This document shows positions 1 through 39,812 of a DNA stretch of 39,812 nucleotides, in pieces (position 1 is the stretch's first letter; every line of letters begins with the position of its first letter). Position numbers and translations under genes: made by a program. The DNA comes from Pseudoroseomonas ludipueritiae (GTDB taxonomy: Bacteria; Pseudomonadota; Alphaproteobacteria; Acetobacterales; Acetobacteraceae). The stretch spans positions 1 to 39,812 of the forward strand of contig NZ_JACTUZ010000026.1 in the NCBI RefSeq assembly GCF_014490445.1. Reading direction: 5' to 3'. The notes under the pieces were generated by a model. It was given only the letters and a program-made list of their open reading frames with translations. It searched no databases and was not told the origin of the DNA.

Positions 1-1215
1 CTGGCCCGCGCGCAGGGCGCGGCCCGGCTGCTGGTGGTCGGCGGCGGCTTCGGTGGCGCGACCGCCGCGTCCTACGCGCGCCGCGAGCACCCTTGGCTGG
101 ACGTGACGCTCGTGGAGCAGCGGAGGTCCTACATCACCTGCCCCTATTCCAACCGCGTCCTGGCGGGCGACCTCGCGCTTGCCGACATCACCCACGGATA
201 CGAAGGCCTGCGTGCCAGGGGCGTGCGGGTGGTCCATGATCGCGCTGTCCAGCATGACCCTGTGGCGCGACGCCTGCGCCTTGGCGGCGGCGAGGTCCTT
301 TCCTACGACCGCATGATCCTCTCACCCGGCATCGCGCTGCGCCATGACGCGCTCGAAGGCTATGACGAGGCCGCATCCGCGCGGATGCCTCACGCCTGGA
401 CCGCCGCTGACGGCGCGCAGATCACGCTCCTGCGGCGGCAGTTGGAAGCCATGCCGGACGGCGGCGTGGTCGGCCTCGTCATTCCGCCCAATCCCTACCG
501 CTGCCCTCCCGGCCCTTATGAGCGGATCAGCCTGATCGCCAGCTATCTCTCGAAGCACAAGCCGCGCTCCAAGATCCTGGCCCTCGATGCCAAGGATACC
601 TTCTCCAAGCAGGCGCTGTTCCAGGATGCCTGGCGAGCCCTCTATCCCGGCATGATCGAGTGGGTCTCAGCCACGAATGACGGGCGCGTGGTCCGGGTGG
701 ACCCCGAGGCCATGGTGCTGGAGACGGAGTTCGGCACCCGCCACCGGGTGGAGGTGGCCAATGTCATCCCACCGCAATCGGCCGCCGCCATCGCGACCGA
801 CACCGGGCTGGCCGACAGCACGGGCTGGGTGCCCGTGGACCCACGGACGCTGGAGTCCCGCGTCGCACCGGGCGTCCATGTGGTAGGGGACGCGATGTTC
901 CCCGGCCCCATGCCGAAATCCGGCTTCCTCGCCAACTCGGAGGCGAAGGCCGCGGTGAGCGCGGCCGCCGCCCTGCTGCGTGGAGAAGCTCCGCCGGAGC
1001 CGATCCTCGTCAACACCTGCTATTCCCATATCGGACCGGAATACGCGATCTCGGTCGCGAACATCTTCCACGCGGACGCGGGGAGCCGGAGCTTCGCGGA
1101 GGTGCCGGGCTCCGGCGGAACTTCCCCCCGTGGTGACCTGCCGGAGCAGCGGCGGCTGGAGGCCCTGCACGCCGATGGCTGGTATGCCAGCATCACCCGC
1201 GACATGTTCGGCTGA
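1..1215 (+). CDS. fccB: Sulfide dehydrogenase (flavocytochrome c) flavoprotein subunit, 5'-truncated
   Basis: FAD-dependent oxidoreductase of the flavocytochrome c type, which oxidises sulfide in the periplasm and passes electrons to a partner cytochrome c. The reading frame is open from the first base, so the gene starts outside the window and the secretion signal is probably missing. A dinucleotide-binding loop (GGGFGGA) lies about 15 codons in. Two family cysteines are visible: one in the CPYSNRV segment and one in the YRCPPGPYE segment, in the positions that form the redox disulfide of this family. The C-terminus has the GDAMFPGPMPKSGF flavin-contact region and the NTCYSHIGPEYAISV block typical of FCSD. 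The cytochrome partner gene is not in the window and may lie upstream. Family assignment is strong; sulfide as the actual substrate is inferred. Confidence 0.85.
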   Translation: MARAQGAARLLVVGGGFGGATAASYARREHPWLDVTLVEQRRSYITCPYSNRVLAGDLALADITHGYEGLRARGVRVVHDRAVQHDPVARRLRLGGGEVLSYDRMILSPGIALRHDALEGYDEAASARMPHAWTAADGAQITLLRRQLEAMPDGGVVGLVIPPNPYRCPPGPYERISLIASYLSKHKPRSKILALDAKDTFSKQALFQDAWRALYPGMIEWVSATNDGRVVRVDPEAMVLETEFGTRHRVEVANVIPPQSAAAIATDTGLADSTGWVPVDPRTLESRVAPGVHVVGDAMFPGPMPKSGFLANSEAKAAVSAAAALLRGEAPPEPILVNTCYSHIGPEYAISVANIFHADAGSRSFAEVPGSGGTSPRGDLPEQRRLEALHADGWYASITRDMFG

Positions 1216-1545
1216 CAAGGCCCTGGCGCTCCTCGCCATCGCGCGGGGCCATGGACGCGCTTCGGAACGGGTGCGAAGGCCTGCGGCCAGGCCAGGCCGT
1301 ATCCAGCCGCGTCAGAAGTGCGGCGTCGTCCGCTTCAGTTCTTCCGGCATGACAGCTGGGTTCGGCCGGTCAGCGACAGCAAGCGTTGTGGCCGGTGTTT
1401 TGTGGCAAAGGGCTTTGCTCGGCCGGGTGTTGAGCCGCAGGGCAATTGCGTCATGATCATCGTGCCGGGCCCTATCTGATGAACGGCATATCAGCCGAAG
1501 CGCAGGCCCAGGGCAGTGATGGTAACGGCAGCAGCCGAGGCGGTC
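1216..1545. other. Non-coding gap between convergent genes
   Basis: No gene is supported here. The flavoprotein gene and the Crp/Fnr gene converge on this gap. A short inverted repeat (GCAAAG-GG-CTTTGC, 1405-1418) with flanking GGCCGG blocks could contribute to termination, but there is no T-run. Confidence 0.5.
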
Positions 1546-2289
1546 TTAGCGGCGGTAGACAGCCCTGGCGCTCCGCTCCGGTTTGAAGAGGCGGTCGGAG
1601 GCGCGGCGGGCGACGCCGTAGCATTCACAGGCGGCGCTCTCCAGGCCAGGCCGGTCCATCACCTCCACATGGCCACGCTCATAGCGGATGAACTGAGCCC
1701 TCTGCAGCGCGCCCGCAGCCACGGTCACGCCAGCGCGCCGCACTCCCAGCATCATGGCCAGGAACTCGTGGGTCATAGGAAAGCCATCCCCTTCGCTGCG
1801 GTCATGCGCCATCAGCAGCCACCGCGCCAGCCGCTGCTCGGTCTGGTGGCGGCCGTTGCAGGCCGCGGTGCGGGCCACCTGCCCATGATGGACCAGAGCA
1901 TAGCGCAGCAGCAGGTCGCGCAGGATGGGGTCCTCATCCATGGCCTGGCGCAGGGCCACGGCGCTCACGGCGAAGGCGGTGCCGGCGGCTTGCACCACAG
2001 CCTCGAGGTCGTCGAACTCATCGGCCAGGATGACGGGCAGCCCGACCACCCCCTCGAAGCCGACGAGCCCCACCTCCGTCGCATCGCCATCCTCCATCGT
2101 GGCCAGCATGGAGGCCCAGCCGCTTTCGGGGAAATAGACGGTGCTGATGGGAACTTCCGGCTCGTGCAGCACGCGGCGGATTGGCATCTCCACCTCCTCC
2201 AGCATCGGCCGGAGGCGGGCGAGGCTGTCAAATGGCAGCGCCGCGAGCAGGCGGTTGCGCGGAGAAAACGAGGATCGGCTGGTGTCCAT
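1546..2289 (-). CDS. Crp/Fnr family transcriptional regulator
   Basis: A 247-residue one-component regulator. Residues about 15-130 form a cyclic-nucleotide-binding-like beta roll (pattern FPESGWASML...GLVGFEGVVGLP), and residues about 150-215 form the winged helix-turn-helix (EFLAMMLGVRRAGVTVAAGALQ region). The N-terminus lacks the cysteine cluster of true Fnr proteins, so an oxygen-sensing Fe-S cluster is unlikely. This subgroup is common in Rhizobiales and Acetobacteraceae and usually has no assigned ligand. An AGGAGC element precedes the ATG. It is a single gene with no co-directional partner close enough for an operon. The target is unknown. Confidence 0.88.
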   Translation of the reverse strand: MDTSRSSFSPRNRLLAALPFDSLARLRPMLEEVEMPIRRVLHEPEVPISTVYFPESGWASMLATMEDGDATEVGLVGFEGVVGLPVILADEFDDLEAVVQAAGTAFAVSAVALRQAMDEDPILRDLLLRYALVHHGQVARTAACNGRHQTEQRLARWLLMAHDRSEGDGFPMTHEFLAMMLGVRRAGVTVAAGALQRAQFIRYERGHVEVMDRPGLESAACECYGVARRASDRLFKPERSARAVYRR

Positions 2290-2430
2290 GGCGGTGCTCC
2301 TGCCTCGGATATCCGCGGGACCACGTGCATCTCTCAGGCACCCGCGCAGGAGCGGTCTCGGCGGGCGGTGAAATGATTGTGGCCGCGTGCAGCCTGATTA
2401 CACCTCTGAACGGCACGGTGGGATGAAATT

Positions 2431-2456
2431 CGCCCGCTTCGGCCTGGCGGCGGGCG
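2431..2456 (-). terminator. Possible terminator after the aconitase-like gene
   Basis: A 7-bp inverted repeat (CGCCCGC / GCGGGCG, 12-nt loop) lies just past the stop codon of the minus-strand operon. On that strand it is followed by AATTTC, a weak T-rich tail. Confidence 0.4.
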
Positions 2457-2462
2457 CGAGGG

Positions 2463-4427
2463 TCATGCCTGTCCCGCCGCCTGAGGAAGGCCCGCACGTT
2501 CCTGCAAGCCTTCAAAGGACACCAGCTCACCAACAATGGCGCTCGCGGCAACGGTCGGCGGGCTCGCGAGCCAGACGCCGCCCGGGCCGCCACGGCCAGG
2601 GAAGTTGCGGTTGATGGCGCTGACGGTCACCTGCTCGGGGCGCGTGGATGTGCCCGGGCCGCAATTGGCGCAGGCGCCGCAGGCGGGTTGCAGGATCTGG
2701 GCGCCGACCTTCTCGAAGGTCTCCAGGTATCCCTTGGCTTCGCAGTAATCCCGCACCGCCGTCGTGCCGAACTGAAGATACAGCTCCACGCCCTTGGCGA
2801 CGCGCAGCCCGCGCTCCGCGGCCCAGGCCAGCACCTCGTGATAGCGGTCGAAATCCTCCCGCTTGCCGGCGGTGCAGGAGCCGCCATAGGCGATGTCGAT
2901 CCGCACGGGGGAGGGGAGGGTGGCAAGGTCCAGCCCCCGTCCCGGGTCGCCGGGCGCCGCCACCATGGGCGAGAGGCGGGACAGATCGACCGTGATCCGG
3001 CCGGCATAGCTGGCGCCCGGGTCGCTGCGCATCCAGGGCTCGACCGGGACATCAATGCCGCGCCGCTCACGCAGGAAGCGCCGCGTTTCCTCATCCGGCT
3101 CCACGATGCCGCTGAAGCCGCCCAGCTCGGCGGTCATGTTGGTCAGGGTGGTGCGCTCGTCGGTGTTCAGCCCCGCGATGCCAGGGCCGCCGAACTCGAA
3201 GATCTTGCCCACGCCTTCGCCGGCACGCAGGGAGGGCAGTGCCAGCAGATGCAGCACCAGGTCCTTCGCCGTGACGCCGCGCGGCAGCGTGCCTTCCAGC
3301 TCGATCCGCAGCACGGAGGGAACCGCGAGCCGGACGGCGCCCGTGGTCATGGCATTGGCCATGTCCGTGGTGCCCACGCCGAAGGCGAGGCAGCCCAGCG
3401 CCCCGCTGTGCGGCGTATGGGAATCCGTGCCGGCGATGAGCTGGCCGGGCAGCGCGTATTGCTCCGCCATCAGGGCGTGGGAAATGCCTTCGGAGCCTTC
3501 GCCGCCGGGCAGGTAGCCATGGTCGCGAAGCCCATGCTCGGCCACGAAGGCGCGGTGCGCCTCCGACAGCGCCCGGACCTGCGGCAGAAGGCCGCGCGCC
3601 ACATGGGCGGCGCTGCGGTGCGCGTAGGAATAGTGATCCTCGAAGGTGAGGATGCTCTCCGGGTTCCGGAGCGTCAGGGCCTCGCCAAAGGCTTCGCGCA
3701 GCATGAAGCGGCACATGGCCGTGTAGATATCATGGATGAAGCGGAAATCCGGCCGCACGAAGGCGCTCTGCCCCGGCGCGAACCCTGTCTCGATCCCTGG
3801 AACGGCCAGCGCGTGCCGGGCCAGGATCTTCTCGGCCAGGGTCAGCGGCCCCCGCGGCACCGCGCCTGCCAGCGCGGCCGCGCCCAGCCGCTCGCGCCCG
3901 TAATTCAGCAGCCCACCGGCACGCAGGACCGCGGCCGCCACGGGGTCACGGCCCGCGACAAGCTCCTCCACCTCGATGGCTTCGCCCTGGCGGATGCGTT
4001 CGACGAGGCCGAGATCGGTGGAGGTGAAGAGGCCGAGATTGTCGGCATTCTGACGGTAGATGCGCTCGAAGCTCTCGGCGATGACGAGGCGGATGCCGGC
4101 CATCCGCTCCGCCAGCGGGGAATGCTCGCGCGAGGAGCCCTTGCCATAGCGTGCCCCGCCGACCGTGACCGAAAAGCCCCCCTGCCGCACCGCGCCCACC
4201 CCGATGGGCAGCGCATCCCCGGCCTTCACCCCGGTATAGGCATGATCCGCCAGCCGCTCGTCGAAATAGACGAGTGAGGGGAGGGGCGTGATCTCGTCGG
4301 TGGAGATCTCGGTCCTCAGCGCCCCGGCCGAAGCCAAGCCGAGATCCTGCCCGCCGAGCTGCGCCGCGATGGCGGCAGGATCGGTGGAGAGGAGGAGGAT
4401 GCGCCCAGGCAGGGGGAGCGTGGTCAT
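2463..4427 (-). CDS. Aconitase-family hydratase/isomerase, swivel domain first
   Basis: A 654-residue Fe-S dehydratase. Unlike AcnA, the swivel (LeuD-like) domain is N-terminal, about residues 1-190, with the substrate-binding GSSREH loop at 97-102. The catalytic LeuC-like domain fills the rest, with the TDSHTPHSGALG segment, a GSCTAGKR cysteine at 518 and a CGAC pair at 583/586 as the expected [4Fe-4S] ligands. All key residues seem present. It is the last gene of a minus-strand operon and overlaps the CoA-transferase gene by an ATGA. The family moves a hydroxyl between neighbouring carbons of a di- or tricarboxylic acid. With a CoA-transferase and an HMG-CoA-lyase homologue beside it, it more likely isomerises a dedicated hydroxy acid than serves the TCA cycle. 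The substrate is unknown. Confidence 0.85.
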   Translation of the reverse strand: MTTLPLPGRILLLSTDPAAIAAQLGGQDLGLASAGALRTEISTDEITPLPSLVYFDERLADHAYTGVKAGDALPIGVGAVRQGGFSVTVGGARYGKGSSREHSPLAERMAGIRLVIAESFERIYRQNADNLGLFTSTDLGLVERIRQGEAIEVEELVAGRDPVAAAVLRAGGLLNYGRERLGAAALAGAVPRGPLTLAEKILARHALAVPGIETGFAPGQSAFVRPDFRFIHDIYTAMCRFMLREAFGEALTLRNPESILTFEDHYSYAHRSAAHVARGLLPQVRALSEAHRAFVAEHGLRDHGYLPGGEGSEGISHALMAEQYALPGQLIAGTDSHTPHSGALGCLAFGVGTTDMANAMTTGAVRLAVPSVLRIELEGTLPRGVTAKDLVLHLLALPSLRAGEGVGKIFEFGGPGIAGLNTDERTTLTNMTAELGGFSGIVEPDEETRRFLRERRGIDVPVEPWMRSDPGASYAGRITVDLSRLSPMVAAPGDPGRGLDLATLPSPVRIDIAYGGSCTAGKREDFDRYHEVLAWAAERGLRVAKGVELYLQFGTTAVRDYCEAKGYLETFEKVGAQILQPACGACANCGPGTSTRPEQVTVSAINRNFPGRGGPGGVWLASPPTVAASAIVGELVSFEGLQERAGLPQAAGQA

Positions 4428-5683
4428 TCGGCCGCCTGTGGCAGGCTTGTGGAGGCCCAGAGCGTGCCATCGGCGACCATGGCGGCGATCTCCGCATCGC
4501 TCAGCCCGGCTTCCCGAGCGATATCGGCGCTGTGCTCACCGCTGCGTGGCGGCTGGCGGCGGATGCCCATGCGGCGCCCATCAAGCGAGATGGGAAGGCC
4601 GGGCAGGCCGGCGGCAGGCTGCGCCGGCACGCCGCCGGGCGCGCCCTGGGCGCTGGTCAGATCGGTGTCGAGCAAGCCGCCGGAGGCGCGCAGATGCGGG
4701 TCCTCGAACAGGTCGGCCGGCTTGGCGATGGGCGCGAAGGGCAGGCCCAGCGCCTCGCAACGCGCCATCAGCTCCGCCTTGGGCAGGCTGCGGAAGACGG
4801 AAGCGATGCGCGGCAGGTAGCGGGAGCGGTCGGCCACGCGCTTGGACTGGGTGCTGAGGGAGGGGTCGGCCAGCAGCTCCCCCAACCCGAAGGCCTCGCA
4901 GAAGCCGCGCCACTGCGTCTCGGTCACCACACCGACGAAGACCTGCTCACCCGGGTCGGCGCTGTCGAAGACGTCATAGACCGACCAGGGCTTCTGCATC
5001 GCGGGGTCGGCGAAGGGGGGCGGGTTGCGGCCGGTGATGGCGGCGCCGGCCATGTGCTGCGCCATCATCACCATGTTGGTCTCGAAGAGGCCGGACTGCA
5101 CATGGGTGCCACGGCCGGTCGTCTCCCGCTCCCGCAGCGCGGCCAGGATGCCGATGACGCCGAAGAGGCCCCCCATGATGTCGTTGACCGAGGCGCCGGC
5201 CCGGAGCGGCTGGCCCGGCGGGCCGGTCATGTAGGCGAGGCCGCCCATCATCTGCACCACCTCGTCCAGCGCGGCGCGATGCTCATAAGGGCCGGGCAGG
5301 AAGCCCTTGCAGGAGCAATAAACGAGCTTCGGGTTGAGCGCCGAGAGCGCCTCGTAACCCAGGCCCAGCTTGTCCATGGCGCCGGGACGGAAATTCTCCA
5401 CCACCACATCCGCCTGCGCCGCCAGCTTGCGGACGAGTTCAAGGCTCGCCGGCTGCTTCAGGTCCAGGCTCAGGCTGCGCTTGTTGCGGTTGAAGGAAGG
5501 GAAGAAGCCGATGGCGGCCCCCATCAGGCGGCGCGTGTTGTCGCCATCCGGGCCGGGCTCCACCTTCACCACATCGGCGCCGAGATCGGCCAGCACCATG
5601 GCGCAGCTCGGCCCCATGATCATGTGGGTGAATTCCAGCACGCGGATGCCGCTCAGGGGGCCTGGCTTCGTTGTTTCGCTCAT
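4424..5683 (-). CDS. CaiB/BaiF family III CoA-transferase
   Basis: A 419-residue family III CoA-transferase, which moves CoA between carboxylic acids through an aspartyl-CoA anhydride. The N-terminal signature (GIRVLEFTHMIMGPSCAMVLADLGADVVKVE, read from residue 12) and the AALDEVVQ segment, placing the catalytic Asp at 140, are both intact. The C-terminal half has the usual small second domain. It starts 12 bases after the lyase stop, with GGAG before the ATG, and overlaps the aconitase-like gene by 4 bases, so translation is probably coupled. Its likely role is to activate the hydroxy acid that the neighbouring lyase then cleaves. The CoA donor (succinyl-CoA is usual) cannot be read from the sequence. 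Confidence 0.9.
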   Translation of the reverse strand: MSETTKPGPLSGIRVLEFTHMIMGPSCAMVLADLGADVVKVEPGPDGDNTRRLMGAAIGFFPSFNRNKRSLSLDLKQPASLELVRKLAAQADVVVENFRPGAMDKLGLGYEALSALNPKLVYCSCKGFLPGPYEHRAALDEVVQMMGGLAYMTGPPGQPLRAGASVNDIMGGLFGVIGILAALRERETTGRGTHVQSGLFETNMVMMAQHMAGAAITGRNPPPFADPAMQKPWSVYDVFDSADPGEQVFVGVVTETQWRGFCEAFGLGELLADPSLSTQSKRVADRSRYLPRIASVFRSLPKAELMARCEALGLPFAPIAKPADLFEDPHLRASGGLLDTDLTSAQGAPGGVPAQPAAGLPGLPISLDGRRMGIRRQPPRSGEHSADIAREAGLSDAEIAAMVADGTLWASTSLPQAAE

Positions 5684-5695
5684 GATCGGGCTCCG

Positions 5696-6649
5696 TCAGG
5701 CGGCGTGGCGCGCGGGGTGGAACGTGCGGGGAATGCCGGCGGCGGCCACGCGGCCGGACAGGGGCTCACCGGGCAGCCCGGCGCGCAGCGGCTCGCGCGC
5801 GGCGATCAGGGCGGCGAGGTCGATGCCGGTATCGAAGCCCTCGGATTCCAGCAGGTAGACGAGGTCCTCGGTATTGATGTTGCCGACCGAGCCCGGCGCG
5901 AAGGGGCAGCCGCCCAACCCGCCCAGCGCGGCATCGAAGCCGCGCACGTCTTCCTCCAGCGCGGCCAGCACATTCGCAAGGCCCGTGCCCATGGTATCGT
6001 GCAGGTGCAGGTTGCCGAAGCGCTCCACGCCGACCACGCCGCGCACCGCCCGCACCAGCCGCCGGACCTTGGCCGGGTTGGCGTAGCCCAACGTATCCGC
6101 CAGGGCGACGGTATCGGCCCCGGCCTCCACCAGTTCCGCCGCGAGGGCCACCACCTCATCCTCCGGCACCACGCCTTGCAGCGAGCAGCCGAAGGCGGTG
6201 GAGATGCCGGCCTCGATGCGCGGCGCCGCCCCTTCCAGGGAGCGCGCCCATGCGACGATGGCGCGGAAGGCCTCCACCTGCTCCGCCCGGCTGCGGCGGA
6301 CATTAGAGCGGCTATGCGCCTCGCTGGCGGAAACAGGAATCACCAGGGTCTGCGCCCCAGCGGCGGCGGCATTCTGCGCCCCGCGCAGATTGGGCGCGAG
6401 CGCCACGGCATGCACCGCGGGATGGTTCTGGCGCACGGCGCGCACGAGTTCGGCGGCATCGGCCATCTGCGGCATGGCGGCGGGGGGCACGAAGCTCGCC
6501 ACGTCGATTTCCCGCAGCCCGGCCTCCACCATGGCGGCGATCCAGCGCAGCTTCGCCTCGGTCGGCATGATGGCGCGGCTGTTCTGCAGCCCGTCGCGCG
6601 GCCCCACCTCGCGCACCAGCGCGGCGGGCCTTTCTGGCAAGTTCCTCAT
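5696..6649 (-). CDS. HMG-CoA lyase family protein
   Basis: A 317-residue TIM-barrel retro-Claisen lyase of the HMG-CoA lyase/DRE-TIM group. The RDGLQ motif (residues 18-22), the metal-binding LHLHD (H215, H217) and the catalytic loop cysteine C248 in GGCPFAPGS are present, followed by NINTEDLVYLLE, so the enzyme should be active. The frame extends further 5', but that part overlaps the LysR gene and has no family similarity; the ATG at 6649 puts the RDG motif at the normal distance from the N-terminus. It lies 7 bases after the LysR stop. With the CoA-transferase it could cleave HMG-CoA, citramalyl-CoA or a similar 3-hydroxyacyl-CoA; the neighbouring aconitase-like gene argues against simple leucine catabolism. 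Confidence 0.88.
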   Translation of the reverse strand: MRNLPERPAALVREVGPRDGLQNSRAIMPTEAKLRWIAAMVEAGLREIDVASFVPPAAMPQMADAAELVRAVRQNHPAVHAVALAPNLRGAQNAAAAGAQTLVIPVSASEAHSRSNVRRSRAEQVEAFRAIVAWARSLEGAAPRIEAGISTAFGCSLQGVVPEDEVVALAAELVEAGADTVALADTLGYANPAKVRRLVRAVRGVVGVERFGNLHLHDTMGTGLANVLAALEEDVRGFDAALGGLGGCPFAPGSVGNINTEDLVYLLESEGFDTGIDLAALIAAREPLRAGLPGEPLSGRVAAAGIPRTFHPARHAA

Positions 6650-6656
6650 GGCGCCA

Positions 6657-7619
6657 TCATGCCCCCGCGGATCGCGCGGAAGAAGCGCCATTTCGCGGCT
6701 CCAGCATGCGTGGCTGGCGCATGCTGGCCAGGAGATGGTCACGCAGGAGGCGGGCAGGGGGCGGAAGCGTCTCCGCAGGCCTGGCGACCAGCCGCAGGCT
6801 CCGCCGCGCCCAGGCTTCCCGCAGTGCCACCGCCTTCAGCCCGGCCTGCTCAAGGCCCGTGCGCACCAGCCCGTCCGGCATGATGGTCACGCCCAGTCCG
6901 GCCGCCACGAGGCTGCGCGCCGCGTCCGTGCCCACCACATGGAAGCGAAAGACCAGGCTGCGCCCGAGCTTCCGGGCCTGCTCTTCCAGCAGGAGGGACA
7001 GCGCCCCACCCTCCTGCACACCGATGAGAGGGTGGTCCAGCACCTCCGCGAAGCGCAGGCCCGGGCGGGAGGCGAGGGCATGCCCGCATGGCACGAGGAC
7101 CACGAGCTGGTCCCGCCGCCATGGCCAGCTTTGCAGCGGCGCCGGCACCTCGCCCGCGCCGGTGACGAGGCCGAGGTCGGCGCGCCCTTCCATGAGGTCG
7201 TGCAGCACGGTGGAACTCGCTTCCTCGCGCAGCTCCACGCGTATTCCAGGCCGCTCCTGGAGAAAGGCGGCGAGAAGGGGGCCGAGGTCGGGGCCGCCGA
7301 TCACCGAGGATGTGGCGTGCAGGCGGACATGCCCCTGCCCCCCGGCGGCGAAGGCCCGCAGGTCATCCGCCATGCGTGCCGAGAGGTCGAACAGCGCCCG
7401 CGCATGCTGCGCGACCGCCTCTCCCGCCACCGTCGGGCGCACGCCGCGCGCCCCTCTGTGGAGGAGCGGCAGGCCACAGGCCTCCTCCAGCAGGCGGATG
7501 CGCTTGGCGGCGGCCGAACTGGCGATCGCGCAACGCAGCGCGGCGCGGGTGATGCTGCCCAGTTCCACCGCGGCCAGGAAGAGCCGCAGCGTTACCCAAT
7601 CCGCCTGAACGCCCTGCAT
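6657..7619 (-). CDS. LysR family transcriptional regulator
   Basis: A 320-residue LysR regulator. Residues about 8-65 are the winged HTH (LRLFLAAVELGSITRAALRCAIASSAAAKRI region) and about 95-295 the periplasmic-binding-protein-like effector domain. It lies 7 bases upstream of the lyase gene on the same strand and diverges from the binding-protein gene. It probably controls its own operon and that gene, with a carboxylate from the pathway as effector (inference). Co-transcription with its targets is less usual than the classic divergent LysR layout. The last 25 or so residues look like a non-conserved tail. Confidence 0.88.
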   Translation of the reverse strand: MQGVQADWVTLRLFLAAVELGSITRAALRCAIASSAAAKRIRLLEEACGLPLLHRGARGVRPTVAGEAVAQHARALFDLSARMADDLRAFAAGGQGHVRLHATSSVIGGPDLGPLLAAFLQERPGIRVELREEASSTVLHDLMEGRADLGLVTGAGEVPAPLQSWPWRRDQLVVLVPCGHALASRPGLRFAEVLDHPLIGVQEGGALSLLLEEQARKLGRSLVFRFHVVGTDAARSLVAAGLGVTIMPDGLVRTGLEQAGLKAVALREAWARRSLRLVARPAETLPPPARLLRDHLLASMRQPRMLEPRNGASSARSAGA

Positions 7620-7771
7620 TGCCTTCCGCCGTGCCTTCCGCTGCCCGCCGGATCATGCGCCGAAGCGGCCGGGGCCGGAAAGCCGGGCTTGGCGCCCGCC
7701 GGCACCCTGCTCTAGATGAAGAAAGATTCAAAATGGCCGACCGGCTGAAGCCGGCGGCAGGAGGAAGCGCA

Positions 7772-9361
7772 ATGAAGAGGCGTCAGTTTCTGTTGGCCGG
7801 TGCCGGAGTGGGCGCCGGCATGCTGGCCGCGCCACGCCTTTCCCTTGCCCAGGGCCGCACGGTGCTGCGGGTCATCCCCCAGGCGGATCTGGCGGTGCTC
7901 GACCCGGGAATCACGACCGCGACCGTGACCCGCAACCATGGCTTCATGGTCTTCGACACGCTCTACGGCATGAACGCGGCTGGTGAGCCCGTGCCGGAGA
8001 TGGTGGGCGCGCAGGAGGTTTCCGAGGACGGCAAGGTCTGGACCCTGCGGTTGCGCGACGGCCTGCGCTTCCATGATGGCGAGCCGGTGCGGGCGGAGGA
8101 TTGCGTGGCCAGCCTGCGACGCTGGGCGCGGCGCGACCCTTTCGGCAAGACGCTGATGGCGGCGACGGACGAACTCTCCGCCGTGGATGACCGCACGCTC
8201 CGCTTCCGCCTGAAGCGCCCCTTCCCGCTGCTGCCGCAGGCCCTGGCCAAGACCACCCCCTACACGCCCTTCATCATGCCGGCGAGGATTTTGCCGGGCG
8301 ACCCGAACGCCGCCGTCACGGAGATGATCGGGAGCGGGCCATTCCGCTTCATGCCGAACGAGCGGCTTCCGGGCGCGCGGGTGGTCTATACCCGCTTCGA
8401 TGGCTACGTGCCGCGCTCCGAGGGAACGCCGGGCATTTCCGCCGGCCCGAAGGTCGTCCATGTCGAGCGTGTCGAATGGCATATCGTCCCCGACGCCTCC
8501 ACGGCCCAGGCCGCGATGCAGCAGGGTGAGATGGATTGGTGGGAGAGGCCGATCCCCGACCTGCTTCCCCTGCTGCGCCGCGACCGCTCCCTGAAAGTGG
8601 AGATCACCAACCGGGCGGGCACGATGGCCTTCCTGCAGTTCAACCACCTTTATCCGCCCTTCAACAACGTGGCCATCCGCCGGGTGGTGCTCTCCGCCAT
8701 CAACCAGGAGGACTATGCCGCGGCGATGGGCGGGTCTGACTCCTCCCTTCATGGCGGCAAGGTCGGCATCTTCCTGCCGGGCGCCCCCATGGCCACGGAT
8801 GCCGGGATCGAGGCGATGGCCGGCCGCACCGATTTCGACCAGCTGCGCCGCGAGCTGGCCGAGGCAGGCTACAATGGCGAGCCCGTCGTCATGCTGGTCG
8901 GCACCGACAGCCCGGTGAACAATGCGGCAAGCGAGGTAACGGCCGACCTGCTGCGCAAGATGGGCTTCAACGTCGATTACCGCGCGATGGACTGGGGCAG
9001 CGTGGTGCAGCGGCGCACCAGCCAGCAGCCGCCGGACAAGGGGGGCTGGAACCTCTTCGCCGTCAGCGCCGATGGCGATTACTTCCAGGACCCGACCGTC
9101 GTGCCCTCCATCCGCGCCAATGGCAAGGATGCCTGGATCGGCTGGCCGGACAGCCCGGCGATCGAGGCACTGTACCGCGACTGGTTCCTGGCGCCCGATC
9201 AGGAGCGGAGAAAGGCCATCGCGCGGGAGCTGCAGCTTCAGACGTTGAAGGACGTGACGTGGATTCCTGTCGGCCAGGTGTTCCTGCCTACCGTGGTCCG
9301 CAAAGGTGTCTCTGGCATGCTGCCGGGCTTCATCAAGTTCTGGAATGTCAGGAAGGACTAA
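7772..9361 (+). CDS. ABC transporter substrate-binding protein, family 5
   Basis: A 529-residue periplasmic binding protein of the peptide/opine/nickel family (SBP_bac_5). The start at 7772 is supported by AGGAGG seven bases upstream and by an immediate twin-arginine-like signal (MKRRQFLLAGAGVGAG, cleaved after SLAQ). Upstream in-frame ATGs are possible but lack both. Family landmarks include LRDGLRFHDGEPVRAEDCV and the YPPFNNVAIRRVVLSAINQEDY segment. No permease or ATPase gene is adjacent, so it must use transporter parts encoded elsewhere. It diverges from the LysR/lyase operon, so its ligand may be the acid used there (inference). Confidence 0.88.
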   Translation: MKRRQFLLAGAGVGAGMLAAPRLSLAQGRTVLRVIPQADLAVLDPGITTATVTRNHGFMVFDTLYGMNAAGEPVPEMVGAQEVSEDGKVWTLRLRDGLRFHDGEPVRAEDCVASLRRWARRDPFGKTLMAATDELSAVDDRTLRFRLKRPFPLLPQALAKTTPYTPFIMPARILPGDPNAAVTEMIGSGPFRFMPNERLPGARVVYTRFDGYVPRSEGTPGISAGPKVVHVERVEWHIVPDASTAQAAMQQGEMDWWERPIPDLLPLLRRDRSLKVEITNRAGTMAFLQFNHLYPPFNNVAIRRVVLSAINQEDYAAAMGGSDSSLHGGKVGIFLPGAPMATDAGIEAMAGRTDFDQLRRELAEAGYNGEPVVMLVGTDSPVNNAASEVTADLLRKMGFNVDYRAMDWGSVVQRRTSQQPPDKGGWNLFAVSADGDYFQDPTVVPSIRANGKDAWIGWPDSPAIEALYRDWFLAPDQERRKAIARELQLQTLKDVTWIPVGQVFLPTVVRKGVSGMLPGFIKFWNVRKD

Positions 9362-9510
9362 GGCCTGTGAGATCCTGATCCGATCGGCGGAGGATGCCGA
9401 GGGAGGATCGGGCGGCCTTCTCGTGGCGGGTGGCAACGGCGCGCCATTCTTTCAGGCGCCGGCGCTGCTCCTTGCCTGAACCTGCGGCGGCACAAGCCGG
9501 CACAGGCCAG

Positions 9511-9537
9511 CCATGGCGGCACCTTCAGCCGCCATGG
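9511..9537. terminator. Perfect 10-bp hairpin between convergent genes
   Basis: CCATGGCGGC and its exact complement enclose a 7-base loop, in the gap between the binding-protein gene and the convergent SDR gene. There is no T-run on either side, so a two-way terminator is likely but not certain. The remaining gap (9362-9586) shows nothing else. Confidence 0.5.
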
Positions 9538-9586
9538 AATCGGTTCACCCGATCAGCAGTTATCCCGATGTTACCGGGCCATGAAC

Positions 9587-10300
9587 CTAGGCGCCAAACG
9601 CGCCGTCGATCGTGTGCATCGCCCCCGTCACGAAGCTCGCCTCCGGCCCCGCCAGCCAGGCGACCATTCCCGCCACCTCCTCCGGCCGCCCATGGCGCTT
9701 GATGGCCATGAAGCTGTGCATCAGGTCCTTCATCGGCCCATTCTCCGGGTTCGCGTCAGTATCAATCGGCCCCGGCTGAACGATGTTGATGGTGATTCCA
9801 CGCGGCCCGAAGTCCCGCGCCAGCCCCCGCGCCATCCCCTGCAGGGCCGACTTGCTCAGCGCATAGGCCGCTCCACCGGCAAAAGGCATCCGGTCCCCGT
9901 TCACGGAACCAATCACGATGATCCGCCCGCCCTCCGGCATCCGCCGCGCCGCCTCAACGGCCGCGTGGTAGGGGGCGTGGACGTTGATCCGGAGCAACCG
10001 GTCCACCGCGTCCGGGTCCAGTTCCAGCGCATCGCCAAAAAGGCCGATGCCGGCATTCACCACCAGCACGTCCAGCGGCCCGCTCTCCCGCACCTGTGCG
10101 ATCACGGCGTCCCGATCCGCGCTATCCGCCATCACGGCCGTGCTGCCCGTCTCGGTTGCCAGCCGCTCCGCCGCCTCGCGCGACCCCGCGTAGGTGAAGG
10201 TCACCTTTGCGCCCTCCGCGGTGAAGCGCCGCACGATCGCTGCTCCAATCCCCCGGCTGCCGCCGAGCACCAGAACAGACTTTCCTTGAAAACCGGCCAT
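9587..10300 (-). CDS. SDR family oxidoreductase
   Basis: A 237-residue classical short-chain dehydrogenase. The cofactor loop GGSRGIG is near residue 13, NAG follows at about 82-84, and the full catalytic tetrad is present: N106, S132, Y146 and K150 (YALSK). The start at 10300 has AAGGAGG upstream; the 17 extra in-frame codons before it carry no family sequence. The C-terminus (MHTIDGAFGA) is the usual SDR end. It diverges from a TetR gene over a 75-base gap, the standard layout for a repressor and its target. Enzymes like this often reduce a small aldehyde or ketone; the substrate is unknown. Confidence 0.9.
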   Translation of the reverse strand: MAGFQGKSVLVLGGSRGIGAAIVRRFTAEGAKVTFTYAGSREAAERLATETGSTAVMADSADRDAVIAQVRESGPLDVLVVNAGIGLFGDALELDPDAVDRLLRINVHAPYHAAVEAARRMPEGGRIIVIGSVNGDRMPFAGGAAYALSKSALQGMARGLARDFGPRGITINIVQPGPIDTDANPENGPMKDLMHSFMAIKRHGRPEEVAGMVAWLAGPEASFVTGAMHTIDGAFGA

Positions 10301-10338
10301 GTCGGCCTCCTTGAGGATTAAATTAGGGGACGCTACAT

Positions 10339-10369
10339 AAAACAAGAGCAAGCCCCGTCAAGGTGTTTT
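10339..10369. promoter_or_regulatory. Divergent promoter region with candidate TetR operator
   Basis: AAAACA and TGTTTT are inverted around a 19-base spacer in the 75-base gap between the SDR and TetR genes. This gap is markedly AT-rich for the window. The right arm lies next to the TetR ATG. The spacing is wide for a TetR site, so the call is tentative. Confidence 0.35.
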
Positions 10370-10375
10370 GTATTA

Positions 10376-10966
10376 ATGACTACAAATATCCTGCGCCCCC
10401 GCGGCCGCCCGCGCCGCTTCGATCCGGACGAGGCGGTCGCCAAGGCCCGGCGCCTGTTCCACGCCCGTGGCTATGATGCGGTCAGCGTGTCGGACCTCAC
10501 CGAGGCGCTCGGCATCAATCCCCCCAGCTTCTACGCCGCCTTCGGCAGCAAGGCTGGCCTCTATGCCCGCGCGATCAGGCACTACAACGAGACTGCGGCG
10601 ATCCCCCTGCCGGAGATTTTGCGTCCCGACCGTCCGGTGGCCGAGTGCCTCGCGGCGCTGCTGGAGGAAGCGGCCCGTAACTACGCCGCCGATCCCGTCG
10701 CTACGGGCTGCCTTGTGCTGGAAGGTACCCGCTGCAACGACCCGGAGGCGCGCGGGGCTGCCCGCGCCGCGAACCTCGCTGCGGAGGATGTGATCCGCAG
10801 CTACATCGCGGCTCGGCACCCGGAGGAGGCCGAGTGCCTGACAGATTTCGTCAGCACCACCATGACCGGCCTCTCCGCCAAGGCTCGCAACGGCTATGGC
10901 TTGGACCGCCTCCTGGCCATAGCGCGCCTCGCCAGCCTGGCCCTTGCGCTGGCCCTTTCGAAATAA
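10376..10966 (+). CDS. TetR/AcrR family transcriptional regulator
   Basis: A 196-residue repressor-type regulator. After a basic leader (RPRGRPRRF) the HTH covers about residues 20-62 (VSVSDLTEALGINPPSFYAAFGSKAGLY region), and the rest is a helical ligand domain. The ATG has no close Shine-Dalgarno: the nearest AAGG is 12 bases away, so translation may be weak or the transcript short-leadered. The gene diverges from the SDR gene and most likely represses it and itself. Ligand unknown. Confidence 0.9.
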   Translation: MTTNILRPRGRPRRFDPDEAVAKARRLFHARGYDAVSVSDLTEALGINPPSFYAAFGSKAGLYARAIRHYNETAAIPLPEILRPDRPVAECLAALLEEAARNYAADPVATGCLVLEGTRCNDPEARGAARAANLAAEDVIRSYIAARHPEEAECLTDFVSTTMTGLSAKARNGYGLDRLLAIARLASLALALALSK

Positions 10967-11161
10967 GTGCCGCGCCAGGCGGGGCGTCTCCTCGGTTCTT
11001 ACCCAGCCTCTGGGGAATACAACGATCCCCAGCCGGCGAGGCCGCCGAGCTGCTGGGCAATGGCTGTAGATCGATGGCTAACGCTGCTGCCGGTCCTCAG
11101 CGACCCTACACGCGTGGTGGCCGCCTGCTTCCGCATGGCAAATCCGAAGGGGGCATCCTCA

Positions 11162-11200
11162 ATGAAGTGCCTGCGCATCTACGCCACCCCGCATGGTGAT
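11162..11200 (+). pseudogene. Possible 5' stub of a small cupin-domain gene
   Basis: An ATG with a purine-rich upstream stretch begins MKCLRIYATPHGD, which resembles the N-terminus of a small alphaproteobacterial cupin-like family as I remember it. The similarity stops after about 13 codons, and the frame then runs antisense into the NTF2-like gene. I read this as the leftover start of a deleted gene. The rest of the gap 10967-11212 holds no gene; a 6-bp inverted repeat (CTGGGG/CCCCAG) lies at 11010-11032. Confidence 0.3.
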
Positions 11201-11212
11201 TTGCTATGGCAC

Positions 11213-11773
11213 TCAAGGGCCCTCCGCGTCCTGTCGCACGCCTCTGGCCAGGTCGGCCGCTTGCCGCAGGCTGACGCCCTCGACGAGGGGGTCGGCGTGG
11301 CGGTGCACCAGCCTCCAGCCATTCTCATCGCGGCGGTAGACAAGCGTGACGCGCAGGTTCCAGTCCTGGGCCTTTAATCCGCCGACCTCCACGTGGGCGT
11401 GTTCGACAAGGGCGAGCACCACCATGTCTGGCGAGCCATATGCCTCCACCATCTCCACCTGGAGGGTACCGTTGCGGAAGAAGCGTCCCATCGCCGCCAT
11501 GCGCTCAGGGGTATACTCGGGCCCGCGAGAGGGCACTCCTCCGAAGGGCGACATCAACGTGAAGTCGCTGGAGAGCGCCACGAGGGCGGCGTAGGCGTCC
11601 GTGTCGCCGCGCATCAAGGCGGCGTTCGACAACTGCGACAGGCGGATCAGATCCTCGACCTGGCCATCCTTCCCGGTTGCTGTCGAGGCAGCCGCCCGGC
11701 TGGATTGGACCGGCTCCGGCGAAGAGCGGAGGCCGGAATGCTCAGCTTCAGGAGGGGGGCGTGACGCTGGCAT
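11213..11773 (-). CDS. NTF2-like (SnoaL/ketosteroid isomerase-type) protein
   Basis: A 186-residue protein with a cone-shaped NTF2-like fold in its second half (about residues 45-165). It contains ALMRGDTDAYAALVALSSDFTLMSPFGG, then VTLVYRRDENGWRLVHRHADPL, the typical last strand pair. The first 40 or so residues are Ser/Pro/Ala-rich and look disordered. The ATG at 11773 is preferred because GGAGGA lies seven bases upstream; an ATG 11 codons earlier has no such site. Members bind or isomerise small organic molecules, or have no known activity. No operon partner is present. Confidence 0.8.
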   Translation of the reverse strand: MPASRPPPEAEHSGLRSSPEPVQSSRAAASTATGKDGQVEDLIRLSQLSNAALMRGDTDAYAALVALSSDFTLMSPFGGVPSRGPEYTPERMAAMGRFFRNGTLQVEMVEAYGSPDMVVLALVEHAHVEVGGLKAQDWNLRVTLVYRRDENGWRLVHRHADPLVEGVSLRQAADLARGVRQDAEGP

Positions 11774-11973
11774 CGATTGCTCCTCCGTTTGACTGGACGA
11801 GTGCACACGGCGCTACTTACCATCAGGGCCCAGTTCGGCCGGCGGCGGTGACATCAATGTGTTCCCGGCCCTACTCGGCTTGATCCGCCGCCGCTGCCGG
11901 CAGCGGAATGGCGGCTTCCGGTTGGTGATGACCGGGGCGCAGCAGACAGCTTTGGCCAACAGACCGTTTAGGC

Positions 11974-12078
11974 CGTGTCCGCCTGAAACGGCGGTAGACC
12001 CGGGTGGAGAGGCGGAGCGCAGCGCCGAAACCCGCCCTTCACTGCTCCGTTCTCTTACCGCCGTCTCAGACGGAGGCA
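11974..12078. repeat. Imperfect long inverted repeat (about 105 bp)
   Basis: The arms 11974-11996 and 12056-12078 match at about 18 of 23 positions when one is reverse-complemented (shared core ACGGCGGTA). A second inner pair (GAGAggCGGAGC against GCTCCGttCTC) extends the stem after a bulge. The structure lies in the 11774-12132 gap, which otherwise holds no supported gene. It could be a MITE-like or palindromic intergenic element, or a structured leader. No second copy was noticed in the window. Confidence 0.45.
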
Positions 12079-12132
12079 GGTCCGGCCAGTGCCCGCGTCC
12101 TCCGGCCTGGCCTAGAAACGGGAGGCTCCGCT

Positions 12133-12564
12133 GTGGTTGCCGTTGCCAGGCCAAGACCCCTGAGGCCACTCCACCCGCTGCACGCCATCCTGCTCGCCTT
12201 TCCACTTCCATTGTTTCTCGGCGCGCTGATCAGCGACTTCGCCTACTGGTCGAGCTTCCATGTCCAGTGGTCCAATTTCTCGTCCTGGCTCATCGTCGGC
12301 GGCCTGCTCGTCGGGGGCTTTGCCCTGCTTTGGGCGCTGGTTGACCTGATACGGAGCGGCAGGGCGCGCAGGAAGCGCGCAGCCATCTACTTCGTCGTGC
12401 TCCTCGCGATGTGGGTGCTGGGCTTCATCAACGCCCTCGTACACGCGAAGGACGCCTTCGCGATCATGCCGGAGGCGCTCTACCTCTCCGCCGTCGCGAC
12501 GATCTTCGCGCTCATCGCGGCCTGGATGGGCTACTCCGGCTATCCGGCGGGGGAGGAGGCGTGA
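12133..12564 (+). CDS. DUF2231 family membrane protein
   Basis: A 143-residue inner-membrane protein with four hydrophobic segments (about residues 14-30, 50-70, 85-105 and 115-133). The start codon is GTG: GGGAGG lies seven bases upstream, and the codons before it read as non-coding. The HPLHAILLAFPLPLFLGALISD opening (residues about 13-34) is the DUF2231 signature, which includes conserved histidine. The stop overlaps the ATG of the sorbosone-dehydrogenase-like gene by one base. This pair recurs in Acetobacteraceae and Methylobacterium as I recall, suggesting the membrane protein accepts electrons from, or anchors, the dehydrogenase. That role is inference; DUF2231 has no settled function. 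Confidence 0.85.
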   Translation: MVAVARPRPLRPLHPLHAILLAFPLPLFLGALISDFAYWSSFHVQWSNFSSWLIVGGLLVGGFALLWALVDLIRSGRARRKRAAIYFVVLLAMWVLGFINALVHAKDAFAIMPEALYLSAVATIFALIAAWMGYSGYPAGEEA

Positions 12565-13847
12565 TGCGCCCGGTATTGCTGATGGCCGTTGCGGCGCTGG
12601 CCCTGTCCGCCTGCGACGGCAACCCCGGCCCGCAGCAGCGTGGCCCCAGTCCGGAGCTTCCGGAACCGCAGCGCGGCCTGCTGCCCGACATGAGGATCCC
12701 CCGGCCCACGGCCTGGGGCAATGACCGCCCGACCGTACCACAGGGCTACACGATCCAGGCCATCGCCACGGATCTCAGGATCCCGCGCCAGACCCTGATC
12801 CTGCCCAATGGCGATATCCTGGTTGCGGAGGGAACGGGTGGCAACGCGCCTTCGCTTCGCCCCAAGGACTTCATCGCGGGCTTCATCAAGAGCCTGGGCA
12901 AGACTTCGGTCGGCAGCGGCAACCGGCTGACCCTGCTGCGGGACGCGGACGGCGATGGCACCTACGAGTTCCGGCGCGTCTTCGCGGAGAACCTCAACGC
13001 GCCCTACGGCCTCGCCCTGGCCAATAACTCCATCTATGTCGCCAACCAGGATGCGCTGGTCCGCTTCGACTATCGCGAGGGCCAGACCGAAGCGAGCGGG
13101 CCACCGGTGCGCGTCGCGGAGCTGCCGTCGGCAATCAACCATCACTGGACAAAGGCGCTGACCGTCAGCCTCGACGGCCGGTTCCTCTTTGTGGGCATCG
13201 GCTCCAACAGCAACATCACAGAGCGCGGCATGGAGGCCGAGGTTGGGCGGGCGATGGTGTGGCAGATCGATGCCGGGACAGGCGCGCACAGGCCCTATGC
13301 CACCGGCCTCCGGAATCCCACGGCGCTCACGATCCAGCCGGACACGGGCCAGCTCTGGGCGGTGGTGAACGAACGCGACGAGATCGGCCCCGACCTCGTC
13401 CCGGATTACCTGACCTCGGTTCGCGAAGGTGGCTTCTACGGCTGGCCCTACAGCTATTGGGGCCAGAACGTGGATCCCCGGGCACAGCCGCAGGACCCGG
13501 AGAAGGTCGCCGCGGCGATCCGCCCCGACTACAGCTTGGGGGCGCATGTCGCGGCGCTAGGCGTCGCCTTCTCCACCCCAGCCATGGGTGAGGCCTTCGC
13601 GGAGGGGGTGTTTGTCGGTGAGCATGGCAGCTGGAACCGTAACGTGCCGACAGGCTACAGGGTCGTTTTCGTGCCGTTCCGTGACGGCCGCCCCACAGGC
13701 ACCCCGATCGACTTTGTGTCCGGCTTCCTGAACGGCGAGGGCAACGCGCGCGGCCGGCCAGTCGGGGTATCGGTGGACCCGCGCGGCGCATTGATTGTCG
13801 CCGACGACCTGTCGAACACGGTGTGGAGGATCACGGCGAGCCGGTGA
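12564..13847 (+). CDS. Sorbosone/glucose dehydrogenase-like lipoprotein
   Basis: A 427-residue six-bladed beta-propeller of the GSDH/L-sorbosone dehydrogenase family. A lipoprotein signal with lipobox LSAC places the mature Cys at about residue 18. Family landmarks: VPQGYTIQAIATDL, the NHHWTKALTVSLDGRFLFVGIGSNSN blade, TGLRNPTALTIQPDTGQLWAVVNERDEIG, and GVFVGEHGSWNR near the end. Members oxidise aldoses or act as PQQ-dependent dehydrogenases in the cell envelope; PQQ binding cannot be confirmed by eye. Start: ATG immediately after the overlapping stop, with GGAGGAGG upstream. The gene directly after it (DUF4214) is in the same frame. Confidence 0.87.
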   Translation: MRPVLLMAVAALALSACDGNPGPQQRGPSPELPEPQRGLLPDMRIPRPTAWGNDRPTVPQGYTIQAIATDLRIPRQTLILPNGDILVAEGTGGNAPSLRPKDFIAGFIKSLGKTSVGSGNRLTLLRDADGDGTYEFRRVFAENLNAPYGLALANNSIYVANQDALVRFDYREGQTEASGPPVRVAELPSAINHHWTKALTVSLDGRFLFVGIGSNSNITERGMEAEVGRAMVWQIDAGTGAHRPYATGLRNPTALTIQPDTGQLWAVVNERDEIGPDLVPDYLTSVREGGFYGWPYSYWGQNVDPRAQPQDPEKVAAAIRPDYSLGAHVAALGVAFSTPAMGEAFAEGVFVGEHGSWNRNVPTGYRVVFVPFRDGRPTGTPIDFVSGFLNGEGNARGRPVGVSVDPRGALIVADDLSNTVWRITASR

Positions 13848-13913
13848 GGCCGCCGCCTGGCTGCCCACGCTATCCACACCGGCCATGAGCATGGGGTTGG
13901 GAAGTGGAAGCCG

Positions 13914-14663
13914 GTGATCGAGCTTGTCGCTGGCGCCGTTAGCTTTGGCGCAACAACGGATGCGGCCTTCCTCTCGCGTCTCTACGGCGGGCTTTTCGGC
14001 CGCGGCGGTGATGCGAGTGGCCTCTCCTTCTGGGCGCATGGCAACAATGGGGCTTTGAGCAAGGCGGACGTCGCGGCTGGCTTCCTGGCCAGCACGGAAT
14101 ATCTCTCTGGCCATGCGGGTCTGAATGACGATCAGTTCGTACAGGACTTGTATCAAGCTGTGCTTGGGCGTGCAGGAGAGGCGGACGGCATCGCCTTTCA
14201 CCGGCAGGCCATGATGGATGGTGCCTCCCGGGCGCAGATCCTGGCGAACTTCGCCGACAGCCCGGAGGCGCAGGAGCACTGGAGCGACGCGACATCCTCA
14301 GGGATCTTCGTGCCAGGACAACATGCCGGGCTGATCCGTGCCGCCTATGCCGCAGCCTTTGGGCGTGAGGCGGAGGCCAGCGGGCTGACCTGGCACGGCC
14401 AAGCCATGGCGGGCGGCCTCACCATCGCGCAGTTCGGCGACGCCGTCACATCCTCCGAGGAGTTCGTTGCCCTGCACGGCGGCCAGAGCGACCATGACCT
14501 GGTAGCCGGCCTCTATGTCAATGGCCTCGGCCGTGAAGGTTCGGCGCAGGAGATTGCCTTCTACGAGGATCTGCTGGCCAGTCAGGCCCTTGACCGCGGT
14601 GACGTTGTACTCGCGTTTGCTGCTTCGCAGGAGGCGCAGGACCATCTGCAATGGATGCTTTGA
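13914..14663 (+). CDS. DUF4214 repeat protein
   Basis: A 249-residue protein built of four repeats of about 55-60 residues (starting near residues 15, 75, 138 and 193). Each follows LY..xxGR.(g/e)eA.Gi.f(w/h).....l..G.s.a.i...Fa.S.E, the DUF4214 pattern. It shows no signal peptide, membrane segment or RTX nonapeptide. DUF4214 usually occurs in secreted adhesins, S-layer or glycan-associated proteins, so a repeat-only protein is unusual. The start is GTG with GGAAG close upstream. The frame is open back to the sorbosone-dehydrogenase stop codon 66 bases earlier and is in phase with that gene. Function unknown. Confidence 0.75.
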   Translation: MIELVAGAVSFGATTDAAFLSRLYGGLFGRGGDASGLSFWAHGNNGALSKADVAAGFLASTEYLSGHAGLNDDQFVQDLYQAVLGRAGEADGIAFHRQAMMDGASRAQILANFADSPEAQEHWSDATSSGIFVPGQHAGLIRAAYAAAFGREAEASGLTWHGQAMAGGLTIAQFGDAVTSSEEFVALHGGQSDHDLVAGLYVNGLGREGSAQEIAFYEDLLASQALDRGDVVLAFAASQEAQDHLQWML

Positions 14664-14698
14664 TCTGAGGTCAAGGAGGCGGCGTGCTTGAGGCGAGC

Positions 14699-14716
14699 AG
14701 GGGCGGCTCCGCCCCT
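14699..14716. terminator. GC hairpin terminator between convergent genes
   Basis: A 7-bp stem (AGGGGCG / CGCCCCT) with loop GCTC is followed by TCTCC. It lies 35 bases after the DUF4214 stop and 108 bases before the convergent FecB-like stop, as expected for an intrinsic terminator. Confidence 0.6.
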
Positions 14717-14823
14717 TCTCCAACCACCCGCTGTGGTCCAGTTGAACCTTGGCTCGACAGTGTCTCGCTTAACGGTGTGCAGCCGGCCTGCGGGGAAAGC
14801 TGGATATGCCGAAAGCAGATGGC

Positions 14824-15852
14824 TTAAGGCGCGAGCCCGGCCTGCACCGCGGATGCAACCGGCGTAGACGGATCGCCGTCCATTGCAGCGGCGATCTCAG
14901 GCTCCAGCGCCGCCAGCGCGAATGGCAGCGACAAGACACTGCCGAAGGAGAGGGCAGCAGCAAGCAACGGGCTGGTCAGCACCTCTCGCCCTTCTAGGTG
15001 CGCGCGAAGGAATCGCCGCATAGGCAGGGCAACGATATCCGGCACTGTGCCGGCTGAGGAAACCCAGATAAGCAGGTCTGCATCGAGAGGCGAGAGATCC
15101 TCTGGTGACAGCTTGGCGTAGAAGCCCTGGCGCCCGCCCAGTCGGTCCAGCGCGGCGGGTACCACGAAGCCCAGTTCCGTCAGGAAACGGCCGCGCGTGT
15201 CATTGCTGGTGAAGGCACCTGTCTCACCGCTGAAATTGTAGGCTGCCACAGCCGTGCGCCCTGTCCAGGCGGGATGGCGTTCACGCACTGCCGCGAACTG
15301 CTGGCGTGTATGCGCGATCAGGCTTTCCGCCTTCTCACGCTTGTTCAGCGCCAGGCCAAGCATGCGGAGCACATTGTCCCAGGAGGTGGAGAAGGCCTGC
15401 TCCTGGGCCTGCATCAGGACCGGCGCGATGGCGGAGAGAGCTTCGTATTCGGCATGCGAGATGCCGGAGCCGATCCCGACGATCAGATCCGGCTCCAAGG
15501 TTGCTACCCGCTCTACCGAGACCTCGCCGGCCAGCACCACGGGCTGCGGTCCCTTCTGGTAAGGCTGTGCCCAGGGCCAGATGGCGGAAGCCTGGTCCCC
15601 GAACCACCGCCGCACCGCCACGGGCTGAACATCGAGGGCCAGCAGCGCGTCATGCGCGGTATAGCCGAGTGAAACGACCCGTCGCGGCGGCTGGCGCAGC
15701 ACGGTTTCCCCGAAGACATGCGGAATACGCACGACCTCCTCCGCCAGGGCAGGCGATGCGGCGGTGCAGGTTGCGAGCGCCGCCAGGGCGGCGCGCCGGC
15801 TGATGGTCCGCTGCGATGCCTGCCGGGCAAGGTCAAGGCGGTGGACTGTCAT
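14824..15852 (-). CDS. Iron-siderophore ABC transporter substrate-binding protein (FecB/FhuD-like)
   Basis: A 342-residue class III periplasmic binding protein for ferric siderophores. The N-terminus carries a twin-arginine-type signal (TISRRAALAALATC), cleaved near ALAEE. The fold signatures are VVSLGYTAHDALLALDVQPVAV, then LEPDLIVGIGSG and TSWDNVLRMLGLALNKREKAE, the long helix between lobes. Start 15852 is chosen for the AAAGGAGCG upstream; the longer frame adds 34 non-conserved codons. It diverges from the TonB receptor gene, so the two likely serve the same siderophore. No permease or ATPase gene is next to it. Iron repression through the shared promoter gap is likely. Confidence 0.87.
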   Translation of the reverse strand: MTVHRLDLARQASQRTISRRAALAALATCTAASPALAEEVVRIPHVFGETVLRQPPRRVVSLGYTAHDALLALDVQPVAVRRWFGDQASAIWPWAQPYQKGPQPVVLAGEVSVERVATLEPDLIVGIGSGISHAEYEALSAIAPVLMQAQEQAFSTSWDNVLRMLGLALNKREKAESLIAHTRQQFAAVRERHPAWTGRTAVAAYNFSGETGAFTSNDTRGRFLTELGFVVPAALDRLGGRQGFYAKLSPEDLSPLDADLLIWVSSAGTVPDIVALPMRRFLRAHLEGREVLTSPLLAAALSFGSVLSLPFALAALEPEIAAAMDGDPSTPVASAVQAGLAP

Positions 15853-16456
15853 GGGAGCCGCTCCTTTGGAACTATGGTGATCGCTATGGCCGCGCCGCTC
15901 CCGGTGTGGGGCAAGGGGCCGGTGCGGCGCAACGGAGCACCCCGGCTGAGCCAACCGCCTCGTACTGCTGGCGGGCGAGCAAGCCGGAGGCCGGCCAGGG
16001 TCGCTGCCGCCATCCTTGCGCCTCCTCTTATGGCCAGCGGCTGTTCAGGTTGGTGGGGGCTGGGCGGCCCAGACCGAAGGCGCGGGCTAGTATGAAGAGA
16101 CAGGAGGCCGGGTCTCGCTTGCTGCACAGGCCCCTCGCGGTCAAGCGCGGCAGGTGCCGTCCACCGCCCTGGTAGTGGGTTCAGGCCGCGCCGGATGGCG
16201 GCATCGGCCGGGGAAGAGCCGCCCATCGTGAAGCTTGCCTCCAGGTGAAGTTGGGAGAGGGCCGCCCGCGGCACAGCCCCGACGGGTGGGTTCAAGCCCT
16301 CGCTCAAGGCCAAACCGCATCCCGCCGCCCCGTAGACGGCCAGCATCGGAAGGCCGGCCCCAAGCTGGACCGTCACCTTGCCTGATAGGTAGCACATTCG
16401 CTAGTAAGAATCATTCTCATCCTATGATCCCTGATGTTGAGGAAGGATTGGCAGCA
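15853..16456. other. Long divergent intergenic region
   Basis: About 600 bases with no gene I can support. A minus-strand open frame spans most of it, but its product has no recognisable family and no ribosome site. I looked for a cobalamin riboswitch and found no B12 box. Two near-copies of GGCNTGAACCCAC (minus strand, near 16180 and 16290) are the only internal repeat noticed. The right end carries the Fur-like site and probable promoter of the receptor gene. Confidence 0.5.
16407..16417 (+). promoter_or_regulatory. Fur-like operator and promoter of the TonB receptor gene
   Basis: AGAATCATTCT is an 11-bp palindrome in a TAAGAATCATTCTCAT context, close to the core half-sites of Fur boxes. 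A possible -35 TTGCCT (16378-16383) and -10 TAGTAA (16402-16407) place the site over the -10. Iron repression is inferred. Confidence 0.65.
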
Positions 16457-18964
16457 ATGAGGCGTACCCGGAGCAAGGCCAACCAGCGCCAAGCCCCTCA
16501 TCCTGGCAGCTGGAAGGGCACCCCGTTCCGGGCTCTTTCCCCAAGTCTGTATCCCGCTGCTCTGGCGGGCTGCCTGGCCGGAGCTGCCTTGGCATGCGGC
16601 TCTTCCTTCACGGCGGTGGCTTTCGCCCAGCAGGTGCCGGCGGTCAGTACGGTGAATGCGAATGTCCCTCCGGGTCCCCTGGCTGACGCACTGACCCGCT
16701 TTGCCGCGCAGGCGGGGACCACCATCGCTGTTGAAGCAGATAAGGTCGGGGCCAGGACCTCCCCCGGGCTGTATGGCGCCACGACGGTGGAGGAAGGCTT
16801 CGGGCGACTGCTGGAGGGGAGTGGCCTCAGGGCATCGCGCACGCCAGCGGGATACGTGCTGACCGCCCAGGCTGCAGGTCCAGCGGCGCAGGCAGCCCTT
16901 CCCGCCGCAGCACCAGGCACGATTGTACTGCCGACCGTGGAGGTCAGTGGCCGCTCCGGGCTGGTGCCCGGTGAACTGCCGGAAGCCTATGCCGGCGGCG
17001 AGGTGGCACAAGGTGGATCGCTTGGGCTGCTGGGGACCAGGGGCGTGCTGGAGACGCCGTTCAGCACGCTCAACCTGACCTCCCAGCTGATCGAGGACCA
17101 GCAGGCACGCACGGCCGCCGATGCATTGGTCAACGATTCTTCCGTCCGTCTCACGACCGCCAGCAACGGCTTCGACGACACCTTCCAGATCCGTGGCTTC
17201 CAGGTTTCCTCCGCGGATGTTGGCCTGAACGGCCTGTATGGCCTGGTATCCTCCAACCGGGTCCCGGCGCAGATCATCGAACGCATCGAGCTGCTCAAGG
17301 GCCCTGGTGCCCTCATCAACGGCATCGCGCCCGGGGGCAGCATCGGCGGCGGCATCAACATCGTGAGCAAGCGGGCCGGGGATCTGCCGCTGACCCGCCT
17401 GACCACCACCTACCAGAGCGAATCCAATTTCGGACTGCATGCGGATGTGGCGCGCAGGTATGGCGAGAACAAGGAATGGGGCATTCGCTTCAACGGCCTG
17501 CTGCGCGATGGCGAAGCCTCGATCGACGGAGGTAACCTGTTCAGCGGCCTCGGCGCTCTGGCGCTGGATTATCGGGGGGAGCGCCTGCGTTGGTCTCTCG
17601 ATGCCATGTACCAGCGCGACAACACCGACAACTTCCGTTCGCAGATCAGCATCCTGACCAATGTCAGTGCCATTCCCTCTCCGCCCGATGCACGCAGCAC
17701 CTGGTATCCTGGCACGAAGCTCGCCCAGCAGGACGCGACGGTCGCCACGCGGGTTGAATACGACCTGACCGATTCACTGACCCTGTATGCCGCCCTTGGC
17801 TACCGTGACGGATGGAACAAGCAGATCTTCCCCGTATCAGGCGGCGCCGATGCGGCTGGCAACTTCACGGTCCGCAACTCCTATTACGACTCCTATACCG
17901 AGACCCTCAGCGGCACGGCCGGCGCACGCTGGCAGTTCGATACGGCGGGTATTGGCCACACGCTCAACATCGGCTTCACGGGCTTTCAGCAGGAGGCCGG
18001 CAACGCTTATATCCAGTCGGCTGGCAGCATCGCGTCCAACATCTACAGGCCGTCGGCCCTTCCCCCGATCACTGCCCCGCGCACGGACCCACGCCGGGCT
18101 TCCGAGACAACGCTGAACAGCGTCGCGATTGCTGACACGCTATCCTTCGCGAATGACCGCGTGCTGCTGACCCTCGGCCTGCGCGACCAGAATGTGAAGG
18201 TGGACAGCTACGACACGGCCACCGGCGCGAAGACCAGCCGTTACGATTCCAGCGCGACAACGCCTCTGGCGGGGCTGGTCGTCAAGCCCCTCGACAACGT
18301 TGCCTTGTACGCGAACTATGCCCAGGGCCTGACCCGCGGCACCATTGTCGGTGCTGGCTACAACAATGCCGGTGAGGTGCTGGCTCCGTACAAGTCGGAA
18401 CAGTATGAGGCAGGGGTCAAGGTCGACTGGGGTTCCATCACGACAACGGCCGCGGTGTTCCAGTTGTCCCGCCCCAACTCCATCCGCACGGCCTCGAACG
18501 AGCTGGCCTATGATGGTGAGCAGCGCAACCGCGGCCTGGAGCTCTCCGCCTATGGCGAGATCCTGCCCGGCCTGCGCGGCATGGCCAGCGCCACCTTCCT
18601 GAAGCCTGAACTGACCCGCACGGCGATTGCCTCGGAAAGCGGCAACAACGCTGCCGGCGTGCCGGAGACGACTTTCTCGGCGGCCCTCGATTGGGATACG
18701 CCTTGGGTTTCCGGCCTCGCCCTCAACGGGCGGGTGATCTACACCTCGGGTTCATACCTGAACAGCGCGAATACCCTGCGCTTCGACGGCTGGACCCGCG
18801 TCGATATCGGCGCGCGCTACCGCACCGTGGTGGCTGACAAGCCGATTGTGTTCCGTGCATATCTCGAGAACGCCTTCAACGAGAACTACTGGCTGGCATC
18901 TGGAAACTACGTGACCGTCGGCTCACCGCGCACCGTCATCGTGTCCGCCTCCCTCGACTTCTGA
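16457..18964 (+). CDS. TonB-dependent siderophore receptor with STN domain
   Basis: An 835-residue outer-membrane receptor. Residues 1-57 are a long basic signal peptide (cleavage AFA|QQ). Residues about 69-135 are the STN domain (PPGPLADALTRFAAQAGTTI region), then a TonB box-like stretch near 155-165. The plug (about 190-310) contains IRGFQ and the RIELLKGPGALINGIAPGGSIGGGINIVSK block, and a 22-strand barrel ends in the aromatic VSASLDF. The STN domain marks transducers that signal through FecR and FecI, yet no such pair is adjacent. Start 16457 has AGGAAGG 10 bases upstream; an ATG at 16424 is less likely because it abuts the Fur-like site. The 3' end overlaps a convergent LysR gene by 58 bases. 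Confidence 0.92.
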   Translation: MRRTRSKANQRQAPHPGSWKGTPFRALSPSLYPAALAGCLAGAALACGSSFTAVAFAQQVPAVSTVNANVPPGPLADALTRFAAQAGTTIAVEADKVGARTSPGLYGATTVEEGFGRLLEGSGLRASRTPAGYVLTAQAAGPAAQAALPAAAPGTIVLPTVEVSGRSGLVPGELPEAYAGGEVAQGGSLGLLGTRGVLETPFSTLNLTSQLIEDQQARTAADALVNDSSVRLTTASNGFDDTFQIRGFQVSSADVGLNGLYGLVSSNRVPAQIIERIELLKGPGALINGIAPGGSIGGGINIVSKRAGDLPLTRLTTTYQSESNFGLHADVARRYGENKEWGIRFNGLLRDGEASIDGGNLFSGLGALALDYRGERLRWSLDAMYQRDNTDNFRSQISILTNVSAIPSPPDARSTWYPGTKLAQQDATVATRVEYDLTDSLTLYAALGYRDGWNKQIFPVSGGADAAGNFTVRNSYYDSYTETLSGTAGARWQFDTAGIGHTLNIGFTGFQQEAGNAYIQSAGSIASNIYRPSALPPITAPRTDPRRASETTLNSVAIADTLSFANDRVLLTLGLRDQNVKVDSYDTATGAKTSRYDSSATTPLAGLVVKPLDNVALYANYAQGLTRGTIVGAGYNNAGEVLAPYKSEQYEAGVKVDWGSITTTAAVFQLSRPNSIRTASNELAYDGEQRNRGLELSAYGEILPGLRGMASATFLKPELTRTAIASESGNNAAGVPETTFSAALDWDTPWVSGLALNGRVIYTSGSYLNSANTLRFDGWTRVDIGARYRTVVADKPIVFRAYLENAFNENYWLASGNYVTVGSPRTVIVSASLDF

Positions 18965-19914
18965 CCTGCGGTTCTGTCTCCAGCTCTTGGTCTCCGCCCG
19001 GGTACCATCTGTTCCCCGGCCCCCAGGGCTGCGACGGCCTCGCGCGCCTTCTCCACCAGCGCTTCGGCGGCTGGTGGAAGAGAGCGGTCGCTGCGGCAGA
19101 TCAGGCTGACCGTGCGGCGGATGGATGGATGACCGATGGGCCGCACCGCCAGCTCCGGTGCCATGTGGATCTCGGCGGCGGAGGAAGGAATCAGCACAAT
19201 GCCCAGCCCCGCCCGCGCCATGCTGACCAGCGTGCCCATATACACCGCCTCCTGTGCCGGGGCGACGATATGCCCGGCCTGGGCGAAGGCATCGTCCACC
19301 AGCCGGCGGATGGAGCTATCGGTTTCCAGCAGCAGCAGCCGCTCCTGCGCCAGGCTGGGCAGGGGGATCACGGCCAGGGAGGCCATGGCATGGCCTGGTG
19401 GCAGCACGGCGAGGATCCGGTCCTCGAACAAGGGCTGCAGCGACAGTTCGCCGCCGGGCTTCAGGTCCGTGGCGATGCCGAGGTCCACCTGCCCGGATCG
19501 CACGAGGTCATAGACCTGCCCCGTGACCGCTTCCCGCACCCGCACCTGCAGGTTCGGATGGCTGGCATGGAGCTGCGCGATGGCCCGCGGCAGCAAGCCT
19601 GAGGCGACCGAGGGCAGCACCGCCAGCCGCACCACCCCCCTGCGGCGCGCGGCGAGGTCCTGGAGGCTGGCGATCGTGTGGTCCAGCTCCTGCAACAGGG
19701 GCTCCAGCGAGCGTGCCAGTTCCCGCCCCGCCGCCGTCGGCTCGGCCCCCCGGGGGGTGCGGTCCAGCAGCTTCAGGCCGAGGCCTTCCTCCAACTGGCG
19801 GATCTGCACGGTCAGGGCAGGCTGCGTGATGTTCAGCAGCCCGGCGGCGCGGGTGAAGCTGCCGTAGCGCAGCACGGTGCTGAAGGCACGCAGGCCCTTA
19901 AGCGTCACAGGCAT
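18907..19914 (-). CDS. LysR family transcriptional regulator of the dicarboxylate operon
   Basis: A 335-residue LysR regulator. The wHTH is at residues about 4-62 (LKGLRAFSTVLRYGSFTRAAGLLNITQPALTVQI region, very typical), and the effector domain about 90-295. The last 35-40 residues (after about 297) are non-conserved and run antisense into the TonB receptor gene. It diverges from the cupin/Bug/CoA-transferase operon with a clean LysR box in the 109-base gap, so it almost certainly controls that operon, with a pathway acid or CoA ester as likely effector (inference). Confidence 0.92.
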   Translation of the reverse strand: MPVTLKGLRAFSTVLRYGSFTRAAGLLNITQPALTVQIRQLEEGLGLKLLDRTPRGAEPTAAGRELARSLEPLLQELDHTIASLQDLAARRRGVVRLAVLPSVASGLLPRAIAQLHASHPNLQVRVREAVTGQVYDLVRSGQVDLGIATDLKPGGELSLQPLFEDRILAVLPPGHAMASLAVIPLPSLAQERLLLLETDSSIRRLVDDAFAQAGHIVAPAQEAVYMGTLVSMARAGLGIVLIPSSAAEIHMAPELAVRPIGHPSIRRTVSLICRSDRSLPPAAEALVEKAREAVAALGAGEQMVPGRRPRAGDRTAGQKSREADTMTVRGEPTVT

Positions 19915-19936
19915 AAGAATCCTCTATAGCAGCAGC

Positions 19937-19955
19937 AAATCATTTCAATTGATTT
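19937..19955. promoter_or_regulatory. LysR box in the divergent promoter
   Basis: AAATCA-N7-TGATTT is a perfect inverted repeat and also fits the ATC-N9-GAT form of the LysR consensus. It starts 23 bases upstream of the LysR start codon and 69 bases upstream of the cupin start, in an AT-rich island. Confidence 0.7.
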
Positions 19956-20023
19956 ATGGCGCCAGGGCGGCCCGAATCTGACCGAAAGCCCCATCGAAGG
20001 GCGGAATGGAAGGAAGGAAGCCG

Positions 20024-20434
20024 ATGTCCACGACCCTGGAACGCCGTTACTTCGTGCGTGCGGAAGACGTGCCGGGCTATAGCCCCGCCAACCACACCGG
20101 CACGGTGAACCGGCGGCTGATCGGGCCTGAAACCGTGGGCGCCAAGACCATGGAGGTGCTGCTCGGCAGCATCGACCCTGGCCAGGGCGCCCTGCCGCAT
20201 GCGCATCCCGGCATGGAACAGGCCTGCTACATCCTCTCCGGCCGCGCCCGCGCCGAGGTCGGCGGCCAGAGCCGCGAGATCGGGCCCGGCGAGATGTGCT
20301 TCTTCCCGGCTGGCGAGGAGCACATCTTCACGGTGGTGGGCGATGAGCCGGTGAAGCTGCTGGTCATCTACTCGCCCCCCTATGGCGAGGACCCCGCCAA
20401 GGTGGTCCGCCGCGCCGGGGAGGCGCACGCGTGA
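20024..20434 (+). CDS. Cupin domain protein
   Basis: A 136-residue single-domain cupin. Motif 1 (PHAHPGMEQACYILSGRARAEV) carries two metal-type histidines and a glutamate. Motif 2 (GPGEMCFFPAGEEHIFTVVGDEP) supplies the last histidine. A start at 20024 is preferred because GGAAGGAAG lies just upstream; an ATG six codons earlier is the alternative. First gene of the operon; its stop overlaps the Bug start (GTGA). Small cupins in such operons may bind or isomerise the substrate, or act as accessory sensors. No specific role can be assigned. Confidence 0.85.
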   Translation: MSTTLERRYFVRAEDVPGYSPANHTGTVNRRLIGPETVGAKTMEVLLGSIDPGQGALPHAHPGMEQACYILSGRARAEVGGQSREIGPGEMCFFPAGEEHIFTVVGDEPVKLLVIYSPPYGEDPAKVVRRAGEAHA

Positions 20435-21405
20435 TACGCCGCCGCAGCCTGCTGGGCGCGGCCACGGCGCTGCCCTTCCTGCCACGGGCCACCCTAGCGC
20501 AGAACAGCGAATGGAAACCGGACCGGCCTATCACTCTGGTGGTGCCCTTCGCCGGCGGCAGCGGCACCGATGCGGTGGCGCGCATCCTGGCGGACCTGCT
20601 CGGAGCTCGCATCGGCGTGCCGGTGGTGGTGGACAACCGCGCCGGCGCCAATGGCACCATCGCCGCCGTGCAGGCGGCCCGCGCGGCGCCGGATGGCACC
20701 ACGCTCTTCGTCACCACCAACACTACCCATTCCGCCAATCCGGCGCTGATGAAGCGCATCGACTATGACCCGGTGGCGGATTTCACGCCCATCGTCCGCG
20801 TCGGCAACCTGCCCTTCATGCTGGTGGTGGGCGAAGGAACGCGGGCGCGGAGCCTGGGTGAGCTGCTGGAGATGGCGCGCAAGTCGCCGGGCCAGGTCAG
20901 CTATGCCAGCGGCAACAGCACCGGCATCGTCGCCGGCGCCACCATGGCGCGGATGGCGGGGGCCGAGATGCTGCATGTTCCCTATCGCAGCACACCGCCC
21001 GCCATGACCGACGTGATGGCCGGCCGCGTCACCTGCATGTTCGTGGATATCGCCGCCGGGCTTTCCAACGTGCAGGCGGGCAAGCTGCGCGTGCTGGCGA
21101 TGAGCACCAAGGAACGCTCGGCCCTGATGCCGGATGCGCCCTCCATGGCCGAGGCCGGGCTGGCGGGCTTCGACATCACCTCCTGGAACGGCGTCTTCGG
21201 CCCGGCGAAGATGCCGCCGGAGATCGTGGCGACGCTGAACGCCGCCATCCAGCAGGCCGTTGCCCGGCCGGAGGTGAAGCAGCGCTTCGCCGCCATCGGC
21301 TTCGAGGCCTTCTCCGGCCCGCCGGAGCAGCTCGACAGCTTCGTGCGCGCCGAGCTGGTGAAGTGGCGCGAGCTGATCGAGGCCGCCGGGATCGAGAAGG
21401 AATGA
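20431..21405 (+). CDS. Tripartite tricarboxylate transporter substrate-binding protein (Bug family)
   Basis: A 324-residue periplasmic receptor of the Bug/TctC family, which binds carboxylates. The N-terminus is a signal peptide with an arginine run (MIRRRSLLGAATALPFL, cleaved after LAQ). Bug landmarks: RPITLVVPFAGGSGTDAVARI, VVVDNRAGANGTIAA, the DYDPVADFTPI loop, and FGPAKMPPEIVATLNAAI near the end. Start codon GTG, overlapping the cupin stop by 4 bases; its own stop overlaps the CoA-transferase ATG by 4. The TctA/TctB membrane parts are not in the window, as is normal for Bug proteins. It probably delivers the acid the operon degrades. Confidence 0.93.
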   Translation: MIRRRSLLGAATALPFLPRATLAQNSEWKPDRPITLVVPFAGGSGTDAVARILADLLGARIGVPVVVDNRAGANGTIAAVQAARAAPDGTTLFVTTNTTHSANPALMKRIDYDPVADFTPIVRVGNLPFMLVVGEGTRARSLGELLEMARKSPGQVSYASGNSTGIVAGATMARMAGAEMLHVPYRSTPPAMTDVMAGRVTCMFVDIAAGLSNVQAGKLRVLAMSTKERSALMPDAPSMAEAGLAGFDITSWNGVFGPAKMPPEIVATLNAAIQQAVARPEVKQRFAAIGFEAFSGPPEQLDSFVRAELVKWRELIEAAGIEKE

Positions 21406-22523
21406 CCGCTCTCGCCGGCCTGCGCGTGCTGGATGCCAGCACGGTGGTGATGGGCCCCTATGCCACGCGCCTCCTGACCGACCTGGGTGCAGAGGTGCTG
21501 AAGGTGGAGCCGCCGGAAGGCGATGTGATGCGCCGCGCGGGCCAGGGTGGCGCCATCTTCGCGCATCTCAACCGTGGCAAGCGCAGCGTGGCGCTGGACC
21601 TGAAGGCGCCGGAGGGGCGCGAGGCCTTTCGCGCGCTGGCGGCGGAGGCCGATGTGCTGGTGCACAACATGCGTCCCGATGCCGCCGCCCGCCTCGGCCT
21701 GCGGCAGCAGGACCTGGCGGCGCTGAACCCCCGGCTGGTGGTGGCCTGCGCCTATGGCTATGGCGCCGGCGGCCCCTATGCCGCGCGCCCGGCCTATGAC
21801 GACCTGATCCAGGCGGCCAGCGGCCTGGCGGATACGATTGGCCGCGCCGGCGGCGGCGAGCCCCGCTACGTGCCGCTGACCTTGGCGGACCGGGTGGTGG
21901 GGGCGCATCTCGCCTTCGCCATCACCGCCGCCATCGCCTGCCGGGAACGCACGGGTGTGGCACAGCAGGTGGAGGTGCCGATGTTCGAGACCTTCGCCGA
22001 CCTCGTGGCGGGCGACCACCTCGGCGGCCTCTCCTTCGACCCGCCGGAAGGCGGCGCCTATTACCCCCGGCTGATGTCACCGCAGCGCCGTCCTTATCGC
22101 TCGCGCGACGGCTGGATCGCCGTGCTGCTCTACAACGATGCGCATTGGCACCGCTTCTTCGGGATGATCGGGCGCGAGGATCTGCTGGAGGACCCGCGCC
22201 TCGCCACCCACGCGGCGCGGCAGGCGAATATCGACCATGCCTATGCCCAGGTGGCGGAGGCGCTGGCGCATCGCGACACGGCGGAATGGCTGCAACTGCT
22301 GTCAGAAGCCGATGTTCCCGCCGCGCCGGTCAATGACATCGCGGCGTTGCGGGAGGACCCGCATCTGCGGGCCACCGGCTTCTGGCGGGACGTGCCGCTG
22401 CCGGATGGCCGCACCCTGCACACCACTGCGCCCTTCGGCCGCTGGTCCGCCACGCCGCCCGCGCCGCCCGGCCCCCCGCCGCCCTGGCCCGCCCCCGCCT
22501 CCACTACCTGGAAGAGCCGCTGA
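21402..22523 (+). CDS. CaiB/BaiF family III CoA-transferase (dicarboxylate activation)
   Basis: A 373-residue family III CoA-transferase. The N-terminal GLRVLDASTVVMGPYATRLL block (from residue 6), the RGKRSVALDLK motif and catalytic Asp133 in PAYDDLIQ are intact. The last 20 residues are Pro-rich and not part of the family fold. It is translationally coupled on both sides (ATGA with Bug, TGATG with the dehydrogenase). Family III enzymes activate itaconate, mesaconate, citramalate, malate and methylsuccinate. In this context its job is the first step: acid to acid-CoA, probably from succinyl-CoA. The precise acid is inferred from the operon only. Confidence 0.92.
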   Translation: MTALAGLRVLDASTVVMGPYATRLLTDLGAEVLKVEPPEGDVMRRAGQGGAIFAHLNRGKRSVALDLKAPEGREAFRALAAEADVLVHNMRPDAAARLGLRQQDLAALNPRLVVACAYGYGAGGPYAARPAYDDLIQAASGLADTIGRAGGGEPRYVPLTLADRVVGAHLAFAITAAIACRERTGVAQQVEVPMFETFADLVAGDHLGGLSFDPPEGGAYYPRLMSPQRRPYRSRDGWIAVLLYNDAHWHRFFGMIGREDLLEDPRLATHAARQANIDHAYAQVAEALAHRDTAEWLQLLSEADVPAAPVNDIAALREDPHLRATGFWRDVPLPDGRTLHTTAPFGRWSATPPAPPGPPPPWPAPASTTWKSR

Positions 22524-23689
22524 TGGATTTCGCCTATACCCCCGAGCAGGACGCGCTGCGCGAGGCCATTGCCCGCATCTGCGCCGGCTTCGGCGACGAA
22601 TATTGGCTGCAACGCGACAAGGACGGCGAATTCCCGCGCGACTTCTGCGCGGCGCTGGCGCGGGACGGCTGGCTCGGCATCTGCATCCCGGAGGAATATG
22701 GCGGCGCCGGCCTCGGCATCACCGAAGCCGCGATCATGATGCAGGCCATCGCGCAATCCGGGGCGGGCATGAGCGGCGCTTCCGCCGTGCATATGAACAT
22801 CTTCGGCCTGAACCCGGTGGTGGTCTTCGGCACCGATGAGCAGAAGCGCCGCATGCTGCCGCCGCTGATCGAGGGGCGGGAGCGAGCCTGCTTCGCGGTG
22901 ACGGAGCCGAATACCGGCCTGGACACCACGCAGCTCCGCACCCGCGCCGAGAAGCGCGGCGACCGCTATGTCATCAACGGTCAGAAGATCTGGATCTCCA
23001 CCGCCCAGGTGGCGGAAAAGGTGCTGCTGCTGGCGCGCACCACGCCGGTGGAGCAGGTGAAGCGCCGCACGGAAGGGCTGAGCCTCTTCTACACGACGCT
23101 CGACCGCAGCCGCGCCGCCGTGCGCGAAATCGAGAAGATGGGCCGCAAGGCCGTCGATTCCAACGAGATCTTCTTCGACAACATGGAAGTGCCGGAGGAG
23201 GACCGGATCGGCGAGGAAGGCCGCGGCTTCGAATACATCCTGCACGGGTTGAACCCAGAGCGCATCCTGATCGCCGCCGAGGCTGTGGGCCTCGGTTTCG
23301 TCGCGCTGGAGCGCGCCACGGACTATGCCAAAACCCGCGAAGTCTTCGGACGCCCCATCGGGCAGAACCAGTCCATCCAGCACCCGCTGGCCGCCAACTG
23401 GATGGAATTGCAGGCCGCGCAATTGATGATCATGCAGGCCGCCTGGCGCTACGACCAGGGCCTCTCCTGCGGTGCGGAAGCCAATGCGGCCAAGTACCTG
23501 GCCGCCGAGGCCGGCTTCAAGGCCTGCCAGCAGGCGGTGATGACGCATGGCGGCTTCGGCTATGCCAAGGAATACCATGTGGAGCGCTTCCTGCGCGAGG
23601 TGATGATCCCGCGCATCGCGCCAGTCAGCCCGCAGCTCATTCTCTGCTTCATCGCGGAGAAGGTGCTGGGCCTGCCGAAATCCTATTGA
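22523..23689 (+). CDS. Acyl-CoA dehydrogenase
   Basis: A 388-residue FAD-dependent acyl-CoA dehydrogenase of normal length. The N-terminal helical domain opens MDFAYTPEQDALREAIARI. The middle domain has the FAD/substrate motif CFAVTEPNTGLDTTQLRT and then GDRYVINGQKIWISTAQVA. The C-terminal domain contains QNQSIQHPLAANWMEL and GGFGYAKEYHVERFLRE, where the YHVER glutamate is the likely catalytic base. It lacks the N-terminal extension of methylsuccinyl-CoA dehydrogenase from the ethylmalonyl-CoA pathway. One-base overlaps tie it to both neighbours or their start options. In context it would desaturate a dicarboxylyl-CoA such as methylsuccinyl-CoA. Confidence 0.93.
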   Translation: MDFAYTPEQDALREAIARICAGFGDEYWLQRDKDGEFPRDFCAALARDGWLGICIPEEYGGAGLGITEAAIMMQAIAQSGAGMSGASAVHMNIFGLNPVVVFGTDEQKRRMLPPLIEGRERACFAVTEPNTGLDTTQLRTRAEKRGDRYVINGQKIWISTAQVAEKVLLLARTTPVEQVKRRTEGLSLFYTTLDRSRAAVREIEKMGRKAVDSNEIFFDNMEVPEEDRIGEEGRGFEYILHGLNPERILIAAEAVGLGFVALERATDYAKTREVFGRPIGQNQSIQHPLAANWMELQAAQLMIMQAAWRYDQGLSCGAEANAAKYLAAEAGFKACQQAVMTHGGFGYAKEYHVERFLREVMIPRIAPVSPQLILCFIAEKVLGLPKSY

Positions 23690-23715
23690 TGGCCGTTGTT
23701 CAAGGGAGGACCGGC

Positions 23716-24177
23716 ATGTCCGGCTTGTGGTTCGAGGAACTGACCGAAGGTCTCGTGGTCGATGCAGGCTGGCGGCGCACGCTGACGGAGGCGGATAACA
23801 CCCTCTTCTGCGGCATGACCATGAATGTGGCGCGCCTGCATCTCGACGCCGAATACATGAAGAACAGCGAGTTCGGCCGTCCGCTGATGAACTCGCTCTT
23901 CACGCTGGGGCTGATGATCGGCATGAGCGTGCATAACACCACCAATGGCACCGCCGTCGCCAATCTCGGCATGACGGATGTGCGCTTTCCCGTGCCGGTT
24001 TTCGCGGGGGATACGCTGGGCGTGCGCAGCACCGTGCTGAATGCCCGGGCCAGCAAGTCCCGCCCCGATGCGGGCGTCGTGACGCTGCTGCACGAGGCCT
24101 ACAACCAGCGGGACGAGGTGGTGGCGCGCTGCGAGCGCACGGTGCTGGTGCATCGCCGCCCGGCGGAGGCGGCGTGA
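23716..24177 (+). CDS. MaoC family (hotdog) enoyl-CoA hydratase
   Basis: A 153-residue single-hotdog MaoC-like protein. The N-terminal FEELTEGLVVDAGWRRTLTEADNTLFCGMTM segment (about residues 6-36) supplies the hydratase-2 type lead-in, and FPVPVFAGDTLGVRSTVLNAR is the conserved GDTL turn. The chosen ATG has GGGAGGA five bases upstream; an ATG at 23689 overlapping the dehydrogenase stop would add nine residues. It probably hydrates the enoyl-CoA made by the upstream dehydrogenase to a 3-hydroxyacyl-CoA, as itaconyl-CoA and mesaconyl-CoA hydratases (also MaoC relatives) do. Stop overlaps the next start by one base. Confidence 0.88.
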   Translation: MSGLWFEELTEGLVVDAGWRRTLTEADNTLFCGMTMNVARLHLDAEYMKNSEFGRPLMNSLFTLGLMIGMSVHNTTNGTAVANLGMTDVRFPVPVFAGDTLGVRSTVLNARASKSRPDAGVVTLLHEAYNQRDEVVARCERTVLVHRRPAEAA

Positions 24178-25031
24178 TGCGGCTGCGCAACCTGCTCTTC
24201 GCGCCTGGCGATTCCGCCCGCAAGCGGGACAAGGCCCTGGCCAGCGCCGCCGATGCCGTGGTGCTGGACCTGGAGGACGCCGTAGGGCCGGACAGCAAGG
24301 ACGAAGCGCGGGAGCAGATAGCGGCCCTGCTGCCCGGCCGCGCCCGGCGGGAGGTGGTGGTGCGGGTCAATGCGCGCACCACCCCATGGTACCTGCGGGA
24401 CCTGGCGGCCGTGGTGCCCGGCGCGCCGATGGCGGTGATGCTGCCGAAATGCACCGGCATGGCCGATATCCTGGCCCTGGATCATCACCTGGAGGCGCTG
24501 GAAACCGCTGCCGGGCTGGAGGCCGGGCAGATCGGCGTGCTGGCGCTGGTGACGGAAACGGCGGCCTCCCTGCACGGGCTGGATTACCGGAATGCCCCGC
24601 CGCGCCTGAAGGCCCTGTGCTTCGGGGCGGAGGATCTCTCCTCCGACCTCGGGGTCGTGGCACGGGATGACGAGGGCCGCTACGCCGCTCCCGTGCGGCA
24701 GGCGCGCGCGGCCATGCTGCTGGCGGCCGGCGCGGCGGGACTGCCCGCCATCGACACGCCGTTCCCCGACCCGCGCCGGCCCGAGGCCCTGGCGCGCGAG
24801 GCGGCGGAAGCGGCGCGGGACGGTTTCGCCGGCAAGCTCTGCATCCACCCGGACCAGATCGGCCCCGTGGCCGCGGCCTTCACGCCGGATGCGGCGCGGC
24901 TGGACTGGGCGGCGAAGGTCGTCGCGGCCTTCACGGCCCAGCCTGAAGCCGGAGTGATCTCGCTGGAGGGGCAGATGGTCGAGGGTCTGCACCTGCGCCT
25001 GGCGCGCCGCATCCTGGACGCGGCACGCTAG
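24177..25031 (+). CDS. CitE-like (HpcH/HpaI) acyl-CoA lyase
   Basis: A 284-residue TIM-barrel lyase of the citrate lyase beta/malyl-CoA/citramalyl-CoA lyase family. Motifs in order: LLFAPGDSARKRDKA, DLEDAVGPDSKDEAR (metal site), VVVRVNAR, LVTETAASLHG with the metal-binding Glu, and CFGAEDLSSDLG with the second acidic metal ligand. The C-terminus has KLCIHPDQIGPV, typical of the family. A GTG one codon upstream is an alternative start. As last gene it would split the hydroxyacyl-CoA into acetyl-CoA plus pyruvate, or propionyl-CoA plus glyoxylate. Only eight bases separate it from a convergent gene. Confidence 0.9.
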   Translation: MRLRNLLFAPGDSARKRDKALASAADAVVLDLEDAVGPDSKDEAREQIAALLPGRARREVVVRVNARTTPWYLRDLAAVVPGAPMAVMLPKCTGMADILALDHHLEALETAAGLEAGQIGVLALVTETAASLHGLDYRNAPPRLKALCFGAEDLSSDLGVVARDDEGRYAAPVRQARAAMLLAAGAAGLPAIDTPFPDPRRPEALAREAAEAARDGFAGKLCIHPDQIGPVAAAFTPDAARLDWAAKVVAAFTAQPEAGVISLEGQMVEGLHLRLARRILDAAR

Positions 25032-25039
25032 GCGGAGGC

Positions 25040-26626
25040 TCAGGCGGGCTGCACATCCATGGCCAGCGTCATCTCATCCGCCCGGGGCGTATGGCTGACG
25101 CCGCGCCGCATGGCCCAGATATTCTTCTGGATGTGCAGCGGCACCCAGGCGGCATCGGCGGCGGCGATGCGCGTGGCCTCCTGGAACAGCTTCTCGCGCG
25201 CGGCATCGTCGGCGGTGGCCAGCGCCTGCGTCAGCACGCTGTCGTACTTCGCGCTGGAATAGCCGACATGATTCACGGTGCCCCAGCCCTTTTCCATGTC
25301 GCGGGTGCCGAGCAACCCGCGCAGGCCGGCAGAGGGTTCGCCGCCTGAGTTGGACCAGCCGCCCATGGTGATGCTGGCATCGCGCCGCGCGCCGCGCTGC
25401 GCCACCACGGCGAAGGGCAGGGTCTCCACCTTGGTCTTGATGCCAACGCGGCTCCACATCTGCCCGATGCTCTGCGCGATCTGCGCATCGTTCACATAGC
25501 GGTCGTTGGAGGCCAGCAGCGTCACGCCAAAGCCATTGGGCAGCCCGGCTTCCGCCAGCAGCTTTCGCGCCTTGTCCGGGTCGAAGGCGGGGAAAGGCAG
25601 GTCCGGCACATAGCCGTAGGTATCCGGCGGCATCAGCTGGCCCGTCGGCAGCGCGGCGCCGGACATGACGCGGTCCGCGATGGCCGGGCGGTTGATGGCC
25701 ACGGAAAGCGCCTGCCGCACGCGCAGATCCGTCATAGGGTTGCGGATAGCCTCGCCATTCGGCCCCGTCACGTAAGGGGATTCCGTGCGGAAGTCGGTGC
25801 GGAGATAAACGGAGCGGAGGCTGGTGATCTCCGACAGCGCCAGGCCGGCCTCGCCACGCAGACGGGCGATGTCGTTGGTTGGCACGGCGTCGATGAAGGT
25901 GACATCGCCCGCCTGCAAGGCCGCGGTGCGGGCGCCGTCATTGGCGATGATGCGGTAGTTCACCCGCTCCCAGGCCGCCTTCCTGCCCCAGTAGGCGTCG
26001 TTGCGCGCCAGTTCCACCCGGTCGCCGGAGCGGAAGGAGACAAGGCGGAAGGGCCCGGTGCCGATGGCGTTCTTGCCATTGTTGAAGTCGCCCGTGGCGG
26101 GATTTTCACCCAGCCCGTGCCAGATGATGGCCACCTGCGACAGGTCCGCCGGCAGCAGCGGATAGACGCCGGCGGTATGCAGCCGGACGCGCAGCGGGTC
26201 CAGGATCTCCACCCGCTGGATCGCCTTGGTATAGACGGCAAAGGAGCCAGGGCTGTTCACCACCCTTGGCACGCGATCGATGGTGTAGGCGACATCCCGC
26301 GCCGTGAAAGCCTCGTTGTTGTGGAAGCGGATGCCTTCTCGCAGCTCAAATTCCCAGGTCGTGTCGTCGAGAAGCTTCCAGGACGTGGCGAGGCCAGGCA
26401 TCAGGCGGCCCTGCGCGTCGCGATGCACCAGGAAATCGAAGAGATGCGCCGCCAGGGCGTTGTTGGGGGTCAGGGTATAGAAATGCGGGTCCACCGAACT
26501 GGGCGGGGCGCCGACGGCGAGGTCGAGCAGGCGGCCCGCCTGCTGCGCCCGCGCGGGGCGTGCCGCCGGCAGGAGGGCGGGCGCCAGGGCGGCGCCCAGG
26601 ATCAGGCGGCGGGGCAGGGCTGTCAT
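25040..26626 (-). CDS. ABC transporter substrate-binding protein, family 5
   Basis: A 528-residue periplasmic binding protein (SBP_bac_5). The signal peptide (MTALPRRLILGAALAPALLPAARPARA, stated here by its ends MTALPRR and ARA|QQ) and the GGAGGAA upstream fix the start at 26626; the frame is open for another 100 codons but reads as antisense of the amidohydrolase gene. Landmarks: ELREGIRFHNNEAFTARDVAYTIDRV and MTDLRVRQALSVAINRPAIADRVM. Its start overlaps the stop of the M20 gene (ATGA), so it is the third gene of the unit. No membrane components are adjacent. It may import the amide, peptide or opine-like substrate that the M20 enzyme hydrolyses (inference). Confidence 0.9.
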   Translation of the reverse strand: MTALPRRLILGAALAPALLPAARPARAQQAGRLLDLAVGAPPSSVDPHFYTLTPNNALAAHLFDFLVHRDAQGRLMPGLATSWKLLDDTTWEFELREGIRFHNNEAFTARDVAYTIDRVPRVVNSPGSFAVYTKAIQRVEILDPLRVRLHTAGVYPLLPADLSQVAIIWHGLGENPATGDFNNGKNAIGTGPFRLVSFRSGDRVELARNDAYWGRKAAWERVNYRIIANDGARTAALQAGDVTFIDAVPTNDIARLRGEAGLALSEITSLRSVYLRTDFRTESPYVTGPNGEAIRNPMTDLRVRQALSVAINRPAIADRVMSGAALPTGQLMPPDTYGYVPDLPFPAFDPDKARKLLAEAGLPNGFGVTLLASNDRYVNDAQIAQSIGQMWSRVGIKTKVETLPFAVVAQRGARRDASITMGGWSNSGGEPSAGLRGLLGTRDMEKGWGTVNHVGYSSAKYDSVLTQALATADDAAREKLFQEATRIAAADAAWVPLHIQKNIWAMRRGVSHTPRADEMTLAMDVQPA

Positions 26627-27831
26627 GCGGGTTCCTCCGGTGCGGGGGCGGGTGTCGCGTGAGCGGTGGCCCCGGTAGCGGCGGAGCCCAGGATGTCCCG
26701 TGCCGTGCGCATGAAGACGCGCGCGCCGATCGCGATCAGCTCGTCGGGAAAGTCGTAATCGGGGTTGTGCAGGCTGGGCCGGTCCTCGCCCGCGCCAAGC
26801 AGGAACATGGCCGATGGCGCGAGCTGCCCGAAGCGGCCGAAATCCTCGGAGGCCCGCAGCGGCAGGCCATGCGGGCCGTGCGGGATGCCCTCGGCCTCCA
26901 GGGCACGGCGGAGATGCGCCACGGCCTCCGGCGCATTCTCGCAATGGTCGAAAACATCCTGATAGCCGATCTCGATGCCCAGGCCGCCATCCGCCGCGGC
27001 CTGCCGCGCCAGGGCCTCAGCCTCGGCGCGCAGGCGCCGCATCTGGGCGTCGTTCAGGCTGCGCAGCGTGCACCAGACCTCGGCTCGGCCGGGCGCGACG
27101 CCGAAGCAGGCTTCGCCCAATGCCGCGTGCGTCACCGTCACCATGGCGAAATCCGGCGCCAGCCAGGCGCCGCCACCCAGCGCCGTCAGCGCGGGCATCA
27201 GCCGTGCCATGGCGGCCATGGGGGAAAGCCCGGTTTCGGGCGCCGAGGCATGGGCGGTGCGGCCCGAGAGCACGATCCGCATGCCGGCGGAAGCGCAGTT
27301 CGCCGGCCCCTCGGCCAGGGCCACGGCGCCCAGCGGCAGGCCGGGCATATTGTGGCAGGCGAAGGCGAGATCCGGGCGGATGGCGCCGAAGGCCGGGTCG
27401 GCGATCACAGCGGCGGCGCCGGTGCCATCCTCCTCCGCCGGCTGGAACAGTAGCACCACACGGCCCCGCTGCGGCCGCTGCCGCCCGAAGCCACGCGCCA
27501 GTGCCGCCAGCATGGCCATGTGCCCGTCATGGCCGCAGGCATGCGACCGGCCCGGTGCGTTGGAGCGGTGGGGTGCGTCCGAGATTTCCTGGATAGGGAG
27601 CCCATCCAGCTCGGCGCGGAACATCACTGTGGGGCCGGGTGCCGTGCCATGGAACACCGCCGCCACGCCATGCCCGCCGAGGCCGGACAACACGCGGTCC
27701 GCGCCGGCGGCGGCCAGCATGGCGCGGACCGCCTGGGCGGTGCCTTTCTCCTGCCCTGAGAGTTCAGGCATCCGGTGCAGGCCCTGCCGCCATTCGGCCA
27801 GTTCCACGGTGTCGCGGTTGGTCAGGAACAT
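26623..27831 (-). CDS. M20 family amidohydrolase (hippurate hydrolase-like)
   Basis: A 402-residue M20D-type metallo-amidohydrolase. The metal sites are visible: HACGHDGH (residues 97-104), QPAEE (130-134, with the catalytic Glu), a CHNMPGLPLG histidine and LHNPDYDFPD near the end. The dimerisation insert (about 185-295) carries SGRTAHASAPETGLSP. Such enzymes remove acyl groups from N-acyl amino acids or related conjugates. It starts two bases after the cyclodeaminase stop with no strong ribosome site of its own, so translation is probably coupled. The last 25 residues (Ala/Pro/Thr-rich) are a non-conserved tail. Confidence 0.92.
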   Translation of the reverse strand: MFLTNRDTVELAEWRQGLHRMPELSGQEKGTAQAVRAMLAAAGADRVLSGLGGHGVAAVFHGTAPGPTVMFRAELDGLPIQEISDAPHRSNAPGRSHACGHDGHMAMLAALARGFGRQRPQRGRVVLLFQPAEEDGTGAAAVIADPAFGAIRPDLAFACHNMPGLPLGAVALAEGPANCASAGMRIVLSGRTAHASAPETGLSPMAAMARLMPALTALGGGAWLAPDFAMVTVTHAALGEACFGVAPGRAEVWCTLRSLNDAQMRRLRAEAEALARQAAADGGLGIEIGYQDVFDHCENAPEAVAHLRRALEAEGIPHGPHGLPLRASEDFGRFGQLAPSAMFLLGAGEDRPSLHNPDYDFPDELIAIGARVFMRTARDILGSAATGATAHATPAPAPEEPA

Positions 27832-27833
27832 GG

Positions 27834-28898
27834 TCAGGCGGCGGCCTGGAAGCCGGCGCGCAGCAGCATGCCGTAGAGGTCGCGTGGCTCGTCCGGGTCG
27901 GCCAACAGGTCGAGCTGCGTGTACTTGCCCGTGCGTAGCAGCTGGTCCCGCACATAGCGCAGGGCGGAGAAATCCTCCGTCGCGAAGCCGACGCTGTCGA
28001 AAACCGTCACCTCCGCCGCATCCCGCCGGCCTTCCGCCCGCCCGGCGACCACCTGCCAGAACTCGGTGACAGGATGATCCGGCGGCAGCTGCTGGATCTC
28101 TCCCTCGATCCGTGTCTGCGGGGTGTATTCCACAAAGATGCCGGCGCGCAGCAGGATGTCACGATGCAGCTCCGTCTTGCCCGGGCAGTCTCCGCCGATG
28201 GCGTTGATGTGGACGCCGCTGCCGACAAGATTGTCCGTCAGAATGGTGGCGAACTGCTTGTCGGCGGTGCAGGTGGTGATGATCTGCGCGCCCAGCACCG
28301 CCTCCTCGCTGCTGCCGCAGGGCACCACCGTCAGGCCGCTGCCGGCGAGGTTGCGCGCGGCCTTGCGCGTCGCGGCAGGGTCGATGTCATAGAGGCGCAC
28401 GGTGTCGATCCCGCAGAGGGCTTTGAAGGCCAGGGCCTGGAACTCGCATTGCGCGCCGTTGCCGATCATGGCCATGACGCGGCTGCCCGGGGGCGCCAGA
28501 TACTTCCCCGCCAGGGCGGAGGTGGCGGCGGTGCGCAGCGCGGTCAGGATCGTCATCTCGGAAAGCAGCACCGGATAGCCGTCGCTGACCTTGGCCAGCA
28601 TGCCGAAGGCGGTAACGGTCTGCCGGCCCTCCCGCGTGTTCTTCGGGTGGCCGTTGACGTATTTGAAGCCGTAGGTCTCCCCATCGCTGGTCGGCATCAG
28701 CTCGATGACGCCTTCAGCAGAATGCGCGGCAACGCGCGGCGTCTTATCGAACAGCTCCCACCGCGCGAAATCCGCCTCGATATAGCCAGCCAGCTCCGAC
28801 AACAGGCGCTCCACGCCGATGTCCAGCACGATCTCCATCATGTGCTCGACGCTGACGAAGGGGACGAGGCTCAGGGGGCCAGGTGCGGTGATCGTCAT
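27834..28898 (-). CDS. Ornithine cyclodeaminase/mu-crystallin family protein
   Basis: A 354-residue NAD-binding protein of the OCD family, of full bacterial-OCD length. It contains GETYGFKYVNGHPKNTREGRQTVTAFGMLA, TALRTAATSALAGKYLAPPGSRVMAMIGNGAQCEFQALA (Rossmann loop GNGAQ), and INAIGGDCPGKTELHRDIL, all matching true OCDs more than alanine dehydrogenase relatives. OCD turns ornithine into proline and ammonia. AGGAG precedes the ATG. First gene of a three-gene unit with M20 and a binding protein, facing a GntR gene. The unit could take up an N-acyl-amino acid, free the amino acid and deaminate it; this is inference. Confidence 0.9.
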   Translation of the reverse strand: MTITAPGPLSLVPFVSVEHMMEIVLDIGVERLLSELAGYIEADFARWELFDKTPRVAAHSAEGVIELMPTSDGETYGFKYVNGHPKNTREGRQTVTAFGMLAKVSDGYPVLLSEMTILTALRTAATSALAGKYLAPPGSRVMAMIGNGAQCEFQALAFKALCGIDTVRLYDIDPAATRKAARNLAGSGLTVVPCGSSEEAVLGAQIITTCTADKQFATILTDNLVGSGVHINAIGGDCPGKTELHRDILLRAGIFVEYTPQTRIEGEIQQLPPDHPVTEFWQVVAGRAEGRRDAAEVTVFDSVGFATEDFSALRYVRDQLLRTGKYTQLDLLADPDEPRDLYGMLLRAGFQAAA

Positions 28899-28959
28899 GG
28901 AACAACTCCTGCGACGTGCGCGACATGCTAGCCAAATCAGTGCTAAAGATGCCTAAGTT

Positions 28960-28976
28960 AACTGTCAACAGTTGAC
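28960..28976. promoter_or_regulatory. GntR-type palindromic operator
   Basis: Two overlapping palindromes lie between the divergent cyclodeaminase and GntR genes: AACTGT-CA-ACAGTT (28960-28973) and GTCAAC-A-GTTGAC (28964-28976). The GT-N(x)-AC core fits FadR/FCD-type GntR operators. It is 62 bases from both start codons. Confidence 0.7.
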
Positions 28977-29037
28977 GCGATGGATGTCGACGAATAGGTG
29001 ACGCGCCCGCCAGCGGACCACCTCCGGAGGACAACAG

Positions 29038-29742
29038 ATGGATCTCACCGCTACCATGTCCCTCCATCCTCCCAGCCTGGCGCAGGCCGTGAGAGGGCAA
29101 TTGATGCGCATGATCGCCCAGGGTGCGTTGCGGCCGGGCGGGCGGCTGAATGAGGTGCATCTGGCGGAGCGCTTCGGCATCAGCCGCGGCCCTGTGCGCG
29201 AAGCGGCAAGGGAGCTGGAGGGCGCGGGGGTGCTGGTGAGCCGGCCGCGTCAAGGCTTCTATGTGGTGAACTTCACCCCGGCCGAGATCCGCGACATCTA
29301 CGAAACCAAGAACTGGCTGGAAGACGCCTTCATCACCGACCTTGCTGCGCATCTGCCGATGGCGGCACGGCAGGAGATCCTGGCTGATATCGACAGCATC
29401 GACGTCTCCGAACGCGAAAATTTCGGGGAAAGCTTGCTGCAATTCCGCCGCCGCGTTTGCGGCCAGTTGCGCAACCGCTTCCTGGCGGAACTGATGGCGG
29501 CGCTCTACCGCAAGTTCTATGTCATTTCGGCCGTGGTGCCGGTAACCGACAACACGGTGCGGCAGGAGTGGATTCTCGCGGTGCTGCGCCGCTTCTGGGC
29601 GGCGATGATCGCCGGCGACGCGACCGCCGCGCGCGCCGTGATGGCCGAGGACACGGCGCATTGGCTGGCGGACCTACCGCAACGCTTCGCCGAGGTATTG
29701 CAGCGGCCGGCCCCGGGCCATGTCGCAAGGCTGGGTCAGTAG
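29038..29742 (+). CDS. GntR family transcriptional regulator (FCD domain)
   Basis: A 234-residue FadR-subfamily regulator. The winged HTH spans about residues 13-75 (ALRPGGRLNEVHLAERFGISRGPVREAARELEGAG). The C-terminal FCD helical domain follows, though its usual metal-binding histidines are hard to place: only H219-like and H190-like candidates are visible. GGAGG lies seven bases before the ATG. It diverges from the cyclodeaminase/M20/binding-protein unit across the palindromic operator, so it likely represses that unit until its substrate appears. Confidence 0.9.
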   Translation: MDLTATMSLHPPSLAQAVRGQLMRMIAQGALRPGGRLNEVHLAERFGISRGPVREAARELEGAGVLVSRPRQGFYVVNFTPAEIRDIYETKNWLEDAFITDLAAHLPMAARQEILADIDSIDVSERENFGESLLQFRRRVCGQLRNRFLAELMAALYRKFYVISAVVPVTDNTVRQEWILAVLRRFWAAMIAGDATAARAVMAEDTAHWLADLPQRFAEVLQRPAPGHVARLGQ

Positions 29743-29750
29743 AGGTTGTT

Positions 29751-30015
29751 GGGCATGGCGGCGGCAAAGTAGTCAAAGTGGACCGCGTCGGGTGGATGGA
29801 AATCCCCGACCAGCAGAGCGTGGTGAATGCGCTGACCGCCAGCGAGGTGCAGGTGGTGACGAATATCGGCGCCGACGACATGGACATGATGCGCGGCCGG
29901 CACGGCATCAAGCTGCGGACGCGCCTGGCCAACAATTCGCTTTCCCTGCGGATGAACTGGCTGCGGCCACCCTTCAACAACCTGAAGGTCCGGCAGGCGG
30001 TGCTGCACGCCGCCA
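29751..30015 (+). pseudogene. Fragment of a family-5 substrate-binding protein gene
   Basis: About 85 in-frame codons match the middle of an SBP_bac_5 protein: a VDRVGWMEIPDQQSVVNAL segment and then LRMNWLRPPFNNLKVRQAVLHA. The same landmarks occur in the intact gene at 7772-9361 (KVVHVERVEWHIVPD and YPPFNNVAIRRVVLSA), though too divergent for a recent copy. Both ends of the protein are missing and there is no start site. It directly follows the GntR gene, so it is probably the relic of a transporter gene lost by deletion. The rest of 29743-30101 shows no gene. Confidence 0.75.
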
Positions 30016-30101
30016 GCAGGCATCAGTCAACATCGTGCGGCTGATCCACGCGTGGGTCATGTGGACGGCTGATCCTCGCCGCCCGAAGGCCAGGGCAGCC
30101 T

Positions 30102-30842
30102 TCAGGTCTGGGCGCCGCCATTCACCTGCAGCATCTGCCCGTTGATGAAGGCACCTGCATCCGAAGCCAGGGTCCGGGCCAGCACGGCCACCTCGGCTGG
30201 TGTTCCGCGTCTTCCTGTGGGAATGCGCACGGCCACCGGGTCTCGCGGCATTCCTGCGCGGGTCTGCCCATCCTTGGCGATCGGGCCGGGCGAGATGGCG
30301 TTCACCGTGATGCCGCGGCCACCGAATTCCTTCGCCAGTGCCTTGGTCAGGCCCCAGACACCATGCTTGGCGACCGATACAGCCGCATGGCCCGCATAAC
30401 CCTGAATGGCATTCATGCCAGTGAAGTTGATGATGCGCCCCCAGCCGCGCTCCAGCATCCCTGGCAGGCAGGCGCTGGCGAGCCAGCGCGCGGCGTCCAT
30501 GTCCACCGCCAGTACCCGGCGCCAAGTCTCCTCATCCGTAGCCAGGAAAGGAGCGGCTGGCCGGATGGCCGCATTGTTCACCAGCACGTTGACGTGCCGG
30601 AAACGCGCGAGGGCCTCTTCCACGATCCGCATGCAGTCTGCGGCATCGCCAATATCGCCCATGGCGACCAGCACTTCACGGCCCAGCGCCCGCACCTCCT
30701 GTGCCACAGCCTCGCAGGCGGCGCGGTTGGATGAACCATTCACCACGATATCGAAGCCTTCTTGCGCCAGGCCCAACGCGACCGCGCGGCCGATATTGCG
30801 GCCGGAGCCAGTGATGAGGGCCACTTTGCGTTCAGCGGCCAT
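30102..30842 (-). CDS. SDR-fold protein with atypical active site
   Basis: A 246-residue Rossmann protein of the short-chain dehydrogenase superfamily. The cofactor loop TGSGRNIG (11-18), VLVNNAA (86-92) and the GRGITVNAISPGPI region are ordinary. The catalytic tetrad is not: the Asn position is Asp114, the Ser position is Gly142 (in NFTGMNA), the Tyr position is Val155 (in AVSVAK), and only Lys159 remains. The frame is otherwise intact with a normal C-terminal QMLQVNGGAQT, so it is not simply decaying. It may be a non-enzymatic binder or use different chemistry. It stands alone, downstream of the pseudogene and convergent with it. Confidence 0.85.
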   Translation of the reverse strand: MAAERKVALITGSGRNIGRAVALGLAQEGFDIVVNGSSNRAACEAVAQEVRALGREVLVAMGDIGDAADCMRIVEEALARFRHVNVLVNNAAIRPAAPFLATDEETWRRVLAVDMDAARWLASACLPGMLERGWGRIINFTGMNAIQGYAGHAAVSVAKHGVWGLTKALAKEFGGRGITVNAISPGPIAKDGQTRAGMPRDPVAVRIPTGRRGTPAEVAVLARTLASDAGAFINGQMLQVNGGAQT

Positions 30843-30994
30843 GCAGCGTCTCTCCTGTGGTAGAGGCGGCCGATGGACGTGCCGCGCTTGTCCTGGGCCG
30901 ATGGTGCGGAAGATCTGCCATCAACCCGGGCGCGTTGGTCAAGTGGGGGAACGGCCACCATCAACCCGATATTCCGCTGAGAGGAATCCACGCC

Positions 30995-31018
30995 CGATGC
31001 CGCCGGGAAAAGGCATCG
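30995..31018. terminator. Hairpin downstream of the LuxR/protease array
   Basis: A perfect 7-bp inverted repeat (CGATGCC / GGCATCG, 10-base loop) lies about 95 bases past the LuxR stop, inside the 30843-31113 gap that shows no gene. There is no T-run, so its role as terminator is weakly supported. Confidence 0.3.
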
Positions 31019-31113
31019 CCATGCTGCCCCGATGCACTCCGAGGAATGGCACCCCTGAGCGAATCCTGCCTCGCGACAGGCCGCGCCGGGCTCCGACGGT
31101 TCCTGACGCCGGT

Positions 31114-31854
31114 CTAGGTTTCCCTTGCTCTGCCATGTGCAGTGAGGCTCCTGCCGCAATCGGCTTTCTTCTCGACGAGCCACCACTGACGCGCGACGCA
31201 GGCTACCAGTTCCGATTGCTTGTTCATGCCGAGCTTGGCGTAGATGCGTCCGGTGTGGACGCGCACCGTGTGGAAGCTGATATCCAGGCGGCGGCCGATC
31301 GCCTTGGCGTCCCAGCCGTGATACACCAGCAAGGCGATCTCCAGTTCGCGTGGGGTCAGAACATCCAGCAGGCTCGGCATTTCCTGCTCCAAGCCGCCTT
31401 TCAGCACGACATACCGCCGGCCGCAGAGCGCGAGACTGCCCAGGATCTCCTTCCCTGCCGGAGCAGCATGGTCGGGCACCACCTCGCAGGAATGCCCGGC
31501 GATGCTGAAGCAGGCCACCGGAACCTCCTCCGGCTGCGCTGCTGCGCTTCCCCACGCCGTGTCTGCCTCGCCATCGCCCGGTATCGGTCCTGGAGTATGG
31601 CCGGCCTCCACGCTTTCTGCGCGGCGCACCCATCGTGACCGGATGGCGTCGATCAACGGCCTTGGAACGGCATGAGCGCCGAAGTGGCCCGACTGTGGCT
31701 TCACCTGAAGTCTCCAAGGGTTCCGCCGGGGCGATGTTCTGGCGGAGAAAGGATGGTTCCCCAACCGCCGGATGGAGTTGCAGCCTGCTGCCATGCCCGC
31801 CCAGGATGCCTCAACCGGCTCGCCCGGCTCAATCATTCCGTTGCCGAAGTGCAA
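31114..31854 (-). CDS. LuxR-type HTH regulator, start uncertain
   Basis: The C-terminal 70 or so residues are a clear LuxR/GerE DNA-binding domain: LTPRELEIALLVYHGWDAKAIGRRLDISFHTVRVHTGRIYAKLG. Before it, a stretch ending LGSLALCGRRYVVLKGG resembles the small N-terminal part of short LuxR proteins in this order. The first 60-80 residues of the longest frame look non-coding, and the first in-phase codon is a TTG touching the protease stop. The true start is probably further in, at a GTG or TTG that I cannot fix. It follows the protease gene on the same strand and may be its last partner or an independent regulator. No receiver or autoinducer domain is visible. Confidence 0.7.
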   Translation of the reverse strand: MHFGNGMIEPGEPVEASWAGMAAGCNSIRRLGNHPFSARTSPRRNPWRLQVKPQSGHFGAHAVPRPLIDAIRSRWVRRAESVEAGHTPGPIPGDGEADTAWGSAAAQPEEVPVACFSIAGHSCEVVPDHAAPAGKEILGSLALCGRRYVVLKGGLEQEMPSLLDVLTPRELEIALLVYHGWDAKAIGRRLDISFHTVRVHTGRIYAKLGMNKQSELVACVARQWWLVEKKADCGRSLTAHGRARET

Positions 31855-32967
31855 TCACGGCATCGCCACCATGGCGCCAGCCCCGGCAATCATCCGTGAG
31901 GGGTCCGCTGCCGCCGCCACCAGTTCCGCCGTGATCCGGACACCGCTGTTCACGGTGCCCGGAGGGGCCAGCAACGCCCCGCGCTTGCAGCCATGGGAAC
32001 GCCCCTCCGCATCCAGCAGCCCGGCTGTATGCACGCCGATGATCGCGGCATCGTTCCCGAGGCGCGTGATGATCGGGCTGCCGCTATGGCCCGGGCAGGT
32101 ATCCACCGAATGGAACAGGCGCCTTGGGCTGAAGCGCACCAGGCGCTCCGCATGCCGCCAAAGGGTGCCGAGTGGCCGGTCGGACGGGTATCCCGCCACG
32201 GTGATGCGCCCACGCTCCCTGATCCGCGCGATGCTCGCATCCGGCAGCGAACGGAGCGGCATGAAGCGCCGCAGGCCCGGGAAGGGGCGTGGAAGGTCGA
32301 TGAACCCCCAGTCCCAGACACCACGCTCCGGCCCCTCGATGAAGCCGCGCGGAACCCAGAAGCGCCGGGCTTCCATGGTGCCGTAGGGCATGGTCCCCCG
32401 GTCGCTCCGCCCTGGCACGACGATGATGCGGACGGGTGCCCGCCTGCGCTGCAGGCTCCAGATGCAATGCGCCGCCGTCAGCACCCGGCGCGGCGAGATC
32501 AGCACCCCGCTGCAGCCGGAGCACCCGCCGCCGCCGAAGTCGCGGCACAGATGAACCATCGTGTTCCAGGGGTAGAGCTTGGTGCGGATTTCCTGCACGC
32601 GGTCATCGGAGGGGCCGATCACCGAAAGGTCCGCATCCTCCTCCCCAGGCTGTTCGGCGCTCCGGCGCTCGTCCGGCCAGTAGCCGCCATCCCATGGCAG
32701 CGGCGGTGCGGTGGCCAGGGGATCGTCACCCGGGGGATTGCTCCAGGGGTCGACCGGCGGCAGGCCCTGCGGGTCCCACGGCACATAGTCCCACCAGCCC
32801 GAACCCCAGGGGATGGCTCCTCCCCAGCCACGCCATCGCGGGCCGCGCCGCCAGGGCGGGTAACCCCATGGCCTTGTGATGGGCGGGGGCAAGCCGCCGC
32901 CAGGGCTCCAGCCGCCACGGCGCACAGGCCCGGCGGCACCTGATGCGACACGGTGAAGGCGCCTCAT
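31855..32967 (-). CDS. Trypsin/V8-like serine protease with Trp/Pro-rich leader
   Basis: A 370-residue S1-type protease. The triad is readable: H167 in LTAAHC, D219 in VWDWGFIDL, and S295 in CPGHSGSPI. The GHSGSP form, in place of GDSGGP, resembles V8/glutamyl endopeptidases. Residues about 18-100 are strikingly rich in Trp, Pro and Gly and acidic towards the end, and look like a disordered leader or propeptide. There is no clear signal peptide, so export is uncertain. Six cysteines (141, 149, 152, 168, 291, 327) could form disulfides. The start overlaps the stop of the preceding gene (ATGA), which ties it to the upstream array. Confidence 0.85.
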   Translation of the reverse strand: MRRLHRVASGAAGPVRRGGWSPGGGLPPPITRPWGYPPWRRGPRWRGWGGAIPWGSGWWDYVPWDPQGLPPVDPWSNPPGDDPLATAPPLPWDGGYWPDERRSAEQPGEEDADLSVIGPSDDRVQEIRTKLYPWNTMVHLCRDFGGGGCSGCSGVLISPRRVLTAAHCIWSLQRRRAPVRIIVVPGRSDRGTMPYGTMEARRFWVPRGFIEGPERGVWDWGFIDLPRPFPGLRRFMPLRSLPDASIARIRERGRITVAGYPSDRPLGTLWRHAERLVRFSPRRLFHSVDTCPGHSGSPIITRLGNDAAIIGVHTAGLLDAEGRSHGCKRGALLAPPGTVNSGVRITAELVAAAADPSRMIAGAGAMVAMP

Positions 32968-33638
32968 GGCTTCTTCTCCTCAAAGGTCCAGGCACTGCCG
33001 ACATAGGATTTGGGCCGCTCGCGGACCTGCAGCGTGACCTCGAAGGCCCGCAGCAGCTTGGTGTCGAGCGGCGTGCCGGGGTCCGGGCTCACGCCGCCGA
33101 TCTGCACGGTGATCGCCGCCAGCCGCCTGTCGGCGCGGAACTCCGCCGCGATCTCCTGCTGCAGCCTGGCGACCTCGCTGCCCGCCGGATTGGGGGGGCG
33201 GCGCAGGGGCTTGCCTTGCGGCGCGATCACCGGAAGGACATGCGAGGACACGCGCCCCTGAACCGATGCGGCGGGCGCCATGCCGATATAGAGCGGCCTT
33301 GCCTCGCCCCGCCGCGCGATCCTGTAGAGGAGGAAGCGGTTGGGTTCCGTGAAGTCGGCTGGCGGCGCGGGCTGCGCGCGCCCGATCACCCGCATCAGTG
33401 GCACAGGGTCGCGCCATCCGTTGAAGGTGCCAGGCAGCGTCAGGCGCCTCGGGTGCCCGGCCTCGGCGCCAAGGGGCGCCTCGAAGCGGCCATTCTGCGC
33501 ATGCGCGAGGGCGGCGCTGAGGCTACGGCGGGCCAGCCGGTCGATCGCGCCGGTGCCTTTCCTGCACTGCCTGCAGCCGCAGGCACATGCATGGCCGGGC
33601 GCGCGGCCCAGGTCGTTGTCGTAAAGGAGTCCGCTCAT
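32964..33638 (-). CDS. Cys-cluster protein with GIY-YIG-like pattern
   Basis: A 224-residue protein. Near the N-terminus it has four closely spaced cysteines (C18, C20, C22, C25; CACGCRQC), a possible metal site. The middle and C-terminal half fit the GIY-YIG nuclease pattern: LLYRI (104-107), LYIGM ten residues on (YIG 117-119), R129 and H133 in GRVSSH, and E200 in LLRAFEVTL followed by RERPKSY. These are the positions of the catalytic Tyr/Tyr, Arg and Glu, but the spacing between Arg and Glu is long. The start is chosen for GGGAGG four bases upstream plus an ATGA overlap with the upstream gene. Fold assignment is by eye only. Confidence 0.55.
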   Translation of the reverse strand: MSGLLYDNDLGRAPGHACACGCRQCRKGTGAIDRLARRSLSAALAHAQNGRFEAPLGAEAGHPRRLTLPGTFNGWRDPVPLMRVIGRAQPAPPADFTEPNRFLLYRIARRGEARPLYIGMAPAASVQGRVSSHVLPVIAPQGKPLRRPPNPAGSEVARLQQEIAAEFRADRRLAAITVQIGGVSPDPGTPLDTKLLRAFEVTLQVRERPKSYVGSAWTFEEKKP

Positions 33639-34501
33639 GGTACCTCCCACCACACTGCACTCGCGTCGTCCCAGAATTCCCGGAGTTCGTTGGCCGAGGC
33701 GGCGCCCCAGTCGAGGCTGTCATCGAGCGTCGCGGCCAGGACGCGCGGCGCCACCAGCAGCAGGCCGGCGACGCGGAACTGCCCGGCCTCGATCGGCACA
33801 GCGAGCCCGCTTCGCAGCAGCGCGGGCGTCAGGCAGCGGCGCAGGGCCTGCCGCACAGGCCCTTCCGCCAGGGGCTTGCAGCATATGCCGGAACGCTCAA
33901 GCCAATGGGCCAGGGCAGGGCTCTCCGCCTCCCGGTCCATGGTGGCCAGGATCATGGGGCGGGAAGCCCGCAGCGCCGCGGCCAGCGACAGCGCATCCCG
34001 GGCACAATCCGCCAGGATGTCGGGGGCGGTGAGGGGGGCGCCCGGGCTCGGCTCCTCGCCATGGTTCCGGGGCAGGAGGCGGGCATCGAAGGCGGCCGCC
34101 AGCGCATCGCGCCGGTCCATCAGGCCAGGGTCGTCGTCCTTGGGCAGCACCGATTCCGCCCAGCTATCGGCGGTCCAGTAGATGTTCGGGCAGCCCTCCA
34201 GGCGCAGCTCCTGCCGTGCCGAGGCCCATTCCCGCGTGGATTGCCCGAAGGCCCTGGCACCCGCCACACCGTCCATGCCACCAAGCTTCGTGGTTACCCG
34301 CTCTTCCCGCGCATAGCTCTTGTCCTGCACCAGCGTCCAATGGCCCTGGGGAAGCCAGACGGGCATCGCCCGGGCCAGGCCCAGTGTCCAGAACAGGCCG
34401 CAGGGCCGCAGCGACAGGCTGACATCCAGCACGCAGCCCTCCACCGAGGCGGGCAGTGCCAGGTTCGTGGCGGCGCCAGGCGGATTCCAGAGCGCGTTCA
34501 T
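33635..34501 (-). CDS. Hypothetical protein of the protease array
   Basis: I do not recognise this 288-residue protein. It has no signal peptide or membrane segment. The C-terminal half contains an alternating hydrophobic core (ALRASRPMILATMDREAESPALAHWLERSGICC) that could be a small alpha/beta domain, followed by PLAEGPVRQALRRCLTPALL. The C-terminus is acidic and Trp-rich (DDSLDWGAASANELREFWDD). TGAGG lies five bases before the ATG, and its stop overlaps the Cys-cluster gene by an ATGA, so the two are translated together. Reality as a gene rests on the overlap layout and length. Confidence 0.7.
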   Translation of the reverse strand: MNALWNPPGAATNLALPASVEGCVLDVSLSLRPCGLFWTLGLARAMPVWLPQGHWTLVQDKSYAREERVTTKLGGMDGVAGARAFGQSTREWASARQELRLEGCPNIYWTADSWAESVLPKDDDPGLMDRRDALAAAFDARLLPRNHGEEPSPGAPLTAPDILADCARDALSLAAALRASRPMILATMDREAESPALAHWLERSGICCKPLAEGPVRQALRRCLTPALLRSGLAVPIEAGQFRVAGLLLVAPRVLAATLDDSLDWGAASANELREFWDDASAVWWEVP

Positions 34502-34524
34502 GGCAACCTCAACAAGATCCGCGA

Positions 34525-35625
34525 TCAGATCGGCACCATCCGCGCATCCCGCGCCGGCATGCCCACAGCCCAGCGCAGGGATTCCGTGACACCTGGGAAG
34601 CGCCGCCCTTCATCCGTCATCCGGTAGGCTGCGATCCAGGCCTCGGCCTGCGCCGCGGCGGTCTGCGCCGTTGCCTGGAAGTCGGCCGGCGTCTGGTTGG
34701 TGTCGAAGGCGCTGCCGGAGACCCAGAGCAGCACGGCCCGCCCCGCCTCGGCCATCTTGGCCCGCTGGGACAATTCGCGCGCGCCGCCCATCCGCTGGTT
34801 CAGCACCGCTTCCACGACATCCCATTTGGTGCGGGCGTCGAAGGACTTCTTGATGTCCGGTGCGTCGAGAATCTCCAGGATCTGCTTCAGGTAGACGCTC
34901 GCCTCCATCGCCAGGGCCATGACATTGCCGTAGCTCGCCCGGTCCAGCGCGTAGCGCAGGTCCGTGCCGAGGCGCTGAACGACGGCGAGGGTGCCGAAGG
35001 GCCTCTGGTCGAGCGCCGGGCTGCCCTTGATGACCTCGGAGATCGTGAGGTCGCGGAAATACTGCGCCAGCGCGGTCATCAGCGCCACGAGCTGGAAGTG
35101 GAAGTTGACATTGACGATGGCGCCGGGCGGGCGCGGGGCGCGGCCGTAGTTGAAGACGCGCATATAGGCCGCGAGCCGGTCCCGCGGCTCGTAGCGGAGC
35201 GGCTGCCACTTGTCGAGCAGGTAGAGGCCGCGCGCGCCAGGGCCGCGATGCACCTTCATGCGCCCTTCGTGGAACAGGCGGCGCAACAGGTCCACCACCC
35301 GGAACACGCCCATGCGCTCGTGCTGGTAAACGAAGTAAAGTTCCGCTGCGGCCTGGATCTGCGCGGGGATGATGGAATCATCGAAATCCGCCGCGATCTC
35401 CGGCCAGGAGATCGCCCCGAAGCCGGAGGGGCCGCCCGCGGCGAGGCCGAGAAGATCGGAGAAGGCGCCGGCGGGATCTCCGGAGGCAGCACCGGCCAGG
35501 CGGCGGGCGCGCTCCTCCAGTTCACGCGCGACGCGCTCACGCAGCGCGGGATCGAGATCCTGCAGCGCCTGGTCGGTGAAGCCCGGAAACATGCTCCGTA
35601 GCGTCAGTTTGTCGTCCAGTGCCAT
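34525..35625 (-). CDS. Hypothetical protein of the protease array
   Basis: A 366-residue predicted soluble, mostly helical protein that I cannot place in a family. It opens MALDDKLTLRSMFPGFTDQALQDLDPALRERV and contains IIPAQIQAAAELYFVYQHERMGVFRVVDLLRRLFHEGRM and PRPPGAIVNVNFHFQLVALMTALAQYF as its best-ordered stretches. No signal peptide, transmembrane helix or known catalytic motif is visible. Its gene lies 54 bases after the 800-residue gene and 23 before the next, on the same strand. It may be a structural or scaffold part of whatever this array builds. Confidence 0.75.
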   Translation of the reverse strand: MALDDKLTLRSMFPGFTDQALQDLDPALRERVARELEERARRLAGAASGDPAGAFSDLLGLAAGGPSGFGAISWPEIAADFDDSIIPAQIQAAAELYFVYQHERMGVFRVVDLLRRLFHEGRMKVHRGPGARGLYLLDKWQPLRYEPRDRLAAYMRVFNYGRAPRPPGAIVNVNFHFQLVALMTALAQYFRDLTISEVIKGSPALDQRPFGTLAVVQRLGTDLRYALDRASYGNVMALAMEASVYLKQILEILDAPDIKKSFDARTKWDVVEAVLNQRMGGARELSQRAKMAEAGRAVLLWVSGSAFDTNQTPADFQATAQTAAAQAEAWIAAYRMTDEGRRFPGVTESLRWAVGMPARDARMVPI

Positions 35626-35679
35626 TGTCGGAGCCCTTTGCCTCGGTGATGGCGCCGCCTGCGCGGCTGCTCTTCTGGA

Positions 35680-38082
35680 TCACGATGACTTTTTCGGAGG
35701 ACCGCCCGACCGCGTGGGCGGGCTTGTTCCCGTTGAGGAACTGGCTTGCCCATTCGTCTCGTCCCGGTTCTCAGCAATGCGGTGGACGCCGTCGCGGAGT
35801 TCTTCGATGAGCTTCGCGATGGTCGTGTTCTTGCTCCGCATCCTGCTGAAGTCGTTGGCCAGTTGCTCTATGGCGTCCCGGGCGGGGCCGAGATGCCGCG
35901 CGACATCGGCGCCGGCAGTCCCTACTTGGTCGGCGGCCCTGGCGATGGTGGAGATATCGGTGTTATCGGCGATGCGGCAGACGCAGTTGCGAAGCTCTTC
36001 GATAAGCCTCGCAATGGTCGTGCTGTTGTTCTGCATCCTGCTGAAGTCGTCAGCGAGTTTCTCGATGGCCTTCCGGGCGGGGCCGACATGCTGCGCGGCA
36101 TCGATACTTGCTGCCCCGACCCGGTCGACAGCCTTGGCGATGGCGGAGGTATCGGTGTTGATGCCCGCCAAGCTCCCGGCGGCACGGAAGGCCTCCCCAC
36201 GGATGAGTTCCAGAGCACGCGCGGACCGCTGCGCGGAGAGGGGCGGTATATCGGGAAGGCCGATTTCCGGCGGCGAGCAGGTCTGAGCGCCTCGTCCCCG
36301 GATCAGCTCGAGCGCGTCGCCGATCATCTCGGAAAGCGCGCTGGATACATGTTCCTGCGGCACGCAGCCGAAGCTCATGGTCGCGATGACAGAGGCGAGG
36401 CGCTGCTGGGCAAGGCTCTGCAGGCAGAGCTCGTCCTCCATGGCCTGCAACATCGGCTCGGGAGTCCCCGGGAGCGGGCGGTGGGTCACTTTGTCGATCT
36501 TGCCCTCCCCCAGCAGGCGCCCCACCTTGGTGAGTAGCCTGATCAGAGCGGCACTGGTTGCTCCGGTCGTCGGACCCGTCCTGCGGCGCCCTATTCCGGC
36601 AATTATCCTGATCGGGGCTACATTGATTGCCCCGGCCTTCAGGATTGTCCTGCCACGCAGAGCAGTGGCAAGAACATAGGCCAGCAGCCCATAGGCCGCG
36701 GCGCGCCACTCCGGCTCCCCTTTGCCCTCAATGTCGTGGCCGGAGATGTAGAGGTCCATGGCACGGTCAAGGTCATGCAGGATCTTGTCCACCATGATCT
36801 GCAGCAGCACATCCTTGGCGTCGCAGTTGCAACCCAGAAAGCAGTCGGCGCGGGCCGCGAATTGCGTGCGTAGGCTGGCGAGCCGCGTCATTCGCTGCGC
36901 CACGGCGCTGTTCTGCCCCATGCTGGCGCGCGCACGCTGCGCGATCAGCGGGCGGGTGATGTAGAACAACCGGTGGCCCGCCGCGCTGGTCGTGAAGCTG
37001 TCGAGGAAAAGCTGAAGCGCCTTCAGGAACTGCGCGAGCCCTGGCGCGGAGGCTACCTTGCCGCCCAGGTTGAGCAGCCAATGGAGTTGCTGTGTCGAAA
37101 GCTCCGCCGTGGCGCCGAGGGCGCGCAATCCGGCGGCGTCGTTGCGTGCGGCCTGCTCGACCAGCCCGTCGAGGGCGCGACCCAGGGTGGCCTCGTCCAG
37201 CAGCGCCCGCAGGTCGAGATGACCGCTGGCTTCGATCTGCTGCATGAACTTGCGGTAGCCTTCCATGGCCCAGGGGAAGCCGTCGGAGGAGGAGGTTCCC
37301 TCGGTGTTCTGCAACATGGCGCGCAGGCCGGCGATCACGCCGTCCCGCCGTGCCTGCAGGTCGCTGGCGGCGATGGAAGGCAGCACGCGCAGGTTGCCGA
37401 GGCTGCGCCCGGCCAGGTTCTCGCCGGCCAGCACAAGCAGCAGGGAGGCGGCCTCGTCGAGGTCGCTCCCCAGGCGCCGGTAGGACGAGTTGCTGTCAGG
37501 GCTGAGCGCCCCGATCATCCGCGCGAGCCGCGAATACTCGCCCAACTGGCGCCGGGCACCCAGCAGCCTGTCGCGGGCGCGGGGGTCCAGCGCCAGGGCG
37601 GCGGCACTCTGGCCTTCCGCCAGGATGCCGCGGATGGAGTTCCACCAGCCAGAAATCTCCTGCGTGATGTCGCCCAGGCGGTGGTCGGTGGAGAGGGCCA
37701 GCAGGTCGCGGTCCACGGCCTGCTCGGCCTGTGCCATCTCGGCGCTCGTCGCCATGGATTCCACGGCGCGCACATTCGGCGCCGCGGCGATTTCCAGGGG
37801 CGTGGGCAAGCCGGCGGCTTCCGCCTCCAGCTCCCGCGCCTCACCCGGGAAGAGCTGGCGCAATCCCCGCGCTACCTCGACCGGGTCGTTCGGGTTTCCG
37901 ATGCGCAGGCGCTGGCGGATGATGTTGTCGACGATCTGTGCTGCCACGCCGCGGCTCCGTTCGGGCAGATCGACCTGCGGGCCCTGGCTGGCAGCCGCCG
38001 CGCCGGGGCCCGGCCGTGCCGGGGAACCGGTGGCCGCCGGATTGGTCCGGAAGAAAGGGGCGTCTCTCATGCGCGTCCTCAT
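35680..38082 (-). CDS. Large helical protein with tandem 65-residue repeat
   Basis: An 800-residue, largely alpha-helical protein of no family I know. Residues about 1-40 are Pro/Ala/Gly-rich. The body is long amphipathic helices, with a cysteine-rich spot (DCFLGCNCDAKD) near residue 420 and a possible hydrophobic helix (YGLLAYVLATAL) near 475. The C-terminal part holds two 65-residue copies of a coiled-coil-like unit and then a Ser/Thr/Pro/Gly tail. The start overlaps the metallopeptidase stop (ATGA); MRDAPFF four codons on is the alternative. The composition suggests a scaffold, filament or large carrier. No signal peptide. Confidence 0.75.
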   Translation of the reverse strand: MRTRMRDAPFFRTNPAATGSPARPGPGAAAASQGPQVDLPERSRGVAAQIVDNIIRQRLRIGNPNDPVEVARGLRQLFPGEARELEAEAAGLPTPLEIAAAPNVRAVESMATSAEMAQAEQAVDRDLLALSTDHRLGDITQEISGWWNSIRGILAEGQSAAALALDPRARDRLLGARRQLGEYSRLARMIGALSPDSNSSYRRLGSDLDEAASLLLVLAGENLAGRSLGNLRVLPSIAASDLQARRDGVIAGLRAMLQNTEGTSSSDGFPWAMEGYRKFMQQIEASGHLDLRALLDEATLGRALDGLVEQAARNDAAGLRALGATAELSTQQLHWLLNLGGKVASAPGLAQFLKALQLFLDSFTTSAAGHRLFYITRPLIAQRARASMGQNSAVAQRMTRLASLRTQFAARADCFLGCNCDAKDVLLQIMVDKILHDLDRAMDLYISGHDIEGKGEPEWRAAAYGLLAYVLATALRGRTILKAGAINVAPIRIIAGIGRRRTGPTTGATSAALIRLLTKVGRLLGEGKIDKVTHRPLPGTPEPMLQAMEDELCLQSLAQQRLASVIATMSFGCVPQEHVSSALSEMIGDALELIRGRGAQTCSPPEIGLPDIPPLSAQRSARALELIRGEAFRAAGSLAGINTDTSAIAKAVDRVGAASIDAAQHVGPARKAIEKLADDFSRMQNNSTTIARLIEELRNCVCRIADNTDISTIARAADQVGTAGADVARHLGPARDAIEQLANDFSRMRSKNTTIAKLIEELRDGVHRIAENRDETNGQASSSTGTSPPTRSGGPPKKSS
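35768..36157 (-). repeat. Two tandem 195-bp coding repeats
   Basis: Two adjacent 195-base units (35768-35962 and 35963-36157) in the large helical gene encode 65-residue copies with about 42 identical positions. Shared blocks include GPAR.AIE.LA.DFSRM and TTIA.LIEELR..V.RIA.N, giving a heptad-like helix. Confidence 0.85.
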
Positions 38083-39407
38083 GCGACCTTGGGTTCGATC
38101 TGGGCCGGTGCGGGGCGTGCGGTGCCGGCGCCATGACCGACTGGCACCAGGCGCTCCAGCATCATCCTGCCGAGTTCATGGGGTGCCACCCCGGCGGCCA
38201 GCGCGTAGTGGCAGGCACTGACCAGGAAGCGCGGCGGCAGGTCGCCCGGCATGCGGCCGCGGGCGAGCAGCAGCCCGCCGCGCCGGATGGCCGCCTGGTC
38301 ACGGCTGGTGAAGGGAATCACGCTCGCCAGGACCCGCTCAGCCAGCGCGCGGCGGGGCTGGAAGGCAATCTCGTCGACCACGGCGGGGATCGCCTCGCGC
38401 GCCGAGGCCAGCATGGCACGCGGAATACGGTGTCCCCGCCGCGGGTTGTAGAGGCCGGTCCAGACGCCGAGCAGTTCCGCCGCATCCTGTCCGAAGCCCA
38501 TGCGGCGCAGCATCTCCGCCATGATGGGCACGCGGAGATATCCTGTCGGGTGCGCGCCGCCAGGGCGGTAGGTCATCACCTTGTCGGCGGGGTGGGACAG
38601 GAATTCCGCCATGCCCCAGGCCGCCGCCGGCCCGCCCAGCAACAGCGCCGCGAGATCCGCGAAGATCTCCTTCTGCCATCGGCCGAAGACGCTGGTGACG
38701 CGTGGCGGCATCGCCATCTCCGAAAGGCGCAGCAGGACGGCGTTCTGCACTTCCACCCAGAGGCCAAGGTCTGCCTGCAGGTTATGCGCGACCTCGTGCA
38801 GGAACACGGCCTGCCATGGCCGGTCCCGGTCGAAGGGGATCCGGATCAGGGGGAAGGGGTTTGTCTCGCCCAGCAGGCGGCTCAACGTCACGCCGCGCCG
38901 GATGGTGGCGGGTGAGTAACCGTGCTCCAGGTAGGTCAATGGCGGCAGGAGCGTTCCCGGGAAGATCCGTGGCGCCGCCGCGGTGACCGCCGCGTAGCAA
39001 TCGCGGGCAATGGCGTCATGCGCCGCCAGCGGCCGCGCGAAGGCGGTGCCACGCTGGGCGAAGACCTCGAAGAACAGCCCGAATGCCCGCCGCGACCGGT
39101 CCACTTCGCGTTCCACCATGGCCATGGCAAGGAGACGGTCCTCAAGGGAAGCGCCGCGCGGCAGGCGGGCCAGGGCGGTGAGGCGCATCCGCACGGCGCG
39201 GTCGATGGCCCAGAGCCGCTGGTTCGCCGCGGCGAAATGCGCCTGGGAGGGTGCGAAGGGCAGGTCCTCCTGCCGCAGCCCGACGGATTGCCGGGTCAGG
39301 CCGACAAGGCGGCGGGCACGGCTGGCAAGGCCACGGCGCTTCGCGTCGAAGAAGCGCTCGATCGCTGCGCCGCGGCCATCCGGCATGGATGCAGCACCTC
39401 CGTCCAT
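38079..39407 (-). CDS. HEXXH zinc-metallopeptidase-like protein
   Basis: A 442-residue protein with the zinc protease motif HEVAH (H204, E205, H208) in VFLHEVAHNLQADLG, and a second motif EIFAD (E247, D251) about 40 residues on. This E-xxx-D spacing fits the gluzincin pattern, so E247 is the probable third ligand. Flanking sequence matches no family I recognise. There is no signal peptide; the N-terminus is basic and helical, and the C-terminal third (about 270-430) is a separate helical region. AGAGGG precedes the ATG at 39407; a second ATG seven codons in has GGAGG. The stop overlaps the next start. Confidence 0.78.
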   Translation of the reverse strand: MDGGAASMPDGRGAAIERFFDAKRRGLASRARRLVGLTRQSVGLRQEDLPFAPSQAHFAAANQRLWAIDRAVRMRLTALARLPRGASLEDRLLAMAMVEREVDRSRRAFGLFFEVFAQRGTAFARPLAAHDAIARDCYAAVTAAAPRIFPGTLLPPLTYLEHGYSPATIRRGVTLSRLLGETNPFPLIRIPFDRDRPWQAVFLHEVAHNLQADLGLWVEVQNAVLLRLSEMAMPPRVTSVFGRWQKEIFADLAALLLGGPAAAWGMAEFLSHPADKVMTYRPGGAHPTGYLRVPIMAEMLRRMGFGQDAAELLGVWTGLYNPRRGHRIPRAMLASAREAIPAVVDEIAFQPRRALAERVLASVIPFTSRDQAAIRRGGLLLARGRMPGDLPPRFLVSACHYALAAGVAPHELGRMMLERLVPVGHGAGTARPAPAQIEPKVA

Positions 39408-39437
39408 GACCGTGCCCTCTTTGCCCTCATGCCGTGC

Positions 39438-39812
39438 CTAGAAGTCCGGACGGATATAGATCGTCGCCGGGCCCTGGATGCGGATGCGGCGTCCGCGCAT
39501 GCCCTGGCGGCCCCATCCCTGGCCACTGCCCCAGCCATCCTGCCCCCCGCCGATACCGCCGAGCGAGGACATGATCTGCCGCGCCCGCTGCGACGGGGCC
39601 GAGAGGCTGCGCAACGCGCTGGGGTTCTGCGCCAGGCGGGCGATGGTGCGCACAAGCACCTTCGGGCGTGCCGCCGGCGGGGTGCCGTTGCTGGCCGCCG
39701 TCCTGCGCACGCTGGCCGCCACTTTCGGCAGGGCCCGAAGCGCTGTGGGCCCGCCCGCGCGAACCAGGCTGGTGGCGGCGCGCGTGACCGCCTTGGCCAC
39801 CTGCTGGCGCTG
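39438..39812 (-). CDS. Gly/Arg-rich hypothetical protein, 5'-truncated by the window edge
   Basis: The last 124 or so codons of a gene that enters from beyond the window; the frame is open to the final base. The visible part is a helical Ala/Arg/Ser-rich stretch (ARLAQNPSALRSLSAPSQRA), a glycine/tryptophan linker (GGIGGGQDGWGSGQGWG) and a basic C-terminus ending GPATIYIRPDF. It is unlike any family I know. It lies 30 bases upstream of the metallopeptidase-like gene on the same strand and is probably in the same operon. Confidence 0.65.
   Translation of the reverse strand, partial: QRQQVAKAVTRAATSLVRAGGPTALRALPKVAASVRRTAASNGTPPAARPKVLVRTIARLAQNPSALRSLSAPSQRARQIMSSLGGIGGGQDGWGSGQGWGRQGMRGRRIRIQGPATIYIRPDF

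What the first reader, a model, noticed from the sequence alone, without database searches (positions are those of the whole stretch)
31855..39812. Undescribed-looking operon pairing two kinds of protease with a GIY-YIG-like protein and a repeat scaffold
Seven minus-strand genes are packed with three ATGA overlaps (38079-38082, 33635-33638, 32964-32967) and gaps of 54 bases or less. They encode an HEXXH metallopeptidase-like protein, an S1/V8-like protease, a possible GIY-YIG nuclease with a cysteine cluster, an 800-residue repeat protein and three unrecognised proteins. None has an obvious signal peptide, so a cytoplasmic self-processing, defence or toxin-delivery apparatus is possible. No contractile-tail, T6SS or phage structural hallmark was recognised.
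Basis: partly seen in the sequence, partly recalled or inferred. Interest (0 to 1): 0.75.

Follow-up and report, generated by a model that had tools for sequence, protein, structure and literature searches.

The report
Widespread unnamed protease-and-effector operon
The seven packed genes are one version of an apparently undescribed gene set found in eight bacterial phyla, built around an acid-rich, membrane-active-looking protein, a zinc-protease-like protein and helper proteins with no known relatives, and followed by a changing cast of cell-wall, protein and DNA cutting enzymes that look like weapons or cargo.

Summary
The operon is real and part of something much wider. The seven minus-strand genes have the overlaps and gaps described. 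The first is cut by the contig end; its other part lies on contig C340. An eighth gene, a LuxR-type regulator (31114-31854), follows. All seven recur in the same order in two relatives, L016 and L045. The P0004 family spans eight phyla by record title (five only as metagenome bins), with HEXXH upstream in 76 of 76 loci that have enough sequence. No core family reached a curated Pfam or NCBIfam cut-off, and two predicted folds matched no solved structure. Genes behind the core are modular in relatives: shared N-terminal modules join murein peptidases, a nuclease or unknown domains. Best reading: a LuxR-controlled, protease-processed system deploying lytic and nuclease effectors, with the acidic/cationic protein as its membrane-active part. 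Anatomy and conservation are shown; mechanism is inferred. It does not need a contractile (eCIS) machine: the window's genome shows no sheath or Pvc16 match, though 27 of 49 other carriers have Pvc16.

The parts
39438..39812 (-). P0001: C-terminal fragment (124 aa) of the acidic/cationic protein; gene cut by the contig end, N-terminal 220 aa on contig C340
   Evidence: 55% identical over 71 aa to the L016 acidic protein; other part on G000:C340
38079..39407 (-). P0002: HEXXH...WxxExxxD metallopeptidase-like protein, 442 aa
   Evidence: H204, E205, H208, W244, E247, D251 invariant in 45 of 45 rows (A11) and 49 of 49 (A6); model pLDDT 89.5, no PDB fold match at E<=0.001
35680..38082 (-). P0003: 800-aa protein in the slot taken by the ~600-aa f3 protein elsewhere; 65-aa tandem duplication at its C-terminus
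   Evidence: homology to f3 not shown (probability 1.9%); sub-cut-off matches of its C-terminal part to Sigma70_ner, ZorA and DruC models
34525..35625 (-). P0004 (g366): hallmark core protein, all-helical model
   Evidence: 177 relatives in genome contigs; model pLDDT 81; no PDB fold match at E<=0.001
33635..34501 (-). P0005 (family 14): tail protein, relatives also behind (L090) or near (L112, other strand) the operon in cyanobacteria; possible PIN-like nuclease (acidic residues D26, D112, E116, D169 invariant in 5 of 5), a reading by eye only
   Evidence: no Pfam or PDB support
32964..33638 (-). P0006: GIY-YIG-like tail protein with N-terminal CxCxxC
31855..32967 (-). P0007: S1 trypsin-like serine protease with a W/G/P-rich N-terminal extension (by eye)
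   Evidence: Pfam Trypsin 8.6e-10
31114..31854 (-). LuxR/GerE-type regulator, true start uncertain within the ORF
   Evidence: Pfam GerE 9.3e-13; same BLAST cluster near the operon in other loci

Best explanation
A LuxR-controlled, proteolytically activated effector system. Shown: a conserved core (acidic protein, HEXXH protein, f3 or its stand-in P0003, P0004) followed by variable tail genes that in relatives are rich in lytic enzymes. Inferred: the acidic protein is a proform in which a D/E-rich segment holds a cationic amphipathic and glycine-zipper-like segment inactive. Zinc-dependent and, in the window, trypsin-like proteolysis frees it to act on membranes. P0004 and f3/P0003, which have no known relatives, assemble with it and carry or chaperone the tail proteins (in the window P0005, GIY-YIG-like P0006 and trypsin P0007), which act on a competitor, prey or the dying cell itself. 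As no signal peptide or secretion gene was recognised, release probably needs producer lysis or contact.
For: Core synteny: HEXXH upstream of P0004 on the same strand in 76 of 76 loci with at least 3.5 kb upstream (69 by gene call, 7 by tblastn); 4 of the 80 have too little sequence. Eight phyla. Acidic-family anatomy: D/E-rich, cationic amphipathic and glycine-zipper-like stretches all present in 58 of 109 family members, 0 of 514 other genes of the same loci, 0 of 109 shuffles; D/E-rich stretch before cationic stretch in 83 of 109, 6 of 514 and 2 of 109. One or two such genes lie within three genes upstream of HEXXH in 65 of 81 loci. The window genome's own piece has 34% D/E in 50 aa, followed by an 18-mer of net charge +5. 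Gluzincin-type residues invariant in 45 of 45. Tail genes: 11 of 47 carry cell-wall-type domains, some joined to shared N-terminal modules; trypsins and a non-specific nuclease also occur. Several cyanobacterial tail proteins share the tag QWLFEAP: one exact DNA match in 5 of 7 carrier genomes, all five in the operon's tail, against 2 of 145 other genomes of the phylum.
Against: No biochemical or export evidence exists. No immunity gene was identified. Effector-type modules or tags were not shown in the window's own tail genes. The commonest extra genes, M20 dipeptidase (cluster in 26 of 92 sources) and amidohydrolase (15 of 92, not all in the tail), fit peptide metabolism as well as attack. 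Neither predicted fold matches a solved structure, and zinc-site geometry was not examined. Some tail genes simply belong to the next operon (cystathionine-type enzyme, Crr6, EamA, transposase). Only 58 of 109 acidic proteins show all three features, and single features are common in controls (cationic stretch 78 of 514, glycine-zipper-like 108 of 514); family members are related, so they are not independent cases.
Confidence: 0.4

Rival explanations
1. A cytoplasmic storage or degradation compartment: the acidic, low-complexity protein and the helical core proteins build a condensate or membrane-associated body that concentrates hydrolases for peptide and cell-wall turnover.
For: Low-complexity acidic segment with hydrophobic segments; M20 dipeptidase and amidohydrolase clusters in 26 and 15 of 92 sources; no export signal recognised by eye.
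Against: In relatives, tail domains include a nuclease and several unrelated murein peptidases joined to swapped N-terminal modules, which suits conflict better than housekeeping; presence is sporadic (HEXXH in 5 of 200 family genomes including the window's own and one broken copy).
Confidence: 0.25
2. A programmed self-lysis or anti-infection suicide system: proteolysis frees the membrane-active segment and the co-made hydrolases finish the cell.
For: No signal peptide recognised by eye; cationic amphipathic segments; wall hydrolases and a nuclease in the tail of relatives.
Against: PADLOC gave only weak partial matches to the window's proteins; an effect inside the own cell does not explain varied wall hydrolases with shared modules; no sensor other than the LuxR gene was seen.
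Confidence: 0.15
3. A cargo module of extracellular contractile injection systems (eCIS) encoded apart from the tube.
For: Pvc16 in 27 of 49 carrier genomes searched: by record title 15 of 24 actinobacteria and 8 of 12 cyanobacteria among them, against 16 of 198 and 17 of 142 genomes drawn from those phyla (each draw includes one carrier as its centre). In L097 a Pvc16 gene and an AAA/winged-helix ATPase gene lie about 6 kb downstream on the same strand. eCIS loci also have an HExxH domain (DUF4157) and a LuxR/GerE gene beside 25.8% of them (passages of PMC8213781).
Against: 22 of 49 carriers show no Pvc16, and the window's genome neither Pvc16 nor sheath. In two chromosomes titled complete (Kutzneria, Sphingomonas QA11) the nearest Pvc16 lies over 2 Mb away, if genome and record numbering agree. 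P0002 does not match DUF4157 or any other Pfam family. The background draws were not matched for genome size: all 17 positive cyanobacteria have 4.6 Mb or more.
Confidence: 0.08
4. A loose run of unrelated accessory genes without joint function.
For: Most single genes match no known family; patchy in the family.
Against: Conserved order across eight phyla; all seven kept in L016 and L045.
Confidence: 0.03

Closest known systems
Extracellular contractile injection systems (eCIS) and their toxin genes (PMC8213781, passages read)
   Same: HExxH protein, LuxR/GerE gene and variable toxins including a predicted peptidoglycan hydrolase near the core; spread over many environmental phyla
   Different: No sheath or Pvc16 match in the window's genome; HEXXH protein does not match DUF4157; no phage-tail family among the window's proteins
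Polymorphic toxins and signal-less 'broken-hairpin' toxins (PMC12419801, passages and one section read)
   Same: A shared module joined to many toxin-type domains, no recognised secretion signal
   Different: Modules here are N-terminal and sit behind a conserved multi-gene core; similarity to the broken hairpin was not tested; no immunity gene identified
NTP-dependent conflict systems with trypsin/Trypco, caspase-type and metallopeptidase parts (PMC7159879, passages read)
   Same: Proteases together in one operon; several carriers are large-genome, multicellular bacteria
   Different: No NTPase or Trypco match among the window's seven proteins; only a sub-cut-off Trypco2 match in the side-branch locus L014
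Gluzincin metallopeptidases (HEXXH + ExxxD; thermolysin and neprilysin recalled)
   Same: Invariant HEXXH and downstream WxxExxxD
   Different: No Pfam match; mostly helical model without PDB match

Membership tests
eCIS | tail sheath gene (PF04984) in the genome | tested here: not met
   own genome 0 of 1; the same search rings in 3 of 14 control genomes
eCIS | Pvc16 (PF14065) | tested here: not met
   own genome 0 of 1 (where no control rang, but the same model rings in 27 of 49 other carriers)
eCIS | DUF4157 HExxH domain | tested here: not met
   P0002 matches no Pfam family up to E 1
Polymorphic-toxin-like effector system | conserved module joined to varying toxin-type domains | tested here: met
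   met in relatives only: module 1 in 7 proteins, module 2 in 5, module 3 in 5 (two of them one gene of one contig, L046/L126), module 4 in 2; partner domains OmpA, M15_4, VanY, DUF2272/CHAP, M74, NS endonuclease. Not shown for the window's own tail genes
Polymorphic-toxin-like effector system | cognate immunity gene | not tested
Polymorphic-toxin-like effector system | known secretion route or signal | tested here: inconclusive
   no export family matched by the window's proteins; signal peptides judged by eye only
Gluzincin peptidase | HEXXH and third ligand E in ExxxD | tested here: met
   invariant in 45 of 45 rows
Gluzincin peptidase | zincin fold | tested here: inconclusive
   confident model, no PDB match at E<=0.001, best 0.61
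GIY-YIG nuclease (P0006) | GIY/YIG strands, R, H/Y and E | tested here: inconclusive
   pattern invariant in 3 of 3 rows; Eco29kI best PDB match at E 0.36; no Pfam match
S1 trypsin (P0007) | Pfam Trypsin above cut-off | tested here: met
   39.2 bits against a cut-off of 20.6; triad context TAAHC, DWG, GHSGSP by eye
Known anti-phage systems | PADLOC family match | tested here: not met
   only weak partial matches: LmuA E 1.8e-4 over 21 residues of the trypsin, DruC E 9e-4 and ZorA in the C-terminal part of P0003
Phage or prophage genes | relatives in viral collections or PHROGs | tested here: not met
   no P0004 relative in IMG/VR or INPHARED; at E<=0.001 PHROGs matched only the trypsin, to a family of unknown function

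The most novel reading that the evidence does not exclude
A new, non-contractile class of effector-delivery or killing system, present in at least eight phyla. A protease-activated acidic proform of a membrane-perforating protein works with protein families of no known structural kin to deliver interchangeable wall-, protein- and nucleic-acid-cutting effectors, some marked by short tags such as QWLFEAP.
Probability: 0.3. Interest if true: 0.92.

Novelty: categorically new. Interest (0 to 1): 0.74.

Why it matters
A conserved multi-gene system with members titled Actinomycetota, Cyanobacteriota, Chloroflexota, Pseudomonadota, Acidobacteriota, Verrucomicrobiota, Planctomycetota and Armatimonadota, whose core families reached no cut-off in the libraries searched, would be a sizeable blind spot in the catalogue of bacterial machines. 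If it deploys effectors, it offers a new protein-delivery principle and a list of new enzymes; if it is a compartment or a suicide device, that is also new. Carriers include cultured environmental strains (record titles), so it is directly testable.

Tried and rejected
Rejected: membership of the window's operon in eCIS or phage tails and in known defence systems; P0003 as a repeat scaffold. Homology of P0003 to f3 is not shown. P0003's C-terminal part gave sub-cut-off matches to Sigma70_ner (E 3.4e-5, 24.3 bits against 29.7), ZorA and DruC models, which I take for coiled-coil likeness. The 22 weak P0004-profile hits in 299 genomes of the phylum (E 4e-6 to 9e-4, 21 of them in one family, f28) were not followed and are not counted as members. 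PDB profile searches gave only chance-level hits for P0004, HEXXH, f3 and P0005. Literature: nine searches listed no paper that I recognised as describing this operon; I opened four of the listed papers, in passages or one section. Most subscription papers are not held.

Limits. Genes in unannotated loci were called by my own codon-model script, which missed HEXXH in four loci and P0004 in three until tblastn was used. Clusters depend on BLAST thresholds, and the LuxR cluster also contains other regulators. Five of the eight phyla rest on metagenome bins only, which can be mixed. L046 and L126 are the same contig. The adaptor profiles were seeded from proteins they then find; only L083 and L110 (module 1), L105 (module 2) and L126 (module 3) were not seeds, and one weak non-tail hit (L125, E 0.0098) was set aside. 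The Pfam control used 47 of 366 eligible genes: the first 54 of a shuffled list less seven that I left out (long or at a contig edge). The tail and control tables show only the first 25 of 43 and of 108 families. The Pvc16 search covered the genomes of 49 of the 80 loci. The tag test used seven cyanobacterial genomes picked partly because the tag had been seen in some; the comparison set of 145 contains at least one carrier without an exact tag (L095's genome), and the two matches there were not examined.
Full report
What is in the window. The window is the whole contig C179 of a 5.35-Mb, 394-contig genome; the name Acetobacteraceae comes from the finding, not from a call. Seven minus-strand genes (39812 to 31855) have ATGA at each of the three stated overlaps and gaps of 30, 54 and 23 bases elsewhere. 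The first gene runs off the contig. A relative's acidic protein (from L016) finds its remaining part at the end of contig C340: a 220-residue open frame with D/E-rich repeats, then an amphipathic 18-mer of net charge +5. The two contig ends share 13 exact bases. Directly behind the seventh gene is a LuxR/GerE regulator. Among the seven proteins only the trypsin reaches a curated cut-off in Pfam, and none does in NCBIfam; PHROGs and PADLOC give no convincing match beyond the trypsin. P0003 has sub-cut-off matches to Sigma70_ner, ZorA and DruC models in its C-terminal part.

Conservation. P0002 is found in 5 of 200 genomes of the family and P0004 in 3 of 200, each count including the window's own genome; one of the five P0002 hits is a broken copy, and the three other genomes of the same genus have neither. 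All seven genes recur in order, with some further genes between them, in G021 (L016) and in G369 of another family of the class, where a DUF4438 gene and a small gene are added (L045). An alignment of P0004 relatives finds 177 encoding stretches in GTDB genomes; the best 80 were kept and all 80 were examined. BLAST clustering over these and 12 further sources put the P0004 cluster in 84, HEXXH in 81, acidic protein in 71, f3 in 64, the LuxR cluster in 60, M20 peptidase in 26, a ~186-aa protein in 16, amidohydrolase in 15 and trypsin in 9 of 92 sources. With tblastn added, HEXXH lies upstream of P0004 on the same strand in 76 of 76 loci that have at least 3.5 kb upstream; four loci (L050, L079, L088, L104) have too little. 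A tree of 82 P0004 rows covers eight phyla by record title; Chloroflexota, Acidobacteriota, Verrucomicrobiota, Planctomycetota and Armatimonadota are represented by metagenome bins only (titles). The window, L016, L017 and L045 form a separate clade (100/100) on a long branch, and this clade has P0003-type proteins in the f3 slot. P0003 and f3 are not shown to be homologous. No P0004 relative was found in IMG/VR or the phage collection.

The core proteins. HEXXH family: H204, E205, H208, W244, E247 and D251 (window numbering) are invariant in 45 of 45 aligned members and in the 49-row alignment that includes remote plasmid relatives. The model is confident (pLDDT 89.5) and mostly helical, with no PDB match at E<=0.001. 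P0004: all-helical model, pLDDT 81, no PDB match at E<=0.001. Acidic family: 94 of 109 members have a 50-residue stretch with at least 30% D/E, 101 have a cationic amphipathic 18-mer and 66 a glycine-zipper-like stretch; 58 have all three, and in 83 the acidic stretch comes before a cationic one. Of 514 other proteins of the same loci, 20, 78 and 108 have the single features, none all three, 6 the order; of 109 shuffled sequences 25, 20 and 14, none all three, 2 the order.

The tail. Behind P0004 the genes vary. Of 47 tail genes of at least 100 aa in the 80 loci (M20, amidohydrolase, LuxR and acidic genes set aside), Pfam finds PG_binding_1 in 4, OmpA in 3, M15_4 in 2, and M15_3, VanY, DUF2272 and an Rv2525c-type domain in 1 each, and Trypsin in 4. 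Counted once per gene the wall-type domains come to 11 of 47, nine seen one by one and two inferred from the counts and BLAST likeness. In 47 control genes from the same loci none of these is among the 25 families shown, out of 108 found. Some tail genes plainly belong to the next operon (cystathionine-type enzymes, Crr6, EamA, a transposase). Shared N-terminal modules join different partners: module 1 with OmpA, M15_4 and VanY; module 2 with an NS endonuclease or a GIY-YIG-like sequence (the latter by eye only; one search found no Pfam family in it); module 3 with M15_4, DUF2272/CHAP and, beside the operon on the other strand in a Rhodobacteraceae genome, the murein endopeptidase M74. Several cyanobacterial tail proteins share the tag QWLFEAP near the N-terminus (in L112 it lies inside my gene call). 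The matching DNA pattern occurs once in each of 5 of 7 carrier genomes, and all five places are in the operon tail. Among 146 genomes of the phylum it occurs in 3, one of them a carrier already counted.

The window's own tail genes fit this picture but do not prove it. P0006 is GIY-YIG-like, P0007 is a trypsin, and P0005 belongs to a family that also occurs behind or near the operon in two cyanobacteria (L090, L112). P0005 shows invariant acidic residues reminiscent of PIN nucleases, a reading by eye without database support. No shared module or tag was shown in them.

Relation to eCIS. Pvc16 is present in 27 of 49 carrier genomes searched, by title 15 of 24 actinobacteria, 8 of 12 cyanobacteria and 4 of 13 others, against 16 of 198 actinobacteria and 17 of 142 cyanobacteria drawn from the phyla. 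The draws were not matched for genome size, and all 17 positive cyanobacteria have 4.6 Mb or more, so enrichment is a lead and not a result. One locus (L097) has an eCIS-type Pvc16 gene and an AAA/winged-helix ATPase gene downstream. The window's genome has neither Pvc16 nor a sheath match, and 22 of 49 carriers show no Pvc16, so the system does not seem to need an eCIS.

Mechanism. Shown: one operon-like unit, a widely conserved core, acidic-then-cationic precursor anatomy, invariant zinc-protease residues, and in relatives a modular hydrolase-rich tail. Inferred: proteolytic activation of a membrane-active protein and deployment of tail proteins as effectors. Rivals, in order, are a hydrolytic compartment, a suicide system and an eCIS cargo module. 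Nine paper searches listed no description of the operon that I recognised; the nearest printed ideas are eCIS toxin associations (PMC8213781, passages), signal-less broken-hairpin toxins (PMC12419801, passages and one section) and NTP-dependent conflict systems (PMC7159879, passages).

Noticed in passing
L014:1-14468 and L015:10611-20782: Burkholderia pyrrocinia and Tolypothrix plasmids carry a second, diverged kind of P0004-containing operon with a subtilase, an amidase or peptidoglycan-binding protein and several paralogues of another unknown family.
   Followed up: partly
L009:8453-26943 and L010:6836-18005: Remote HEXXH relatives on rhizobial plasmids sit among CHAT, patatin, phospholipase D, subtilase, M4 or C25 peptidase genes, which look like another hydrolase-rich system.
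   Followed up: no
L019:8293-11489: A decayed copy of the operon in another genome of the family: HEXXH match split with a stop inside, remnant of P0004, LuxR-type gene still present.
   Followed up: no
L097:17432-20545: eCIS-type Pvc16 gene and AAA/winged-helix ATPase gene about 6 kb downstream of the operon on the same strand; the only such adjacency noticed.
   Followed up: partly
L137:797-1840 and 2101-3348: On contig C340, upstream of the acidic gene, lie a 347-aa ORF without Pfam match and, on the other strand, a P450-like gene (by eye).
   Followed up: partly
window:35767-36156: A 195-nt tandem duplication (79% identical) in the C-terminal tail of P0003, not seen in the other four aligned rows, so perhaps recent.
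   Followed up: partly
window:27834-30842: Between the operon and the rest of the window: an ornithine-cyclodeaminase-like gene, a GntR-type regulator and an SDR-type dehydrogenase (named by eye).
   Followed up: no
L023-L044: 22 genomes, 21 of them of one family (f28), give one weak P0004-profile hit each in a ~490-aa reading frame; either chance or a very remote single-copy relative.
   Followed up: no
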